Assembly: GCF_016756535.1 (NCBI RefSeq)
Contig: NZ_AP023247.1
Span: 4,960,501 to 5,024,500, forward strand
DNA from: Mesorhizobium sp. 131-2-1
GTDB lineage: Bacteria; Pseudomonadota; Alphaproteobacteria; Rhizobiales; Rhizobiaceae
DNA: 64,000 nt
Direction: 5' to 3'
Each line of letters opens with the position of its first letter. Within the stretch, counting starts at the first letter, position 1. The position numbers and the translations under genes were made by a program. Under the pieces are notes generated by a model that was given only the letters and a program-made list of their open reading frames with translations, made no database searches and was not told where the DNA came from. Below, one piece after another: positions 1 to 64,000 of the stretch.

Positions 1-1411
1 CAAGCCTGCCCTTGTGGAAAGTCATGATCGCCTTGGCGAGGCTGAGGCCCAGGCCCGACCCAGGCTGCGAGCGGCTCTTCTCCAGGCGTACGAAGCGCTC
101 GGTCACCCTGGCGCGGTCGGCATCGTCGGGGATGCCCTGGCCATTGTCGGAGACTGAGAGCCGGATTTCGTGGCCGACCCGTTCCAGCGCCACACGCACC
201 GTGGGCTGACCGCTCGAGTCGGCCGAATATTTGATCGCATTATCGACGATGTTGGACAGCGCCTGGCCGATCAATTCGCGGTTGCCGTCAACGGCAAAGG
301 CCTGCGTCGCCGAGGTTTCGAGGATGACGCCAGCCTCTTCGGCCACCGGCTCGTAGAGCTCGACGACATCGCGGACGGCTGCCGCGAGATCGACCCGACT
401 GGTGGTCTCCGAGGAATAGCCGGCCTCCAGCCTGGAGATCATCAGGATGGCGTTGAAGGTCTTTATCAGCTGATCGGACTCGGCGATCGTGCTTTCCAGC
501 GCCTGGCGATAGTCGGGGGTCTTCTGGCGGCCAGCCAGCGTCGCCTCGGCGCGGTTGCGCAGCCTGGTCAGCGGCGTCTTCAGATCATGCGCGATGTTGT
601 CGGAAACCTGCTTCAGCCCCTCGTTGAGCTTGGCGATCCTGGCCAGCATCGTGTTGAGATTCTCGGACAAGCGGTCGAATTCGTCTCCGGCGCCGGTTAC
701 CGGGAGCCGGCCGGACAGGTCGCCGCCCATGATGCGGCGGCTGGCCTCCGAGACGCTATCGATGCGCTTCAGCGCCGCCCGCCCGACAAAGAACCAGATC
801 AGGAGGCCGCCAAGCCCCATCATGCCCAGCGCAAGCATCAGGGCGCGGCGGATGACGGCGCGGAAGCGCTCGGGCTCGCCGAGATCGCGTCCGACCAGCA
901 TGATCATCTGGTTGGGGAGCCTCAGCACCAGCGCGATCGCGTTGTGGCCCTTCTCGCCCTCGACCTGCATCTCGTTCTCGCCGGACGGGGGCGCGGCCTG
1001 GTCCGATGCCCCGCTGCGAAGCCGGTCGAGCTCGCCCTCGCCGAAGCGCTGATAGGAAAAAGGCTCGGTCGTCCAGCCCTCCGTCTCGATGACCCCCGGC
1101 TCCAGGCTCTGCACGTTGCCGGTCAGGATCTGACCGTTGGCGTCGGCGATGAGATAGAGGTTGGCCCCGGGCTGGCGGGAACGTGCCTCGACCACGCGGA
1201 CCAGGACTGGCAGGCCGCCGCGCCGATAGGCACGATCCAGACCGGCCACTTCATCGTTGATGGTGTCCTGCGTCTGCGCGGTCAGCATGCGCGCCGACAG
1301 CGAGGTCATGTAGAAGACGAGCAGCACGGCGCACAGCGCGAAAAGCAGGAAATAGAGCGCCGAGAGCCGCGCTGCCGTCGTCCTCATGATGGCCGGCAGG
1401 GAAAGAGCCAT
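1..1411 (-). CDS. Sensor histidine kinase, OmpR-partner type (3' end outside window)
   Basis: Inner-membrane sensor kinase, read from the ATG at 1411 to the window edge; the last part of the ATPase domain and the stop lie outside. The order is an N-terminal membrane helix (about residues 10-35), a periplasmic stretch, a second helix, a HAMP linker, then the H-box DNIAHDLKTPLTRLRNR with its phospho-accepting His, an N-box (NIVDNAIKYSA) and the G-box DNGQGIPDD. Its ATG is 8 nt after the stop of the response regulator encoded upstream, so the two form one operon. The input signal is not visible. The position after the cytochrome c maturation genes and degP suggests an envelope cue, but that is inference. 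Confidence 0.9.
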   Translation of the reverse strand, partial: MALSLPAIMRTTAARLSALYFLLFALCAVLLVFYMTSLSARMLTAQTQDTINDEVAGLDRAYRRGGLPVLVRVVEARSRQPGANLYLIADANGQILTGNVQSLEPGVIETEGWTTEPFSYQRFGEGELDRLRSGASDQAAPPSGENEMQVEGEKGHNAIALVLRLPNQMIMLVGRDLGEPERFRAVIRRALMLALGMMGLGGLLIWFFVGRAALKRIDSVSEASRRIMGGDLSGRLPVTGAGDEFDRLSENLNTMLARIAKLNEGLKQVSDNIAHDLKTPLTRLRNRAEATLAGRQKTPDYRQALESTIAESDQLIKTFNAILMISRLEAGYSSETTSRVDLAAAVRDVVELYEPVAEEAGVILETSATQAFAVDGNRELIGQALSNIVDNAIKYSADSSGQPTVRVALERVGHEIRLSVSDNGQGIPDDADRARVTERFVRLEKSRSQPGSGLGLSLAKAIMTFHKGRL

Positions 1412-1419
1412 GATCGGCC

Positions 1420-2094
1420 TTATCCGCCTTTGAGCATGTAGCCGGCACCGCGGACCGTATGCAGGATCGGCTTGTCGAAGCCTTTCTCGATCTTGCCGCG
1501 CAGCCGCGAGACGTGGACGTCGATGACATTGGTCTGCGGGTCGAAATGATAGTCCCAGACATTCTCGAGCAGCATGGTGCGGGTCACGACCTGGCCGGCA
1601 TGGCGCATCAGATATTCGAGCAGGCGGAACTCGCGCGGCTGCAGCGTGATCTCGCGCGCGGCGCGCTTGACCGAATGCGAAAGCCGGTCGAGCTCGAGGT
1701 CGCCGACGCGGTAGACGGTTTCAGCTTCCCGCGCGCTGGCGCGGCGGTTCAGCACCTCGACGCGGGCGAGCAATTCGGAGAATGCGTAGGGCTTGGTCAG
1801 GTAATCGTCGCCGCCGGCGCGCAGGCCGGTGACGCGGTCGTCGACCTCGCCCAGCGCCGACAGGATCAGCACCGGCGTCGTGTTGCCCCTGGAGCGCAGG
1901 CCGGCGATGACCGACAGGCCGTCGCGGCGCGGCATCATGCGGTCGACGACCATGACGTCATAATCGCCGGCGTCGGCAAGCGCGAATCCGGTCTCGCCGT
2001 CGCCGGCGACATGGGCGGTATGCCCGGCTTCGGCAAAGGCCTTCTGCAGGTAATCGGCGGCCTCGCGATCGTCTTCTATGACGAGAATCTTCAT
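1420..2094 (-). CDS. OmpR/PhoB-family response regulator
   Basis: A 224-residue DNA-binding response regulator. The receiver domain (about 1-115) has the acidic pair EDD near residue 8, the phospho-acceptor Asp51 in VVDRMMP and the conserved Lys in LTKPYAF. A C-terminal winged helix carries the TVRGAGYML hairpin. The start was set at the ATG beginning MKILVIEDD, because the frame is open upstream but the extra residues do not look like a receiver. It is cotranscribed with the downstream kinase (8 nt gap) and lies 206 nt after degP. Genes of this type beside degP are conserved in Rhizobiales; control of degP is plausible but not shown. Confidence 0.92.
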   Translation of the reverse strand: MKILVIEDDREAADYLQKAFAEAGHTAHVAGDGETGFALADAGDYDVMVVDRMMPRRDGLSVIAGLRSRGNTTPVLILSALGEVDDRVTGLRAGGDDYLTKPYAFSELLARVEVLNRRASAREAETVYRVGDLELDRLSHSVKRAAREITLQPREFRLLEYLMRHAGQVVTRTMLLENVWDYHFDPQTNVIDVHVSRLRGKIEKGFDKPILHTVRGAGYMLKGG

Positions 2095-2300
2095 AGAGCC
2101 GTTATACGCGATTTCGCTCTGAGGATGAGAGGCCGGCATGAGCGTCGGGGGCTTTATGGTTGGGAGCGGCAGCGGGCGATGGGAAGCCCGCTGCCGCCGG
2201 GGTCGGAACACGGTGACTGACTAACGTATTCGGGCCCCGTGCTTTCCCCCACGGCGGCTCGGGGGTGTTGAAACCGCCGCGTCGGGAAAAGTTACGAACG

Positions 2301-3851
2301 TCAGCCCTTGGCGACAGGCAGCGCGACGAAGCGGTTGGAGTCGTCGCGGGTGATCTGCATCAGCACCGCCTTGCGGCCGGCCTTGACGGCACCGGCCATC
2401 GCCTTGTCGACATCCGCCGTGCCGTTCACCTCCATCGCGTTGACCGAGGTGATGACATCGCCGGGCTGAATGCCGCGGTCGGCCGCATCGCTGTCGGGAT
2501 CGACATCGGTCACCACCAGGCCCTTGCCGTTATCCGACTTGGTGACGGTGAGACCGAGATCGGCCAGCGTGTCAGCCTTCGGTGCCGCCGGCTGCTTGCT
2601 GTCATCGTTCGAGGCCTGCTTGTCGCTGGCGGGCAGCTTGCCGAGGTCGACCTTGATCGTCTCGCTCTTGCCGTCGCGCCACACGGTGACATCGACGGAC
2701 TTGCCCGGCGCAAAGGCGCCGATCAGGCGGGCAAGCTCCTTCGGCGAGGCGACATCCTTGCCGTCGACCTGGGTGATGACGTCGCCGGCGGCGATGCCGG
2801 CCTTCTTGCCGGGACCGTCGTCCTGGGCGCTCGACACCAGCGCGCCTTTCTCGGACTTCAGCGCCAGCGACTCGGCGATGTCGGAGGTGACCGGCTGGAT
2901 CTCGACGCCCAGCCAGCCGCGCTGGACGGAGCCGCTCTTCATCAGATCCTGCACCACTTCCTTGGCGGTCGAGGCCGGGATGTCGAAGGCGATGCCGACA
3001 CTGCCGCCCGAGGGCGAGAAGATCGCGGTGTTGATGCCGACGACCTGGCCGTTGAGGTTGAAGGTCGGGCCACCGGAATTGCCGCGGTTCACCGAGGCGT
3101 CGATCTGCAGGAAGTCGTCATAGGGGCCGGCGCCGATGTCGCGGCCGCGGGCCGAGACGATACCGGCGGTGACGGTGCCGCCGAGGCCGAACGGGTTGCC
3201 GACAGCCACCACCCAGTCGCCGACTCGAACCTTGGAATCGTCGGCGAAGTCGACATAGGTGAACTTGCCGTCGCCTTCGACCTTGAGCACCGCGAGGTCG
3301 GTGCGCGGATCGGTGCCGATCAGCTTGGCGTCGAGCTCCTTGCCGTCGTTCATCACCACGGTGAAGGCGGAGCCCTCCTCGACGACATGGTTGTTGGTGA
3401 CGAGGTAGCCGTCATCGGAGATGAAGAAGCCGGAGCCCTGAGCGACCGGCCGCGGCTGGCCATCGTTGTGGCCACGGTGATTGAAACGGCGCATGCCGAA
3501 CTGGCCGCCCTGATCGCCGAAGCCGCGAAATTCCTTGAAGAAGCGGCGCAGCTGCGGATTGTCGGGCAGGTTGTTCATGCCGTCCTGGTCGTCGGACTGG
3601 TCGGAACCATCATCGGCCGCCGGCTCGATCTTGGCCTTGACCTTGACGCTGACGACCGCCGGCGAGACGCGCTCGACGACATCGGCGAAACTCGGCACCT
3701 GCGGCGCCTCGACACGCACTGCGTCGGCCAGAACGGGGGCGGTTCCGGTGGCGAGCATGCCAGCGCCGACAGCACCGACGACAGCCAGCGAAGCGACGGT
3801 CGCAGTCAGGCGCTTGCGGGTGCCGAAATATGAATTGGGGGCAATATTCAT
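2301..3851 (-). CDS. degP: DegP/HtrA-type periplasmic serine protease
   Basis: A 516-residue periplasmic protease/chaperone that degrades misfolded envelope proteins. The N-terminal signal sequence (about 13-43, ending near VLADA) is followed by a trypsin-like domain with the triad His155 (NNHVVEEG), Asp185 (DPRTDLAVL) and Ser259 (NRGNSGGP), then two PDZ domains. A Gln/Gly/Asp-rich loop lies near residues 75-130. The start at 3851 was preferred over an in-frame ATG 15 codons upstream because GAGGA lies about 10 nt before it and the signal peptide then begins normally. It follows ccmH by 120 nt on the same strand. That location, after cycHJKL, is typical of rhizobia. Confidence 0.95.
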   Translation of the reverse strand: MNIAPNSYFGTRKRLTATVASLAVVGAVGAGMLATGTAPVLADAVRVEAPQVPSFADVVERVSPAVVSVKVKAKIEPAADDGSDQSDDQDGMNNLPDNPQLRRFFKEFRGFGDQGGQFGMRRFNHRGHNDGQPRPVAQGSGFFISDDGYLVTNNHVVEEGSAFTVVMNDGKELDAKLIGTDPRTDLAVLKVEGDGKFTYVDFADDSKVRVGDWVVAVGNPFGLGGTVTAGIVSARGRDIGAGPYDDFLQIDASVNRGNSGGPTFNLNGQVVGINTAIFSPSGGSVGIAFDIPASTAKEVVQDLMKSGSVQRGWLGVEIQPVTSDIAESLALKSEKGALVSSAQDDGPGKKAGIAAGDVITQVDGKDVASPKELARLIGAFAPGKSVDVTVWRDGKSETIKVDLGKLPASDKQASNDDSKQPAAPKADTLADLGLTVTKSDNGKGLVVTDVDPDSDAADRGIQPGDVITSVNAMEVNGTADVDKAMAGAVKAGRKAVLMQITRDDSNRFVALPVAKG

Positions 3852-3971
3852 GGGTCTCGTATCCTCTTTTACAAGGGATGCGCTCAGGCGGAGCATCCTC
3901 GGGCAAGAGGAATAGAGAGGCGCACATTACGGCGCCATTTCCGGTACATGAAAGTTTTGTAATGTTGGCGC

Positions 3972-4433
3972 TCAGTCGCGCAGCATCTTGTCCAGCGCGG
4001 CCTGCTCCTCGGCTGTGAGCGTGCTTGCGGGAGCCGCACGGCGCGAGCGGGCGCCGAGCACGATGAACAGCCCGCCTGCCAGCAGAAGAACGACCGGCGT
4101 GCCCCACAAAAGCGCGTTGCGCATGCTGAAGCGCGGCTTCAAGAGCACGAACTCGCCGTAGCGAGAGACGATGTAGTCCATAACCTGCTGGTCGCTGTCG
4201 CCGGCGACCAGACGCTGGCGCACCAGGATGCGCAGGTCGCGGGCAAGGTCGGCGTCGGATTCGTCGATCGACTGGTTCTGGCAGACCATGCAGCGCAGGC
4301 CTTCGGAGAGCGCTCGCGCCCTCGCCTCCAGCGCCGGATCGGCGAGCACCTCGTCGGGCTTCACCGCGAAGGCGGTTCCTGCGAAGAGCAGACCCAGCAG
4401 CAATGCCAGCGAGGCAAGCGAAACCCTCGTCAT
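3972..4433 (-). CDS. ccmH: Cytochrome c maturation protein CcmH (CycL)
   Basis: Membrane-anchored periplasmic thioreductase of 153 residues that reduces apocytochrome c for heme ligation. A signal peptide (about 1-23) is followed by the redox motif RCMVCQNQS with Cys48 and Cys51, then a C-terminal membrane helix (about 102-124) and a short cytoplasmic tail. The start is the ATG at 4433, which overlaps the ccmF stop in an ATGA junction, so the two are translationally coupled. The length matches the short rhizobial CcmH, in which the TPR part is a separate protein (CcmI, also present here). Confidence 0.95.
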
Positions 4434-6421
4434 GGCGCGCTCGCGGCAGGCGTGGCGCCGGCCGGCTTGCGGCGGCGCGACGGCGCGCCGACGCGCAGGC
4501 GGCGGTCCATCAGCGACATCGCCGCGCCCGCCATCATGACAAGGCCGCCGCCCCAGATCAGCGTCACCAGCGGCTTCCACCACAGCCTGACGACGACCGA
4601 GCCGTCATTGCCCTCGTCGCCGAGTGACAGATAGAGCTGGCTGAACCAACGCGTCCTGATGCCGGATTCGGTCGTCGTCATCTGTCGCACCGGATAGAAG
4701 CGCTTGGCCGAGCTGATCTCGCCTCTGGCGTTGCCGTCAGTGCCGATGACGAGGAAGCGGCCACGGTCCTCGCTGTAGTTCGGACCTTGCGCCGGATAGA
4801 GGCCCTCGAAGCGCAGCGTCTGGCCGGAGAGTTCGACCGTCTCGCCGGCGCGCATGGTGAGGATCTTCTCGGTGCCGAATGAGACCGTGCCGACGATGCC
4901 GAGCAGGGTCAGGCCGAGGCCGAGATGGGCGAGCGCGGTGCCGAACACCGAACGCGGCAGGCCAGCGAAGCGGCCGAGCGCAACCACCGGCGAAACATTA
5001 CCGAGTCCGGACTTCACCGCGAGATCGGTGAGCGCGCCGCAAATCAGCCAGACGGCGAGGCCGACGCCAAGGGCGGCGAACACCGAGGCGCCGTCGATGA
5101 ACAGCGCCGTCACCAGCACGGCGGCGAGCGCCACTGCAAAGGCCGTCATCAGGCGCTGCGCGACGGCGAAGACATCGCCGCGCTTCCAGGCAAGCAGCGG
5201 CCCGAACGGCACGATCGCCAGCAGCGGCAGCATCAGCGGGCCGAAGGTCAGGTCGAAGAACGGCGCGCCGACCGAGATCTTGCCGCCGGTCAGCGCTTCG
5301 AGCGCCAGCGGGTAGAGCGTGCCGACGAGCACGGTGGCGGTGGCGGTGGTGAGGAACAGGTTGTTGAGGACCAGGGCGCCCTCACGCGAGATCGGATGGA
5401 ACAGGCCGCCGGCGGTCAACCTGGAGGCGCGCAGCGCGAACAGCGCCAGCGAACCACCGATGAACAGCGTCAGGATGCAGAGGATGAAGACGCCGCGCGC
5501 CGGATCGGTGGCGAAGGCGTGCACCGAGGTGAGCACACCGGAGCGCACCAGGAAGGTGCCGAGCAGCGACAGCGAGAAGGTGAGGATTGCTAGCAGCAGC
5601 GTCCAGATCTTCAGCGCCGAGCGCTTTTCCATGACGATCGCCGAATGGAGCAGCGCCGTGCCCGCCAGCCACGGCATGAAGGAGGCGTTCTCGACCGGAT
5701 CCCAGAACCAGAAGCCGCCCCAGCCGAGCTCGTAGTAGGCCCAGTAGGAGCCCATGGAGATGCCGCCGGTGAGGAACATCCAGGCGACCAGCGTCCATGG
5801 CCGCACCCAGCGCGCCCAGGAGGCGTCGATGCGGCCTTCGATCAGGGCAGCGACCGAGAAGGAGAAGCAGATCGAGAAGCCGACATAGCCGAGGTAGAGC
5901 AGCGGCGGATGGATCGCCAAGCCGAGATCCTGCAGGATCGGATTGAGGTCGCGGCCCTCGATCGGTGCCGGGCTGAGCCGGATGAAGGGATTGGACGTCG
6001 CCAGGATGAACAGGAAGAAGGCGCAGCCGATCGTTCCCTGGACGGCGAGCACATTGGCCCTGAGCGTTGCCGGAAGGTTCGAGCCGAAAACGGCAACGAG
6101 AGCACCGAAGAAGGTCAGGATCAGCACCCAGAGCAGCATCGAGCCCTCATGGTTGCCCCAGGTTCCGGTGATCTTGTAGATCAGCGGCTGCAGCGAATGC
6201 GAATTCTCCCATACGCTCGCCACCGAGAAATCCGACCCCGCATAGGCGCTGGCCAGTGCCGTGAAAGAGAGCGCGGTGAGCGCGAAGCCGGTGACAGCCA
6301 CGGGACCGGCGACCGCCATCATCTTCCGGTTTCCCACGCGCGCGCCATAGAGCGGCACCAGCATCTGCACCAGTGACAGCGCAAAGGCGAGGACGAGCGC
6401 GAAATGTCCGGTTTCGACCAT
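4430..6421 (-). CDS. ccmF: Heme lyase subunit CcmF (CycK)
   Basis: Large polytopic inner-membrane protein (663 residues) of system I cytochrome c maturation. It takes heme from holo-CcmE and, with CcmH and CcmI, attaches it to the CXXCH of apocytochromes. Many hydrophobic helices run along its length, and the tryptophan-rich WWD signature ([18 protein letters not shown], about residues 229-246) faces the periplasm. The ATG overlaps the ccmE stop by one base (TAATG) and the stop overlaps the ccmH start. Length and order match the family exactly. Confidence 0.97.
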
Positions 6422-6864
6422 TATTCGCTCTTGCTTTCTTGCCAGACGCCCTTGGCTTTCAGCCCATCGGCGACTTCCTTGGGCATATAGCGCTCGTCAT
6501 GCTTGGCGAGCACGCTGTCGGCGATGAAGACGCCGTCCTGTCCGAAGCTGCCTTCGGTGATGACCCCCTGCTCTTCGCGGAACAGGTCGGGCAGGATGCC
6601 GGTATAGGTGACCTTGACCGATTTCTGCTTGTCGGTCACCGAGAACGCGACAGTCGTGCCCTCTCCGCGCACGATCGTGCCCTTCTCGACGAGCCCGCCC
6701 AGCCTGATGCGCTGGCCGGGCTGGACGCTTGCCGTCGCGAGATCGCCAGGCATGTAGAAATAGGAGGCCTTCTGGCCAAGCGCGTAAAAGGTGAGACCGG
6801 TGGCGGCGGCGAGGAACGCCAGCCCCGCCACGATCACCGACAGCCGCTTCTGCTTGCGCGTCAT
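6421..6864 (-). CDS. ccmE: Heme chaperone CcmE (CycJ)
   Basis: A 147-residue periplasmic heme chaperone held by an N-terminal signal anchor (about 9-29). It binds heme covalently through the conserved His of LAKHDERYMP (His122), followed by the conserved Tyr126, and hands it to CcmF. The body is the expected OB-fold beta barrel. Three bases separate it from ccmI upstream and it overlaps ccmF downstream by one base, so it sits inside a tight cycHJKL operon. Confidence 0.96.
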   Translation of the reverse strand: MTRKQKRLSVIVAGLAFLAAATGLTFYALGQKASYFYMPGDLATASVQPGQRIRLGGLVEKGTIVRGEGTTVAFSVTDKQKSVKVTYTGILPDLFREEQGVITEGSFGQDGVFIADSVLAKHDERYMPKEVADGLKAKGVWQESKSE

Positions 6865-6867
6865 CGT

Positions 6868-8001
6868 CTACTCCGTCGCCGTCAGGCCGAGCGTGGCGGC
6901 AAAGGCGGTGAATTTCTTCGCTTCCTCACTGCCGGCGCCGAAAACGGCAACTGCGCGACCGAGCGCATCGCGCGCCTGGTCGGCCTTGCCCAGCACCGCA
7001 TAGGAACGAATGAGCCGCATCCATCCTTCCACGTCGCGCGGGTTTTGTTTGAGCTTTTCATCGAGGCCGGCGACCATGGTCTCGATCATCGCCTGCCTGT
7101 CCTGCGGCGACATCTGCTGCGCGGCATCGACCGCTTGCGCGTCCGGGCCATTGGCGGGCGCGCCCCCTGCGAGGGATTTGCCCGCCGTGTCGGCCAGCGC
7201 CTGCTCGACCGCGCCGCGCCACGGAGAGTCCGGCGGCAGCGCACCGAGCATCTTTTGCCAGGCAGCCGTCGCCTCGCCGGCGCGGCCTTCCTGCGCGAGG
7301 CCCATCGCCAGGTAGAAGCTCGCCTTCGCATTGGCGGGGTCCTGCTTCAGCGCCGCCTCGAAGGCAGCTTGAGCTTCGGCCGAGACGATGCCGCCGGCAG
7401 CGTTGGCGATCGCTTCGCCCAGACCAGCCTGGCGCGCGGCGCTGTCGCCGTCGAGGCGGATGGCGTTGCGGTAGGCTCGCGCCGCGTCGGAATAGCGCTG
7501 CAGCCGCAGATAGACCGGCGCCAGCACGTCCCAGCCCCTGCCGTCGGACGGGTTGGCGGCAAGATGCGCCTCGGCGCGCGCCACCAGTTCGTCGACCGAG
7601 GAATCGGCGGGATTCTTGGCGAGCCGCTCGACCAGCAGCTGCGCGGGCAGATCAGGTGAGCCGAGCTTGATGTAGAGACCCCAGCTGACCAGCGGCACCG
7701 CCAGCACGGCGATCGTCGCGACCAGCCTGGTCGCCATGGAGGGTCGCCGGGCGACCGCGCCGGACTGTCCGGCGCCCAGGCGCAGGATGCGGCGGCTGAT
7801 TTCGGCGCGCGCCTCCTCGGCCTCGGCCGGCTGGATCAGGCCGCGCGCCACGTCGCGGTCGAGTTCGGACAGCTGGTCGCGATAGACTTCAAGATCGTGA
7901 TCGCCGGCGTTGGACTCGCCCTTGCCGGTGCCTGCCAACGGCAGCAGCACCGCCAGGCTGGCGCCCAGCGTGAGGATGGCGGCTATGACCCAGAACAGCA
8001 T
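6868..8001 (-). CDS. ccmI: Cytochrome c maturation protein CcmI (CycH)
   Basis: A 377-residue apocytochrome c chaperone that presents the substrate to CcmF/CcmH. Two N-terminal membrane helices (about 2-22 and 93-114) flank a cytoplasmic segment. The periplasmic C-terminal half carries TPR repeats (for example DGRGWDVLAPVYLRLQRY and NAKASFYLAMGLAQEGR). The ATG at 8001 was chosen because GGAAG lies about 5 nt upstream and the first helix begins right after it; a longer reading adds an unlikely leader. First gene of the ccmI-ccmE-ccmF-ccmH operon. Confidence 0.94.
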   Translation of the reverse strand: MLFWVIAAILTLGASLAVLLPLAGTGKGESNAGDHDLEVYRDQLSELDRDVARGLIQPAEAEEARAEISRRILRLGAGQSGAVARRPSMATRLVATIAVLAVPLVSWGLYIKLGSPDLPAQLLVERLAKNPADSSVDELVARAEAHLAANPSDGRGWDVLAPVYLRLQRYSDAARAYRNAIRLDGDSAARQAGLGEAIANAAGGIVSAEAQAAFEAALKQDPANAKASFYLAMGLAQEGRAGEATAAWQKMLGALPPDSPWRGAVEQALADTAGKSLAGGAPANGPDAQAVDAAQQMSPQDRQAMIETMVAGLDEKLKQNPRDVEGWMRLIRSYAVLGKADQARDALGRAVAVFGAGSEEAKKFTAFAATLGLTATE

Positions 8002-8120
8002 GGTACTTCCAATAACGGCAGAGCCCTGCCCTGCCAACACAGGCACACTGCGACGCTTTGGCGGCCAAGGCGCCACCTGTCATTGATCGACGTCAACCGG
8101 ACAAGCTTCTAGCCGATTTC

Positions 8121-8161
8121 TTGTCGTTGTCCCAAAACCGCTTCGCACTTTTGGGCGACAA
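8121..8161. repeat. Intergenic palindromic repeat (CCCAAAA...TTTTGGG type)
   Basis: Inverted repeat with outer arms TTGTCG (8121-8126) and CGACAA (8156-8161) and inner arms CCCAAAA (8131-8137) and TTTTGGG (8149-8155). It lies between the surface lipoprotein gene and ccmI. A related hairpin with the same centre and flanks is at 26104-26136, so this looks like a dispersed rhizobial repeat. It may also help end transcription of the lipoprotein gene, whose stop is 8 nt away. Confidence 0.6.
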
Positions 8162-8168
8162 GCATAGA

Positions 8169-8606
8169 TCAGGTCAGCGGCGTCCAGCTGCCGTCGCCGT
8201 TGCGGCAGGCGGTACCGCGCGCCGTGGCGCTGGTGGCGCCGGTGAAAACGGTGTGGGTGTATTGCCGGCAGTCCTGCGAGCCGACCCGGTAAGGCTGGGC
8301 GGCGACGACTTCGCCGGAATGGCCGGTGCTATCGCTCTTCCAGGTCACCTTCTGGCCGCTCGCCGTGTATTCGAGCGCCTTGTATTCGGCCTCCAGCGCC
8401 TTGCGCTTGTCGGTGTCGTCGAGGCCGGATCCGATCGATCCGCCGACAAGACCGCCGTTCATGGCCGAAATGATGGTGGTGGCCACCTTGCCGCCAGCCG
8501 GGGGCGTGGCGGCAAGCGACGGCTTCGTGTCGGGGCCACTTCGACCCAGCGTCGTGCAGCCGGAAACGGCCAGCAGTACGGAAACGAGCGCGACGCGAAT
8601 CTTCAT
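8169..8606 (-). CDS. Surface-antigen lipoprotein with glycine-zipper segment
   Basis: A predicted outer-membrane lipoprotein of 145 residues. The signal peptide ends in a lipobox (LLAVSGCTT), so Cys19 or its neighbour would be lipidated. A short glycine-zipper-like stretch (NGGLVGGSIGSGLDD) precedes a globular C-terminal half ending in CRNGDGSWTPL. This layout fits the 17-kDa/RT0821-type surface antigens common in alphaproteobacteria. The start was placed at the ATG just before the signal peptide; the frame is open further upstream but that part is not signal-like. It stands alone, 175 nt after feuQ. Function unknown beyond the family name. Confidence 0.8.
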   Translation of the reverse strand: MKIRVALVSVLLAVSGCTTLGRSGPDTKPSLAATPPAGGKVATTIISAMNGGLVGGSIGSGLDDTDKRKALEAEYKALEYTASGQKVTWKSDSTGHSGEVVAAQPYRVGSQDCRQYTHTVFTGATSATARGTACRNGDGSWTPLT

Positions 8607-8781
8607 GCCAACAACCGGTTTTCTTGAGAAGGATGAGCTGGGGGCGGCGCCATCAGGAAATTCGGCGTGGCCATAGTGTTGATGTTTGTCGGAAATTTGG
8701 CCGCGGCCGGCGACCTTCGAAGCAATCGACCCGGCGCATACCATGCGACGCCTGTCGATGTCGACCGGGCCCGGCAAGGCA

Positions 8782-10218
8782 TCACTGAAGGCTCCGCAAT
8801 CGAACCACCGCCTTAAGCCCGCCCATGGCGGAGCGCTCCAGCGCCAGTGCACCGCCATATTCGTTGACGAGGTCGGCGACTATGGCGAGGCCGAGGCCAG
8901 TGCCCGGCTTCGTCTCGTCGAGCCGACGACCGCGCTTCAGTGCCTCGCGCGCCTTGTCCTCGGGAATGCCCGGGCCGTCATCCTCGATAGCGATCTCGAA
9001 CATGTTGGCGCCGGCGCCGTCCTTGGCCGAAATCGGCGCCACCGAGACGGCGACGGCGCCTTTGGCCCATTTCAGGGCATTGTCGAGGAGGTTGCCCAAA
9101 AGCTCCTCCAGATCCTCGCGCTCGCCGCCGAAGATGATCTCGGCGGCCGGCAGCGACAGCGTGAGGCTGGTTTCGGGCTTGAGCTTCTGCAGCACGCGGA
9201 CCATGCGCTGCACCAGCGGCGCCACCGGCGTGCGGTAGACGACGCTGTCGCGCTGGGCGGCGACGCGCGCCCGCTGCAGGTAGTGGTCGACCTGCTTCTG
9301 CATCGAGGCGGCCTGCTCGGCGATGAGCTGACCCTTGGCGCCGCCCAGCGCCCGGCCCTCGTTGAGGAGCACAGCGAGCGGCGTCTTCAGCGAATGGGCA
9401 AGGTTGCCGACCTGCGTGCGCGAGCGCTCGACGATGCGCTTGTTGTTCTCGATCAGCGCATTGGTCTCGTTGGCGAGCGGCTCGATCTCGGCCGGGAAGC
9501 GGCCGTCGAGCCGCTGCGCGGTGCCCTCGCGCACCATGGCCAGCGCGTTGCGCACCCGGCGCAAGGGCTGCAGGCCGATCAGGATGGCGATGGCGTTGAT
9601 GGCGATCATGCCGACGCCGAACAGCGACAGATAGGTGAGCAGCCGGCGCTGGAAGCTGGCGATCTCCTGCTCCAGCTCGGTGTGGTTGCCCATGACGCGG
9701 AAGCGCGCGGCGCGGTTCTTGGCATCGAGCACGAATTCGCTCTCAAACACTTCGAGCTCCTCGCCCTCGATGCCTTCGGTCGCGTAGCTGCGCTGGAAGT
9801 TCGCGTTGAACGGAACCTCGGCGACGGGAGGCGACAGGACCGACGTCGTCATCGAGGAGGAATGGATCTCGCCATGGACGCCCTCGGAGGCCGGCTCCAC
9901 CGACCAGTACCAGCCGGAGTTCGGCTCGGAAAAGCGCAGATCGCCAAGGTCCGGCGCGCCGGTGAGCGCCCCATTTTCGGAAATGCCGACCGAGCCGATC
10001 AGGTTGAACAGATGCGCCGACAGCAGGCTGTCGAAGCCGCGCTCGCTCGCCTGGCGGTACAGCGTGGTGATCAGGGTGAAGATGACGACCAGCGTCAGGA
10101 TCGCCCAGATGGTCGAAAAAGCAATGACACGGAAAGCCAGCGAGCGCGGCCACAGCCGCGCCGAAAAAGGCTTCCTTGCGATTGTAGCGAGCGGTTCCGC
10201 CTTACGCCTCCGGCTCAC
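8782..10218 (-). CDS. feuQ: Sensor histidine kinase FeuQ
   Basis: A 478-residue PhoQ-like inner-membrane kinase. Helices at about 28-52 and 195-216 enclose a periplasmic sensor region of about 140 residues. HAMP, the H-box GNLAHSLKTPLAV (His275), an N-box (NLLDNALKWA) and a G-box (DDGPGIPED) follow. The reading begins at a GTG that overlaps the end of the regulator gene by 17 nt, so the pair is coupled. The identification rests on the characteristic H-box, the FeuP partner and the cycHJKL neighbourhood. In Sinorhizobium meliloti FeuPQ controls the cyclic glucan exporter NdvA; the same role here is inference. Confidence 0.85.
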   Translation of the reverse strand: MSRRRKAEPLATIARKPFSARLWPRSLAFRVIAFSTIWAILTLVVIFTLITTLYRQASERGFDSLLSAHLFNLIGSVGISENGALTGAPDLGDLRFSEPNSGWYWSVEPASEGVHGEIHSSSMTTSVLSPPVAEVPFNANFQRSYATEGIEGEELEVFESEFVLDAKNRAARFRVMGNHTELEQEIASFQRRLLTYLSLFGVGMIAINAIAILIGLQPLRRVRNALAMVREGTAQRLDGRFPAEIEPLANETNALIENNKRIVERSRTQVGNLAHSLKTPLAVLLNEGRALGGAKGQLIAEQAASMQKQVDHYLQRARVAAQRDSVVYRTPVAPLVQRMVRVLQKLKPETSLTLSLPAAEIIFGGEREDLEELLGNLLDNALKWAKGAVAVSVAPISAKDGAGANMFEIAIEDDGPGIPEDKAREALKRGRRLDETKPGTGLGLAIVADLVNEYGGALALERSAMGGLKAVVRLRSLQ

Positions 10219-10867
10219 GCATTCGGTAGCCCATGCCGCGCACGGTTTCGATCATGTCGATGCCCATCTTCTTGCGCAACCGGCCGACGAAGACCTCGAT
10301 GGTGTTGGAATCGCGATCGAAATCCTGGTCGTAAAGATGCTCGACCAGTTCGGTGCGCGACACCACCTCGCCCATATGGTGCATGAGATAGGCAAGCAGG
10401 CGAAATTCGTGCGAGGTCAGCTTCAGCGGCACGCCGTCGACATCGGCCTTGGAGGCCTTGGTGTCGAGGCGCAGCGGCCCGCAGGTCAGTTCCGACGAGG
10501 CATGGCCGGCGGCGCGCCGGATCAGTGCCCTGACCCGCGCCAGCACTTCTTCGATGTGGAAGGGTTTGGTGACGTAGTCGTCGGCGCCGGCGTCGATGCC
10601 GGCCACCTTGTCGCTCCAGCGGTCGCGCGCGGTCAGGATCAGCACCGGCATCTTGCGGCCGCCGCGGCGCCAGCGCTCGACCACGCTGATGCCGTCCATC
10701 TGCGGCAGGCCGATGTCGAGGACGACGGCGTCGTAGGGCTCGGTGTCGCCGAGGAAATGCCCTTCCTCGCCGTCGAAGGCGCGGTCGACGACATAGCCGG
10801 CATCGATCAGCGCATCCGACACCTGCCGGTTGAGATCCTTGTCATCTTCGACGACGAGCACACGCAT
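10202..10867 (-). CDS. feuP: Response regulator FeuP
   Basis: A 221-residue OmpR-family regulator. The receiver contains the EDD pocket near residue 8, phospho-acceptor Asp51 (VVLDIGLPQMDG) and the conserved Lys in YVTKPFH. The C-terminal winged helix ends in the MIETVRGMGYRM hairpin. The start is the ATG giving MRVLVVEDD; a TTG four codons upstream is possible, but AAGAGG would then sit too close to it. It overlaps feuQ by 17 nt and follows a small exported protein by 70 nt. The arrangement matches feuN-feuP-feuQ. Confidence 0.87.
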   Translation of the reverse strand: MRVLVVEDDKDLNRQVSDALIDAGYVVDRAFDGEEGHFLGDTEPYDAVVLDIGLPQMDGISVVERWRRGGRKMPVLILTARDRWSDKVAGIDAGADDYVTKPFHIEEVLARVRALIRRAAGHASSELTCGPLRLDTKASKADVDGVPLKLTSHEFRLLAYLMHHMGEVVSRTELVEHLYDQDFDRDSNTIEVFVGRLRKKMGIDMIETVRGMGYRMREPEA

Positions 10868-10937
10868 GCCGGAGTTCAAACCTCTTGACGTTCAGGGCAG
10901 ATATACAGCGATTCCAACAGCTTGGGAAATTTCGATA

Positions 10938-11237
10938 TCAATTCAGCGGAACGACGATCTCAGTGCGGCGCGGACGCTGCCCGTCCTTGCCGGGCACCAG
11001 CACGACGATAACGCAGACCGCCTGGCCGCCACGCGTGGCTTGCGAGGCCTTGGCCAGCGTGCCGCCATTCTGCGCCGCCACCTGCTGGCCGATCGCGTAA
11101 CAGTCCGATGCGGCGACCACAAAGGGCTGCGTATCGTCAGGCGCGATGGCCGGAGCCGACATCGCCTGCGACGCGAAAAGACCGGCCGCAGCAAGCGCCA
11201 GTGTCGCGGTTCGGAAATGGGAGCGAAGCGTTTTCAT
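10938..11237 (-). CDS. Small exported protein, FeuN-like
   Basis: A 99-residue protein with a clear signal peptide (about 1-27, ending in SQAMSAPA) and a small mature domain with two cysteines (SDCYAIG and AVCVIVVL) that could form a disulfide. It lies directly upstream of feuP on the same strand. In S. meliloti a small periplasmic protein (FeuN) encoded at this place restrains FeuQ. Position, size and export fit that role, but I cannot align the two here, so the name is not assigned. Confidence 0.7.
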   Translation of the reverse strand: MKTLRSHFRTATLALAAAGLFASQAMSAPAIAPDDTQPFVVAASDCYAIGQQVAAQNGGTLAKASQATRGGQAVCVIVVLVPGKDGQRPRRTEIVVPLN

Positions 11238-11478
11238 GGTGAGCGTTGTAACGCATCGGTGCTGAACGTGAAATGAACGGTGAACGCTCGAAAAACCATG
11301 CCCGCAGACACCCCCTGAAATGCAATGCCGAACCGATTGCGATCTCGCCGTTCCCCCTCAGGCCCGACCCCGGACTAATAGCTGGAAAACCGCGGTCACG
11401 GCTAATTGTTTCGTGTGTGCAGAACTTTCGCGTTGCCCCGGGTAGGATGCGAAGACCCGATCAGGAGAGGAGCAGGCG

Positions 11479-11865
11479 ATGCGACGTGGTGAACTTGCCG
11501 GGCTTTACCGCGGCTACATCGCCTGCCTCAACGCCCAGGACTGGGCCAATCTCGGCCAGTTCGTCGACGAGGAGGTGCGCTACAATGGCGAAACGATCGG
11601 ACTGTCGGGCTATCGCCGCATGCTCGAAGGCGATTTCGAGGCCATTCCCGATCTCCGCTTCACCATCGGGCTCCTGGTCAGCCAGCCACCGCGCGTGGCT
11701 GCCCGCCTGCATTTCGATTGCAGGCCCAAGGGCACGCTGTTCGGGCTGAAGGTGAACGGCAAGCGGGTTCGCTTCGCCGAAAACGTCTTCTACGAATTCC
11801 GCGACGCGCGGATATGCGAGGTCTGGTCGGTCATCGACAAGGCCGAGATCGCTGCACAGCTCTAA
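11479..11865 (+). CDS. SnoaL-like ester cyclase-family protein
   Basis: A 128-residue protein of the SnoaL/NTF2-like alpha+beta barrel fold. It opens with a helix (ELAGLYRGYIACLNAQDW), then the typical VDEEVRYNGETIGLSGYR segment, and closes with FAENVFYEFRDARICEVWSV. Members of this fold bind small hydrophobic ligands and a few are polyketide cyclases; the substrate here cannot be told. A strong ribosome site (AGGAGAGGAG) precedes the ATG. It ends 2 nt from the convergent DUF3168 gene and looks monocistronic. Confidence 0.8.
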   Translation: MRRGELAGLYRGYIACLNAQDWANLGQFVDEEVRYNGETIGLSGYRRMLEGDFEAIPDLRFTIGLLVSQPPRVAARLHFDCRPKGTLFGLKVNGKRVRFAENVFYEFRDARICEVWSVIDKAEIAAQL

Positions 11866-11867
11866 AG

Positions 11868-12275
11868 TCAGGCATCTTGCCTCGTGATGGCGCGGAAGCG
11901 CAGCAGCCCATGATGCACCGCCAGGTCCTCGTCATAGCGGGCCTCGGCGAACTCCAGAGACAGGCGTGTTTGGCCGTGCGGACCGATGGACAGCGCCGCT
12001 CCGGCGAGACGCGCCTCGATGCGGTCCATGATGAGGCGGGTTTCGGTCTCGCCATGGGCTTTCGACCAGACATGCAGCGTGACAAGCTGGTCGGCGTCGT
12101 TGTCGGCGCCGGTGTCCAGATCGAAAGCGCTGGTATGACCGCACGTCACATAGGGGAAGGCAGCGTTACCGGTTGGCCGCTCAAGCAGGCCGGCGCCGCC
12201 CAGCAGCGCGGTCAGCTTCGTGTCGCTCTTCAAACGCTGGAACAAGGCCTGCAGCAAATCGTCGGGCGCCGTCAT
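11868..12275 (-). CDS. DUF3168 protein (phage/GTA tail-completion type)
   Basis: A 135-residue protein with the DUF3168 pattern: a short N-terminal helix (LLQALFQRLKSD), the segment FPYVTCGH, then SKAHGETETRLIMDRIEARL and a beta-rich end. The family includes head-tail or tail-completion proteins of siphophages and of the Rhodobacter-type gene transfer agent. No other tail, capsid or terminase gene is nearby, so this is a solitary copy. It could be a remnant of a gene transfer agent or prophage, or a captured gene. Confidence 0.7.
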   Translation of the reverse strand: MTAPDDLLQALFQRLKSDTKLTALLGGAGLLERPTGNAAFPYVTCGHTSAFDLDTGADNDADQLVTLHVWSKAHGETETRLIMDRIEARLAGAALSIGPHGQTRLSLEFAEARYDEDLAVHHGLLRFRAITRQDA

Positions 12276-12516
12276 GGTCGTCTCCGCTCGCCTGTCATGA
12301 CTTGACCAAACCTCTACGCCGTCGGCAGTTTCGCTTGCAGCGTAGCTACCTACAAGTACCTGCGCCAGATCACGAGGCCGTCAATGTAGCGGCCTTTCGC
12401 GCCAGGACACTTTTCAAGGATACCGACCAGCCAGTTAATTTACTTTGGCATGCGAGGCGTTTGAAAAACGGTGATATGAACGTGCCTCGTTTCTCTGGAC
12501 ATTCGAGGTCATTTTC

Positions 12517-12732
12517 GTGCGCGAGCCATCGCTGCTGCCTGTTTTTGGAAAGCTTGGGGTCAAGCCACCGGCCGTGATTGTGGCGGCGCCGATCACATCG
12601 AAAGTCATGCACAAGATGCCGAACCGCATACGGGAGGCTCTGTCCCAACACGGGGGCTTGGCCTTGAAGCTGTCCGTGCTGGTCTGGACTATCCTCGTCC
12701 TGGTGGCAGTGTTCTTCATATCGAAGGCTTGA
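12517..12732 (+). CDS. Possible small single-pass membrane protein
   Basis: A 71-residue reading frame from a GTG with GAGG about 8 nt upstream. The last third is one hydrophobic helix (LSVLVWTILVLVAVFFIS) after an amphipathic segment. No family is recognised. Overlapping frames on the other strand are also open, so coding is uncertain. The surrounding interval 12276-12857 shows no better candidate. Confidence 0.35.
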   Translation: MREPSLLPVFGKLGVKPPAVIVAAPITSKVMHKMPNRIREALSQHGGLALKLSVLVWTILVLVAVFFISKA

Positions 12733-12857
12733 CGGCGGGGAACGCCAGACCGAAGAGATGCGCGACCAGCAGAACCGCCGCGACGTCGAGCGTCGAGCAA
12801 ACGCGGACCGCAAATCCTGACGCCGGCACGGCCCGCTGGCCATTACGACAATCGCAT

Positions 12858-13124
12858 TCAGCCGAAATCGGCGGCGGTCAGCACATACATGCTCCTGCGG
12901 GTGCGGGCATAGGCCTTGCTGGCGACGTCATGGATGGAACCGGAAGCCGTATCGAAGGCCGCCAGATACGCGGCTTCGGCGGTCGCCGTTCCTGGCGGCG
13001 CATTGGAAATGGCATTCGCGGCGACCGAGAAGGAAATCTGGAACATGCCGTCATGGCCGACGAAGCGAATTCGTCTGCCGGCCTCGTCATAGCTGCGGCT
13101 TCGGTTGGGGAATGTAAGGCTCAT
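12858..13124 (-). CDS. DUF1488 family protein
   Basis: An 88-residue protein beginning with the family hallmark MSLTFPNRSRSYDEAG followed by RRIRFVGHDG. This matches DUF1488, a small alpha/beta protein group common in Proteobacteria and without a defined function. Its ATG overlaps the stop of the preceding 87-residue gene (ATGA), so the two are cotranscribed. No regulatory signal is apparent. Confidence 0.8.
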   Translation of the reverse strand: MSLTFPNRSRSYDEAGRRIRFVGHDGMFQISFSVAANAISNAPPGTATAEAAYLAAFDTASGSIHDVASKAYARTRRSMYVLTAADFG

Positions 13125-13384
13125 GACTTTACCTCCGTCGAAGCGGTCTTCTTCACCGCCCGCGGTGCCCGCTTCTTTTTCGGTGTGGGGTTCAGGGCTT
13201 CGGCAACACGGTCGGCCTCCTCCTTGGCCAGCCGCAACTCCCTCAGCCGTGCCGTCTTAATGATCCTGGCCTTCGCCTCGGACAGATACTCGGCCGTCGC
13301 CTTGTTTCGCTCCACCGTCTTCTTCTGCCTTTCCAGGAAGCGGGCCTCGGCCTTTTCCATGATGCTTTGACTGGCTTCGCCCAT
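13121..13384 (-). CDS. Small basic coiled-coil protein
   Basis: An 87-residue, strongly charged protein. Residues about 5-62 are helical and rich in Lys, Glu, Arg and Ala (coiled-coil-like), and the tail is Lys/Pro-rich (NPTPKKKRAPRAVKK). GGGAGA lies 7-8 nt before the ATG. It is coupled to the DUF1488 gene by a 4-nt overlap and is divergent from groES. The tail resembles nucleic-acid-binding tails of small alphaproteobacterial proteins, but the function is unknown. Confidence 0.65.
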   Translation of the reverse strand: MGEASQSIMEKAEARFLERQKKTVERNKATAEYLSEAKARIIKTARLRELRLAKEEADRVAEALNPTPKKKRAPRAVKKTASTEVKS

Positions 13385-13552
13385 CGTCGAAATCTCCCTT
13401 TGCGGCTGCCGCCGTTAAAATGAATTCACTTGTTAAGATAGCTATCCATAATTGGAATTTCAATTTTTGAAATATTTGGAGCCGGTCGCGTTTTTAGAAA
13501 TCCGGTGGGGAAATAATACTTTTCAATATTTGTGATGGCCGGGGAATAATTT

Positions 13553-13579
13553 TTGGCACTCCTATCTATCGAGTGCCAA
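13553..13579 (+). promoter_or_regulatory. CIRCE operator (HrcA site) of groESL
   Basis: A perfect 9-N9-9 inverted repeat, TTGGCACTC then 9 nt then GAGTGCCAA, 53 nt before the groES ATG. It matches the CIRCE consensus (TTAGCACTC-N9-GAGTGCTAA) except for one symmetric change (A to G, T to C). HrcA repression of groESL is expected. The 150 nt upstream is AT-rich and holds a second palindrome, TTTCAA-TTT-TTGAAA at 13458-13472. Confidence 0.9.
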
Positions 13580-13632
13580 TCGGTCTATAAGAAGGACGTG
13601 GCCGCCTGTGCCGGCCCCAGAAAGAAGTTTCC

Positions 13633-13995
13633 ATGAAATTCCGGCCACTCCACGACCGCGTCGTCATCCGGCGCGCCGAAAGCGACACCATATCCAAAGG
13701 TGGCATCATCATCCCCGACAATGCCAAGGAGAAGCCGCAGGAAGGCGAAGTGATCGCCGTTGGCCCAGGCGCGCGCGACGAAAGCGGCGCGCTGATCGCG
13801 CTCGACGTCAAGGCGGGCGACTTCATCCTGTTCGGCAGATGGTCGGGCACTGAGGTCAAGCTCGATGGCGAGGATCTTCTGATCATGAAGGAAGCCGACA
13901 TCATGGGCATCATCGACAAGAGCGAGATGAGCATCATCGGCAAGAGCGAGATGGGCATCATCGACAAGACAAAGGCCGTCAAGAAGGCCGCCTGA
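13633..13995 (+). CDS. groES: Co-chaperonin GroES with extended C-terminus
   Basis: Cap of the GroEL folding chamber. The start [10 protein letters not shown], the mobile loop (about 16-31) and the closing ADIMGIID strand are canonical. The protein is 120 residues, whereas GroES is usually about 95-104. After the normal end it gains two octapeptide copies, SEMSIIGK (97-104) and SEMGIIDK (105-112), then a Lys-rich tail. The repeat also exists in the DNA as 24-bp units (13897-13968). The frame is intact and groEL follows 42 nt later, so the gene is probably expressed. Confidence 0.95.
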
Positions 13996-15663
<1,668 letters not shown>

Positions 15664-15752
15664 CCAACTCCCCTGCCGGAAACAGATCTGCAATGCCCGG
15701 CGCCGGCACGTCGGGCGACTGATCCGAACACAAATCAAAAAGGAACTGTTCC

Positions 15753-16142
15753 GTGGCCACACAAAGCAGCAAGCCATCTCTCGCGCGTCGATGGGAAGAC
15801 TACCAGCCGGGCAAATCCGCACTTTTCTGGGCGTGCGCGGCGACTGTCGTCGCCACGCTGATCGTCGGTTTCAACTGGGGCGGCTGGGTGACAGGCGGCA
15901 CGTCGCGCTCGCTGGCGGCAACCGCCGGCGATGTTGCGCGCGGCGAACTGGCCTCGGCCATCTGCGTCGATCGCTTCAACGCTGCGCCCGACGCGGCGGC
16001 CAAGCGTGTCGAGCTCAAGGCCCTGACCGACAGCTACACGAAGCGCCAGTTCATCGAAAAAGGCGGCTGGGCAACCATGCCCGGGAAAACCTCTCCGGAC
16101 AGGCTCGGTGCCGAAAGCTGCGCGGTTGCTGTCGCCGCCTGA
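15753..16142 (+). CDS. Conserved small membrane-anchored protein downstream of groEL
   Basis: A 129-residue protein starting at a GTG with AAGGA about 8 nt upstream. One membrane helix (about 22-43) lies near the N-terminus. The rest is probably periplasmic and holds two Cys (SAICVDRF and AESCAVAV) and the segment YTKRQFIEKGGWATMPG. No function is known. It lies 89 nt after groEL and may share its transcript. Confidence 0.75.
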   Translation: MATQSSKPSLARRWEDYQPGKSALFWACAATVVATLIVGFNWGGWVTGGTSRSLAATAGDVARGELASAICVDRFNAAPDAAAKRVELKALTDSYTKRQFIEKGGWATMPGKTSPDRLGAESCAVAVAA

Positions 16143-16245
16143 AGTTATCGACCTATCCGAAGCGCAAGACCTCTTCACGAGAGCCTGAAAGGCATGGGCC
16201 GGGGGATCCTCCCCGGCACAGCCCGATGGCAGGGAGATCGCGACA

Positions 16246-16410
16246 ATGATTACGTTCGTGCCGAAACCAAGTGCCATGCCGGCGAGCGAACCAGCCGAGG
16301 AAAGCCGCTTCGATCGTATTCGCCGACTTGCCGCTGAAAAGCACAAGAAATCTGACCCGGGCACGATACGCCGCGACCCGCCGAAGACAGGGGACAAGCG
16401 CCCCATGTGA
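16246..16410 (+). CDS. Small charged protein (54 residues)
   Basis: An ATG with GGGAG 7-8 nt upstream opens a 54-codon frame ending in TGA at 16410. The product is rich in Lys, Arg, Pro and Asp (for example ESRFDRIRRLAAEKHKK in the middle) with no signal or membrane segment. It is too short for family assignment. The strong ribosome site and the sequence character support translation. Confidence 0.45.
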   Translation: MITFVPKPSAMPASEPAEESRFDRIRRLAAEKHKKSDPGTIRRDPPKTGDKRPM

Positions 16411-16458
16411 CGACTGCCGATCCTCGGCAGCCGCCATGCAATCGACGGCATCAATCGC

Positions 16459-17352
16459 TCATCGCGCCTCGCCGCTGATCAGCGCGGCATGGTCCTTGAT
16501 GACGGCGGTGACAAAGCGGATGACGGCCCGCACCGGCGCTTCGGCGCCGATTTCGCGGCGGTAGACGAGCGAGACGGCATGGCTGCCGAGAATGTCGGGA
16601 GCGAGCCGCACCATGCGTGGTTCCGCTTCGGCCAGCATGCACGGCATCGCCGCGAGGCCGGCGCCGCTCAGGGCCGCCGCCAGCATCTCGGTCATTTCGG
16701 CGACGCGAAACACCGTTGTCGCGCCGGCGCCGTGCGCTTCGATCCATCGGGCGCCGGGCACCCTGGCCAGGTTCTCGTGGAAGCCGATGATCTCATGTCC
16801 GGCCAGCCGGCGAGGATCGATTGGCATCGGGTGGCGCTCGAGATAGGGACCGGACGCATAGAGCGACCAGCCCGCGTCACATAGCTTGCGCGCGATCAGC
16901 GTTTCGTCGGCGACGACGCCCATTCTGACCGCTAGATCGGCCTCGCCGTGCAGGAGATCGACCGGACGACTGCCGCTGGTCAATTCCAGGCTGATGTCGG
17001 GGCAGGCCTTGTGGAAAGCCGCCATGCGTTCGGCGAAGTACGGGCTTAGGCCGGTCGGCAGCGCCAGCCTGACACGGCGCGTGCCGGAACGCACCAGCGC
17101 GGTCATCGCTTCGATGGCGCGCTCCAGATCCTCGCCGAACGGCAGCAATCTCTTGCCGAGAGGCGTTACCTCGATGCCTTGCGGTCCGCGCATGACGAGC
17201 GAGGCGCCGAGCGCGCCCTCGAGGGCCGCCAGGCGCCGGCTGATGGTGGTGTGCCGCACGCCAAGCGCGCGCGCAGCACCCGAGAGCGTCCCCGCCCGCG
17301 CCGCGGCGAGAAAGTAGCGCAGATCGTTCCAGTCCGGTTCACCGGTTTTCAT
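16459..17352 (-). CDS. LysR-family transcriptional regulator
   Basis: A 297-residue regulator. The N-terminal winged helix-turn-helix (about 6-65) contains TLSGAARALGVRHTTISRRL, followed by a periplasmic-binding-protein-like effector domain. The ATG at 17352 was chosen over an in-frame ATG three codons upstream because the HTH then begins at the usual distance. It is divergent from the methyltransferase gene, with 125 nt between them, which is the usual LysR target arrangement. The effector is unknown. Confidence 0.9.
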   Translation of the reverse strand: MKTGEPDWNDLRYFLAAARAGTLSGAARALGVRHTTISRRLAALEGALGASLVMRGPQGIEVTPLGKRLLPFGEDLERAIEAMTALVRSGTRRVRLALPTGLSPYFAERMAAFHKACPDISLELTSGSRPVDLLHGEADLAVRMGVVADETLIARKLCDAGWSLYASGPYLERHPMPIDPRRLAGHEIIGFHENLARVPGARWIEAHGAGATTVFRVAEMTEMLAAALSGAGLAAMPCMLAEAEPRMVRLAPDILGSHAVSLVYRREIGAEAPVRAVIRFVTAVIKDHAALISGEAR

Positions 17353-17477
17353 CGGGCACATTCTAGACCAGTTCGCTGCCGGATGCCTGTGCGGTTTTGC
17401 ACAGGCTTGCGCGAAAATCGCGAATGGCCGGACCAAGCCGTCCGCGCGAGGATCGGCCCAGATTTCGGGAGCGAGCC

Positions 17478-18371
17478 ATGGATATCGACAACCTGCGAAT
17501 GACGGTGGCGCGACACGCCGCATCGGCAAATGCGCTGGCAGCGATCGGCCTGGCGTTGGATGCGCGTGTGCGCGGTACGGTGCTCGACGGCAATGCCGCC
17601 CGCCGCGCCGAAGCGGTACTCGGCAGTCTCGGCCTCTCGGGCATCGTGGCCAATGCCAGCGTGGCCGAACTGGCCCCGGTGCTGGCCGGCATCAAGGTCG
17701 ACTTTTTGTCGGGCGGCAAGCTGGTGTCTGAGCCGTCCGCCAGCGCGGAGGCCAGGGAGGCCAGCCTGCGGCAGGCCATGGGCGACGTCTCGAGCGGCTT
17801 CCCGGCGCTGCTGAAGCGTTTGATCACGCCGCAGCTTGCAGGTTTGCCGGAGAGGCTCGAGGCGCCTGGCGCGGCCTTCCTCGATATTGGCGTCGGCGTC
17901 GCCGCGCTGTCTTTGTCGATGCTGCGGCAGTGGCCGGAGCTCAGGGCGGTTGGTGTCGATCGGTCTTCCGACGCCATCGCGCAGGCCCGTTGCAATGTCG
18001 AAGCGGCCGGCGTCGCGGACCGCATCGAGCTGCGCGTCGGCCTTGGCCAGGACATTGCGGACAAGGACATGTTCGACCTCGCCTTCGTGCCAAGCGCCTT
18101 CATTCCAGAAGCGCATGTCGGGGCGATCGTCGCGCGCTGCCGCGCGGCCCTCAGGCCCGGCGGCTGGCTGCTGTTGGCGATGATCAATCCCGGTCCGGAC
18201 GCGCTGGCGCAGGCGGTTGCCCACTTCCGCACCACCATCTGGGGCGGCACGGTGTTCGAAAGAGGCGCCGCCGAGGCGCTGGTCGAACGAAGCGGCTATG
18301 CCGAGACGAAGCTTCTGCCCGGCCCGGCCGGGGCGCCGGTGGCTTTCGTCGCCGGGCGCAAGCCGGGTTGA
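17478..18371 (+). CDS. Class I SAM-dependent methyltransferase
   Basis: A 297-residue enzyme. An N-terminal helical part (about 1-135), resembling the dimerisation domain of O-methyltransferases, precedes a Rossmann fold. Motif I is AFLDIGVGVAALSLSML, and AVGVDRSSDAIAQARCN follows with the ribose-binding Asp. LRPGGWLLLAM is the usual post-motif strand. Substrate not identifiable. GGGAG precedes the ATG. It is probably controlled by the divergent LysR gene and may be cotranscribed with the NAD(P)-binding protein 31 nt downstream. Confidence 0.85.
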   Translation: MDIDNLRMTVARHAASANALAAIGLALDARVRGTVLDGNAARRAEAVLGSLGLSGIVANASVAELAPVLAGIKVDFLSGGKLVSEPSASAEAREASLRQAMGDVSSGFPALLKRLITPQLAGLPERLEAPGAAFLDIGVGVAALSLSMLRQWPELRAVGVDRSSDAIAQARCNVEAAGVADRIELRVGLGQDIADKDMFDLAFVPSAFIPEAHVGAIVARCRAALRPGGWLLLAMINPGPDALAQAVAHFRTTIWGGTVFERGAAEALVERSGYAETKLLPGPAGAPVAFVAGRKPG

Positions 18372-18402
18372 CAGCCGAGGAGACTGGCCAGGGAGGCTGG
18401 TG

Positions 18403-19035
18403 ATGAAACTGCTGATCTTTGGCGCCTCGGGCGCGACGGGCCGTGCTCTTGTCTCGGCAGCGCTGGCCGAGGGGCATGCGGTGACCGCTTTCGTCCGCAC
18501 GCCGGGCAAGCTTGCCATCAGCGATAAGAGGCTGAGTATGATCGTCGGCGACGTCGCCGACCGGCAAGCGGTGGAGCGCGCCATCGCCGGGCAAGACGCA
18601 GTCTTGAGCTGTCTCGGCGGCGGCGTGCTGCTGAGGCACGATGGGGCCGTCATCGCCGGCGTCGGCCACATCGTCGATGCCATGCGGCGGACCGGGCCGG
18701 CCCGGCTGATCTACCTGTCATTCCTTGGCGTGCGCGACAGCCGGCGGCAGTTGGGGCCACTGCTCGGCGGCATCATCGCGCCGCTCGTGCTGCGTCATGA
18801 AGTGGCGGATCACGAAACGAAGGAAGGCCTTATCGCGCAATCCGGCCTCGACTGGACGATCGTACGGCCGCCCAAGCTCACCAATGGCGCGGCGACCGGC
18901 AAGTTTCGCCACGGCAACGGCATCCGGGCGGCATCGCTGCTACCGACGCTGGCGCGCACCGACGTGGCGGCCTTCATGCTCGGCCAGATCAGCGACGCCA
19001 CCTACTCGCGCAAGGCGGTTTCCCTATTGCACTGA
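18403..19035 (+). CDS. NAD(P)-binding NmrA/atypical SDR family protein
   Basis: A 210-residue Rossmann protein opening with MKLLIFGASGATGRALV (dinucleotide-binding GASGATG). It contains the VGDVADRQAVERAIAGQDAV and LDWTIVRPPKLTNG segments typical of atypical short-chain dehydrogenases (YwnB/NmrA-like). The classical YxxxK pair is not evident, so it may be a sensor or a flavin-reductase-like enzyme. GGGAGG precedes the ATG. Ends 3 nt from the convergent mttB gene. Confidence 0.85.
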   Translation: MKLLIFGASGATGRALVSAALAEGHAVTAFVRTPGKLAISDKRLSMIVGDVADRQAVERAIAGQDAVLSCLGGGVLLRHDGAVIAGVGHIVDAMRRTGPARLIYLSFLGVRDSRRQLGPLLGGIIAPLVLRHEVADHETKEGLIAQSGLDWTIVRPPKLTNGAATGKFRHGNGIRAASLLPTLARTDVAAFMLGQISDATYSRKAVSLLH

Positions 19036-19038
19036 TCC

Positions 19039-20589
19039 TCAGGACACGGGCGGCGCACCGCCCTCTTCCGAGCGCCGGGCGATGAACTCGTCCAGCACGC
19101 CGGCGGTGGCGGCGGCCGAAGCCGGCGGCTGGAAGTCGGCGAGCAGCCGCTTCCAGATGCCGGTGGCGCGTTCGGTGGCGCTCTTGGAACCTGCCTGCGT
19201 CCAATTGCCGAAATTCGACCAGTCGGCGACCAGCGGCTCATAGAAGGCGGTGCGGTAGCGCGCCATCGTGTGACCGGCCGAGAAGAAATGCCCACCCGGC
19301 TGCACTTCGGCGATGGCCTCGAAGCCGATGGAATCCTCGTCGCCCGGTGTCCGGGCGCAAAGCTCGGCGACCGTCTGCAGCGCCTCGATGTCGGTGATCA
19401 GCTTCTCGAAGGAGACACTGAGGCCCCCTTCCAGCCAGCCGGCGGCGTGGATGCAGACGGTGGCGCCGGCAAGCACCGAACCCCATAGCGCGAACTGCGT
19501 CTCGTGCGCGGCCTGCGCGTCGGAGATGTTGGCCGCACTGCCGCCGCCGGAGCGCCACGGCAGGCCGGTGAAGCGGGCAAGCTGGCCGGCGCCGAGCGTG
19601 GCCTTGATGTGCTCCGGCGTGCCGAAGGCCGGCGCCCCGGACTTCATGTCGACATTGGATGAGAAGGAGCCGTAGACCACCGGCGCGCCTGGGCGAACGA
19701 TCTGGGCGAGCGTCAGCCCGGCCAGCGCCTCGGCATGCTGCAGCGTCAGCGCGCCGGCGACCGTGATCGGCGCCATGGCGCCGGCCAGGCAGAAGGGTGT
19801 GATGACCAACACCTGGCCAGCCTTGGCGAAATCGATGATGCCTTGCGCCATCGGGATGTCGAGCTGGCGCGGCGAATTGGTGTTGATGATGGTGTAGCAA
19901 TAAGCACCGGCGCGGAACTCGTCCTCGGAGAGGCCGCGCGCCAGACGCAACATCTCGAAGCCGTCCTCGACCTGCGGCGTGCCGCGGGCGAAGACGAACG
20001 GGAACTTGTCGGACAGCGTCAGTTGGGCGCGGTTGACGGCATAATGGCGGAAATGATTGTCGATGTCCTGCGGCTCGATGCAGGGGCCCAGCATGTGCAG
20101 CACGTCGAAATGCTGGATCAGCCGCGTGAGATCTTCGAAAGCGGCAAGCGTGCCCGGCCGCCGACCACGCTCGAGATCAGTGACGTTGGGCGCGCCGGCG
20201 CCGGCGAGGAAGGCCATCGAGCCCAGTTCGAGCATCAAATCGCGCTCGCGCGCGCCGCCATTGGCCCGGATCGAGCGCGGCGCCGAAGCAAGAGCCGCCT
20301 CGACCATGTCCCGGCCGATCTTCACCATCTGGCTGTCCTCGTCGACCAGCGCGCCGGCACCAGCGAAAACGCGCCGCGCCTGTGGCAGCAGCACCTTGAT
20401 GCCAAGCTCCTCCAGCACGCGCAGCGCCGTGTCGTGGATCGCGGCGACCTGATCGTCCGAGAACACTGGCTGCGGCAGGAATGGGTTCTTCAGGGAGCGG
20501 TAGTCCGGCCTTCGGCTTGACTCGCTGCCGGCCTGGCCGGTGCGTCCGCGCCGGCGCTCGCGCCTGTCATGAGCGGCGTTGTCGACCAT
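19039..20589 (-). CDS. MttB-family (non-pyrrolysine) trimethylamine/betaine-type methyltransferase
   Basis: A 516-residue TIM-barrel protein of the trimethylamine methyltransferase superfamily. The family core is visible in GSMAFLAGAGAPNVTDLE, TIINTNSPRQLD and GSAANISDAQ. No in-frame amber codon is present, so it belongs to the pyrrolysine-free branch, whose characterised member MtgB demethylates glycine betaine. Those enzymes donate the methyl to a corrinoid protein, and none is encoded here. GGAGGACAGGA precedes the ATG. It lies 12 nt after the flavoprotein gene, so the two form one operon, probably for a quaternary amine. Confidence 0.88.
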   Translation of the reverse strand: MVDNAAHDRRERRRGRTGQAGSESSRRPDYRSLKNPFLPQPVFSDDQVAAIHDTALRVLEELGIKVLLPQARRVFAGAGALVDEDSQMVKIGRDMVEAALASAPRSIRANGGARERDLMLELGSMAFLAGAGAPNVTDLERGRRPGTLAAFEDLTRLIQHFDVLHMLGPCIEPQDIDNHFRHYAVNRAQLTLSDKFPFVFARGTPQVEDGFEMLRLARGLSEDEFRAGAYCYTIINTNSPRQLDIPMAQGIIDFAKAGQVLVITPFCLAGAMAPITVAGALTLQHAEALAGLTLAQIVRPGAPVVYGSFSSNVDMKSGAPAFGTPEHIKATLGAGQLARFTGLPWRSGGGSAANISDAQAAHETQFALWGSVLAGATVCIHAAGWLEGGLSVSFEKLITDIEALQTVAELCARTPGDEDSIGFEAIAEVQPGGHFFSAGHTMARYRTAFYEPLVADWSNFGNWTQAGSKSATERATGIWKRLLADFQPPASAAATAGVLDEFIARRSEEGGAPPVS

Positions 20590-20601
20590 GTCCTGTCCTC
20601 C

Positions 20602-23013
20602 TCATTGCCGCATCGCCTTGCCCTCGGGGTCGTAGGGCGAGGCGGAGATGACGCGAGCCGGCCGTTCGACGCCGACAATGTGCACCGAAAGAGTGGTCCC
20701 CTCCCCGGTAAATTCGTCGTCCAGCAACGCCAGCGCGACGCTCTTGCCAACCGTGTAGCCATAGCCGCCGGAGGTGACGAAGCCGACGCGCCGGCCCTTG
20801 TGCCAGACCGGCTCGAAGCCGCTGGCGTCGGCGTCGACGGCATCGATCTCCAGCGTCGCGATCCTGCGCGAGACGCCGGCGTCGCGTTCCTTCAGCGCCG
20901 CGTCGCGGCCGATGAAGTCGCGTTTGGAGAAGGCGATGAAGCGGTCGAGGCCGGTCTGTCCGGGCGTATAGGCCTGGGTGAATTCGCGCGACCAGATGCC
21001 GAAGCTCTTCTCCAGCCTCAGCGCGTTGAGGGCATAGAAGCCGATCTCGGCGAGACCGAGATCCTCGCTGGCGGCAAGCAGCGTCTCGCGCATGGTGGAA
21101 TGCAGGACGGCGGGGCAGTTGATCTCGAAGCCGAGCTCGCCGGCGATGGAGAGGCGCGCAACCCGGGCGCGCGCCATGCCGATGTCGAAGGCGCCGCAGG
21201 CCATGAACGGCAAGGCGCTGGCCGAGACATCCTGATGCGTGGTGCGCGCCACGATCTCGCGCGCATTCGGCCCGGTGACGAGGAAGCCCGACACGGTGTC
21301 GGAGATGTCGGTGACGGTCACGCCGTCGGCCCGATGCGCCTCGAACCAGCGCATGTGGAATTCGCGCAGATAGTAGGAGCCCATGATCCAGTACTCTCCG
21401 CCGCCCCAGTTGAGCACGGTGAGATCGCCCTTCAGGCGCCCGTCATGGCCGAGCATGGGCGCGAGCTTGGCGCTTCCCGGCTTCGGCAGGCTGCAGGCCA
21501 GCAGCCGGTCGAGCCAGGCCTCGGCGCCCGCGCCGGATATGGCATAGCGCGAGAAGGCCGATGTATCGGCCAGCCCCGCGGCGCGACGCACCTGGAGGGC
21601 CTCGTCGCCGACGATATCGAAGGCGTTGGAACGCTTCAGCGTCGTCTCCTCGCGGAACCCCATCGGCGCGAAATAGGCTGGGATCTCCAGGCCCCAGGAC
21701 GAAGTCCATTCGCATCCGGCCGCCGTCATGCCGTCATAGGCGCCGGGCCGCTTCAGCGGCCGGCCGGCCGGCAGCCGCTCATTGGGGAAGGTCATGACGA
21801 AGCGGCGCGCGTAGAACTGGCCTGTCGTCTGCCTGAGATATTCGCGGTTGGCGGCGAAGGCGCCATAGCGGGCGATGTCCATGCCGAAGATGTCGGCCTC
21901 CGGCTCGCCATGGATCATCCATTCGGCCAACGACTTGCCGACGCCGCCGCCCTGGCTGAAGCCTGCCATGACGCCGCAGGCGACCCAGTAATTCTTCAAG
22001 CCGCGCACCGGGCCGACGAGCGGGTTGCCGTCGGGCGTGAAGGTGAAGGCGCCGTTGACCCATTTGCGGATGCCGGCCTTCGCCAGGCAAGGGAAGCGCT
22101 CATAGGCCTTCGACAGCTCCGGGCTGATGCGGTCGATATCCTCGGGGATCAGCTCGATGCCGTAATCCCAGGGCGCGCCGTCCATGTTCCAGTGCTTCGG
22201 GTTCTGCTCGTAGACGCCGAGCAGCACGCCCTTGCGCTCCTGCCTCAGATAGGAAAATCCGTCGAGATCGACGGCGAGGCCGAGTTCCTTGTCGAGAGCG
22301 GCCACTTCGGGAATGTCCTCGGTGACGAAATAATGGTGCTCCATCGGTGTCACCGGCAGCTCGACGCCTGCCATGCGGCCGACCTGCTTTGCCCAGAGAC
22401 CGCCGGCATTGACGACATGCTCGGCGACGATCGTACCTTGCTCGGTGACGACATCCCAGCCGCCATCGGCACGCTGCCTGAGCTCGACGACGCGGTTGCG
22501 CAGGATGACATCGGCGCCGCGCTTCTTGGCCGCACCGGCATAGGCATGCGTCGTGCCATAGGGGTCGAGATGGCCTTCGTTGGAATCGTAGAGGCCGCCC
22601 AACACATCGCTGACATCGACGATCGGGCAGATCTCCTTGATCTCTTCAGGCGTCACCAGCCGCGCCGTTTCGATGCCGACCGACTGGAACACCGCCCAGA
22701 CCGATTTCAGCCATTCCCAGCGCTGCGGGTCGCTCGCCATGTTGACGCCGCCGGTCATGTGCAGGCCGGCATTCTGGCCGGACTCGGCCTCGAGCTCGCG
22801 GTAGAGTTTTATCGTGTAGTCCTGCAACGCCGCCACGTTGGGATCGGCATTAAGCGCATGGAAGCCGGCCGCCGCGTGCCAGGTCGAGCCGGCCGTCAGT
22901 TCGGCGCGCTCGATCAGCGCCACATCGCTCCAGCCGAAGCGCGCCAGATGGTAAAGCACGGAGGCACCTACCACCCCACCCCCGATGACGACCGCGCGAT
23001 AATGCGATTTCAC
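20602..23013 (-). CDS. Dimethylglycine/sarcosine dehydrogenase-like flavoprotein with GcvT domain
   Basis: A protein of about 803 residues. The N-terminal DAO-type FAD domain has VVIGGGVVGASVLYHLARFG and the GSTWHAAAGFH motif, whose His carries covalent FAD in dimethylglycine dehydrogenase. The C-terminal half is aminomethyltransferase (GcvT)-like, ending in the DDEFTGEGTTLSVHIVG barrel, and should bind folate. It would oxidise an N-methyl group and pass the one-carbon unit to tetrahydrofolate. A GTG at 23013 with GGGAGAGG just upstream was preferred; ATGs 8-11 codons earlier are possible. Operonic with mttB, divergent from a TetR gene. Confidence 0.88.
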   Translation of the reverse strand: MKSHYRAVVIGGGVVGASVLYHLARFGWSDVALIERAELTAGSTWHAAAGFHALNADPNVAALQDYTIKLYRELEAESGQNAGLHMTGGVNMASDPQRWEWLKSVWAVFQSVGIETARLVTPEEIKEICPIVDVSDVLGGLYDSNEGHLDPYGTTHAYAGAAKKRGADVILRNRVVELRQRADGGWDVVTEQGTIVAEHVVNAGGLWAKQVGRMAGVELPVTPMEHHYFVTEDIPEVAALDKELGLAVDLDGFSYLRQERKGVLLGVYEQNPKHWNMDGAPWDYGIELIPEDIDRISPELSKAYERFPCLAKAGIRKWVNGAFTFTPDGNPLVGPVRGLKNYWVACGVMAGFSQGGGVGKSLAEWMIHGEPEADIFGMDIARYGAFAANREYLRQTTGQFYARRFVMTFPNERLPAGRPLKRPGAYDGMTAAGCEWTSSWGLEIPAYFAPMGFREETTLKRSNAFDIVGDEALQVRRAAGLADTSAFSRYAISGAGAEAWLDRLLACSLPKPGSAKLAPMLGHDGRLKGDLTVLNWGGGEYWIMGSYYLREFHMRWFEAHRADGVTVTDISDTVSGFLVTGPNAREIVARTTHQDVSASALPFMACGAFDIGMARARVARLSIAGELGFEINCPAVLHSTMRETLLAASEDLGLAEIGFYALNALRLEKSFGIWSREFTQAYTPGQTGLDRFIAFSKRDFIGRDAALKERDAGVSRRIATLEIDAVDADASGFEPVWHKGRRVGFVTSGGYGYTVGKSVALALLDDEFTGEGTTLSVHIVGVERPARVISASPYDPEGKAMRQ

Positions 23014-23057
23014 GAGCCTCTCCCTCTCGTTGGAAGCCATGACCATATATGCACTGT

Positions 23058-23075
23058 ACACATGTGTCTAGACAC
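23058..23075. promoter_or_regulatory. Overlapping palindromes between divergent genes, putative TetR operator
   Basis: ACACATGTGT (23058-23067) overlaps the 12-bp perfect palindrome GTGTCTAGACAC (23064-23075). They lie between the flavoprotein start and the TetR gene, 50 nt before the latter. Size and location suit a TetR operator controlling both directions. Binding is inferred. Confidence 0.55.
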
Positions 23076-23124
23076 TTATGTCCAGAGCTTGCGCGCCGTG
23101 ACCGGGCGTGCCACTTGTGTGTCC

Positions 23125-23763
23125 ATGATCATGATTTCTCCGCAGGACGAGCCGGCGCCCGGCAACATCAAGGTGACGCGCTCGGACTGGATCAATCTGG
23201 CGCTGCAGACGCTGATCTCGGACGGCATAGAGAGCGTGCGGGTGCTGCCGCTCGGCCAGAAGCTCGGCGTGTCGCGCTCGAGCTTCTACTGGTATTTCGA
23301 AAGCCGCCAGGACCTGCTCGACCAGCTGCTGGCGCACTGGCACGACACCAACACCAAGGCCATTGTCGAGCGCGCAAGGCGCCCTTCCGAAACCATCATC
23401 ATGGGCGTCATGAACGTCTTCGAATGCTGGGCCGACGAGCGGCTGTTCGATCCCAGGCTCGACTTCGCCGTCCGCGAATGGGCCAGGCGTTCAGACGATG
23501 TGCGCCGCGTGATCGACCAGGCGGACGACGAGCGCCTCATCGCCATCCGCGACATGTACCGCCGGCACGGCTATGACGCGGAGGACGCCTTCATCCGGGC
23601 GCGCGTGCTCTACTACATGCAGATCGGCTACTATGTGCTCGACCTCAAAGAACCGGTCGAGGCGCGCGTCAGCCATCTCGCGGCCTATCTGCGCGCCTTC
23701 ACCGGCCAGGAGCCGAGCGATGCGGATGTGGCGCATTTCATGCGCTTCATCGCGGCGCGGTGA
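23125..23763 (+). CDS. TetR-family transcriptional regulator
   Basis: A 212-residue regulator with an N-terminal TetR helix-turn-helix (about 15-65, LPLGQKLGVSRSSFYWYFES) and a helical ligand domain. Two in-frame ATGs, at 23125 and 23131, are equally acceptable, and neither has a clear ribosome site. The gene is divergent from the flavoprotein/mttB operon and is its likely repressor; the ligand would be a methylated amine or a breakdown product. The upstream frame is open for far longer but that part is antisense to the flavoprotein gene. Confidence 0.88.
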   Translation: MIMISPQDEPAPGNIKVTRSDWINLALQTLISDGIESVRVLPLGQKLGVSRSSFYWYFESRQDLLDQLLAHWHDTNTKAIVERARRPSETIIMGVMNVFECWADERLFDPRLDFAVREWARRSDDVRRVIDQADDERLIAIRDMYRRHGYDAEDAFIRARVLYYMQIGYYVLDLKEPVEARVSHLAAYLRAFTGQEPSDADVAHFMRFIAAR

Positions 23764-23886
23764 TATCGCTCGAGTACCCGCTATCAACCTTAGCGATCAA
23801 CAAAGCTTGTGTGTGGCTTCGCTGCCCTTGTGAGCGGTGATAAAATGGTCGAATAGTCAGTCAGGGAGCCACCCTCGAAACTGCCC

Positions 23887-26082
23887 ATGCCGTTTTGGGG
23901 AAGTGCGCTGGGGCGGAATTCTGGAATGGCAAGTCCTTCGAGACCACGCAAGAGAAGAGGCCGCATCGCCTCGGCGCTGCTTGCCGTCGACGCGTGGCTC
24001 GATTCCTCGCTCTACGAAATCGGCTTCAAGGCCAGGGAATTCTGGGAAGCGGCGACGATCTTTTCGCGGCGCTTCCGCGTCAAGGGCTGGCGGCGCGGCA
24101 TCATCGAGGTGCTCAGCGAAGGCGTCACCATGGGCGCCGGCGGCATCGTCGTGCTGCTTGCGCTGGCGATGCCCGCCTTCGAGATCACTGCCGGCGACTG
24201 GCGCGCGCAGGGCGACTTCGCCGTCACCTTCCTCGACCGCTACGGCAACGAGATCGGCCAGCGCGGCATCATCCAGCGCGACTCGGTGCCGGTCGACGAA
24301 ATGCCCGACCATGTCATCAAGGCGGTGCTGGCGACCGAGGACCGGCGCTTCTTCGACCATTACGGCATAGACGTGCTCGGCCTGTCGCGCGCCATCTTCG
24401 AGAACGTGCGCGCCAACTCGGTCGTGCAGGGCGGCTCCAGCATCACCCAGCAATTGGCCAAGAACCTGTTCCTGACCAACGAGCGCACCTTCGAGCGCAA
24501 GATCAAGGAAGCTTTCCTGTCGTTGTGGCTGGAGGCGAACCTGTCGAAGAAGGAGATCCTGCAGCTCTATCTCGACCGCGCCTATATGGGTGGGGGCACG
24601 TTCGGCATCGAGGCGGCGGCGGATTTCTATTTCGGCAAGAGCGTCAAGGACCTCAACCTCGCCGAGGCGGCGATGCTGGCCGGGCTATTCAAGGCGCCGA
24701 CTAAATACGCCCCGCACATCAACCTGCCGGCCGCCCGCGCGCGCGCCAATGTCGTGCTGTCCAACCTCGTCGATTCCGGCTTCATGACCGAGGGCCAGGT
24801 GCTGCAGGCGAGACTGCACCCGGCCGACGTCGTCGACCGCGGCGAGCAGAAGAGCCCGGACTATTTCCTCGACTGGGCCTTCGACGAGGTCAAGAAGATC
24901 GCCAAGCCCGGCCAGCATTCGCTGGTCGCGCACACCACTTTCGACGCCAACATCCAGAAGGCGGCCGAGGAGTCCGTCGAATTCCACCTGCGCCAGTTCG
25001 GCAAGGAATACAACGTCACCGAAGGCGCGGTGGTGGTGATCGAGACCAACGGCGCGGTGCGCGCCATCGTCGGCGGCCGTGACTACGGCGCCAGCCAGTT
25101 CAACCGCGCCACCAAGGCGCTGCGCCAGACCGGCTCCTCGTTCAAGCCCTATGTCTACGCCACCGCCATGGAACATGGCTTCACGCCGGATTCGGTAGTT
25201 TCCGGCGGCCCTATTAGCTGGGGCGGCTGGTCGCCGCACAACTACAATGGTGGCTCGGCCGGCAACGTGACGCTGATCACGGCGATCGCCAAGTCGATCA
25301 ACACGGTGCCGGTGCGGCTCGCCAAGGACCATCTCGGCATCGGGCCGATCAAGGCAATGGCCGAGGCGATGGGCGTGGAGTCGCCGCTGGAAGGGCACAA
25401 GACCATGGTGCTCGGCACGTCGGGCATGACGGTGATGGACCAGGCGACGGGTTACAGCGTGTTCGCGCAGAACGGCTTCGTCGGCTCGAGGCACGGCATC
25501 ACCCAGCTCGTCACCCGCACCGGCGAGGTGGTCTACGACTGGACCAAGGACGCCCCGCCGTCGCACCGGGTGCTGTCGGAACAGGCGCTGAAATACATGA
25601 ACACCATGCTGGCGGCGGTGCCGGTGATCGGCACGGCGCGGCGCGCCCAGCTCCCCAACATCGTCGTCGCCGGCAAGACCGGCACGACGCAATCCTACCG
25701 CGATGCCTGGTTCGTCGGCTTCACCGGCAACTACACGGCCGCCGTCTGGCTCGGCAATGACGACTTCACGCCGACCAACAAGATGACCGGCGGCACGCTG
25801 CCGGCCATGGTCTGGCAGCGGCTGATGGTCTACGCGCACCAGAATATCGACCTGAAGCCGATCCCCGGCCTCGATCATCCGTTCGTCGATCCGGAAGTCG
25901 CGGCCAAGGCCGAGGAGGCCGCCCAGAAGAATGCCGAGGAGACCGCAGCGCAGGCCCAGGCCGAGCGGCCGCCGGTGCTGTCCAGCCAGACCACGCAGAT
26001 GCTGCGCGAGATGACCAAGGCGTTCCAGACAGCCCCTGTGCTCGACGCGCCCAAGGCGCCGGAGACGCTGTCGGCGCTATAG
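23887..26082 (+). CDS. Class A penicillin-binding protein (PBP1A type)
   Basis: A bifunctional peptidoglycan synthase of 731 residues. A membrane anchor (about 80-100) is followed by the GT51 transglycosylase domain with catalytic Glu151 in ATEDRRFF and QGGSSITQQLAKN, then a transpeptidase domain with SSFK (Ser417), SIN (470-472) and KTGT (597-600). The C-terminal 60 residues are Ala/Glu/Gln-rich. An ATG at 23926 (residue 14) is an alternative start, and neither has a strong ribosome site. It stands alone. Rhizobia have several class A PBPs, so no gene number is assigned. Confidence 0.93.
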   Translation: MPFWGSALGRNSGMASPSRPRKRRGRIASALLAVDAWLDSSLYEIGFKAREFWEAATIFSRRFRVKGWRRGIIEVLSEGVTMGAGGIVVLLALAMPAFEITAGDWRAQGDFAVTFLDRYGNEIGQRGIIQRDSVPVDEMPDHVIKAVLATEDRRFFDHYGIDVLGLSRAIFENVRANSVVQGGSSITQQLAKNLFLTNERTFERKIKEAFLSLWLEANLSKKEILQLYLDRAYMGGGTFGIEAAADFYFGKSVKDLNLAEAAMLAGLFKAPTKYAPHINLPAARARANVVLSNLVDSGFMTEGQVLQARLHPADVVDRGEQKSPDYFLDWAFDEVKKIAKPGQHSLVAHTTFDANIQKAAEESVEFHLRQFGKEYNVTEGAVVVIETNGAVRAIVGGRDYGASQFNRATKALRQTGSSFKPYVYATAMEHGFTPDSVVSGGPISWGGWSPHNYNGGSAGNVTLITAIAKSINTVPVRLAKDHLGIGPIKAMAEAMGVESPLEGHKTMVLGTSGMTVMDQATGYSVFAQNGFVGSRHGITQLVTRTGEVVYDWTKDAPPSHRVLSEQALKYMNTMLAAVPVIGTARRAQLPNIVVAGKTGTTQSYRDAWFVGFTGNYTAAVWLGNDDFTPTNKMTGGTLPAMVWQRLMVYAHQNIDLKPIPGLDHPFVDPEVAAKAEEAAQKNAEETAAQAQAERPPVLSSQTTQMLREMTKAFQTAPVLDAPKAPETLSAL

Positions 26083-26103
26083 GTTTGATTCTACGCACGT
26101 CTT

Positions 26104-26136
26104 TGTCTCGAAACCGGTTCTTGCTTTCGGGAGACA
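26104..26136. repeat. Intergenic palindromic repeat, second copy of the 8121 type
   Basis: Hairpin with arms TGTCTCGAAA (26104-26113) and TTTCGGGAGACA (25-36 of the same line, 26125-26136; two-base bulge), loop CCGGTTC and flank. It shares the pattern TGTC-C-AAAACCG...TTTTGGG-GACA with 8121-8161. It lies between pbp and the DUF930 gene and may end both convergent transcripts. Confidence 0.5.
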
Positions 26137-26140
26137 TGCT

Positions 26141-27343
26141 TTAGTGGAGACTAGGCAATCTGAGACGGCCCCATTCGCCGGGCGGGATCTCAGCACCGAC
26201 ACGGAAGTTGAACGACAAGACCCTCGTCGCATCGGTGTCGACCTCGCACCGGAAGCTCAGGCGGTACCAAGTGGTTGCCGTGCTGAAGGCGGCCTGCGGA
26301 GGGCTAAGAACATTGCCCACCTTCAGCGGAATAGATGGCAGCCATTTGGGAGAATAGGAGGCGTCCCGCAATTCCTGGTTCAAAATGCTGCCGCAAAGGT
26401 TGGCAACCCGCTTATCGCGAGGCACATCGGTCATGGAGCTTGTGGCCAGCGCATCGCCGGTAGCGCCATGTGAGTAGAGCTTTCGAACACCCGGAAGTCC
26501 CGAATAGATCGGCGATGCAGCAACGCCGGCGTTGCTGGAACTTCGCGTCCCGGCGCTCATGCTCCGGGACTTCGAGACGTTTGCTGGCCTGAACTTCAGC
26601 ACATTTGCGGGTTTGGTTTCTTGCTTTTCGGCCGCGGCCGGAAGCTCGACCTTACCGTCGCTCTCGGCACCCAGCGGCGTTGACGCCATAGCTGTTTGCC
26701 TTTTCACGGTTTGCGCTCCTGCCTCTTGTGCGTCTGCCTGAAGTTTATCCGTGTCCCGGGTTGCCTGCTTCTCCTCGCTCTGCGTGGGCTTGGCGTCCGT
26801 CGCGGCGGTTACCGGCTTCTCGTCAGCCTTGCTTGGATCTGCCTGCTGATCGGAGTCTGCTTGCGCGGCAGATTGGTCTGCTGCAGGCTTCGGCACGGCA
26901 GGCGGCTTCGAATCGTCATTCTTGGCTGGCGACGGCGCGTTGTCTCGATCGCCGGCTCCATCCAGGGATTTCCTCGGACCGGTATCCTTGTCGCCGTACT
27001 GAAAAACGGGCTTTAGCACCGCAATTGGCGGTGGCTTCGACGGCTGCCTTTCCTGCTGGGGCGGCTTTTCAACCTTTTGCTCGGGTGGTTTTTCAGCCTT
27101 CGGTTCCGGCGACCTTTCGGTCTCGGGTTCCTTTGGCTCCGGTGCGGGCGGAGGCTTCGGTTTTGGCTGCTCGGGCGGAGGCACAAGCGCGACATTGACC
27201 GGCTGTTCCCAATCCGGCTGCTGAGCCGGCCTCGGCAGGCTGTAGACCAGAAATGCTGCGATGAGCACATGCAGGATCAGCGATGCGGGCAAGGCCCACA
27301 CCAAAGTCCAACGGCGCTCTTCTGTCTCGCCTTTCATCCCCAT
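26141..27343 (-). CDS. DUF930 protein with TonB-like anchor and Pro-rich spacer
   Basis: A protein of about 400 residues. A single N-terminal membrane helix (WALPASLILHVLIAAFLVYS) is followed by a long Pro/Lys/Glu/Gln-rich spacer (about 50-240) like that of TonB or TolA. The C-terminal DUF930 domain (about 300-400) has two Cys (VANLCGSIL and LSFRCEVD). It probably spans part of the periplasm. The start is uncertain: ATGs at 27343 and 27337 both suit the helix and neither has a clear ribosome site. It is divergent from the DUF1214 gene. Base use in the spacer is slightly less GC-rich than its neighbours. Confidence 0.75.
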   Translation of the reverse strand: MGMKGETEERRWTLVWALPASLILHVLIAAFLVYSLPRPAQQPDWEQPVNVALVPPPEQPKPKPPPAPEPKEPETERSPEPKAEKPPEQKVEKPPQQERQPSKPPPIAVLKPVFQYGDKDTGPRKSLDGAGDRDNAPSPAKNDDSKPPAVPKPAADQSAAQADSDQQADPSKADEKPVTAATDAKPTQSEEKQATRDTDKLQADAQEAGAQTVKRQTAMASTPLGAESDGKVELPAAAEKQETKPANVLKFRPANVSKSRSMSAGTRSSSNAGVAASPIYSGLPGVRKLYSHGATGDALATSSMTDVPRDKRVANLCGSILNQELRDASYSPKWLPSIPLKVGNVLSPPQAAFSTATTWYRLSFRCEVDTDATRVLSFNFRVGAEIPPGEWGRLRLPSLH

Positions 27344-27515
27344 CGATGTGGAACGAAATGGCGGCGGCTTCAAGCACAGGCATCGGATCGGTGCGAACTG
27401 GCAGCATTTGCAGGCATCAGCCGAGTATCACCACGCCTTTACAGCAAGCCGGCTTGCCACGAGGCCCCGCGGCGCGATATCCCCGAGCGGCAAGTCCTTC
27501 ATTCACCGGCTCTCC

Positions 27516-28100
27516 ATGCTCAAGACCGCCCTCCTGACGCTGCTTTCGCTTGCCATTGCCGTCGGCGTCGGCGGCGGCAGCGTCTGGTATGCGCTGCAGG
27601 CGCAGGACGGCGTCGGTGCGATCAGGATCGGCCAGTGGACGGCCTTTCCCGAGATCGGCACGCAAGGCGCCGACCCCTATTCGAAGGCGCGCGTGGCGCG
27701 CGAGGGCGTGCTGGCGCTCGGCAAGGCCGAGGGTCTGTCCTTCATCGCCGAGCGCGACGCCGGCGGCGAACCGCTGAAGCGCGAATGCGCCTATACGATC
27801 GAAGGCGGATTCCCCACCGCCCGCTTCTGGACGCTTTATGCCGCCGACCAGTCGCTCGGCGTGGTCGACACGGGCAAGGCGAGGCTGGCCGCGCTCCAGT
27901 CCTACCAGGTGCTGCGCCAGCCCGACAATTCGGTGACCATCGCCGTCGGCAATCGCGCCGCCCCCGGCAACTGGCTGCTGACCGACGGCTTCGGCAAGAT
28001 GTATTTCGTGCTCACCTTCTACGACACGCCGATCGCCAGCAGCACCGGCCTTTCCGACGTGACGCTGCCCAGCATCGTGAAAGTGGGCTGCAATGCGTAG
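27516..28100 (+). CDS. DUF1214 domain protein
   Basis: A 194-residue protein with an N-terminal signal anchor (about 3-26). The DUF1214 body contains ARFWTLYAADQSLGVVDTG and the closing TDGFGKMYFVLTFYDTPI. In many bacteria this domain is fused after DUF1254; here the two are separate genes that overlap by 8 nt. Function unknown, envelope location likely. The start is the ATG just before the hydrophobic segment. Confidence 0.85.
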   Translation: MLKTALLTLLSLAIAVGVGGGSVWYALQAQDGVGAIRIGQWTAFPEIGTQGADPYSKARVAREGVLALGKAEGLSFIAERDAGGEPLKRECAYTIEGGFPTARFWTLYAADQSLGVVDTGKARLAALQSYQVLRQPDNSVTIAVGNRAAPGNWLLTDGFGKMYFVLTFYDTPIASSTGLSDVTLPSIVKVGCNA

Positions 28101-28641
28101 GCTCTTCCACGCCGTGCTGCTGGGCCTTATCGGCGCCGGCATCGTCCACATCATCGTTTTGATGCTGGTGCCGGAATTCTCCGAGCGCGATGCCTGGTCG
28201 CGGCTGGCGATGGCTTCGGACCTCTACAGGATGACCAGGCTCGACGCCGAGGCCGGCGGCGCGCCGGTGGTGAAATCGGTCGATCCGCTCTTCTACGCGG
28301 CCGCCTGCCGCTTCGACCTCGCCGAAGGCATGGTGCGCATCAAGGCGCCGGGCCACGTGCCGTTCTGGTCGGTCTCGGTCTACGACCGCAACGGCCACAA
28401 TTTCTATTCCTTCAACGACCACACCGCGACCGACGGCGTGCTCGACACGGTGGTGCTGACGCCGGCGCAGATGATCGATGTGCGCCGGGCGCTTCCGGAG
28501 GAGTTGCAGGGCGCGATCTTCGTCGAGGCGCCGATCGAGGAAGGCATCTTCGTCATCCGCGCCTTCGTGCCGGACGACAGCTGGAAACCGATCGTGTCGC
28601 GGTTCCTGGAGCAGAGCTCCTGCGAATTGCAGGACTATTGA
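28093..28641 (+). CDS. DUF1254 domain membrane protein
   Basis: A 182-residue protein with one N-terminal membrane helix (about 5-26). The DUF1254 body includes VDPLFYAAACRFDL, HVPFWSVSVYDRNGHNFYSFND and a closing stretch with one more Cys. Its ATG lies inside the end of the DUF1214 gene, so translation is coupled and the two products probably act together at the envelope. A palindromic repeat follows 28 nt after the stop. Confidence 0.85.
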   Translation: MRRLFHAVLLGLIGAGIVHIIVLMLVPEFSERDAWSRLAMASDLYRMTRLDAEAGGAPVVKSVDPLFYAAACRFDLAEGMVRIKAPGHVPFWSVSVYDRNGHNFYSFNDHTATDGVLDTVVLTPAQMIDVRRALPEELQGAIFVEAPIEEGIFVIRAFVPDDSWKPIVSRFLEQSSCELQDY

Positions 28642-28669
28642 TCCGCCGGCGCACGAGGGATTCCAAGTG

Positions 28670-28697
28670 CTAGAGCGTCTTTTGCGCAGCGCTCTAG
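28670..28697. repeat. Short palindrome CTAGAGCG...CGCTCTAG
   Basis: Eight-base perfect arms (28670-28677 and 28690-28697) around a 12-nt loop. It overlaps the stop codon of the small minus-strand gene and follows the DUF1254 gene. A related element with arms TACAGCG/CGCTGTA is at 58457-58484. This looks like a dispersed rhizobial hairpin rather than a terminator, because no T-run follows. Confidence 0.5.
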
Positions 28698-28876
28698 TGA
28701 TGCGGAATAGGCGTCCGCGGCGGCTTGTCCGGACCCGCCGGCCGCGACTGGCCGTTCAGCGGCGGCTGTTCATAGCGGACGCCGGGGAAGATAATCACCG
28801 CCGCCGGCGTGCCGGTGTCCTGAACTGTTCGATTTACGGGTGCCGGTCGCGGCACGAAAGACAGTACCATGCCCAT
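28694..28876 (-). CDS. Small conserved-looking protein (60 residues)
   Basis: A 60-residue frame starting MGMVLSFVPRPAPVNR, with AGAGGA about 12 nt upstream of the ATG; an ATG two codons later is possible. It is Pro/Arg-rich, with a short beta-type core (AAVIIFPGVRYE). No family is recognised. An upstream CtrA-like box lies 75 nt before the start. Confidence 0.5.
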   Translation of the reverse strand: MGMVLSFVPRPAPVNRTVQDTGTPAAVIIFPGVRYEQPPLNGQSRPAGPDKPPRTPIPHH

Positions 28877-28950
28877 GGTTCGCGTATTCCTCTCGGTTGC
28901 CCCGGAGCACAACGCAACGCCTCCAAATATGATTAAGGCGGGCAGAGGGT

Positions 28951-29141
28951 TAACGGAGCGTAAATTAACGGGCTGTTTTTTCAGCTAAATTCGCTGAAAC
29001 GCTCAAAACATTTGGCCCGAAACCTCAAACGCTCTTCCGGTCCGGTTAATCACGTATCAGCCGGACCTTTTCACGTCTGTGGCGCACTTCACCGATTTGG
29101 AGTTGCCTATGCGTTTGGGCCTTAGGTTAACGGGGCGCTAA
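28951..29141. promoter_or_regulatory. Two CtrA-like boxes in a 365-nt gene-free interval
   Basis: TTAA-N7-TAAA (28951-28965) and TTAA-N7-CTAA (29127-29141) have nearly the same spacer (CGGAGCG and CGGGGCG). The alphaproteobacterial CtrA consensus is TTAA-N7-TTAA. They lie between the divergent small gene and the DUF2336 gene. Otherwise the interval 28877-29241 shows only a weak hairpin (CAGC...GCTG near 28983) and no gene. Confidence 0.4.
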
Positions 29142-29241
29142 CGGATCGCCGCTAATTTGAACTTTGTTCTCTGGCGACGCGCAACCGGCACGGTTCGGTC
29201 GAGCGTCGCCGGGGTTGTGTCGAGTATCGGGCGTATCCTCC

Positions 29242-30297
29242 GTGTCATCTTCGGATTTCAGGCAAATCGCTGTTCGGACGGAGGCGGGAAAGGCCGAAAG
29301 GCTGTTCCGCGCCGCGGTTTCCGCCTTCTGCTCGCTCACCCGTCCCTCGCGCCGCGAGATCAGCCAGCTCGAGGACCTGACGCTGCCACTGTTCGACGAC
29401 GTATCGGTCGAATCGCGCCGCTACGTCGCCGCCGCGCTGTCCGAATGCGAATATGCGCCCCCCGCCCTGGTGCGGCGGCTGGCGGAAGAGCCGGTCGAAA
29501 CCGCGGCGCCGCTGCTCACCCGCTCGCGGGCGCTGAGCGACATAGACCTCATCGCGCTGATCGGCCGCCACGGCCTGCCGCATGCGCGCGCCATCGCCCG
29601 CCGCAAGGGGTTGAACCCGACCATCGCGGACCTGATCAAGGCGCTGGAAAAGCCGATGCTGGTCAGGGTGCGGCCGCCACAGCCCATCGTCCAGGCATTG
29701 CCCGCGACGGCCGAGCCGGCACCCGCAACGGCCGATGCGGCACCGACCATGGACGAGCCCGCGATTGCCGCCGGCGCGGACGTGCGCGAGGCGCCCGGCA
29801 TCGCCGCCGAAAATGCCAGGCGCCGGCTGCGCGCGATGATGCGGCCCGAAGCTGGAACCGAGAGCGTCAATCCGTTTATCGCCCCGTCGACCTACAGCAA
29901 GCTGCGCGAGACGGCGCTGACCGGCAACGCCGCCTTCTTCCAGACGGCGCTGGCGGACGCGCTCGATATCGATTTCCAGACGGCGCGGGCGCTGACCGAA
30001 CAGGCAAGCTATGCCGCGCTGCTTGCCGCCTTGCGCGCGCTCGACCTCAACGAGGACCGGGCCTTCCTGATCGCCGTCGCCGTATATCCCCGGGAGTTTC
30101 CGCACCCGCAGGCGATCCGCCTGTTCCTCGACCGCTACCGCCTGCTGCACCGCGAGGCCGCACTCGACAAGGTGCGCGCCTGGAAGGCCGAGACCCTGTC
30201 GCGGGCGATCCGCGGCAATGCAAGCGAGGTGGCGAATGCCGAGGAACGCAGGGCCTCGAACAGCGACGACGCGGTCGCAAACCTCAAGGCGTCATGA
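29242..30297 (+). CDS. DUF2336 domain protein
   Basis: A cytoplasmic helical-repeat protein of about 351 residues. The N-terminal half carries the DUF2336 pattern of short HEAT-like repeats (LTLPLFDDVSVESRRYVAAA, APPALVRRLAEEPVETAAPL, SDIDLIALIGRHG). An Ala/Pro-rich linker (about 165-200) separates a second helical domain. The start is uncertain: a GTG at 29242 gives SSSDFRQIAVRTEAG, and TTG codons upstream are alternatives. It ends 6 nt inside the convergent DUF1491 gene. Function unknown; the family recurs near cell-cycle genes in alphaproteobacteria. Confidence 0.8.
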   Translation: MSSSDFRQIAVRTEAGKAERLFRAAVSAFCSLTRPSRREISQLEDLTLPLFDDVSVESRRYVAAALSECEYAPPALVRRLAEEPVETAAPLLTRSRALSDIDLIALIGRHGLPHARAIARRKGLNPTIADLIKALEKPMLVRVRPPQPIVQALPATAEPAPATADAAPTMDEPAIAAGADVREAPGIAAENARRRLRAMMRPEAGTESVNPFIAPSTYSKLRETALTGNAAFFQTALADALDIDFQTARALTEQASYAALLAALRALDLNEDRAFLIAVAVYPREFPHPQAIRLFLDRYRLLHREAALDKVRAWKAETLSRAIRGNASEVANAEERRASNSDDAVANLKAS

Positions 30298-30642
30298 GTC
30301 CATCTTGACGGACAAAAGCTCCTCTACCGGAACGGCGCCGGCCTCGATCTCCACCACCCAGATGTCGGGATCGAATTTCTTCTCGCGCTCCAGCCTGGCG
30401 TCGAACGGCGCGGCATCGTCACCGGCACCAAGCAGGCTGAAGAAGCGCTCGTCGGGCTTGGCCGAATCGTAGCTGGTCTGCGGCGCCGGCCCGAACAGGG
30501 CGACCTCGCCCAGGCGGCCGCGCGACAGCACGAAGACCGCACCCGCCTCGGCCGCGCCGCGCTTGACCACCGCGGCAAAACCGCCGGCAGCGAACACCCG
30601 GCGCAAGAGGGCCGACACCCACAGATCGGTGGTCACGCGCAT
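30292..30642 (-). CDS. DUF1491 family protein
   Basis: A 116-residue protein typical of DUF1491: it begins MRVTTDLWVSALLRRVF and contains GEVALFGPAPQTSYD and the closing FDPDIWVVEIEA. Alphaproteobacteria-specific, no known function. Its 3' end overlaps the DUF2336 gene by 6 nt. It follows the peptidoglycan-binding gene by 83 nt on the same strand, so it may share that transcript. Confidence 0.85.
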   Translation of the reverse strand: MRVTTDLWVSALLRRVFAAGGFAAVVKRGAAEAGAVFVLSRGRLGEVALFGPAPQTSYDSAKPDERFFSLLGAGDDAAPFDARLEREKKFDPDIWVVEIEAGAVPVEELLSVKMDS

Positions 30643-30725
30643 GGCAGGATTCCGGACGACATGCGCGGCTCCTTACAGCATCGGGCCGGAAACCAAAACA
30701 GATTGCCCCAGCTGTCGCCCGGCGC

Positions 30726-31505
30726 TCAGTTGGTGAGGCCGATCTCGCGCATCTTGACGTAGACGATCTCGTCGGGCTCGCCGGTCTCAGGTAAGCCGAA
30801 CAACGACTGGAACTCCTTGATCGCCGCCTTGGTGCGGGCGCCGACGACGCCGTCGAGCTGCATGTCGTTATTGCCGAAGGCCTTCAACCCGGCCTGGATC
30901 TTGATGATGCGGGCGTCGGGCGTCTGCGCGGCAGCATCGGCCGGCGCGGAGACCGGAATTGGGACCGGCGCGGACGCCGCTGCCGGGGCCATGGCGCTGT
31001 CCACCGGCCTCGGAACAGGATGCGGGATGGCCGCCGTCGTCTGCTTGGCGCCGAGCTGGTCGAGCAGAACGGCGTCGATCTCGCCGGTGACCGGCAGGCC
31101 GACCTTCTGCTGATAGGCCTGGATGGCCTTGCGCGTGTTGGGGCCGGTGATGCCGTCGACGGTGCCGGAGTAGAAATCGAGATCCTTCAATATGCCCTGG
31201 ACCTGTTCGACGGTGGGGTCGCTCTTGACCGCCGGCCGCACGATGTTGATGGTGGTCTCCGGCTCATCCGCGCCCGCCCGCGGAAAGTCCTCGATGCTCC
31301 TGGTGGCGAAGAAGGCGCCGGCATGCGGGAATGGCTGGTACCAGAGCGCGTTGGCCGAGACATAGAACAGCGTCACCAGGAAAGCGGTCGAACCGCCGAC
31401 CAGCACCGGATTGCGCGAGATCATGCCGCCGAGTGCGATCGCGCCCTCCTCGAAGGCACTGCTCTGACGCTTGACCGCCCTAGGCTGTTTTGCGGAGCGA
31501 GCCAT
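30726..31505 (-). CDS. Membrane-anchored peptidoglycan-binding protein
   Basis: A 259-residue protein with one membrane helix (about 34-56). It carries two PG_binding_1 domains: the first around VQGILKDLDFYSGTVDGITGP and the second around IIKIQAGLKAFGNNDMQLDG, separated by an Ala/Pro-rich linker. It should sit in the inner membrane with its binding domains against the wall. The ATG at 31505 has AGGGGACAGGA directly upstream. It begins 26 nt before the end of the kinase gene, so translation is probably coupled. Confidence 0.88.
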   Translation of the reverse strand: MARSAKQPRAVKRQSSAFEEGAIALGGMISRNPVLVGGSTAFLVTLFYVSANALWYQPFPHAGAFFATRSIEDFPRAGADEPETTINIVRPAVKSDPTVEQVQGILKDLDFYSGTVDGITGPNTRKAIQAYQQKVGLPVTGEIDAVLLDQLGAKQTTAAIPHPVPRPVDSAMAPAAASAPVPIPVSAPADAAAQTPDARIIKIQAGLKAFGNNDMQLDGVVGARTKAAIKEFQSLFGLPETGEPDEIVYVKMREIGLTN

Positions 31506-33351
31506 TCCTGTCCCCTTTCGCATGCCCCTTGGTCTTCACCGCGGGTATCGCCAACACCCCATCGCTCTTGTCTTTCGAACGACCTTTCGGCCCGTTCACC
31601 GGCAGGCTGATCGTCACCGTGGTGCCCTCGCCCGGCATGCTTTCGATCGACATCGTGCCGTCGTGCAGCGCCACAAGGCCCTTGACCAGCGAGAGGCCGA
31701 GCCCGGTCCCCTCGAAGCGGCGCGTATAGTCGTTCTGGATCTGCATGAACGGCTTGCCGAGATTGGCGAAATCCTCCTCGGCGATGCCGATGCCGGTATC
31801 GCTGACCCAGAAGTGCAGCCGCGAGCCGACCCGCTTGGCGCCGACCACGACATCACCACCGTCAGGCGTGAACTTGATGGCGTTGGAAACGAGGTTGATC
31901 AGGATCTGCTGCACGGCGCGGCGGTCGGCGTTGATCTCGCCCGCATCCGGCGCGATCTGCGTGGCGAGCCCGATGTGCTTGGCCTCGGCCTGCAACCGCA
32001 TCATCGACCGGCACATGTCGACCGCTTCGGCGAAGCGGAACGGCTCCGGCTCCATCGCGTAGGCGCCGGCCTCGATCCGGGAAACGTCGAGGATTGAGGT
32101 CACGACGCTGAGGAGATGCTGGCCGGAATCCCTGACCAGGCCGACATATTCCTTCTGCCGCGGATCGCCGAAGGGCCCGAACATCTCATGCAGCAGCATA
32201 TCGGAGAAGCCGATGATGGCGTTGAGCGGCGTGCGAAGCTCGTGGCTGACCACGGCGAGGAAGCGGCCCTTCGCCACTTCGGCCGCGGCGGCCGTTTCGT
32301 TGGCGGCGGCGAGCTCTTCGCGCAGCGCCGCGACATCGTCGTTTTCGCTGAGCAGCAGCGTAAAAGTGTCCTGCAGCTCGCCTCGCATCAGCTGAAGACG
32401 AAACGGCCGGAAATTGTCGGCGGCGCCTGAACCATCGCGCGGCAGCCGGATGCGCAGGTCGACCCGACGCATGGCGGCACCGTCGCGCATGTCTGCGAGC
32501 GCGGAGAGATAGTCGACACGGTCGGCGAGGTGGACGCGTTCGAACAGGCCGGTACCGAAGAGAAGCTCCGGCTGCAGCTTCAGGATGGCGCGCGCCTTGG
32601 CCGAAGCGTCCAATACCTCGCCCTGCCGGCCGAGGCGCATGACCACGGCATCGATGATATCCTCAAGCCGGTCGCCGGCAAGCGACGCAGGCTGGCTGTC
32701 CGCGTCACGGAGCGAATTCAGACGCGGGGCCAGCGTCGACGCCCAGGCCAGCGGCAAGAGCCAGTGCCAGGCGGCAATCCCAGCCGAGGCGTCTGGCAAA
32801 AGCGAGCCGGCGAAAGGCTGCAGCAGGACAGCGCCGAGCGCGGACAGTGCGCCGCAAAGGGCGGCGCGTCGCGAGCCGCCGATCCACCACGCTTCGAACG
32901 GCAGTGCAAGCGCAAGCAGCGCGATTGGCGAGGCAAGCCCGCCCGCGGAGAAGATCGCCCCGGCAAGGGCAAGGCCGCCAAGCACGAGCGCCGCACGGCC
33001 GGCAAGCGCCATCCGGCCCGATGCCGCGACCAGCAGCGCGGCGAACCAGCAAAGCCCGAAGGCGGTGAAGATCGCCGCCATCGTGACGGCGGCGCCAAGG
33101 CTCGATGTGACCAGGGTCACCGCGGCGCCGGCGGCAAGGAAGGGGGCCGCCAGCATGACGCCGATGAAGCGGCGCTGGCGCAGGCGCTCGCCCACGCCCG
33201 TTATGGTCGGATGGACCATACGTTCGCAGCCGGCAGCCATCGCGCCAGGCAATTCAGCGTATCTGGCCGTAATCGAACTCAACGCACTCGCACCCGGTCG
33301 TGAACTGCCCTGCTTTTTGCAGGTCGCTTTTGCTTGCTCTGAAACTCGCAT
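31480..33351 (-). CDS. DivJ-like sensor histidine kinase
   Basis: A kinase of about 623 residues. Four or more membrane helices (about 60-200) are followed by a PAS-like segment. The HisKA domain has FLAVVSHELRTPLNAIIGFS and a DHp region rich in DMLLHEMFGPFGDP. The ATPase domain has NLVSNAIKFTPDGG, DTGIGIAEED and GTGLGLSLVK. The sequence around the H-box is of the PleC/DivJ type that phosphorylates DivK in alphaproteobacteria, and DivJ is the closest fit by its multi-helix N-terminus. The start is uncertain (ATGs at 33351, 33240 and 33219, none with a good ribosome site). Coupled to a peptidoglycan-binding gene. Confidence 0.82.
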   Translation of the reverse strand: MRVSEQAKATCKKQGSSRPGASALSSITARYAELPGAMAAGCERMVHPTITGVGERLRQRRFIGVMLAAPFLAAGAAVTLVTSSLGAAVTMAAIFTAFGLCWFAALLVAASGRMALAGRAALVLGGLALAGAIFSAGGLASPIALLALALPFEAWWIGGSRRAALCGALSALGAVLLQPFAGSLLPDASAGIAAWHWLLPLAWASTLAPRLNSLRDADSQPASLAGDRLEDIIDAVVMRLGRQGEVLDASAKARAILKLQPELLFGTGLFERVHLADRVDYLSALADMRDGAAMRRVDLRIRLPRDGSGAADNFRPFRLQLMRGELQDTFTLLLSENDDVAALREELAAANETAAAAEVAKGRFLAVVSHELRTPLNAIIGFSDMLLHEMFGPFGDPRQKEYVGLVRDSGQHLLSVVTSILDVSRIEAGAYAMEPEPFRFAEAVDMCRSMMRLQAEAKHIGLATQIAPDAGEINADRRAVQQILINLVSNAIKFTPDGGDVVVGAKRVGSRLHFWVSDTGIGIAEEDFANLGKPFMQIQNDYTRRFEGTGLGLSLVKGLVALHDGTMSIESMPGEGTTVTISLPVNGPKGRSKDKSDGVLAIPAVKTKGHAKGDRNGSLRKTA

Positions 33352-33751
33352 CCAGCGTTTAAGGAATGGATAAGGCTGACCCGGTGGACGCCCGGCCCGC
33401 GGCAAATATTGGGACGCCGGCGCGGCAAAGCTGGGCGATCTCGCGCCATGGTAAACGGAGGGTTAGCCTCCGCAGGTGGATACGAGGCGCGCAAAACTTG
33501 ACGCCGACCGCATCCTCTTTTCAAATTATCATTAAAAAACAAAAAGTTATATGGTTATTGTAAAGTTAACGCAATCGATGAGATTTAAGCGAAACTGATT
33601 GCAAAACCAATCGTTTCGAATTTGCCTAAAATTTGAGGAAAACTTTCTGTTTGCATGCAAGCCGTCCTTTGCGCGTCTGTGCCACGATCCAGTTCATAAA
33701 GAGGTCATGCCAACGGATGCATGATCCGGTCACGGACGAGAGGGCATCAAG
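33352..33751. other. AT-rich gene-free interval between DivJ-like kinase and DUF5330 genes
   Basis: No convincing gene. Roughly 33515-33660 is strikingly AT-rich for this DNA, with runs of A and T and a TTAA...TTTAA pair near 33566-33588. It probably holds the divergent promoters of the flanking genes. GAGAGGG just before 33752 is the ribosome site of the DUF5330 gene. Confidence 0.6.
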
Positions 33752-34138
33752 ATGGGCTTTCTTATTAGAATGGCTTTCTGGTTTTCGCTGGTGCTTCTGG
33801 CGCTGCCGCTGAATGTCGGCAGCGACGAGGCCGGCCATGAGAGCGTCGGGCCGATCCAGGCGCTGTTCGCGGCACGCGAGGCGGTCGGCGACATTGCCGG
33901 CATCTGCGAGCGCAAGCCCGATGTCTGCGAGACCGGCAAATCCGCCATGCATACGATCGGCGCCCGCGCCAGGGAGACCGCCAAGATCGCTGCCGCCATG
34001 ATGGACGACACCCAGGCCGGCGACAAGGCAAGCGACGTGCAAGCGAATGGCCCCGATACGTCCGTCGCCACCGGCAGCGTGAACATCGTCCTGCCGGCAA
34101 CCGTCAACATACCGGCAAAGGCGCCGACGAAGAATTGA
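33752..34138 (+). CDS. DUF5330 exported protein
   Basis: A 128-residue protein. A signal peptide (about 1-20, MAFWFSLVLLALPLNVG) is followed by a helical core with a Cys pair (GICERKPDVCETG) and SAMHTIGARARETAKIAAAM, then a Ser/Thr/Asn-rich tail. This matches the DUF5330 family of Rhizobiales, with no known function. A strong terminator follows 22 nt after the stop, so it is monocistronic on that side. Confidence 0.85.
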   Translation: MGFLIRMAFWFSLVLLALPLNVGSDEAGHESVGPIQALFAAREAVGDIAGICERKPDVCETGKSAMHTIGARARETAKIAAAMMDDTQAGDKASDVQANGPDTSVATGSVNIVLPATVNIPAKAPTKN

Positions 34139-34160
34139 GTTTTCAGCCGCTGATTGGCGA

Positions 34161-34210
34161 CACCGCAGGCCCGTCCGACCTCTCGACGCCTGCGGTGTTT
34201 TCTTCTTTTT
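34161..34210 (+). terminator. Rho-independent terminator after the DUF5330 gene
   Basis: A 10-bp perfect stem, CACCGCAGGC (34161-34170) with GCCTGCGGTG (34188-34197), is followed by a T-rich run to 34210. Confidence 0.9.
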
Positions 34211-34248
34211 CCGTGACGCGGGGATGCCGGATGACTATATCCGGCGTA

Positions 34249-34677
34249 ATGACGACGACGATCCAGACCATCCGCGATGACTTTTCCCTGCTCGACGAGT
34301 GGGAGGACCGCTATCGCTACGTGATCGAGCTCGGCGAGGCGCTGCCGCCGTTCCCCGACACCGAGCGCAGTCCCGCCAACAAAGTGCCGGGCTGCGTCAG
34401 CCAGGTGTGGCTCACCACCGAACAGGGATCGGGGACCGATCCCGTCATCACCTTCCAGGGCGATTCGGATGCCCATATCGTGCGGGGCCTGGTCGCCATC
34501 ATGCTGGCGCTGTTTTCCGGGCGGCCGGCGAGCGAGATCCAGAAGACCGACGCGGAAGCGACACTCAAGGGGCTCGGCCTCGACGAGCATCTGTCGCCGC
34601 AACGCGCCAACGGCCTGCGCTCGATGGTCAAGCGCATCAAGCACGACGCCGAAACGGCGCTGAAGCAGACCGCCTGA
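34249..34677 (+). CDS. sufE: Cysteine desulfurase activator SufE
   Basis: A 142-residue sulfur acceptor that takes persulfide sulfur from SufS for Fe-S cluster assembly. It has the family core WEDRYRYVIELGEALPPFP and the active Cys49 in KVPGCVSQVWL, and ends in a helix RANGLRSMVKRIKHDAE. ATG 34249 gives the usual N-terminus; ATG 34231 has a GGGG ribosome site and would add six residues. Encoded alone, away from any suf operon in this window. Confidence 0.93.
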   Translation: MTTTIQTIRDDFSLLDEWEDRYRYVIELGEALPPFPDTERSPANKVPGCVSQVWLTTEQGSGTDPVITFQGDSDAHIVRGLVAIMLALFSGRPASEIQKTDAEATLKGLGLDEHLSPQRANGLRSMVKRIKHDAETALKQTA

Positions 34678-34740
34678 TCCGACAAATCGTATTTTTGGGA
34701 CGATTGGCCGGCGTGGCAACGGGCTGAGCTGCCGGCACGG

Positions 34741-34770
34741 CCAAAGCAAAACGGCGCCCGAAGGCGCCGT
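34741..34770 (-). terminator. Rho-independent terminator after mucR
   Basis: Stem ACGGCGCC (34751-34758) with GGCGCCGT (34763-34770), loop CGAA. On the minus strand it is followed by TTTGCTTTGG. It lies 28 nt past the mucR stop. Confidence 0.8.
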
Positions 34771-34797
34771 CCGGCATCGAAACGGGAAAGACCCTGT

Positions 34798-35223
34798 TCA
34801 GCGGCCCTTGCGTTTGCGGCCGAGGCCCATCTTCTTGGCAAGCTGCGAGCGGGCAGCGGCATAGTTGGGAGCGACCATCGGGTAGCTTGCGTCGAGACCC
34901 CACTTCTCACGATATTCATCGGGCGTGAGGTTGTAGTGGGTCATCAGGTGGCGCTTCAGCGATTTGAACTTCTTGCCGTCCTCAAGACAGACGATGTAGT
35001 CGTCATGGACGGAGCGCTTCGGGTTGACCGCGGGTTTCTGCTTGTCGGCGGGCGGCGCCTCGGCGGTGCCACCCACGCGCCCCAGGGCGGCATGGACATC
35101 GGCGATCAGGTTCGGCAGTTCGCCGACGGGTACGGGATTGTTGCTGACATAAGCGGCGACCACATCGGCGGTCAGCTCGATCAGCGCGTCGCTGTTTCGG
35201 GAAGGTGTTTCGGCGATATCCAT
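34798..35223 (-). CDS. mucR: MucR/Ros-family zinc-finger regulator
   Basis: A 141-residue regulator of the Ros/MucR family, controlling exopolysaccharide, motility and symbiosis or virulence genes in rhizobia and Brucella. The N-terminal oligomerisation region (about 10-50) is followed by the single finger [21 protein letters not shown], then the conserved [12 protein letters not shown], and a basic tail ([12 protein letters not shown]). In Agrobacterium Ros the ligands are Cys79, Cys82, His92 and His97. Here Cys79 and His92 are kept but position 82 is Asp. A 415-nt gap lies upstream with TA-rich tracts, and the family is often autoregulated through such sites. Confidence 0.93.
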
Positions 35224-35638
35224 TGTGTTCAGGCCCCAACGAGAGTTGTTTCTAACTGCGCCCTTTTTTGATCGGGCATCGCGCGAATTTCATTCAGGAA
35301 AGCGTCTCTGCGATTCGCGTCGGATTATCTTAATGATCCTACTAGTCAAGTAAGTCAATTCGCATATCGCGCTATATTCAACGATATATATCAAATATTC
35401 CCTGTTCAGCTTCAAACTTTCGTGCATCGCGTAACTTAGCGAGATTTTTTGGTCAGACCAGCACCAGGTGACGCCACGTCAATCCGCCGTTACATCAGCA
35501 AAAGCAGCTAAAATCGGCTCGATGCTTCGGCTATGCTTGACCCGCGACAGGTCGCAAGGTTTCCCGATCCTAATGAAATCACGGGTTGCAAGACATTACT
35601 GGTGCGCGTGCGACCAGGCTGGAGCGGCGGAACCGCGA
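35224..35638. promoter_or_regulatory. Gene-free interval with TA-rich tract upstream of mucR
   Basis: No gene seen. 35325-35402 is rich in TpA steps (for example GCTATATTC and GATATATATC), the type of sequence MucR proteins bind, so an autoregulatory site is plausible. The rest (35460-35638) shows no clear hairpin or gene. Confidence 0.45.
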
Positions 35639-36009
35639 TCAATAGGGCGCGATGTATTTGCCATAAACCCAGCCGGTGACGAAATGACCGTTCCGCGACG
35701 GGTCGTGCCAGATTTCGCACCAACGGTAACGGATCGTCTGCTGCTGCCTCCAGCGCGGCTGGCCCGCAATGTCGAGCAGGTTTATCCCGCCGGTGCAGCG
35801 CCCGGTCATCTGCAGCACGGTGCCGTTCGGGTAGGCGGCCTGCTTCTGCGAGATGCCCGAAGGATATTTACGCGCATTGAGCGGTCGCCGAAGGGCACGC
35901 CCGACACTTGCCAAGCGGCGAAGGCGGTTGCATGAGACTGGCCGGCGAAGGCCAGAACGGTTGAAGCGACGGCAAGAGCCGCGGCGGTGCGAGCATAGAA
36001 TATCATCAA
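35639..36009 (-). pseudogene. SH3-type exported protein broken by a one-base frameshift
   Basis: Two overlapping frames together make one sensible protein. The first (from ATG 36009) has a signal peptide and reads HATAFAAWQVSGVPFGDR. The second continues NARKYPSGISQKQAAYPNG and QTIRYRWCEIWHD, ending in GWVYGKYIAPY, a bacterial SH3-like end. The junction is near 35880-35882: adding one C on the coding strand (GACCGC-C-TCAATGCG) gives VPFGDRLNARKYPS without a break. The intact product would be about 120 residues and probably periplasmic. Either the gene is inactive or this is a sequencing error. Confidence 0.75.
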
Positions 36010-36123
36010 CTTTCCTCTCCCCAGCCCAATATCAGAGCGACCATCAGGCTATGATCGGGCCCTTGAACCGGCGCTGATCGGCGTGTTCATTTGCCATTCA
36101 AGCAACTTCCACAGCGAGACGTA

Positions 36124-38250
36124 ATGACCAGATCCCCCGCCTTTCCAACCGCCAGCCCGCCGCAGACCGAGAAGCGACCCGTCTTCGACACCCATCACGG
36201 CTTCACCCGCACCGACGACTATGCCTGGCTGCGGGCCGACAATTGGCAGGCGATGTTCAGGAACCCTTCCCTGCTCGACGGCCGGATCCGCGCCCATCTC
36301 GAAGCGGAGAATGCCTACCAGGCGGAGCTGATGGCCGATACGGCTGCGCTTCGGAAGCAGCTCTTTGCCGAGATGAAGGGGCGCATCAAGGAGGACGACT
36401 CCACCGTGCCGATGAAGGACGGCCCCTATGCCTATGGTTCGTCCTACCGGCTGGGGGGCGAGCAGCCACGCTACTTCCGCACGCCACGTGATGGCGGTGA
36501 CGAGACGATCCTGCTTGACGGTGACGCGGAAGCGGAAGGCAAGCCCTATTTCCGGCTCGGCGGCGTCGACCATTCGGCCGACCACGGAAAGCTTCTGTGG
36601 GCATTCGACGACAAGGGATCCGAATTCTTCACGCTGCGCGTGCGCGACCTCGGCAACGGCCGGGAACTGGCCGACCAGATCCCCGACACCGGTGGCGGCG
36701 GCGTCTGGAATGCCGGCGATGACGGGTTCTTCTACACACGCCTCGACGACAATCACCGCCCCTCCAAGGTGCTGTTCCACGCGCTTGGCGCCGACGCCGA
36801 AAACGATCGGCTGATCTATGAGGAAACCGATCCGGGCTTCTTCATGGATGTCGGCGGCACGCGCTCCAACGAATGGATCATGATCGGGATCAACGATCAC
36901 GAGACCTCGGAATACCGGCTGATGCGCGCCGACGACCCGCTTGCGGAGCCGAAGCTGGTCGCCGCGCGCGAAACCGGCCTGCAATACGATCTCGAGGAAG
37001 GCGGCGACATCTTCTTCATCCTCACCAATGCCGACGGCGCCAAGGATTTCAAGATCATGACGGCGCCGGCCAATGATCCGACGCGCGCCAACTGGCAGGA
37101 CCTGGTGCCGCATGAGGCTGGCCGGCTGATCCTGTCGGTGATCGGCTTCAAGGATTATATGGTCCGCCTGGAGCGCAAGGAGGGCCTGCCGCGCATCGTC
37201 GTGCGCGACCGCGCAAGCGGCGAGGAGCACCTCATCTTCTTCGACGAGGAAGCGTTCTCGCTCGGCCTGTCGGGATCCTACGAATACGACACCGAAACCA
37301 TGCGCTTCACCTATTCGTCGATGACGACGCCGGCGCAGGTCTTCGACTACAACATGCGCACCCGCGAGCGCGTGCTGCTGAAGACCCAGGAGGTCCCCTC
37401 GGGCCATGATCCGGATCATTATGTGACGCGCCGGCTGATGGCGCCCGCGGCCGACGGCGAACTGGTGCCGATCTCGCTCATCCATCACCGCGACACGCCG
37501 CTCGACGGCTCGGCACCTTGCCTGCTCTACGGCTACGGTTCCTACGGCATCGCCGTGCCGGCCTCCTTCAACACCAATTGCCTGTCGCTGGTCGACCGCG
37601 GCTTCGTCTATGCCATCGCCCATGTCCGCGGCGGCAAGGACAAGGGCTACGGCTGGTACGACGACGGCAAGCGGGCCCAGAAGATGAACACATTCACCGA
37701 CTTCATCGCCTGCGCGCGCCATCTGGTGGCCGAGCGCTACACCGCGCATGACCGCATCGTCGCGCAGGGCGGCTCGGCCGGAGGCATGCTGATGGGGGCG
37801 ATCGCCAACATGGCGCCGGAGTGCTTCGGCGGCATCGTCGCCGAAGTGCCGTTCGTCGACGTGCTCACCACCATGCTCGACGCCACCTTGCCGCTGACGC
37901 CGCCGGAATGGCCCGAATGGGGCAATCCGATCGCCTCGGCCGAAGATTACCGGACGATCGCGACTTATTCGCCCTACGACAATGTGGCTGCGCTCGACTA
38001 TCCGCCGATCCTGGCGCAGGCCGGTCTCGCCGATCCGCGCGTGACTTACTGGGAGCCGGCCAAATGGGTGGCGCGGCTGCGCGAGCGCAAGCGCGGCGAC
38101 AATCCGGTGCTGTTCAAGATCAACATGGAGTCCGGCCACGCCGGCGCTTCCGGGCGGTTCTCGAGGCTGGAAGAGATCGCCTACACCTACGCCTTCGCGC
38201 TGAAGGTGGCGGGCAAGGCCGATTCTGTTTCGGCGGCGGCGAGCGCGTGA
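36124..38250 (+). CDS. Oligopeptidase B (prolyl oligopeptidase family, S9)
   Basis: A serine peptidase of 708 residues that cleaves short peptides after basic residues. The N-terminal beta-propeller (about 70-420) precedes the alpha/beta hydrolase domain. The nucleophile is Ser551 (GGSAGG), with Asp637 (LADPRVTYW) and His672 (ESGHAGASG). The Ile/Tyr-rich GYGSYG and AHVRGGKDKGYGWY segments are typical of the oligopeptidase B branch (ptrB). The ATG at 36124 was chosen; an upstream TTG would extend into sequence with no family character. Monocistronic. Confidence 0.93.
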   Translation: MTRSPAFPTASPPQTEKRPVFDTHHGFTRTDDYAWLRADNWQAMFRNPSLLDGRIRAHLEAENAYQAELMADTAALRKQLFAEMKGRIKEDDSTVPMKDGPYAYGSSYRLGGEQPRYFRTPRDGGDETILLDGDAEAEGKPYFRLGGVDHSADHGKLLWAFDDKGSEFFTLRVRDLGNGRELADQIPDTGGGGVWNAGDDGFFYTRLDDNHRPSKVLFHALGADAENDRLIYEETDPGFFMDVGGTRSNEWIMIGINDHETSEYRLMRADDPLAEPKLVAARETGLQYDLEEGGDIFFILTNADGAKDFKIMTAPANDPTRANWQDLVPHEAGRLILSVIGFKDYMVRLERKEGLPRIVVRDRASGEEHLIFFDEEAFSLGLSGSYEYDTETMRFTYSSMTTPAQVFDYNMRTRERVLLKTQEVPSGHDPDHYVTRRLMAPAADGELVPISLIHHRDTPLDGSAPCLLYGYGSYGIAVPASFNTNCLSLVDRGFVYAIAHVRGGKDKGYGWYDDGKRAQKMNTFTDFIACARHLVAERYTAHDRIVAQGGSAGGMLMGAIANMAPECFGGIVAEVPFVDVLTTMLDATLPLTPPEWPEWGNPIASAEDYRTIATYSPYDNVAALDYPPILAQAGLADPRVTYWEPAKWVARLRERKRGDNPVLFKINMESGHAGASGRFSRLEEIAYTYAFALKVAGKADSVSAAASA

Positions 38251-38314
38251 GAAGGCCATTGCGTCGAGAGCCACGGCGTGGCTTTGATTGGCAAAAGTCG
38301 CGGAGGACCTTGGA

Positions 38315-38941
38315 ATGATCGACCTGGCCACATTGGCGACCTATGTCGCGGTCGTGTTCGGCTTTGTGTTCATCCCCGGCCCCGCCACGCTGCTGACCGT
38401 CGCGCGGGCGACGAGTTCCGGAACGAAAGTCGGCATCGCCACCGGCGCCGGGATCGCGGCCGGCGATATATTCCATACCGTCATGGCGATGGTCGGCATC
38501 TCGGCGATCATCGCCACATCGGCGATGCTGTTCAGCATCGTCAAATATATCGGCGCGGCCTATCTCGTTTATCTCGGCATCCGCGCGATCATCGAGAAGA
38601 CATCGACCGATCCAACCGCCGGTGCGCTTGCGATCCGGGCAGGCAAGGCTTTCCGCCAGGCGGTGCTCACCGAGATGCTCAACCCCAAGACCGCGCTGTT
38701 CTTCCTCGCCTTCCTGCCGCAATTCGTGCGGCCCGAAAATGGATCGGTCATGCTTCAACTGGCGGCATTGGGAATCATCTTCGTCCTGCTCGGCTTGGTC
38801 AGCACGGTCGTCTTCGCGGTGAGCGCGGGTGGGCTGGGCGCCTTCCTGCGCCGGAATCCCGCAGTGCTGAAATGGCAAGGCAAGGTCGTCGGCGCGATCT
38901 ACTGCGCGCTTGGTGTGCGCCTTGCGCTGCAACAGCGCTGA
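38315..38941 (+). CDS. LysE/RhtB-family exporter
   Basis: A 208-residue inner-membrane exporter of amino acids or their lactones. Six hydrophobic segments are visible. The family start GFVFIPGPATLLTVARATSSG and the LNPKTALFFLAFLPQFV loop are diagnostic. GGAGG lies 9-10 nt before the ATG. It follows oligopeptidase B by 64 nt and may share its transcript, which would pair peptide breakdown with amino acid export. The substrate is unknown. Confidence 0.92.
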   Translation: MIDLATLATYVAVVFGFVFIPGPATLLTVARATSSGTKVGIATGAGIAAGDIFHTVMAMVGISAIIATSAMLFSIVKYIGAAYLVYLGIRAIIEKTSTDPTAGALAIRAGKAFRQAVLTEMLNPKTALFFLAFLPQFVRPENGSVMLQLAALGIIFVLLGLVSTVVFAVSAGGLGAFLRRNPAVLKWQGKVVGAIYCALGVRLALQQR

Positions 38942-39174
38942 CCCCGTTCGAGAGCCGCTCCGCAGCCCGTCCACGGCGCGATTGCCCGGCCGATTGACCC
39001 TGCTCTCGGCAAACAACGAAGCTCATCAATTTTTGATTTGCGCATGATGCCTTGGGACGCTTCAGTTCGAGTGTGAAGCGCGTCGATTTTCTGCTCGCAA
39101 TCGGCTCTGTCGCGCGCTACCCAGTGCACGGTTTTCTAGAAGCCGCGCCTGCCATCATCTCGCAAGGGTCCGCC

Positions 39175-39564
39175 ATGCTGCTCGTCGACGTCTATCTCGA
39201 CAAATCGCCCATCCAGGGCATCGGCGTCTTCGCCAAGAACCACATCCCACGGGGCACGCTGATCTGGAAACTCGACCCGAGGTTCGACCGGGTGATCGAG
39301 GTCGACACCTATGAGAGCGAGACCGGACCGGTGAAATCCTATCTCGACCGCTATTCCTATCCCGACCGCCGCGACCCGGCCTACATCGTCTTCGAGGCCG
39401 ACGACGCGCGCTTTATGAACCACGACGACGATCCGAATTGCGATGTCTCCTCGCCGGAGGAGACGTATGCCTTGCGCGACATCGCGCCCGGCGAGGAAAT
39501 GACCTGCAACTACAATCACTTCTTCGAAAACGGCTTCGATTTCCTCGGCGACCGCCACCCGTAA
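39175..39564 (+). CDS. SET-domain protein
   Basis: A 129-residue minimal SET domain. It opens with GIGVFAKNHIPRGTLIWKL, then has the cofactor- and substrate-site motifs FMNHDDDPNC and GEEMTCNYNHFF. SET proteins are protein lysine methyltransferases; bacterial targets are mostly unknown. The pre- and post-SET zinc regions are absent, as in other short bacterial members. The start is the ATG after AAGGG; an upstream open stretch is not conserved-looking. It is convergent with the cytochrome gene. Confidence 0.85.
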   Translation: MLLVDVYLDKSPIQGIGVFAKNHIPRGTLIWKLDPRFDRVIEVDTYESETGPVKSYLDRYSYPDRRDPAYIVFEADDARFMNHDDDPNCDVSSPEETYALRDIAPGEEMTCNYNHFFENGFDFLGDRHP

Positions 39565-39582
39565 GGCGCGGCCGGAATCGGT

Positions 39583-40533
39583 TCAGGTCGCCGGTTTCTT
39601 GCGCGCCGGGTAGCCGTTGGCGTGCGCCGGCACGGCCTTGAGATAGGCGGCGATCGCGGCGCGATCGTCGGCGGTCAGTTCGGCCATGTTCCGCTGCACG
39701 TCGACCATGGCGCCGCCGACCGAGTCAAAATCCGGCGTGAAGCCGGTTTCGAGAAAGTTGGCGATGTCGGCCTCGGACCAGTCCTTGATGGCGCTGCCGC
39801 CCGGGGTGATGTTGGGCACGATGCCCTTGCCTTCGGCGGCGACGGCGCCCGCTAGCCACTCGGCCTTCTTCACGCCGCCGGCAAAATCGCGCGGCGTGTG
39901 GCATTCGCCGCAATGGCCCGGCCCCTCGACCAGGTAGCGGCCGGCAGCGACCTTGTCCGACGCGCCGTCGGCAAGAGCGATCACCGGCGCGGAGCTGAGG
40001 TAGAGCAGCTTCCACAGGCCGATGCCGCGGCGGATGTTGAAGGGAAAGCCGAGCTTGTGATCAGGCGCCTTGCCGGCGACCGCCGGCAGCGTCTTCATGA
40101 AGGCGTAAAGGTCGGCGACGTCGGACGGCTTCATGCGCGCGTAGGAGGCATAGGGAAAGGCGGGATAGAAATGCTCGCCGGAAGGCGAGACGCCCTTCAG
40201 CATGGCGTTGGCGAAGTCCTCCTCGCTCCAGGCGCCTAGGCCGTCCTTAGCGTCCTGCGAGATGTTTGGCGGCACGAAGGTGCCGAACGGCGTCTTCAGC
40301 TCGAGGCCGCCCGTGAGTTCAAGGCGAGCCTCGCCCTTCGCGCCGGGCTTGGCATGGCAGGAGGTGCAGCCGCCGGCATAGAAGATGCGCTTGCCCCTGG
40401 CGGCATCGCCGGGGCCGAGTTGCGCGACAGTCGCGGCATCAAGCCTGACCGGCGCCGACAGAAACCAGCCGGCGACCGCACCGGCGGCGCCCAGCGCGAC
40501 GACGGCGCCGGAGAGCTTCTTCAGCCAGGCCAT
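39583..40533 (-). CDS. Diheme c-type cytochrome
   Basis: A 316-residue membrane-anchored cytochrome. An N-terminal helix (about 5-25) precedes two c-type domains with heme sites CTSCH (about 56-60) and CGECH (about 208-212), and Met ligands are possible in PSDVADLYAFMK and MVDVQRNMAEL. It resembles the diheme subunits of periplasmic dehydrogenases and gluconate/alcohol-dehydrogenase cytochromes. It is cotranscribed with the class II cytochrome upstream (9-nt gap). The ccm genes in this window would supply heme attachment. Partner dehydrogenase not seen nearby. Confidence 0.9.
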   Translation of the reverse strand: MAWLKKLSGAVVALGAAGAVAGWFLSAPVRLDAATVAQLGPGDAARGKRIFYAGGCTSCHAKPGAKGEARLELTGGLELKTPFGTFVPPNISQDAKDGLGAWSEEDFANAMLKGVSPSGEHFYPAFPYASYARMKPSDVADLYAFMKTLPAVAGKAPDHKLGFPFNIRRGIGLWKLLYLSSAPVIALADGASDKVAAGRYLVEGPGHCGECHTPRDFAGGVKKAEWLAGAVAAEGKGIVPNITPGGSAIKDWSEADIANFLETGFTPDFDSVGGAMVDVQRNMAELTADDRAAIAAYLKAVPAHANGYPARKKPAT

Positions 40534-40542
40534 GGCCGGCGA

Positions 40543-40980
40543 TCAGCCCTTCTTGATCCTGTAGCTCTGGTGGCAGGCGCCGCAATCACCGCCAAGCGTG
40601 TTGAGCTGCGCCTTCAGGCCATCGACGTCATCCGGCGGCGAGGCAACCGCAGCCTTGGTGTTCGCCAGGAACTTGTCCGCGGCGGCCTTGAAGCCGGGCA
40701 TGTCTTCCCAGATCTTCGGCGCGGCCGTGGTGTCGCCCTTGTCGCTGCCGGCGGGGAACAGCTTCTCGGCATCGAACTTCTCGGCATTGGCCTGCAGCGC
40801 CTGCAGCGTCGTCAGCACGGCGGCGGCGTCGAAGTCTTCCTCGCCCTTGACGACCTTCGACAACTGGCCGGCGAGCTTGCCGCGCTCCTTCATCAGGGCC
40901 TGCCGGTCGAGGATTGGATCGGCAAGCGATGCCGAAGCGGCGAGAGCGAGCATAGAGATGGCGAGGACAAGCTTTCTCAT
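40543..40980 (-). CDS. Class II cytochrome c (cytochrome c'-type)
   Basis: A 145-residue periplasmic four-helix-bundle cytochrome. A signal peptide (about 1-20, ending SASLADP) is followed by helices typical of cytochrome c' and a C-terminal heme site GDCGACHQSYR. Such proteins carry electrons or bind NO or O2. The start is the ATG before the signal peptide, with the frame open upstream only by chance. First gene of a two-cytochrome operon. Confidence 0.92.
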   Translation of the reverse strand: MRKLVLAISMLALAASASLADPILDRQALMKERGKLAGQLSKVVKGEEDFDAAAVLTTLQALQANAEKFDAEKLFPAGSDKGDTTAAPKIWEDMPGFKAAADKFLANTKAAVASPPDDVDGLKAQLNTLGGDCGACHQSYRIKKG

Positions 40981-41100
40981 TCGATGACTCCATGGTGAAG
41001 AGAGGTCGCGACTAGACGTTAACGGGCATCGCGGGAGAAATATTCCTTCAACGTCGCAACGATTTTTCCTGTCAGGATGAACCTGTTGCATCGGCATAAA

Positions 41101-41130
41101 AGAAAAGCCCCGGCATGCCGGGGCTTTTCT
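41101..41130 (-). terminator. Perfect 30-bp palindromic terminator after sodB
   Basis: AGAAAAGCCCCGGCA and its exact reverse complement form a 15-bp stem with A/T flanks on both sides. It lies 10 nt past the sodB stop and could work in either direction. Confidence 0.9.
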
Positions 41131-41139
41131 TCGGATGGC

Positions 41140-41742
41140 TCAGCCTTTCGCCTTTTCGTAAAGCTCGAGGACATAGTCCCAGTTGATGAGACTGTCGACG
41201 AAGGCCTCGAGATATTTCGGCCGGGCGTTGCGATAGTCGATGTAGTAGGAGTGCTCCCAGACGTCGACGCCGAGGATCGGCGAGGCGCCATGGACCAGCG
41301 GATTCTCGCCGTTCGGGGTCTTCGAGATCGCGACCTTGCCGTCCTTGACCGAAAGCCAGGCCCAGCCGGAGCCGAACTGGGTGGTGCCGGCGGCGATGAA
41401 GTCCGCCTTGAACTTGTCGTAGCCGCCGAGGTCGCTGTCGACCGCCTTCTGCAGCGCGCCCGGCAGCTTGGAGCCGCCGCCGCCCTTCTTCATCCACTTC
41501 CAGAAGTGGATGTGGTTGTAGTGCTGGGCGGCGTTGTTGAAGAGCCCGGCGTTCTTGCCGAAGGACTGCTTGACGACCTCCTCGACCGAAAGGTCACCCA
41601 GGCCGGCTTCCGCGGCGAGCTTGTTGCCGTTGTCGACATAGGCCTTGTGGTGCTTGTCGTGGTGATACTCCAGCGTCTCCTTGGACATATAAGGCTGAAG
41701 GGCCTCGTAGTCGTAGGGCAAAGCAGGCAGCTCGAAAGCCAT
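41140..41742 (-). CDS. sodB: Superoxide dismutase (Fe/Mn)
   Basis: A 200-residue Fe/Mn superoxide dismutase that removes superoxide in the cytoplasm. Metal ligands are visible: His27 in EYHHDKHHKAYVD, a His in NNAAQHYNHIHFW, and the Asp/His of DVWEHSYYIDY. AAQHYNHIHFW, with Gln before the ligand, follows the Fe-type pattern. The metal preference is not certain from sequence. A perfect terminator palindrome follows. Monocistronic. Confidence 0.96.
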   Translation of the reverse strand: MAFELPALPYDYEALQPYMSKETLEYHHDKHHKAYVDNGNKLAAEAGLGDLSVEEVVKQSFGKNAGLFNNAAQHYNHIHFWKWMKKGGGGSKLPGALQKAVDSDLGGYDKFKADFIAAGTTQFGSGWAWLSVKDGKVAISKTPNGENPLVHGASPILGVDVWEHSYYIDYRNARPKYLEAFVDSLINWDYVLELYEKAKG

Positions 41743-41892
41743 GGATGGTACTCCCTCATGGAAAATCCGGTGTCACTACCGGACTAAGATAGGTCTGGAA
41801 TGATTTGGGACAACTCCGGAATGAAGCGCCGGTTCCCTTTCTAGAGAGGTTCCTGAAAAGTGTCACACGGTTTTGCGGCAGGCGGCTGCGTC

Positions 41893-41922
41893 AAAAACGA
41901 AAAGCCTGTCCGCGGATCAGGC
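41893..41922 (-). terminator. Possible terminator overlapping the aminotransferase stop
   Basis: Short stem GCCTG/CAGGC (41904-41922) with the T-tract TTTTCGTTTTT on the minus strand. It overlaps the stop codon at 41917. The stem is only 5 bp plus partial pairing. Confidence 0.45.
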
Positions 41923-42795
41923 GGCGGATGTGGAATGCGCCCAGTCCCAATAGAGCTCGCGCGCCTTCTTGGCGACGGGGCCAGGCTGGAGGTTGCGCTC
42001 CTCGATGCGGGTGATCGGCACGATTTTGGAATGGTTGCCGGTGGAGAAGATCTCATCCGCTTCAAGGAAATCGCGCACCGACAGCGTCTTTTCGGTGGTC
42101 TTGAAGCCGTAGTCGCCGAGCAGGCCTATGGTGCGTGAACGGGTGATGCCGGACAGGAAAGTGCCGTTCGCCGCCGGCGTCAGCACATGGCCGTCCTTGA
42201 CCAGGAAGATGTTCGAGGTTCCGGTCTCGGCGACATTGCCCAGCATGTCGAGCACCAGCGCATTGTCGAAGCCGCGCATCTTGGCTTCGAGGATGGCGCG
42301 GCCGTTGTTGGGATAGAGGCAGCCGGCCTTGGCATTGGTCGGCATGGTCTCGATGGTCGGCCGCCTGAACGGTGAGACGCTGATCGAAAAACCCGCCGGC
42401 GAGATCATCGGCGATTCGTAAAGGCAGAGGCAGAAGCGGGTCGAGGCCGGATCGGCCGGCACGCCCATATAGCCGCCATGCTCGGCCCAGTACATCGGCC
42501 TGATATAGACGGCCGTCTTGCCGTCGAACTTCTTCAGCCCGTCCCAGGTCAGCCCGACGATCTTCTCGGTGGTCATGGAGGGTTTCAGCCCGAGCGCGAT
42601 GGCCGAGGCGTTCACCCGCGCGGCATGACGATCGAGGTCGGGCGCCACGCCCTCGAACCAGCGGGCGCCGTCGAAGACGCTGGTGCCCAGCCACATGGCG
42701 TGGCTGCGGGGTCCGAGGATGGCGACGTTGCCCTCGTACCAGTCGCCGTCGACGAAGGTCCATGTCGCGGATTGCGCCGCTGCCGCCAGTGTCAT
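41917..42795 (-). CDS. ilvE: Branched-chain amino acid aminotransferase (class IV)
   Basis: A 292-residue PLP enzyme for the last step of Ile, Leu and Val synthesis. The fold-type IV signatures are present: the Lys of MPTNAKAGCLYPNNGRA holds PLP, with ETGTSNIFLVKDG and the phosphate cup GITRSRTI. The ATG at 42795 was chosen because the family N-terminus (TWTFVDGDWYEGN) follows; a longer reading adds a non-conserved leader. A D-amino-acid transaminase is a remote alternative. Monocistronic. Confidence 0.9.
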   Translation of the reverse strand: MTLAAAAQSATWTFVDGDWYEGNVAILGPRSHAMWLGTSVFDGARWFEGVAPDLDRHAARVNASAIALGLKPSMTTEKIVGLTWDGLKKFDGKTAVYIRPMYWAEHGGYMGVPADPASTRFCLCLYESPMISPAGFSISVSPFRRPTIETMPTNAKAGCLYPNNGRAILEAKMRGFDNALVLDMLGNVAETGTSNIFLVKDGHVLTPAANGTFLSGITRSRTIGLLGDYGFKTTEKTLSVRDFLEADEIFSTGNHSKIVPITRIEERNLQPGPVAKKARELYWDWAHSTSAA

Positions 42796-43003
42796 TGCTT
42801 GGGTCCGTCCAGGTGTTTTGCGAAGCGGGCATAGGAAAATGCTTTGGCGGCCGCCGTCAACCGGTATCGCGGAGATTTGTTGAGGCCAGCCGCCCCCCGC
42901 CGATCCATGTCGGCCCCGGCCTGGTCGCGATCCGCAGCCATCGACTGGTGCTGGCTGCAATCAACGCTTGCGCTCCGCTTCCCCTCGCCTCACTACTGTC
43001 GCC

Positions 43004-43666
43004 ATGCATCACGCGGCTTATGTTTTCGACGCCTATGGCACGTTGTTCGACGTGCATGCCGCCGTGCGCCGCCATGCCGGCGAGATCGGCCCGGACGGCC
43101 AGCTGCTCTCCGAGATCTGGCGCGCCAAGCAGCTCGAATACTCCTGGGTCAGGACGCTGATGGGCGCCTATGTCGATTTCTGGCAGTTGACCGAGCAGGC
43201 GCTCGATTTCGCCTTGCGCAAGGTACCCTCCGCCGACAGGGGCCTGCGAGCCAAGCTGCTGGAGGCCTACTGGCGGCTCGACTGCTATCCGGAGGTGCCG
43301 GCCGTGCTCAAGGCGCTCAAGGCATCGGGAGCGAGGCTTGCGATCCTCTCCAACGGTTCGCCCGAAATGCTGGAGGCGGCGGTCAAGTCTGCCGCACTCG
43401 ACCAGGTGCTGGACGATGTCTTTTCCGTCGATGCGGTGCGGCGTTTCAAGACCGATCCCTCCGTCTACGACATGGTGGCCACAAGCTGGCGCCTCTATCC
43501 GGGGGCGGTATCGTTCCAGTCCTCCAATCGCTGGGACGTCGCGGGCGCCGCCAAATTCGGTTTCCGCACGGTGTGGATCAACCGCGCCAACCAGCCCGAC
43601 GAATACCGGGACTTCCCGCCAGGCCTGATCCTGCCTTCGCTCGAGGGCCTTCTAGCAGGCGCCTGA
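43004..43666 (+). CDS. Haloacid dehalogenase type II (HAD family)
   Basis: A 220-residue enzyme of the L-2-haloacid dehalogenase group. The nucleophile Asp is in FDAYGTLFDVHA (about residue 9), with SNGSPEML, the Lys of RRFKTDPSVY and the closing SSNRWDVAGAAKFGF. It would hydrolyse short 2-haloacids such as chloroacetate or 2-chloropropionate, or a related substrate. The ATG at 43004 matches the family start; an ATG 12 codons upstream is possible. It is divergent from ilvE. Confidence 0.88.
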   Translation: MHHAAYVFDAYGTLFDVHAAVRRHAGEIGPDGQLLSEIWRAKQLEYSWVRTLMGAYVDFWQLTEQALDFALRKVPSADRGLRAKLLEAYWRLDCYPEVPAVLKALKASGARLAILSNGSPEMLEAAVKSAALDQVLDDVFSVDAVRRFKTDPSVYDMVATSWRLYPGAVSFQSSNRWDVAGAAKFGFRTVWINRANQPDEYRDFPPGLILPSLEGLLAGA

Positions 43667-43837
43667 CCGCGCTGTTGCTGCAGTGCAACAGGGGCAAATC
43701 GGTCACAGCTTCGCCTTTGTTTGTCCACCCTCAGGCCAGATTTGGAACCGCCTATCACCGCCGACTGTTATTGGAGCTGCCGGCAGCCGCCTGCGGATTC
43801 ATGCTTTCTTGCAAATTAAGACCTAGAAAAGGCAACC

Positions 43838-44659
43838 ATGTCAGACGCTTCCTTCCGCATCAGCCGTCGTGGCTTCCTCAACTTCACAGCCCTTGGCGCT
43901 GCGTCGGCCGCGGTTTCCGCCTGCACGACCACCGGTCCGGCTCCCGAGCCAGTGCAACCGCCACCGCCCGCCTATGTCGAGCCGCCGCTCGGTGACTACG
44001 AGACGATGTATGGGGCGATGTCCGACAACGGCTTCGACCTGCCGGCCATCCCGGTCAACAAGATCGATCATCAATTCCTGCGCCAGATCGTTCCCGACCC
44101 GACCGGCCAGCGGCCGGGCACCATCGTCGTCGATACCACCAACCACTTCCTCTACCTCGTGCGCGAGGGCGGCCAGGCGATCCGCTACGGCGTCGGCCTC
44201 GGCCGCGCCGGATTCGAGTGGTCGGGCGATGCCAAGGTGCAGTGGAAGCAGAAATGGCCGAAATGGACGCCCCCGGACGAGATGGTCGCCCGCCAGCCGG
44301 AACTGACGCAATACAGCGCCAAGAACGGCGGCATGCCCGGCGGCTTGAAGAACCCGCTCGGCGCCCGCGCGCTCTACCTCTTCCAGGGCGATCAAGACAC
44401 GCTCTACCGGCTGCACGGCTCGCCGGAATGGTGGTCGATCGGCAAGTCCGTGTCGTCGGGCTGCGTGCGGCTGATCAACCAGGACATCGTCGACCTCTAC
44501 GACCGCGTGCCAAGCAAGACCCCGGTCATCGTGACGGCCGATATCGGCGCGCCGATGACCGACATGCCGGATCGCAGGGCCATCCCGATCGATGCCGGCG
44601 TGCCGACCGGCTCGATCCTGCTCGGCCCGGTGAAGCGGCTCACGAACGAGATCTTCTGA
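43838..44659 (+). CDS. L,D-transpeptidase (YkuD/ErfK family)
   Basis: A 273-residue periplasmic lipoprotein-like transpeptidase. The N-terminus has a twin-arginine pattern (ISRRGFLNF) with a lipobox-like VSAC (Cys29), then a Pro-rich linker. The YkuD domain has HGSPEWWSIGKSVSSGCVRL with His193 and catalytic Cys209. It forms 3-3 peptidoglycan cross-links or attaches proteins to the wall. Monocistronic, convergent with the MocR gene. Confidence 0.92.
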   Translation: MSDASFRISRRGFLNFTALGAASAAVSACTTTGPAPEPVQPPPPAYVEPPLGDYETMYGAMSDNGFDLPAIPVNKIDHQFLRQIVPDPTGQRPGTIVVDTTNHFLYLVREGGQAIRYGVGLGRAGFEWSGDAKVQWKQKWPKWTPPDEMVARQPELTQYSAKNGGMPGGLKNPLGARALYLFQGDQDTLYRLHGSPEWWSIGKSVSSGCVRLINQDIVDLYDRVPSKTPVIVTADIGAPMTDMPDRRAIPIDAGVPTGSILLGPVKRLTNEIF

Positions 44660-44671
44660 GCTTCGGGTTCG

Positions 44672-46147
44672 TCACCGGTGCTCGGCCAGTATCCTCGCCA
44701 GCACCGTGACGCCCCGCCGCAGCGCTTCCGCGTCAAGCCCGGCATAACCCATGATGAAGCCAGCCGCTTCCGGCCGAGGCCCGGTCGGGTCGTAGAGCGG
44801 CGATACCGGGTAGAGACCGATCCCGGCAGCTCGCGCGGCCGCGATGATCGCCGGTTCGCGCCCGGCGGCGAAGCCATGCATCCAAGCCACGACATGCAGT
44901 CCCGTATCGGCTCCCGCAATGGTGACCCTCGAGCCCAGATGGTCGGTCAAGGCCTGTAGCAGCACCTGCCTGCGTTCGGCATTCTTTCTGCGGATGCTGC
45001 GAACGTGCCGCTCGTAGGCGCCGCTCGCCAGCAACTCGCCCAGCACGTCCTGCTCCAACATCGGCGCATGCCGGTCGGTCAGGCGCTTCGCCTCGCTGAA
45101 CGCCCGGCACAGGCCGGTTGGGACGACAAGATAGCCAAGCCTCAAGGTGGGCGAGAGCGTCTTGGAGAACGTCCCGACATAGATGACTGACTCCGCGTCG
45201 AGGGTCTGCAGGGGCGGGATGGGGACGATGTCGTGGCGGTACTCGCCGTCATAGTCATCTTCGACGATGTAGGCGCCTGTCGCCGTGGCCCATGCAAGGA
45301 GGGAACGCCGCCGCGTCGCCGAAAGCACGCTGCCGAGCGGGAACTGGTGCGACGGCGTCACGCAGGCCAGGCGGGCTGGCGGGAGCGCATCCGTCCTCAG
45401 CCCGTCCGCGTCGACGGCAACGGGCACAGCGACGCCGCCTGCCGCGGCGAAGACATTGCGAGCCAGCGGATATCCCGGGTTTTCGATCACGAAGGGGTCG
45501 CCGGGGTCGAGCAGAAGCCGGGCGCAGAGGTCGAGCCCCTGCTGGGAGCCGTTGACGATGACGATCTGGTCCGGCGCGCAGCTGATGCCGCGAGCGCGCC
45601 AGAGATAGCCCTGAAGCGCACCGCGGAGAGCGGAAGACCCTTGCGGATCGCCGTAGCGCAGCCGCGGTCCGCGTCGCAGGATGGCATTGTTGGACGCTCG
45701 TCGCCAGGCCAGCACCGGGAAGTCCGCCCCGGACAGATCGCCATAGCGGAAATCCGCGACCTTGCCCGGCTGCTGTTCCGGTGGCGGAGGCAGAACCAGC
45801 AGCCGGCGCGCGAATGCCGAGAGGTTCCGAGGCGAGGCGGTCGAGACGGTCGCCTCCCCTGTCGCCCTCTCCAGCCCTGCAGCAACGACGGCGCGCGCCC
45901 CATGACGGGTGATCAGATAGCCTTCAGCGTGAAGCTGGTTGTAGGCCGCCGTCACCGTGGTTCGCGAGGCGCCCCATTCGGCGGCGAAACCCCGGGTCGA
46001 CGGCAGGCGGTCGCCGGGCCGGTAGGCGCCGCTGTGTATCTGTTCCTTTATCGCCGCGATGATCCGGCGTGCGACACCATCCTGCTCCAACTGGACCACC
46101 GAAAACCTGCAAAACTGGATATTCCAAGCAAGCCAGACATCAGGCAT
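44672..46147 (-). CDS. MocR/PdxR-family PLP-dependent regulator
   Basis: A 491-residue chimera. The GntR-type helix-turn-helix (about 25-90: QIHSGAYRPGDRLPSTRGFAAEWGASRTTVTAAYNQL, quoted in two parts by eye) precedes a class I aminotransferase domain with VEDDYDGEYRHD and the PLP Lys of VGTFSKTLSPTLRLGY. The usual ligand is PLP or an amino-compound adduct. The start is uncertain: ATG 46147 or the GTG 20 codons later. Divergent from a PaiB-like gene, 28 nt away, and probably its regulator. Confidence 0.85.
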   Translation of the reverse strand: MPDVWLAWNIQFCRFSVVQLEQDGVARRIIAAIKEQIHSGAYRPGDRLPSTRGFAAEWGASRTTVTAAYNQLHAEGYLITRHGARAVVAAGLERATGEATVSTASPRNLSAFARRLLVLPPPPEQQPGKVADFRYGDLSGADFPVLAWRRASNNAILRRGPRLRYGDPQGSSALRGALQGYLWRARGISCAPDQIVIVNGSQQGLDLCARLLLDPGDPFVIENPGYPLARNVFAAAGGVAVPVAVDADGLRTDALPPARLACVTPSHQFPLGSVLSATRRRSLLAWATATGAYIVEDDYDGEYRHDIVPIPPLQTLDAESVIYVGTFSKTLSPTLRLGYLVVPTGLCRAFSEAKRLTDRHAPMLEQDVLGELLASGAYERHVRSIRRKNAERRQVLLQALTDHLGSRVTIAGADTGLHVVAWMHGFAAGREPAIIAAARAAGIGLYPVSPLYDPTGPRPEAAGFIMGYAGLDAEALRRGVTVLARILAEHR

Positions 46148-46175
46148 CTTCAGTCGCGACGCAAGGAGTTTCGCC

Positions 46176-46799
46176 ATGTACATACCGCCCGCCTTCCGGG
46201 ATGACGACAAGGAGAGCCTGAGAGCAACGATCCGCGCGGCGCGGCTGGCGACCCTGGTCACCGCCACGGCGGAAGGCCTGCTGGCGACGCCATTGCCGCT
46301 TTTGCTCGACGAGAGCGAGGGCGAGCACGGGACGATCTACGGCCATGTGGCGAAGGCAAATCCGCAGTGGCGCGCACCCGTGCTGGGCGATTGCATGGCC
46401 ATCTTCATGGGGCCGGACGCCTACGTGACGCCGGCGTGGTATCAAACCAAGCAGGAAACCGGCAAGGTCGTGCCGACCTGGAACTATGTCGCCATCCACG
46501 CCTATGGGCCGGTCCAATTCTTCGAAGACGCCGACAGGCTGCTCGAGGTGGTGACGCGTCTCACCAATCTGCATGAAGGCGGGCGCGCCTCACCCTGGTC
46601 CGTGTCGGATGCGCCGCCAGATTTCATTCAATCGCAACTCAAGGGGATTGTCGGCCTACGCATGCCGGTCGCGAGGCTGGAAGGCAAGCGCAAGATGAGC
46701 CAGAACCGCAACGCGACCGATCGCGCCGGTGTCGCGTCCGGCCTTGCGGCGAGCGACCGGCCCTCGGACCGCGAGGTCGCGCCTCTCATCCTGGTGTGA
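46176..46799 (+). CDS. PaiB-like FMN-binding protein
   Basis: A 207-residue protein of the PaiB family (split-barrel FMN-binding fold). It begins MYIPPAFRDDDKESL and has ATPLPLLLDE, GHVAKANPQW, VPTWNYVAIHAYGP and IVGLRMPVARLEGK. PaiB is a transcriptional repressor in Bacillus; many homologues in Proteobacteria stand next to a MocR gene, as here, and are enzyme-like. AAGGAG lies about 7 nt before the ATG. The C-terminal 35 residues are Ser/Ala/Arg-rich. Confidence 0.88.
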   Translation: MYIPPAFRDDDKESLRATIRAARLATLVTATAEGLLATPLPLLLDESEGEHGTIYGHVAKANPQWRAPVLGDCMAIFMGPDAYVTPAWYQTKQETGKVVPTWNYVAIHAYGPVQFFEDADRLLEVVTRLTNLHEGGRASPWSVSDAPPDFIQSQLKGIVGLRMPVARLEGKRKMSQNRNATDRAGVASGLAASDRPSDREVAPLILV

Positions 46800-46945
46800 A
46801 GTCCCGGCCCCGTACACTTTCCTGCTAGGCCGTGAAACCCATAAATCAGCCGGGCGGACGACTTGCCGGCGTCCGCTATGCACCGAAAGCGACCAACGTT
46901 TGCAGCGCAGCTAAAAGAAGCAATGGGCCACAAGCAGAAGTTAAC

Positions 46946-48694
46946 TCAACTTGCTCGTAAGGGGCGCACATACTGCTCCGGCAGCCCCGCCTTCCGCAGG
47001 GCATCAATCAAGTGTTGCTGAGCTTCAGGGCGTGCGTAGTGCAGTACCTGGATCACATTCCGAAGCGACAAATCCGGTTTCACCAGCTTCACCTTGGCGA
47101 TCACCTCACTTGCACCAGTTAAGTCGCCTAATTGCGCGCGCGCGGCGGCTAGGTACAAGGAGCCACTGGAGCGTGGTACAGGGACACTCTCGAGCGCTTC
47201 GACTGCGTCAGCATATCGAGCGAGGTCAAAGAGCGTCAGGCCGCGAACCGCTGCAAACCAATCGGGCACGAAGGGACCCAAGCCTATGGCGGCATCGATT
47301 GTGGCCAACGCATCGGCCGGCCTGCCACTGGCGCGCTGCCAGTTCGCGTAGTCGCCCTTAATCTGTATATCGGCCGGATTGAGTGTCAGCGCCCTGTCAA
47401 AATGGAAGCGTGAACGGTCATGGTCGCCTGTCCAAAGGTAGTAGAGCGCCCTTGCCCAATGAGACGTGGCGTCGTTGGCATCTAGTTCCAGCGCTTGTTT
47501 CGAAGCGCTCTCAGCCTTGGCCATCTGATCGTCATCGAGCAGAATGACATTGCTCATGGTAAGAGCTATCGCCAGCCAGGCATGAGCAAGTGCAAAATGC
47601 GGATCGACGGCAATTGCGCGCTCAAGTAGGGGTACGGCTTCGGCATCACGCTGATGGTCACATAGGTCGCGGCCTTGTAACAGACAGTCATAAGCCGACC
47701 AGCTAGTAGTTGGTTTTGCACGGGCTTTTGCTGCTTCTGCAGCGTACATACGGCCCTCCAGACTTGTTACGATTGCGGCCACAACAAGGTCCTGGATAGC
47801 GAAGATATCCTGCGCATCGCGATCGTACCGGTCGGCCCAGACGTGATTGCCGGTTCTGGCGTCGACCAATTGGGCTGTGATGCGTATTCGGTCGCCCAAT
47901 CTGCGTAGACTACCCTCAACTACATAGGCAACGCCCAGTTCCCGCGCTACTTCGATATGACTTTTTCCTCTGTTGGCAAAGTGAAACGACGCGTGGCGAG
48001 ATACTACGGATAGGCCGCGAAAGCGGGCGAGTTCGGTAATGATATCCTCGGTGATCCCATCGGAAATGTACTGTTGCCCGGGATCACCACTCATGTCGGT
48101 AAATGGCAGTACTGCTATGGACGGTTTGATTCGTTCTACCGCTGTCGGTCGCACCGATGTTCCTGAGGGAGCTCCCAGACGATAGACCCGGACCGGCTGG
48201 GCGATATTCTTGAGTTGCTGCTCACCCATGTCTTCAAACGAGAGATCAAGGCGACTTCCTACGTTGTCATGAACCATGCCGGTGACTGCAATGCCGCCCG
48301 CCGGGGCAAGTCCCTCGATCCGCGCAGCGACGTTCACGCCTTCACCGAAAACATCGCCATCCTCAGCAATCACATCCCCCAAGTTGACGCCAATGCGGAG
48401 TTGGATGGCGCGGTCCTCTGGCAGCTCTGCGTTCCGAGCTGCCATATCCTTCTGTAATGCAACTGCGCAGGCCACGGCCTTCACGACGCTGGGGAATTCC
48501 GCGAGAAAGCCATCCCCCATAGACTTAAACAGCCGACCTTGGTGCTCGGCGATCCTAGTTTCGATCACTTCGGCGCGGAGGTTCCGCACGACCGTCAGAG
48601 TGCCGTCCTCGTCCACGCCCATCAGCCGACTGTAACCGACTACATCGGCTGCAAGGATGGCAGCCAGACGGCGCTGAACAGAGTTCTCCACCAC
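46946..48694 (-). CDS. Class III adenylate cyclase with TPR-like C-terminus
   Basis: A 582-residue soluble protein. The N-terminal cyclase domain (about 8-175) has the metal-binding Asp residues of AILAADVVGYSRLMG and GRLFKSMGDGFLAEF plus GVNVAARIEGLAPAGGI. The middle part (about 195-310, KPSIAVLPFTDMSGDPGQQY) is the TolB-like/CadC-like domain usual in this rhizobial group. TPR-like helices fill the rest. It starts at a GTG. It makes cAMP; the input is unknown. Base use is visibly less GC-rich than its neighbours, and an IS fragment lies 270 nt upstream, suggesting transfer. Confidence 0.9.
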   Translation of the reverse strand: MVENSVQRRLAAILAADVVGYSRLMGVDEDGTLTVVRNLRAEVIETRIAEHQGRLFKSMGDGFLAEFPSVVKAVACAVALQKDMAARNAELPEDRAIQLRIGVNLGDVIAEDGDVFGEGVNVAARIEGLAPAGGIAVTGMVHDNVGSRLDLSFEDMGEQQLKNIAQPVRVYRLGAPSGTSVRPTAVERIKPSIAVLPFTDMSGDPGQQYISDGITEDIITELARFRGLSVVSRHASFHFANRGKSHIEVARELGVAYVVEGSLRRLGDRIRITAQLVDARTGNHVWADRYDRDAQDIFAIQDLVVAAIVTSLEGRMYAAEAAKARAKPTTSWSAYDCLLQGRDLCDHQRDAEAVPLLERAIAVDPHFALAHAWLAIALTMSNVILLDDDQMAKAESASKQALELDANDATSHWARALYYLWTGDHDRSRFHFDRALTLNPADIQIKGDYANWQRASGRPADALATIDAAIGLGPFVPDWFAAVRGLTLFDLARYADAVEALESVPVPRSSGSLYLAAARAQLGDLTGASEVIAKVKLVKPDLSLRNVIQVLHYARPEAQQHLIDALRKAGLPEQYVRPLRAS

Positions 48695-48963
48695 TCGATA
48701 GTGCCCCAGTTGGTCACCTGGGCTCCCTTGCAGAGTCTGGTTGATGACACGATAGCACTGCCGCGCCTGGCCGTAACCAGTGGTCCCAGAGCGAAGTCAG
48801 GCAGCTACGCGTCTGCTAGGGGTCATTCGCGACCGGGTCGAGCCAGTGGCAAGTTCGGCCAAGTCCGCTATGCCGCCGAAAGCGTAAGTAAATCAAAGTA
48901 TTATCGGCAAGGCTATAAGTCTTGGCGGGTTGATGGCGCTCTCCAAAACCGGAGCTTCGAGTC

Positions 48964-49050
48964 ATGCGCTACGAACTCAGCGATTGCGAATGGACCGCCA
49001 TCAGACCGTTGCTGCCGAATAAGCCGCGCGGCGTTCGGCGCGTAAACGTT
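48964..49050 (+). mobile_element. IS5-family transposase N-terminal fragment
   Basis: An ATG opens MRYELSDCEWTAIRPLLPNK followed by PRGVRRVN, the start of IS5-family (IS427-like) transposases, which begin with an MRYELSD.EW..I.P.LPNKPRGV.RV pattern. Homology stops at about 49050, just before the PanB-like gene's stop. No catalytic DDE residues and no inverted repeats remain. The 269 nt before it (48695-48963) holds no gene I can support. Confidence 0.75.
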
Positions 49051-49053
49051 CCT

Positions 49054-49866
49054 TCAGAGCCCCACAGACGCCTTGAAAGCTGCAAGCTCTTGGTCGGCGA
49101 TCGAGACCACATGCTGCGGCTCCGGGTAGGCTCCGGTCTGCACATCCGAGATGAACTCGCGGTAGGCGGCAATGCGCTCGCGCTGCAGCCGCTCGTATTC
49201 GGCGGCGAAGTTGCGATATGTCTTTGCATGGCGGGGCTTGTGACCGGTCGTGTGGCCGAGCACGTCCTCGCTGAAAAGATACTGCGCATCGGCGTGCGGC
49301 CCGGCACCCATGCCAAGCATGATCATCGATGTGTTCCTGGTGATCAGCTCGCCGATCCGGTCGGGCACCACCTCCAGCTCCGCGCCAAAGCAGCCGATTG
49401 CTTCCAGGCGCTTCACATGGTCCCACACGACCCGCGCGCCCTCGGCGGTCCTGCCGACGGCCTTGAAGCCACCGGTCCAGGTGCATTGCGAGGGGATCAG
49501 GCCGACATGGGCGATGATCGGCACCGCATTGTCGCAGAGCGCTTTCTGGATATCGAGCGAGGCGGCGCAGTAGAAGCAGTCGCCGCCAATGCGCATGAAG
49601 TGATAGGCGGCCTTGAGATAATCTTCGGCCGTGATCAGGTCGCCGAAGGGGCCATAGGGCAGCCCGACCTGCACGAAGCAGCGACCGGCCGCGTCGCGCA
49701 TTTCAGGCGAGAAGAAGCGGCCCTCGATCGACAGCATGTCGACGCCAGCCGCGTCCGCCGCCGCGGCCTCTTCGAGCGAGGTGACGTAGAGCATGGAGAT
49801 CTTCTGCCCGCGACCCTTCATGGCGCGGATGTCGGCGACCGTCGGCCGGTTGGTTTTGGTGACCAT
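49054..49866 (-). CDS. PanB-fold (ketopantoate hydroxymethyltransferase-like) enzyme with altered metal site
   Basis: A 270-residue PEP/KPHMT-type TIM barrel. VTSLEEAAAADAAGVDMLS, IIAHVGLIPSQ and MIMLGMGAGPHADAQYLFSEDVLG align by eye with PanB. The PanB Mg ligands are replaced: the VGDS Asp by Glu48 (LSIEGR), the DMPF Asp by Gly68 (QVGLPYG), and the KLEGG Glu by the FYCAAS segment. A pantothenate role is therefore unlikely; an aldolase-like or one-carbon step in polyol breakdown is inferred. AGGGAAG precedes the ATG. Last gene of the seven-gene operon, 10 nt after the isomerase-like gene. Confidence 0.82.
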   Translation of the reverse strand: MVTKTNRPTVADIRAMKGRGQKISMLYVTSLEEAAAADAAGVDMLSIEGRFFSPEMRDAAGRCFVQVGLPYGPFGDLITAEDYLKAAYHFMRIGGDCFYCAASLDIQKALCDNAVPIIAHVGLIPSQCTWTGGFKAVGRTAEGARVVWDHVKRLEAIGCFGAELEVVPDRIGELITRNTSMIMLGMGAGPHADAQYLFSEDVLGHTTGHKPRHAKTYRNFAAEYERLQRERIAAYREFISDVQTGAYPEPQHVVSIADQELAAFKASVGL

Positions 49867-49876
49867 TTTTCTTCCC

Positions 49877-50659
49877 TCAGACGGTGAAAGCGTCGCGGAA
49901 GGCGTGGAGCGCCGCCTCGGGATCGCCGGAGGCAAACGCCTCCATGCCGACCGGTCCGCGGTAGCCCATGTCCTTCAGCGCGCGGGCGATGCCGCGATAG
50001 TTGATCTCTCCGGTGCCGGGCTCCATCCGACCCGGCACGTCGGCCACCTGGACCTCGCCGATCCATGGCAGGCAGGCGCGGCAGAGCTCGATCAGATTCC
50101 CCTCGCCGATCTGCGCGTGGTAGAGATCGAGGTTGAGGCGCAGGCCGGGCCGGTTCACGCTCTTGACCAGCGCCAGCGTGTCCTCGGCGCGCGCGAACGG
50201 CACGCCGGGATGATCGACCGGCAGGTTGAGATTCTCCAGCGTGAAGGTCACGCCCTCCGCCTCGGCGAGGTCGGCGATGCGGTTCAGCGTGTCGCGCGCC
50301 TTGAGCCACATCGCGCCGCTGACTGTCTCGCAAGGCGTGACCGGCAGGCCGCCCTCGCCCAGCCCCGTGCCATGCAGGTTGAGCCGCGCGACGCCGAGGC
50401 GCTTGCCGACCGCTGCCGTCTCCTTGGCCGTCTTCAAGAGTTCGGCTGCCCCCTCGTCGTCGGCAAGCCGGCCGCGCAGATAGCCGTTCATGATCGAGAA
50501 TGTCGCGCCGGAACTTTCCAGCATCGAGAGGTCATGGTCGGGCCAGTTCCAGAGCCCGACCTGGAAACCCAATTCAGTGAGGCGCCGTATGCGGAACTCC
50601 ATCGGCCGGTCGCGCCAGAGCATCTCGGCGCAGGCCGCAAGGGTGAAGGTGTCGGACAT
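49877..50659 (-). CDS. Hydroxypyruvate isomerase/AP-endonuclease-2-type TIM barrel
   Basis: A 260-residue sugar-phosphate-isomerase-like TIM barrel. The metal and base residues of Hyi-type isomerases are recognisable in VTFTLENLNLP, LNLDLYHAQIGEGNLIE, IGEVQVADVPGRMEPGTGEINY and VGMEAFA. Hyi interconverts hydroxypyruvate and tartronate semialdehyde; relatives (MocC, IolE/IolI types) act on inososes and keto-polyols. Substrate unknown. It is separated from the Rieske gene by one base, in the operon with a sugar ABC transporter. Confidence 0.85.
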   Translation of the reverse strand: MSDTFTLAACAEMLWRDRPMEFRIRRLTELGFQVGLWNWPDHDLSMLESSGATFSIMNGYLRGRLADDEGAAELLKTAKETAAVGKRLGVARLNLHGTGLGEGGLPVTPCETVSGAMWLKARDTLNRIADLAEAEGVTFTLENLNLPVDHPGVPFARAEDTLALVKSVNRPGLRLNLDLYHAQIGEGNLIELCRACLPWIGEVQVADVPGRMEPGTGEINYRGIARALKDMGYRGPVGMEAFASGDPEAALHAFRDAFTV

Positions 50660-50660
50660 G

Positions 50661-50972
50661 TCAGACCTCTATGTGCACGCGGCCGTTCTCGACCTTGGTC
50701 TTATAGGTTTTGAGGTTCACGCAAACCGGCGCGCGCAGCGCTTCGCCGGTGCGATAGTCGAACACCCCATTATGCTTCGGGCATTCGATCTTGTATTCCA
50801 TGACCAGGCCGTCGCTCAGATGCACTTTTTCGTGCGTGCACAGGCCATCGGTGCAGAAGTAGTCGTCGTCGGGACCGCGGTAGATGGCGAATGTCCGGCC
50901 GCCATGGTCGAAGCGGATCAGATCCTCTTCGTCGATATCGTCCGTGCCACACGCCTCAATCCACATTGCCAT
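50661..50972 (-). CDS. Rieske [2Fe-2S] ferredoxin, MocE-like
   Basis: A 103-residue soluble Rieske protein. The cluster ligands are Cys45-Thr-His47 (LCTHEKVH) and Cys64-Pro-Lys-His67 (ECPKHNGVFD). It is the size of oxygenase-type ferredoxins and resembles MocE of rhizopine catabolism. It should feed electrons to an oxygenase, and the best partner is the histidine-box hydroxylase at the head of this operon. No ferredoxin reductase is encoded in the window. The start may be at 50972 or two codons later. Confidence 0.88.
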   Translation of the reverse strand: MAMWIEACGTDDIDEEDLIRFDHGGRTFAIYRGPDDDYFCTDGLCTHEKVHLSDGLVMEYKIECPKHNGVFDYRTGEALRAPVCVNLKTYKTKVENGRVHIEV

Positions 50973-51083
50973 TTAGCTGCCTGCCGTCTGTCTTCGGTTT
51001 CGTCAGAGAGGCGGCCGACGGACCACGCGATCCGCCGGCCGCAAGCGAAGATGCCCGTGGAGGATATGGGCGTCTTCGACGGT

Positions 51084-51887
51084 CTATGCCTGCTCGCCAT
51101 GTGCCGTTGCGAAGCCCTCGATCTCGGCTTCCAGTTCCGCCATCTGCTCGCCGCCGGCCATCAGGTCGGTGACGGCTTCGCGGCTTTTCTCGCCCTTGCG
51201 GAAATCGGCAGCCTTGGCGCCACGGATGAGGACGGCGAAGTGATCGCCGACCGTCAGCGCGTGGACGACATTGTGGGTGATGAAGATGACGGCGATACCC
51301 TTGCGGCGCGCCTGCAGCACGATGCGCAGCACGTGCGCGGCTTCCTTGACGCCAAGGGCTGCGGTCGGCTCGTCGAGGATCAGCACGCTGGCGCCGAAAT
51401 GGACGGCCCGCGCGATCGCAAGCGCCTGGCGCTCGCCGCCCGACAGGCCACCGACGAGGCGGTCGCCATCGTCGATGCGGGTGATGCCGAGCTGGCGCAT
51501 CTCGGTGACGGCGATCTCGTTGGCCCGCTTGCGGTCGTAAACAGTAAGCGGTCCCCAACGCCGTGTCGGTTCCGCTCCGACAAAGAAGGAGCGGCCGATG
51601 CTCATCAGCGGAAACGTGCCGCCGAACTGGTGGACGGTCGCGATGCCATGGTCGCTGGCATCTCGCGGGCTGTCGAACGCCACCGGTTTGCCATCCATCT
51701 CCATCGTGCCCGAGGTGGGCTTGTGGACGCCGGAGAGGATCTTGATCAGCGTCGACTTGCCGGCGCCATTGTCGCCGAGCAGGCACAGCACCTCGCCCTT
51801 GTGAACATCGAGCGAGATGTCGTGCAGGACGTCGATCGGGCCGAACGACTTGTTGATCTCGGTCAGCCTGAGCAGGGGTGTCGTCAT
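51084..51887 (-). CDS. Sugar ABC transporter ATP-binding protein (single domain)
   Basis: A 267-residue ATPase of the CUT2 sugar-transport group, with only one nucleotide-binding domain as in FrcA (RbsA-type proteins have two). Walker A is GDNGAGKST, the signature is LSGGERQ and Walker B is VLILDEPTAAL. VHQFGGTFPLM replaces the more usual YQE of the Q-loop region but keeps Gln. The ATG overlaps the permease stop by one base (TGATG). Energises uptake with the permease and binding protein upstream. Confidence 0.93.
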   Translation of the reverse strand: MTTPLLRLTEINKSFGPIDVLHDISLDVHKGEVLCLLGDNGAGKSTLIKILSGVHKPTSGTMEMDGKPVAFDSPRDASDHGIATVHQFGGTFPLMSIGRSFFVGAEPTRRWGPLTVYDRKRANEIAVTEMRQLGITRIDDGDRLVGGLSGGERQALAIARAVHFGASVLILDEPTAALGVKEAAHVLRIVLQARRKGIAVIFITHNVVHALTVGDHFAVLIRGAKAADFRKGEKSREAVTDLMAGGEQMAELEAEIEGFATAHGEQA

Positions 51888-52948
51888 CAGCGTGTCCTCG
51901 CCTTGTTGCGAGGCGCGTAGGTCAGCGCCATGGTGCGGAAGGTGTTGTTCATGAGCACGGCAGCGAGCAGCAGGACGCCGATGATCAGGCTTGCCCAGTT
52001 GGCGTCGAAGCCGGTGTAGAAGATGCCCTGGTTGACGATGGCGAAGGTGAGCGTGCCAAGCACGATGCCGACGACCGAACCATAGCCGCCGGTGAGCAGC
52101 ACGCCGCCGATGACCACCGCGATGATCGAGTTGAAGATGAAGGACTGCCCGGCCGCCACCTGCGCGCTGTTGTAGAGGATCGCCTGCGACATGCCGACGA
52201 ACGCGGCGCACAGGCCGCTGCTCATGAACAGTGCGATGGTCAGCCGGTCGGTCGGGATGCCGGCGTTGCGGGCGCTGACGGCGTCGCCGCCCATGGCCAG
52301 GATCCAGTTGCCGAAGCGCGAGAAATTCAGGATGAAGCCAACGATAAGGATGACGGCCAGCCACCAGAACAGCGTCACCTGGAATTTGCCGCCGAGATAG
52401 TCGCCAAGCAGCAGCTTGGCGGTAGGCCCGCTCTTCAGCGCGACACTGGTGCTGCCCGACAGGATCACCGACAGGCCGAGTGTCAGGCCGGCCAGCGCGA
52501 ACAGAGTCGCCAGCGTTACGACGAAGGACGGCACCTTTGTCCGGATCACCAGGACGCCGTTAATGAAGCCGACGGCAAGGCCAAGGCCGAGCGACGCCAG
52601 GATGCCGACGATGATCGGCAGATCGTAGTGGCCCGACAGGATGGCAATCGTCATCGAACTGGCAGGAACCATCGATCCGACCGAAAGGTCGAGATGCCCG
52701 GCAATCATCAGCAGCCCCACCGGGAGCGCGATGATGCCGAGTTCCGAGGCGACGTTGAGCCAGCTCGCTGCGCCGCCCGCCGACAGGAAGTTGGCGCCGC
52801 CGAAGATCGAGAAGAAGCCGAGCACGGCGATCATGCCGATCAGCGAGCCGACTTCGGGGCGTCGCACAAGGCTGCCGATAGAAGGCATCGAGGAATGCGG
52901 TGGCGCAGTCGCTGGCGAGGCAGCTTGGTCAAGGGCTTGGGATTTCAT
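51887..52948 (-). CDS. Sugar ABC transporter permease (CUT2/RbsC type)
   Basis: A 353-residue inner-membrane permease with about ten hydrophobic segments. It has the family stretches AGHLDLSVGSMVPASS and the cytoplasmic-loop GGDAVSARNAGIPTDRLTI. A 25-residue polar N-terminus precedes the first helix. It acts as a homodimer with the ATPase and receives substrate from the binding protein. Separated from the binding-protein gene by 190 nt that hold a repeat element. Confidence 0.93.
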   Translation of the reverse strand: MKSQALDQAASPATAPPHSSMPSIGSLVRRPEVGSLIGMIAVLGFFSIFGGANFLSAGGAASWLNVASELGIIALPVGLLMIAGHLDLSVGSMVPASSMTIAILSGHYDLPIIVGILASLGLGLAVGFINGVLVIRTKVPSFVVTLATLFALAGLTLGLSVILSGSTSVALKSGPTAKLLLGDYLGGKFQVTLFWWLAVILIVGFILNFSRFGNWILAMGGDAVSARNAGIPTDRLTIALFMSSGLCAAFVGMSQAILYNSAQVAAGQSFIFNSIIAVVIGGVLLTGGYGSVVGIVLGTLTFAIVNQGIFYTGFDANWASLIIGVLLLAAVLMNNTFRTMALTYAPRNKARTR

Positions 52949-52982
52949 CGAAGTGTCCCTGGCGTTGTGACGTGAGCACGAC

Positions 52983-53127
52983 TCCCTTCTCTCCTTGCGG
53001 GAGAAGGTGTCGCCGAAGGCGACGGATGAGGGGTGCTCCAGCTTGGCGGCGACGGCGATCCGTCACGCACCCCTCAACCGTCTCGGCGCTGAGCGCCGAT
53101 CCACCTTCTCCCATAAGGGAAGAAGGC
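52983..53127. repeat. Rhizobial intergenic palindromic mosaic repeat
   Basis: About 145 nt with hairpins at both ends (CCTTCTCTCCTTGCGGGAGAAGG near 52985 and CCTTCTCCCATAAGGGAAGAAGG near 53104) and inner hairpins (GTCGCC-GAA-GGCGAC, GGCGCTGAGCGCC). Such GGAGAAGG...GATGAGGGG elements are dispersed in Mesorhizobium and relatives (RIME-like). It sits inside the operon between the binding protein and permease genes, where it may lower downstream expression or protect the upstream message. Confidence 0.75.
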
Positions 53128-53138
53128 AGAGCTGAGCG

Positions 53139-54125
53139 TTACCGGGCGCCGGCGGTGGCACCCGCCAACGTCGCATCGACATTGGCGGCGTCCACGATGC
53201 CCGGTCCGGTCAGCACCGGCTTCGTTGGCAGGTCGAGCCCATAGTTGACGAAGCCGTTGAGCAGCGACACCGCCAAATAACCTTGGAGGTAAGGCTGCTG
53301 GTCGATGGAGAACATCTGCTTGCCGTCCTTGATACGCTGCAGGCCGGTTTCGTCCATGTCGAAGGAAGCGAGCTTGACCTTGTCGCCGACATTGGCCTGG
53401 CCGATCGCGTTGGCGGCGCTGTTGGCATCGCCGGCGCTGATGGTGATGACGCCGTCGATGCTGGCGTCCTTCAACACAGCGGCCTTGATCGCCTCGGCGA
53501 CCGCGGTCGGGTTGCCGAAGCTCGACGAGGGCAGCGGCAGCTGGCTCGACTTGCCGCCGCTCTTGGCGATGGCGTCGGCAATGCCCTTGCAGCGATCCTC
53601 GGTGTTGGTGGCGCCCGGAAGCGTGTTGACGCAAAGCACGTTCTTGGCGCCATGGCTGCCATAGTACGCGCCGCCACCGAGACCGGCCGTGTACTCCTCG
53701 TTGCCGACATAGTTCATGGCGCCGAGCCGCTTGGCCGCGTCCATGCCGCCGGAATTGTAGATGATGAGCGGCACGCCCGCGGCAACGACCTCCTTGAAGG
53801 CGTCGTCCATCGCCTCCGGCACCCAGTCCGGGCCGACGATGGCGCTCGGGTTCTGGCTGAGCGCGGTGCGGATGAGCTTGGCGGCGTCAGGCCCGAGATT
53901 GTCGTAATTCTGCGGTCCGAGCCAGGTGACCGAGCCGCCTGTCAATTCGGCGACCTTGCCGGCGTCGTCGGCGCCCTTCTTGACCTTCGACCAGAACGGA
54001 TCGTCGGCCTTGCCGCCGATGACGAATATCTTTGCGCCCTTGGATTCGGCCATTGCCGATGTCGCCGACGCGCCGGCCACGCCGGCGAGCAGGATAGCCG
54101 CCAAAAGTCTGGTGATACGCTTCAT
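53139..54125 (-). CDS. Sugar ABC transporter periplasmic binding protein (RbsB/MocB type)
   Basis: A 328-residue type I periplasmic binding protein. A signal peptide (about 1-26, ATSAMAES) is followed by the two-lobed domain: KIFVIGGKADDPFWSKVKKG, VGPDWVPEAMDDAFKEVVAAGV, then SIDGVITISAGDANS and KLASFDMDETGLQRIKDG. These are typical of sugar, inositol and rhizopine binders. GGGAGGAAAG lies 6-8 nt before the ATG at 54125. The ligand is unknown. Confidence 0.92.
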   Translation of the reverse strand: MKRITRLLAAILLAGVAGASATSAMAESKGAKIFVIGGKADDPFWSKVKKGADDAGKVAELTGGSVTWLGPQNYDNLGPDAAKLIRTALSQNPSAIVGPDWVPEAMDDAFKEVVAAGVPLIIYNSGGMDAAKRLGAMNYVGNEEYTAGLGGGAYYGSHGAKNVLCVNTLPGATNTEDRCKGIADAIAKSGGKSSQLPLPSSSFGNPTAVAEAIKAAVLKDASIDGVITISAGDANSAANAIGQANVGDKVKLASFDMDETGLQRIKDGKQMFSIDQQPYLQGYLAVSLLNGFVNYGLDLPTKPVLTGPGIVDAANVDATLAGATAGAR

Positions 54126-54231
54126 GTCTTTCCTCCCAGTTGCCGTCTTCAGACGGGTTTTTGAAAATTGCTGCCTCTCCTCCACGCGCGTCCCCTCCGG
54201 CCGCGTGTGACGTGTTCAAGGGTTCCTGGGC

Positions 54232-55239
54232 TCACGCCCTGGCGTTCACGCGCTCCCGCTTTTTCTGGAACCGGGCGTCCATCAGGGCATCGCCCTGCTT
54301 GGTGCCGTCGTGCCAGGTGCCGAACCACCTATCGAGCGGGATCAGCCCGTCGCCGCCGTAGTTCACCTCGAAGTATTTGTGGTGCAGGTAATGCGCATAG
54401 GCGTGGCTCGAAACGGCCGTGTCCTCGGTCAGCTCCAGTTTCTCGAAGCCGAGATGGCCGTTGACGGCGCCAAAGCCCGCGACATGCAGCTGGAACAGCG
54501 CGACGATCGGGTTGGACGGGATCACGAGGTGCCAGAAGACAACCGCATGATAGAGGAACCCTTCCACCGGATGCATCGACAGCGACGACCATGGCGACGG
54601 GTTGATCGAGTTGTGGTGGACCGAATGGATCCAGCGATAGAGCGGTCCCCAATGGATCAGGCGGTGGATGAAGAAGAAGTGCACCTCGTGGATCGCCGGC
54701 GCGATCAAAACCAGTGCCGCGAGATAGACAGGATGGTCTGCCCAGCCGAGCCACGGCACATATCCCTTTGCGAAGCACCACAGGAAGACGACCTCGACCA
54801 CGGTCCAAAGCGGGATGGTGATGAAGAACGAGCGCAGGAAATTGTCGAGGTTCTGGCTCTGGAACCAGAAGACGTCGGACGGCGTATCGCTCGGGAATTT
54901 GTGATTGTACTTGAACCGGGTCGCCTGAGCGCGCTGGATGAAATAGCGCAGCTCGAAGATGCCGTAGAAGACGAAGATCGCGGCGGCGTTGACGGCATAG
55001 AGCCACAGCACCCAGCCCCAGCTGATCGTCTTCATCGTCTCGACGCCAGGGACAATGTAGAACCAGTAAAGCAGCGCGGTCGCCATGTGGAAGGCATTCC
55101 ACGGCCAGATATAGCCGGGCAGCCAAGCCAGGATTTTCGGCAGCCTCAGTGGCCAGGTCCAGAACGGCACGACCTCGAGGGCGGCGTTCGGCTTCCAGTC
55201 GCCGCGTTTGTCGCGCTTGCCGTATTCGAGATCGTCCAT
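54232..55239 (-). CDS. Membrane histidine-box hydroxylase (sterol desaturase/fatty acid hydroxylase superfamily)
   Basis: A 335-residue polytopic di-iron enzyme. Three histidine boxes are visible: HFFFIHRLIH (187-196), HSVHH (205-209) and HYLHH (283-287), with helices between. Superfamily members hydroxylate or desaturate with O2 and electrons from a ferredoxin or cytochrome b5. Here a Rieske ferredoxin gene lies in the same operon. GGAGG precedes the ATG. First gene of the seven-gene operon, divergent from LacI. The physiological substrate may be a polyol ether rather than a lipid (inference); MocD of rhizopine catabolism plays the comparable oxygenase role. Confidence 0.88.
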   Translation of the reverse strand: MDDLEYGKRDKRGDWKPNAALEVVPFWTWPLRLPKILAWLPGYIWPWNAFHMATALLYWFYIVPGVETMKTISWGWVLWLYAVNAAAIFVFYGIFELRYFIQRAQATRFKYNHKFPSDTPSDVFWFQSQNLDNFLRSFFITIPLWTVVEVVFLWCFAKGYVPWLGWADHPVYLAALVLIAPAIHEVHFFFIHRLIHWGPLYRWIHSVHHNSINPSPWSSLSMHPVEGFLYHAVVFWHLVIPSNPIVALFQLHVAGFGAVNGHLGFEKLELTEDTAVSSHAYAHYLHHKYFEVNYGGDGLIPLDRWFGTWHDGTKQGDALMDARFQKKRERVNARA

Positions 55240-55503
55240 GCCGGGCCTCCACTCAGCGATGCCGCAAGGATGGCCCGCACGCGACGGCGCTTCCGCCTCG
55301 GGTCAGGCGGCCGCAATGCGCTCGTGCTGTTGCTATCCCGCGGCCGGCGACGTTCTTGCCGCGCTCGCTTGTCCAGTGATAAACATCTTGATCCAAAATG
55401 AATCAAGAATAGAATGTTTATTCCAAAATGATTGTGTCATTCGTGTCAAAATCGCCCGCTGGATGATATTTTCGTATCATCGATAGGGCGCGAGTGAGAT
55501 GAA
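55240..55503. promoter_or_regulatory. Divergent promoter region with LacI-operator-like repeats
   Basis: Between the hydroxylase and lacI-type genes. GATGATA-N6-TATCATC (55462-55481) is a perfect 7-bp-arm palindrome 22 nt before the regulator's ATG. TTGAT-N9-ATCAA (55388-55406) is a second one. CCAAAATGA occurs at 55393 and again 30 bp on at 55423. These are AT-rich in a GC-rich setting and are good operator candidates; binding is inferred. Confidence 0.55.
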
Positions 55504-56541
55504 ATGGATCAGCGCAAGCGACCGACCATCAAGGATGTTGCCGCCGAGGCGAAAGTCTCGGTCGCCACCGTCAACCGAGTGCTCGGCGGTTCGGACGCCG
55601 TGCGCCAGGGGACGCGAGAGCGCGTCATGCTGGCGGCGGAGCAGATCGGTTTTTATGGCACCGGCGCGCTGAGGAGCCGTGTCGCGGCAGCGCGGCCGCG
55701 TTACAAGTTCGGCTTCCTGCTGCACCAGCCCGGCCGCGTCTTCTATCGCAACACCGCCGAAGCGCTGCGCGCGGCGGCCCAGGGCGTTGTCGACGCCGAA
55801 ATAGACGTGCGAACGGAGTTCCTGGACGATCTATCGCCGCAGAACATTGCATCGCGGATGCTGGCACTGGGCGCCGAATGCGACGCGATCGGGGTGGTGG
55901 CGGCGGTGCACCCGCTCGTCATCCAGGCGGTCGACGCGCTACATGCCCGCAATGTGCCGGTCTTCGCGCTGATTTCGCAGATATCGGCGACCGGCCAGGT
56001 CCACTATGTCGGCCTGGACAATTGGAAAGTTGGGCGCACCGCCGCCTGGGTGTTCGAACATGTTTGCCAGGCGCCGGGCAAACTCGGAATCCTCGTCGGC
56101 AATCACCGCTATCGTTGCCAGGAAATGAACGAAAGCGGCTTCCGCTCCTATTTCCGCGAGCACGCGCCGGGCTTCACTCTGCTCGAGCCGCTGCCGACTT
56201 TCGAGTCGAGCGCCATCGCGCAGGAGATGACGGAGAAGCTGCTCACCGACAACCCGGATCTGTCGGGCCTCTATGTCGCCGGTGGCGGCATCACAGGCGC
56301 CATTGCAGCGCTGCGCGCCAGCGGACGGGCCGGCAGCCTCGTCGTCGTCGGTTATGAGATGATGGATGTGACCCGCGAAGCACTGCTCGATGGCACACTG
56401 ACCTTCGTCATCGCGCATCCGCTTTCCCGCCTGGCCAATGAGGTGATGGCCGGCATGGTCCGCGCCGTCTCCGCACCGAATGAAGGCGGCAACGTCACGA
56501 CCATCCTGCCCTTCGACATCTACACGCGCGAGAACATCTAG
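55504..56541 (+). CDS. LacI-family transcriptional regulator
   Basis: A 345-residue regulator. The N-terminal LacI helix-turn-helix (about 7-30, TIKDVAAEAKVSVATVNRVL) and hinge precede a periplasmic-binding-protein-like sensor domain (KFGFLLHQPGRVFYRNTAEA, GVVAAVHPLVIQAVDALH, YVGLDNWKVGRTAAWVF). This sub-branch carries an RbsB-like effector domain, and the effector is probably the transported sugar. Divergent from the seven-gene operon and its likely repressor. Confidence 0.92.
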   Translation: MDQRKRPTIKDVAAEAKVSVATVNRVLGGSDAVRQGTRERVMLAAEQIGFYGTGALRSRVAAARPRYKFGFLLHQPGRVFYRNTAEALRAAAQGVVDAEIDVRTEFLDDLSPQNIASRMLALGAECDAIGVVAAVHPLVIQAVDALHARNVPVFALISQISATGQVHYVGLDNWKVGRTAAWVFEHVCQAPGKLGILVGNHRYRCQEMNESGFRSYFREHAPGFTLLEPLPTFESSAIAQEMTEKLLTDNPDLSGLYVAGGGITGAIAALRASGRAGSLVVVGYEMMDVTREALLDGTLTFVIAHPLSRLANEVMAGMVRAVSAPNEGGNVTTILPFDIYTRENI

Positions 56542-56581
56542 GCGGGTGGTTCGCCCATTGATGCTTGCTGCGGTATGCCTG

Positions 56582-58126
56582 TCACCGCCCCCTGGCCAGG
56601 CTGCCCAGAATCCCGCGCACGATCGCGCGGCCGACGGACGAGCCGACCGAGCGCACCACCGACTTGATCGCCGCTTCAGCCACCGTCTGGCGATTGGAGG
56701 GGCGCGGCGCCGGCGCCCGGCGGCCGCCGGACTGCGGGGCGGGATCGTCGCCGAAACCGGGAATGGTCCAGCGCGAGCGGCCGCTATCGGCCTGTTGCGC
56801 CTGCTGCTCGGCCTCCTGCGCCTCCCTGGCCTTCTTCTGCAACATCTCGAAGGCCGATTCGCGGTCGATGGTCTGGTCGTACTGGCCGGAGACCGGGCTT
56901 TCCGCGACCAGCTGGCGGCGCTCGTCCGGCGTGATCGGGCCAAGCCGCGACGACGGCGGCCGGATCAGCGTGCGCTGGACCATGGACGGCACGCCCTTGG
57001 CCTCCAGCGTCGAAACCAGCGCCTCGCCGGTGGCGAGCTGGGTGATCGCGGTCATGCAGTCGAAATCGGGGTTGGGGCGGAACGTCTCGGCCGCCGTCCG
57101 CACGGCCTGCTGCTCGCGCGGTGTATAGGCGCGCAGCGCGTGCTGGACGCGGTTGCCGAGCTGGGCCAGGACCTTTTCGGGAATATCCAGCGGGTTCTGG
57201 GTGACGAAATAGACGCCGACGCCCTTGGAGCGGATCAGCCGCACCACCTGCTCGACGCGGTCGATCAGCACCTTCGGCGCGTCCTCGAACAACAGATGCG
57301 CCTCGTCGAAGAAGAAGACCAGCTTCGGCCTTTCGGGATCGCCGACCTCGGGCATTTCCTCGAACAGTTCCGACATCAGCCAGAGCAGGAAGGTGGCGTA
57401 GAGGCGCGGGTTCATCATCAGCTTGTCGGCGGCGAGCACGCTGATCGCGCCACGGCCGTCGCGGGTGGTGCGCATGATGTCGGCGATGCGCAGCGCCGGC
57501 TCGCCGAAGAAGTTCGCCGCGCCCTGTTGCTCCAGCACCAGGAGGGTGCGCTGGATGGCGCCGACGGACGGCTTCGTCACATTGCCGTAGCGGGCGCTGA
57601 GCTCGTCAGCGCGCTCGGCGACGTTGGCGAGCAGCGCCTGCAGGTCCTTGAGGTCTAGCAAAAGCAGGCCTTCCTCGTCGGCGATGCGGAAGGCGATGTT
57701 CATGATGCCTTCCTGCGCCTCGGTGAGGTTCATCAGGCGCGAGAGCAGCAGCGGCCCCATCTCCGAGATGGTGGCGCGGATCGGATGGCCCTGTTCGCCG
57801 AACAGGTCCCAGAAGATGACCGGGAATTCCTGGAAGTCGTAGGGATCGAGCTTCACCTGCTCGGCGCGCTTGACCAGGAAATCCTTGGCCTCGCCCATCA
57901 TGGCGATGCCGGAAAGATCGCCCTTGATGTCGGCACAGAACACCGGCACGCCGGCGTTGGAAAAGCCTTCGGCGAGGATCTGCAGGCTGACCGTCTTGCC
58001 GGTGCCGGTGGCGCCGGTGATCAGGCCGTGGCGGTTGCCATATTGCAGCAGAAGCTGTTCGGGGCGCTGGTAGCTGTCGTCGGGCTTGCGGCTGGCGCCG
58101 ATGAAAATGCTCTCGTCGTCAGCCAT
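56582..58126 (-). CDS. HerA-like DUF853 ATPase (YjgR type)
   Basis: A 514-residue P-loop ATPase of the DUF853/HerA-like group. It begins [17 protein letters not shown], with Walker A in [14 protein letters not shown], Walker B in [14 protein letters not shown], and the [28 protein letters not shown] segment. The C-terminus is Pro/Arg-rich with a short hydrophobic end. The relative HerA moves along DNA, but the role of this short type is unknown. The ATG at 58126 was chosen over an upstream in-frame start lacking family character. Monocistronic. Confidence 0.9.
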
Positions 58127-58456
58127 GTGTCCGGTCTCCGCGAACCTGATGAAGTTAAAAGCAAAAGGCCTCGCCTGAGGTATAGTGACGCGTCGCAGCA
58201 GCGACAATGCTCCTATCGCAATTTGGGGTTCAATCGCAATTTGGCTTCAGTCGGATTTGACACTCAGGCCAAAGCTGGGCCTTGCCGGACTTCCTGCACC
58301 TTGCGAATTCCGCGCATGTTTGGCATCGGTTGGTGATCCACCCGGCCGCCTGCGTGGCGCATTGTGATATCGGCCGTGGAACCTTAGACTGACGGTTCGA
58401 TTGATGCGGCAGACGGCGCATGACCACGAAAGGATCACGCGCTGAATCAAAGGTGC
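58127..58456. other. Gene-free interval between the HerA-like and methylmalonyl-CoA mutase genes
   Basis: No gene supported. An imperfect tandem repeat, TCGCAATTTGG...TCGCAATTTGG, is at 58217-58245. It probably contains the divergent promoters. A small palindrome follows at 58457. Confidence 0.5.
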
Positions 58457-58484
58457 TACAGCGTACGCTGCGCGCGGCGCTGTA
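58457..58484. repeat. Short palindrome TACAGCG...CGCTGTA
   Basis: Seven-base arms (58457-58463 and 58478-58484), GC-rich loop, 14 nt before the small-subunit ATG. It resembles the 28670-28697 element. Confidence 0.45.
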
Positions 58485-58498
58485 AGGGAGGAGAACGG

Positions 58499-59941
58499 AT
58501 GGGCGCCGGCGCCTTGACCAGGGAAGTCGACCTTCAGAACGCTGACCGCCAGCGCTGGCTGACGCTTGCCGAAAAGGCGCTGGCCGGAGGCTCCTTCGAG
58601 GAGCGGCTCGTTTCCCACAGCGACGACGGCATCCGCATCGAGCCGCTCTATGAGCGTTCGGTCACCGCCGAACCGCTGGTCAGGGCAAATCCCGGAGCGT
58701 CATGGATCGTCAGCCAGCGTGTCGACGATCCGGATGTCGCCCGCGCCAAGGCGCAGGCGCTGGAGGATGTCGCGCAGGGCGCCACCGGCCTGTCGCTGGT
58801 CTTCGAGGGCGCGCCGAACGCTTTCGGCTACGGCCTGCCACGGACGGCCGAGGCGCTGGAGACGGTGCTCGACGGCGTGCCGCTCAATCGCGTCCAGGTC
58901 CGCATAGACGCCCATCCCTGGAGCCGCGCGGTGGCCGACTGGCTGGTGGCGTTCCTCGGCAAGCGCCGCTCCGATCCGACCAAGCTCAACCTCTCGTTCG
59001 GCATCGATCCGGCGGCGATCTTCGCCGGCACCGGCCGGCTGCGCATGTCGATCGAAGCGCTGCAGGAATCGATGCCGCAATCGATGGCGCATTTCTTCTC
59101 AATGGGCGTGCCGGGCGTGCTGCTCGAGGCCGACGGGCGCGTCTTCCACAATGCCGGCGCCACCGAGGCGCAGGAGCTCGGCACGATGCTCGCCTCCGCG
59201 GTCTCCTATCTCAGGATGTTCGAGAAGGCGCGGCAGCCGCTGGTCTATGCCGCGCCCCATATCGGCTTCGCGCTCAGCGTCGACCAGGACCAGTTGCTGT
59301 CGATGGCCAAGGTGCGGGCGCTGCGCCGGCTGTGGGCCCGCATCCAGGAAGTCTGCTCGATCCCGGCCTCGACCGCCAGCATCCATGCCGAGACATCCTA
59401 TCGCATGATGACGACGGCGGACCCGGAAACCAACATATTGCGCACGGCGATCGCCTGTTTCGCGGCCGCCGCCGGCGGGGCCGATTCGATCTCCATCCTG
59501 CCGCACACCATCGCGCACGGGCTGCCGGCCGGCTTTGCCCGCCGCGTCGCCCGCAACGCCCAGCTGATCATGGCGCATGAAAGCCATGTCGATCATGTCG
59601 CCGATCCCGCCAGCGGCTCGGGCGCGGTCGAGGCGCTGACCAATGATCTCTGCGCGACAGCGTGGGAGGAACTCCAGCGCATCGAGGCCGAGGGCGGCGT
59701 GCTGGCGAGCCTGCAGCAAGGATATATCCAGAACCGCGTGCAGACGGCCGCGGCGAAGCGCAATGCCGAGTACCGGACAGGCTCGCGCGCGATCATCGGC
59801 ACCACGCTGTTCCGCGCCGGCAGCGAGCGCCAGGTCGAGACCCTGCCGGCGGAGCGGCGGCCGGCGCTGACGGAGGGCGTCGCTGTGTGTGAGCCGCTGT
59901 TTCCGGTGCGCATCGACCAGTCGATCGGAGCCGGCGCATGA
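58499..59941 (+). CDS. mutA: Methylmalonyl-CoA mutase small subunit
   Basis: A 480-residue subunit of the (R)-methylmalonyl-CoA to succinyl-CoA mutase heterodimer. The TIM barrel resembles the large subunit ([51 protein letters not shown]), but no B12-binding domain follows, so it is structural or regulatory, as in other two-subunit mutases. GGGAGGAG lies 5 nt before the ATG. It overlaps the large-subunit gene by 4 nt (ATGA), so the two are coupled. The pathway is propionate and odd-chain or branched-chain breakdown. Confidence 0.92.
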
Positions 59942-62061
59942 TCCCCGATTTCAGCCAGATCGGCTGGTCCGCGCCTCGGCGTGCGCCGGTCGAGCTCAAG
60001 GGCCAGCGGATGACGCCGGAAGGCATCGCCGTCAAACATCTCTATACGCAGGGCGATCTCAAAGGGCTGGCGAACCTCGATACCTATCCGGGCCTGCCGC
60101 CTTTCGTGCGCGGCCCCTACCCGACAATGTATGTCCAGCAGCCATGGACGATCCGGCAATATGCGGGGTTTTCGACGGCGGAGGAATCCAACGCCTTCTA
60201 CCGGCGCAACCTCGCCGCCGGGCAGAAGGGCCTGTCGGTCGCCTTCGACCTTGCCACCCATCGCGGCTATGACAGCGACCATCCGCGCGTCGCCGGCGAT
60301 GTCGGCATGGCGGGCGTGGCGATCGACTCCATCCTCGACATGCGCCAGCTGTTTGACGGCATCCCGCTCGGCGAAATGACGGTGTCGATGACGATGAACG
60401 GCGCGGTGCTGCCGGTCATGGCGCTCTACATCGTCGCGGCCGAAGAACAGGGCGTTGCCGAGAAGGATCTCGCTGGAACCATCCAGAACGACATCCTGAA
60501 GGAGTTCATGGTCCGCAACACCTACATCTATCCGCCGAAACCCTCGATGCGGATCGTGTCGGACATTTTCGCCTACACCTCGCGGCACATGCCGAAGTTC
60601 AATTCGATCTCGATCTCCGGCTACCACATGCAGGAGGCGGGCGCGACGGCCGACCTGGAGCTCGCCTACACCATCGCCGACGGCATCGAGTATGCCCGCG
60701 CCGGTGTCGCCGCCGGGCTCGATATCGACCGCTTCGCGCCGCGGCTGTCCTTCTTCTGGGCGGTCGGCATGGACTTCTTCATGGAGGTCGCCAAGCTGCG
60801 GGCCGCACGCCTGCTGTGGTCGAGCCTGATGGCGAAGAACTTTTCGCCGAAGGACGAGCGCTCGCTGTCGCTGCGCACCCATTGCCAGACGTCCGGATGG
60901 TCGCTGACAGCGCAGGATCCGTACAACAACATCACCCGCACGATGATCGAGGCGATGGCGGCGACGCAAGGCCACACGCAGTCGCTGCACACCAATTCCT
61001 TCGACGAGGCGATGGCGCTGCCGACCGACCATTCGGCCCGCGTCGCCCGCAACACGCAGCTTATCCTGCAGAAGGAATCCGGCACCACGCGCATCGTCGA
61101 TCCCTGGGGCGGCTCGGCCTTCGTCGAGCGCCTGACGCATGATCTCGCGGCGCGCGCGCTCGCCCATATCGAGGAGGTCGAGAGCCTTGGCGGCATGGCC
61201 GCGGCGATCGAGCAAGGCATTCCCAAGCTGCGCATCGAGGAAGCGGCCGCCCGCACCCAGGCGCGCATCGATTCCGGCGAGCAGGTGCTGGTCGGCGTCA
61301 ACGCGCACCGGCCTCAGACCGACATCGCGGTCGACGTGCTCAAGATCGACAATGCCGAGGTCAAGGCCCGGCAACTGGCGAAGCTGCAGCGGCTGAAAGG
61401 CACGCGCGACGTCGGCGCGGTCGAAAGCGCGCTTGCCGCGCTGACCCGCGCGGCCGAGAGCGACGGGAACCTGCTTGAATTCGCCATCCGCGCGGCGCGC
61501 GCCAACGCGACCGTCGGCGAGATTTCGCTGGCGCTGGAAAAGGTCTTCGGGCGCCATGTCGCCTCGGTGCAGACGATCTCCGGCGTCTACCGCGATGCGC
61601 TCGGCGACAATCCGGCGCTCGAAAAGCTGCAGGACAAGATCGAGGCGTTCGAGAAGACGTCCGGCGGCAAGCCGCGCATCCTGGTCGCCAAGATGGGACA
61701 GGACGGCCACGACCGCGGCCAGAAGGTGATCGCCACCGCCTTTGCCGATCTCGGCTTCGACGTCACCGTCGGTCCGATGTTCCAGACGCCGGAGGAGATC
61801 GCGAAACTGGCGGTCCAGCATGACGTCCACATCATCGGCGCCTCCTCGCTGGCGGCGGGACACCTGACGCTCATTCCGGAGCTCAGGGAGGCGCTGAAGA
61901 AGCTCGGCCATGGCGACATGCTGATCGTCGCCGGCGGTGTCATTCCGCCTCAGGATTATGACGCCGTGCTCAAAGCTGGAGCGGCGGAAATCTTCCCGCC
62001 GGGCACTGTCATTCCGGAGGCGGCGGACAGGCTTATGGACCGACTGCTGGCTGCAGCATAA
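59938..62061 (+). CDS. mutB: Methylmalonyl-CoA mutase large subunit
   Basis: A 707-residue catalytic subunit. The barrel carries the substrate-site segments [40 protein letters not shown] and [20 protein letters not shown]. The C-terminal cobalamin domain has the DxHxxG signature in [10 protein letters not shown] (about 587-596), with the axial His near 591, then [11 protein letters not shown]. AdoCbl-dependent rearrangement of methylmalonyl-CoA. Translationally coupled to the small subunit. No MeaB-type GTPase or epimerase is seen nearby. Confidence 0.96.
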
Positions 62062-62063
62062 GG

Positions 62064-62120
62064 GCGTTATAATTGCCGTTGCAACAATCGGCGCCTCGCG
62101 TTATAATCGGCGTTGCAACA
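62064..62120 (+). promoter_or_regulatory. Direct-repeat promoter/operator of the toxin-antitoxin operon
   Basis: Two 23-bp copies, 62064-62086 and 62098-62120, match at 21 positions. A TTGCAA -35 lies in the first (62079-62084) and a perfect TATAAT -10 in the second (62102-62107), 17 bp apart, so the promoter spans both repeats. Binding of the AbrB-type antitoxin to the repeats would block it. The antitoxin ATG is at 62134. Confidence 0.75.
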
Positions 62121-62133
62121 GGGATGATCCGTT

Positions 62134-62355
62134 ATGAACACCACCATTCGCAAGATCGGCAATTCCGAAGGCGTTATCCTGCCTAAAGAGCTTCTCGACC
62201 GCTTGAACATGAAGGCGGGCGACCAGCTTCAGATCGTCGAGACGGACAAAGGCATTGCCCTTGAACCGGTGGACGACAGCTTCGAGCGGCAGATGGAAGC
62301 TGCCCGCAGGGTCATGGATAAGTACAAGGTTGCGCTTCAGAAGCTCGCCGAATGA
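62134..62355 (+). CDS. AbrB/MazE-type antitoxin
   Basis: A 73-residue antitoxin. The swapped-hairpin AbrB fold is plain in MNTTIRKIGNSEGVILPKELL (N-terminal half), followed by an acidic, helical C-terminus (FERQMEAARRVMDKYK) that would bind the toxin. The gene overlaps the Doc gene by 4 nt (ATGA), the normal order for type II modules. It should neutralise Doc and repress its own promoter through the repeats upstream. Confidence 0.9.
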   Translation: MNTTIRKIGNSEGVILPKELLDRLNMKAGDQLQIVETDKGIALEPVDDSFERQMEAARRVMDKYKVALQKLAE

Positions 62356-62741
62356 GCTGGGAGTTTCTGTCGCGTCGCGCCGTCGAAGCGATGCATGCGG
62401 AGCAGTTGCGCCGCCATGGCGGCGCCCAAGGTTTGAGAGACGAGAATGCTCTCGAATCCGCGCTCGCCCGTGCCGAGAACAAGGCCAACTATGGAGATCC
62501 GTCGGTCGAGGATTTAGCGGCGGCCTATTTCTTCGGCATTGCCAGGAACCATGCTTTCGTCGATGGCAACAAGCGTACGGCCATGGTCGCCGCGGGCGCT
62601 TTCCTGATCATCAACGGCTACAGCCTTACGGCAGACAACGGAACGGTCTACGAATTCGTGATGGGCGTTGCCGCAGGCGAGATCGACGAGGCGGGCGCGG
62701 CAGCCTTCTTCCGCGACCACGTCGTCAAGCTCGAGGATTAG
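62352..62741 (+). CDS. doc: Doc-family (Fic fold) toxin
   Basis: A 129-residue death-on-curing toxin. The Fic/Doc catalytic motif NHAFVDGNKRTA is intact: His67, Asp71, Asn73, Lys74 and Arg75. Phage P1 Doc phosphorylates EF-Tu and stops translation; this toxin probably does the same. The start MSWEFLSRRAVEAMHAEQL is typical of AbrB-linked Docs. Its stop overlaps the convergent GreA-like gene. No frameshift is seen, so the module looks functional. Confidence 0.92.
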   Translation: MSWEFLSRRAVEAMHAEQLRRHGGAQGLRDENALESALARAENKANYGDPSVEDLAAAYFFGIARNHAFVDGNKRTAMVAAGAFLIINGYSLTADNGTVYEFVMGVAAGEIDEAGAAAFFRDHVVKLED

Positions 62742-63211
62742 CCGTCCGAAAGCTTGGTGATCTCCCATTCCTTGCCGTTGACCGCAGCCACGTCGCCGAC
62801 CTTCTTGCCGAACAGCGCCACGGCCATCGGCGAGACATGGGAAATGCTACCCTTTGACGGATCGGCCTCGTCCTCGCCGACGATGCGCCAGTGCACCTTC
62901 TTGCCGTCGTCGCCTTCCAGCGTGACGCCCATGCCGAAGCGGACCACGTCGCTGCCCGGCTCCGGCGCGGAAAGCTCGGCGTTCTCGCGCCGCGCGGTCC
63001 AGTAGCGCAGGTCGCGCGACACGACGGCAATCCGTTCGCGGTCGCCCTTCCTTTCGGCCTTCGCCAGAATGTCGCGCAATTCAGCGAGATTGTCCTCGAT
63101 CATCGCTAGGCCGCGCTCCGTCACCAGATTGCGGTGCGTGCTGATCGGCCGCTCGCCGACGCCGGCGATGGCATTCTCGCTGTCTTCTTCGCGGGTGAAA
63201 GCTCTGCTCAT
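62738..63211 (-). CDS. GreA/GreB-family transcription factor
   Basis: A 157-residue protein. A coiled-coil N-terminus (LVTERGLAMIEDNLAELRDILAKA, about 30-75) and a C-terminal FKBP-like domain (VVRFGMGVTLEGDDGKKVHW, GSISHVSPMAVALFGKKVGD) give the Gre layout. It differs from housekeeping GreA in having an unrelated first 25 residues and a shorter coil, like other Gre-like paralogs that bind RNA polymerase but may not cleave transcripts. It is convergent with doc (4-nt overlap). Confidence 0.88.
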   Translation of the reverse strand: MSRAFTREEDSENAIAGVGERPISTHRNLVTERGLAMIEDNLAELRDILAKAERKGDRERIAVVSRDLRYWTARRENAELSAPEPGSDVVRFGMGVTLEGDDGKKVHWRIVGEDEADPSKGSISHVSPMAVALFGKKVGDVAAVNGKEWEITKLSDG

Positions 63212-63314
63212 CCAATGAACTTAGGCCCGGTGTGGCCTGGGCACAAGTCGTAGTGCGACGGCTGGCCTGGCACGATTCCTGCGACGCAGATGGCAAACGC
63301 CAGGACCTGTGCCG

Positions 63315-64000
63315 ATGTTGGACAGACGAACGCTGCTTGCCCAGACCGCCGGCTTTGCCGTGGCCGGCCTTTGCCTCGGCAAGGCCTCGGCGAAGGTGCT
63401 GCCGGGAATCGAGAAGGCCTCGATGCGCGGCTCGATCAACGCTGCCGAGCTTGGCGTGCAGCCGGGCGCGCTCGACGACCAGAGCAAAGCCTTCGCCAAG
63501 CTTCTCAACGATGCCAGCGAGCGCGACGCGCCTGTGTTCTTGCCGCAGGGCACCTATGTCGTCTCCAATCTCAAGCTGCCGGCGCGACTGCGCCTGTCCG
63601 GCGTGCCGGGCGCCACGCGCATCGTCTATGGCGGCAACGGCCACTTGATGATGGCCGAGCAGGCCGAGCATATCGAGCTCAGCGGGCTGGTGCTCGACGG
63701 CTCGAACCGCTGGCTGGCCGATTACACGCAAGGACTGCTCGACTTGCGCCGCGTCGCCCACCTCGTCGTCGACAATTGCCAGGTCACTGGCAGCGGCAAG
63801 AACGGACTGGCGCTGCAGCATGTTTCGGGCCGGGTCGAGCGCTCCGACATTTCCGGCGCGGCCGATGCCGGCATCTATTCGGTCGAGGCCGGCGGGCTGG
63901 AGATCTCCGGCAATACGGTCTCCGACTGCGCCAATGGCGGCATCCTCGTGCATCGCTGGCAGCAAGCGGAGGACGGCACGATCGTCAGCGGCAACCGCGT
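63315..64000 (+). CDS. Tat-exported repetitive beta-helix protein (3' end outside window)
   Basis: The N-terminal 229 residues are visible. A twin-arginine signal (LDRRTLLAQTAGFAVAG) and a cleavage area ASAKVLPG are followed by a right-handed beta-helix: YVVSNLKLPARLRLSGVPG, IELSGLVLDGSNRWL, VVDNCQVTGSGKNGLALQ. The arrangement fits the TIGR03808 family of Tat-translocated repetitive proteins from Rhizobiales, whose function is unknown; parallel beta-helices often act on polysaccharides. The gene runs past position 64000. Confidence 0.88.
   Translation, partial: MLDRRTLLAQTAGFAVAGLCLGKASAKVLPGIEKASMRGSINAAELGVQPGALDDQSKAFAKLLNDASERDAPVFLPQGTYVVSNLKLPARLRLSGVPGATRIVYGGNGHLMMAEQAEHIELSGLVLDGSNRWLADYTQGLLDLRRVAHLVVDNCQVTGSGKNGLALQHVSGRVERSDISGAADAGIYSVEAGGLEISGNTVSDCANGGILVHRWQQAEDGTIVSGNR

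Follow-up and report, generated by a model that had tools for sequence, protein, structure and literature searches.

The evidence slightly favours a role of the operon described here in the import and oxidative demethylation of an O-methylated cyclitol, the best candidates being methyl-inositols such as pinitol or ononitol, with the one-carbon unit passing through a PanB-like protein to folate. That the substrate resembles inositol and that folate is the outlet is supported by the gene context, from which the exact substrate and the reaction of the PanB-like protein are predicted. The reading draws on observed gene content, linkage, protein families and the partner genes of relatives, from which each enzymatic step, the substrate and the operator are predicted.

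In the window, by which we mean the whole 64,000-nt stretch analysed, a check of open reading frames located eight genes. Seven lie on the minus strand and encode a membrane di-iron hydroxylase of the FA_hydroxylase/sterol desaturase superfamily (54232..55239; PF04116, 68 bits), a periplasmic sugar-binding protein (53139..54125; PF13407), a CUT2-type sugar ABC permease (51887..52948; PF02653, 145 bits), an ABC ATPase with a single nucleotide-binding domain (51084..51884; PF00005), a MocE-type Rieske [2Fe-2S] ferredoxin (50661..50972; PF00355, TIGR02377), a Hyi/OtnI-like TIM-barrel protein (49877..50659; PF01261) and the PanB-like protein (49054..49866; PF02548). The eighth gene, on the plus strand, is divergent from these and encodes a LacI-family regulator (55504..56541; PF00356 and PF13407). 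The Pfam matches of all eight proteins are above cut-off. For the PanB-like gene, 49866 is a more probable start than 49935, and for the binding-protein gene we chose the ATG at 54125 as the most probable one. Such a layout had been described in the sequence-only reading, and it is confirmed by the coordinates of the reading frames, the Pfam matches and the conserved linkage.

To describe this linkage, we used encoded relatives of the hydroxylase in genome contigs, 513 in all, from which the 80 best matches were kept as an uneven sample; the counts refer to the 65 of these 80 loci having at least 1.5 kb upstream and at least 6.5 kb downstream, the other 15 being left out for their short flanks. 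Presence was scored by tblastn (E <= 1e-15, at least 40% of the query) anywhere in the locus stretch, and a recount added gene order, distance and at least 40% identity. By tblastn, these best-match loci contain the LacI gene in 62/65 cases, the binding protein in 62/65, the permease and the ATPase each in 61/65, the Rieske gene in 58/65, and the TIM-barrel and PanB-like genes each in 57/65. In the recount, the complete eight-gene set occurs in 48/65 loci, and the order and strands of the window are kept in 47. The linkage is non-random. The neighbourhoods were checked for a hydroxylase or Rieske gene that is usually unlinked, and the Rieske count is that of a linked gene; the earlier pairing of the oxygenase with a sugar transporter is likewise borne out by the conserved linkage. 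Among the eight loci of the 65 in which the PanB-like gene is missing, L085 and L088 keep the hydroxylase, Rieske, TIM-barrel and dehydrogenase genes. On pSymA of S. meliloti 1021, a 57% relative of the hydroxylase is present, adjoined by a LacI-like ORF (31%) and with a 31% ATPase match 5 kb off; the 25 kb around it gave no Rieske, permease or binding-protein match.

The closest analogue is the catabolism of rhizopine (3-O-methyl-scyllo-inosamine), which uses mocDEF. The operon works like rhizopine catabolism, yet is no member of it. The likeness, already pointed out from the sequence, is upheld by the Rieske protein, which scores 183 bits against the MocE-family cut-off of 136 (TIGR02377), and by the binding protein, whose best NCBIfam model is the rhizopine-binding NF052284. 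Both systems also have a TIM-barrel protein, and relatives of the window share with the moc system a GFO/IDH/MocA-family dehydrogenase and a MocF-type reductase; in both, an oxygenase complex is proposed to feed the inositol pathway. In contrast, the oxygenase is MocD in the moc system and an FA_hydroxylase here, PF04116 being the sole oxygenase Pfam match; the regulator there is MocR (GntR-aminotransferase) and here LacI; and the present operon contains ABC transporter genes and an added PanB-like gene, with no MocF-type reductase in the locus. Moreover, the binding protein reaches 178 bits, far under the cut-off of 420, and so falls short of a MocB assignment. Since the binding protein, regulator and oxygenase all misfit, identity as a rhizopine operon was ruled out. 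The MocR-like gene of the window (44675-46177) is PdxR, with 424 bits over a cut-off of 320; it scores 378 of 650 with the rhizopine MocR model.

The transporter is a CUT2 sugar ABC transporter, composed of a BPD_transp_2 permease, a Peripla_BP_4 binding protein and a CUT2-type ATPase of one domain. The best NCBIfam models of the permease are CUT2 sugar permeases, with scores under cut-off, the ATPase covers only the first half of the CUT2 ATPase models of about 500 positions, and the solved chain nearest to the binding protein by sequence is 4ru1_A. For the TIM-barrel protein, the closest model is hydroxypyruvate isomerase (TIGR03234; 107 bits, under the cut-off of 353) and no MocC-like model matches closely; we propose that it may be an inosose isomerase or epimerase.

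In 45 of the 65 loci, an inositol-dehydrogenase-type gene is found no more than 600 bp from a core gene. Four cluster dehydrogenases were scored against inositol models: L041 (422 bits) and L078 (416 bits) pass the inositol 2-dehydrogenase cut-off of 355, L111 is likewise above cut-off, and L009 is below. In the recounted loci of the close Mesorhizobium group (L009-L024), the dehydrogenase is confined to L009-L011, and the reductase, PurU and FolD occur in none; all four are missing from the window's own operon. Inositol (iol) catabolism with a CUT2 transporter is similar in that transporter and in the IolG-type dehydrogenase that adjoins the operon genes in relatives, although ordinary iol operons, to our knowledge, do not depend on an oxygenase, a ferredoxin or genes of C1 metabolism. 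These dehydrogenases also bear on the ring of the substrate. The same chemistry could demethylate another O-methylated sugar or a rhizopine-like amino-cyclitol instead of a neutral methyl-inositol, as the rhizopine model of the binding protein, the many sugars carried by CUT2 transporters and the resemblance of the TIM-barrel protein to isomerases of several sugars would allow. We regard this as rather unlikely: the relatives' dehydrogenases exceed the inositol 2-dehydrogenase cut-off, iolC and an inositol dehydrogenase adjoin one MocD version of the system (see below), there is no MocR regulator, and the binding protein is below the rhizopine cut-off.

The hydroxylase carries the three His clusters for a di-iron centre that characterise the FA_hydroxylase superfamily, namely H192-x3-H196, H205-x2-H208-H209 and H283-x2-H286-H287, which show no variation in 45 aligned sequences (the window protein and 44 of the best 120 relatives). 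It has no NCBIfam match and, by sequence, no match among solved structures; a fold search with its model, which is weak (pLDDT 71), gave 32 matches, none of them with E <= 0.001. Enzymes of this superfamily act mostly on lipid substrates. One of them, alkylglycerol monooxygenase, cleaves an ether by hydroxylating the carbon beside the oxygen; it has lipid substrates and a pterin cofactor, whereas the system of the window would use a ferredoxin donor and a cyclitol substrate. A MocF-type reductase is present in 17/65 of the relatives' loci. The window contains no Reductase_C match; the five matches of the genome, two of them weak, all lie outside it, in agreement with the earlier expectation that the reductase must come from elsewhere.

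In the pathway that we propose, electrons would pass from NADH through a reductase encoded elsewhere in the genome to the MocE ferredoxin and on to the membrane di-iron hydroxylase. Acting as an O-demethylating oxygenase, the hydroxylase would oxidise the O-CH3 group to an unstable hemiacetal that yields inositol and carbon at the level of formaldehyde. The PanB-like protein would load this carbon onto tetrahydrofolate. Its conversion to formate would then fall to FolD and PurU, which are encoded outside this operon and in the clusters of some relatives. An inositol dehydrogenase would oxidise the freed inositol, and the TIM-barrel protein would reshape it for entry into the ordinary inositol pathway.

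The PanB-like protein belongs to the Pantoate_transf family (PF02548, 131 bits against a cut-off of 28.7) and has the PanB fold, with a Glu and a His of PanB retained. However, it differs from PanB in being far under both NCBIfam PanB models (118 against 272 and 88 against 207.55 bits) and only 20-31% identical to solved PanB chains. Two PanB genes elsewhere in the genome score high (335 and 362 bits), and the PanB-like gene was therefore ruled out as the genome's pantothenate enzyme. The searches with the PanB-like protein matched 4018 and 5370 proteins, among which true PanB may be included, and the best 120 of each were used; from these 240, 60 proteins were aligned with the window protein for the residue analysis, and only 3 sequences of true PanB served for comparison. 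We take D45, D84, K112 and E114 of E. coli PanB to be metal and keto-acid residues. The site equivalent to D84 is Gly and that equivalent to K112 is Tyr in 61/61 PanB-like sequences; the E114 site is Ala, Ser, Val or a gap, never retained in the 61; and the D45 site is Gly in 29, Asp in 25 and another residue in 7 of the 61, with Gly in the window protein. By this alignment, the PanB-like family lacks most of the PanB metal and keto-acid residues. Separately, a set of 382 plasmid records includes 102 from Enterococcus with an ordinary-looking panB.

The family also occurs beside MocD/MocE systems and folate C1 genes. Elsewhere in the same genome, a MocD-type gene (PF00487) is part of a MocD-MocE-reductase-PanB-like set adjoined by an IolG-type gene (425 bits) and a CUT2 transporter. 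Plasmid pMHb of M. huakuii carries MocD-MocE-reductase-PanB-like-PurU-FolD in a single row, with PurU and FolD above cut-off. In A. zhoushanense, MocD-MocE-PanB-like is followed, as annotated, by a LacI gene, an epimerase, an ABC transporter, an inositol 2-dehydrogenase and iolC (annotated as 5-dehydro-2-deoxygluconokinase). Across 121 genomes of the order there are 20 PanB-like matches, of which 14 have a MocE gene within 6 kb, the chance for each being roughly 0.5%, in a count that left out FA_hydroxylase genes; 5 of the 20 have neither MocE nor MocD nearby, and one of these (C2:107940) adjoins an FA_hydroxylase and a reductase gene. MocD, which we take to be of the FA_desaturase family, is unrelated to FA_hydroxylase.

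This context, together with the lost metal and keto-acid residues, points to a C1 unit rather than the ring as the target of the PanB-like protein. An O-methylated or hydroxymethyl-branched polyol had been suggested to be oxidised, isomerised and cleaved. The O-methylated polyol is retained as the likely substrate, and the picture is sharpened by the inositol-type dehydrogenase of relatives and by the MocF-type reductase, PurU and FolD of some; cleavage of the carbon skeleton by a PanB-fold enzyme finds no support, in view of the MocD and folate C1 partners and the residue losses. Close to that idea is a scheme in which the hydroxylase turns a C-methyl branch into a hydroxymethyl group and the PanB-like protein performs the reverse, retro-aldol PanB reaction to give methylene-THF. 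PanB homology and fold would suit it, and the PurU/FolD linkage, which it also predicts, fits equally well, but the D84, K112 and E114 equivalents are replaced in 61/61 proteins, the same family serves rhizopine-type MocD systems, and inositol is expected to give no 2-oxo-acid; we consider it improbable.

PurU and FolD are minority partners, present in 12/65 and 3/65 of the relatives' loci, as would be expected if they were accidental neighbours, the hydroxylase merely added a hydroxyl group without freeing C1, and the PanB-like protein were an unrelated sugar-chain aldolase. Yet the two genes turn up repeatedly, in clusters of the Rhizobium type, of the Mesorhizobium MocD type and of betaproteobacteria, and the PanB-like gene keeps its place beside oxygenase genes while its remaining neighbours vary, which makes that explanation very improbable. 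Reductase, PurU, FolD and PanB-like genes all occur together in L036, L054 and L078, the last (a Comamonadaceae MAG) with a different gene order. We keep to demethylation of a methyl-inositol, and advance more tentatively, as a possibility that we would not yet favour, that the PanB-like family is a tetrahydrofolate-dependent C1-capturing enzyme. It would convert the carbon of demethylation (formaldehyde or hemiacetal) to 5,10-methylene-THF within a portable methyl-inositol demethylation module of alphaproteobacteria, working with MocE/MocF and either of two membrane di-iron oxygenase families. As far as we know, the view so far has been that an enzyme for coupling formaldehyde with THF is either missing or not needed.

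Between the hydroxylase and LacI genes lies a putative shared promoter/operator region (55240..55503, assigned to neither strand) with a conserved inverted repeat, TTGAT...TCAAG, at 55386-55408. When the window was aligned with 14 of the 80 loci, TTG..T and TCAAG proved invariant across the 15 sequences, and the A and T between them are at least 90% conserved. A pattern search for this intergenic repeat returned no matches. The repeat is a putative operator.

We found no paper on this gene set, and no genes for the breakdown of methylated inositols, in the openly licensed PMC literature; the accessible part of a pine-beetle paper on pinitol names no degradation genes. According to PMC8730688, production of pinitol and ononitol is widespread among legumes, and both build up in Lotus nodules. 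What methylated inositols, common as they are in legumes, do in nodules was long unclear; a defined, widely conserved operon makes their breakdown open to experiment. If the proposal is true, the PanB-like protein would be the enzyme that ties a toxic one-carbon product to folate, and the annotation 3-methyl-2-oxobutanoate hydroxymethyltransferase would be corrected for at least hundreds of proteins, which, where named, are mostly assigned to pantothenate biosynthesis.

All eight genes that the sequence-only reading had placed here were verified, and its observation proved sound. The operon is transcribed from the minus strand in the order FA_hydroxylase (54232-55239), binding protein (53139-54125), CUT2-type permease (51887-52948), single-domain ATPase (51084-51884), Rieske ferredoxin (50661-50972), TIM barrel (49877-50659), and PanB-like protein (49054-49866), and is divergent from a plus-strand LacI regulator (55504-56541). 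Among the NCBIfam matches listed, the Rieske protein alone exceeds a cut-off, that of the MocE family; the other proteins are below (the ATPase as judged on the best 25 of 189 matches), and the FA_hydroxylase has no NCBIfam match, a weak predicted model, and no matching solved structure. The LacI/hydroxylase intergenic region contains an inverted repeat, TTGAT...TCAAG, which is a candidate operator: TTG..T and TCAAG are invariant in an alignment of the window with 14 loci picked from the 80 relatives considered below. Nested inverted repeats at 52982-53129, between the binding-protein and permease genes, resemble intergenic palindromes of rhizobia. Directly behind the PanB-like gene, a short frame (48964-49050) has no Pfam match; we take it to resemble the start of an IS5-type transposase. 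Outside the operon, the window contains a PdxR-type MocR-like regulator that scores 424 bits against NF052282 (cut-off 320) and is transcribed away from the gene for an FMN_bind_2 protein (44675-46796), an adenylate/guanylate cyclase domain with TPR repeats (46946-48694), and a pair of neighbouring methylmalonyl-CoA mutase genes, of which the second includes a B12-binding domain (58499-62061).

A scan of genome contigs for the hydroxylase gave 513 encoded relatives, and the best 80 loci were kept; these include loci from Mesorhizobium (the nearest, at 88-92% identity), Rhizobium, Shinella, Rhodobacterales, and a small number of Betaproteobacteria. Among the 65 with sufficient flank for counting, LacI and the binding protein are each present in 62, the permease and the ATPase in 61, the Rieske protein in 58, and the TIM and PanB-like proteins in 57 (PanB-like is thus absent from 8); the full eight-gene set occurs in 48/65, and the order and strands of the window in 47/65. 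The betaproteobacterial loci L078, L085, and L088 have the genes clustered but rearranged, the latter two without PanB-like. In the Mesorhizobium loci L009 and L010, the Hyi-like TIM protein is replaced by another dehydrogenase and another TIM protein; the best model for the L009 dehydrogenase is chiro-inositol, below cut-off. L038, L047, and L053 carry a tandem form of the cluster, in which a second FA_hydroxylase and two binding proteins occur; in the last two of these loci it is followed by a further dehydrogenase and TIM protein.

Downstream ORF clustering and a second scan of the 65 loci detected additional partner genes: a GFO/IDH/MocA dehydrogenase in 45, never more than 600 bp from a core gene, a Reductase_C-containing ferredoxin reductase in 17, PurU in 12, and FolD in 3. 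The cluster dehydrogenases of L041 (422 bits) and L078 (416) exceed the inositol 2-dehydrogenase cut-off (355), and PurU of L054 and L078 is above its model cut-off. With these partners, a single cluster in some relatives holds analogues of MocA, MocB, MocE, and MocF, a TIM protein, and the folate C1 branch. Several observations count against the reading set out below. PurU and FolD are minority partners, 8/65 loci lack PanB-like, and the hydroxylase has the weak model and the missing structural match noted above. Among the Mesorhizobium loci counted, which are the closest to the window, the dehydrogenase occurs only in L009-L011, and reductase, PurU, and FolD in none. The window's own operon contains none of the four, so these functions must come from other loci; candidates for the reductase, PurU, and inositol dehydrogenase are present elsewhere in the genome.

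The PanB-like gene travels with an oxygenase. Three further copies in the window's genome lie next to MocD-MocE-reductase and an inositol-dehydrogenase/CUT2 operon (L111), next to a second FA_hydroxylase and MocE (L112), and in a third FA_hydroxylase-PanB-like-reductase set (L113; C2:99000-118000, on a 286-kb contig). ORFs downstream of this third set are putatively conjugation genes. In 121 genomes of the order (PanB-like at least 120 bits, MocE above cut-off, MocD at least 150 bits), MocE lies within 6 kb of 14/20 PanB-like matches and MocD within 6 kb of 10/20; conversely, PanB-like is near 14/27 MocE genes, and 5/27 have neither partner. In 14 neighbourhoods hand-picked out of 28 PanB-like matches, the PanB-like gene adjoins MocD, MocE, or hydroxylase-cluster genes in 12 and lacks such neighbours in two (L147, L156). 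In the phylum sample, the family (E <= 1e-35) occurs in 19/398 genomes including the window's own, all in its class. Annotated plasmids carry MocD-MocE-reductase-PanB-like (Rhizobium, Sinorhizobium), the same followed by PurU-FolD (M. huakuii), or MocD-MocE-PanB-like (A. zhoushanense), the last with inositol 2-dehydrogenase, iolC, an epimerase, and an ABC transporter in the vicinity. Two records, from Bradyrhizobium and Rhizobium, show a hydroxylase-Rieske-reductase-isomerase set with different transporters, the Rhizobium record listing no PanB-like gene. The Bradyrhizobium plasmid locus L092 reads PanB-like-FA_hydroxylase-Rieske-isomerase-FAD reductase; a ribokinase gene lies upstream, and one for an MFS transporter is close by.

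The mocDEF system includes a demethylation step. Its role in rhizopine catabolism is described in PMC10107442, where the title of a 1998 paper on a ferredoxin oxygenase complex also appears. By analogy with these published genes, electrons would pass from the reductase via MocE to the membrane di-iron hydroxylase, which would then hydroxylate the O-methyl group. A probable inositol-type substrate is supported by the dehydrogenase model, by the rhizopine-like binding protein, and by the iolC and IolG-type genes that accompany MocD versions. Since pinitol and ononitol production is described as widespread in legumes, and both as accumulating in Lotus nodules (PMC8730688), these compounds are likely substrates for a Mesorhizobium; the same operon in Rhodobacterales suggests a substrate not restricted to nodules.

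The earlier rhizopine analogy was useful. The operon shares the MocE-type Rieske protein with rhizopine moc, and its divergent regulator is of the LacI type. Judged from its genes, the locus is a putative variant of moc-like cyclitol catabolism that depends on an oxygenase and is under LacI control. Its surprising part is the PanB-like family together with the folate branch, with no description found in the literature searched.
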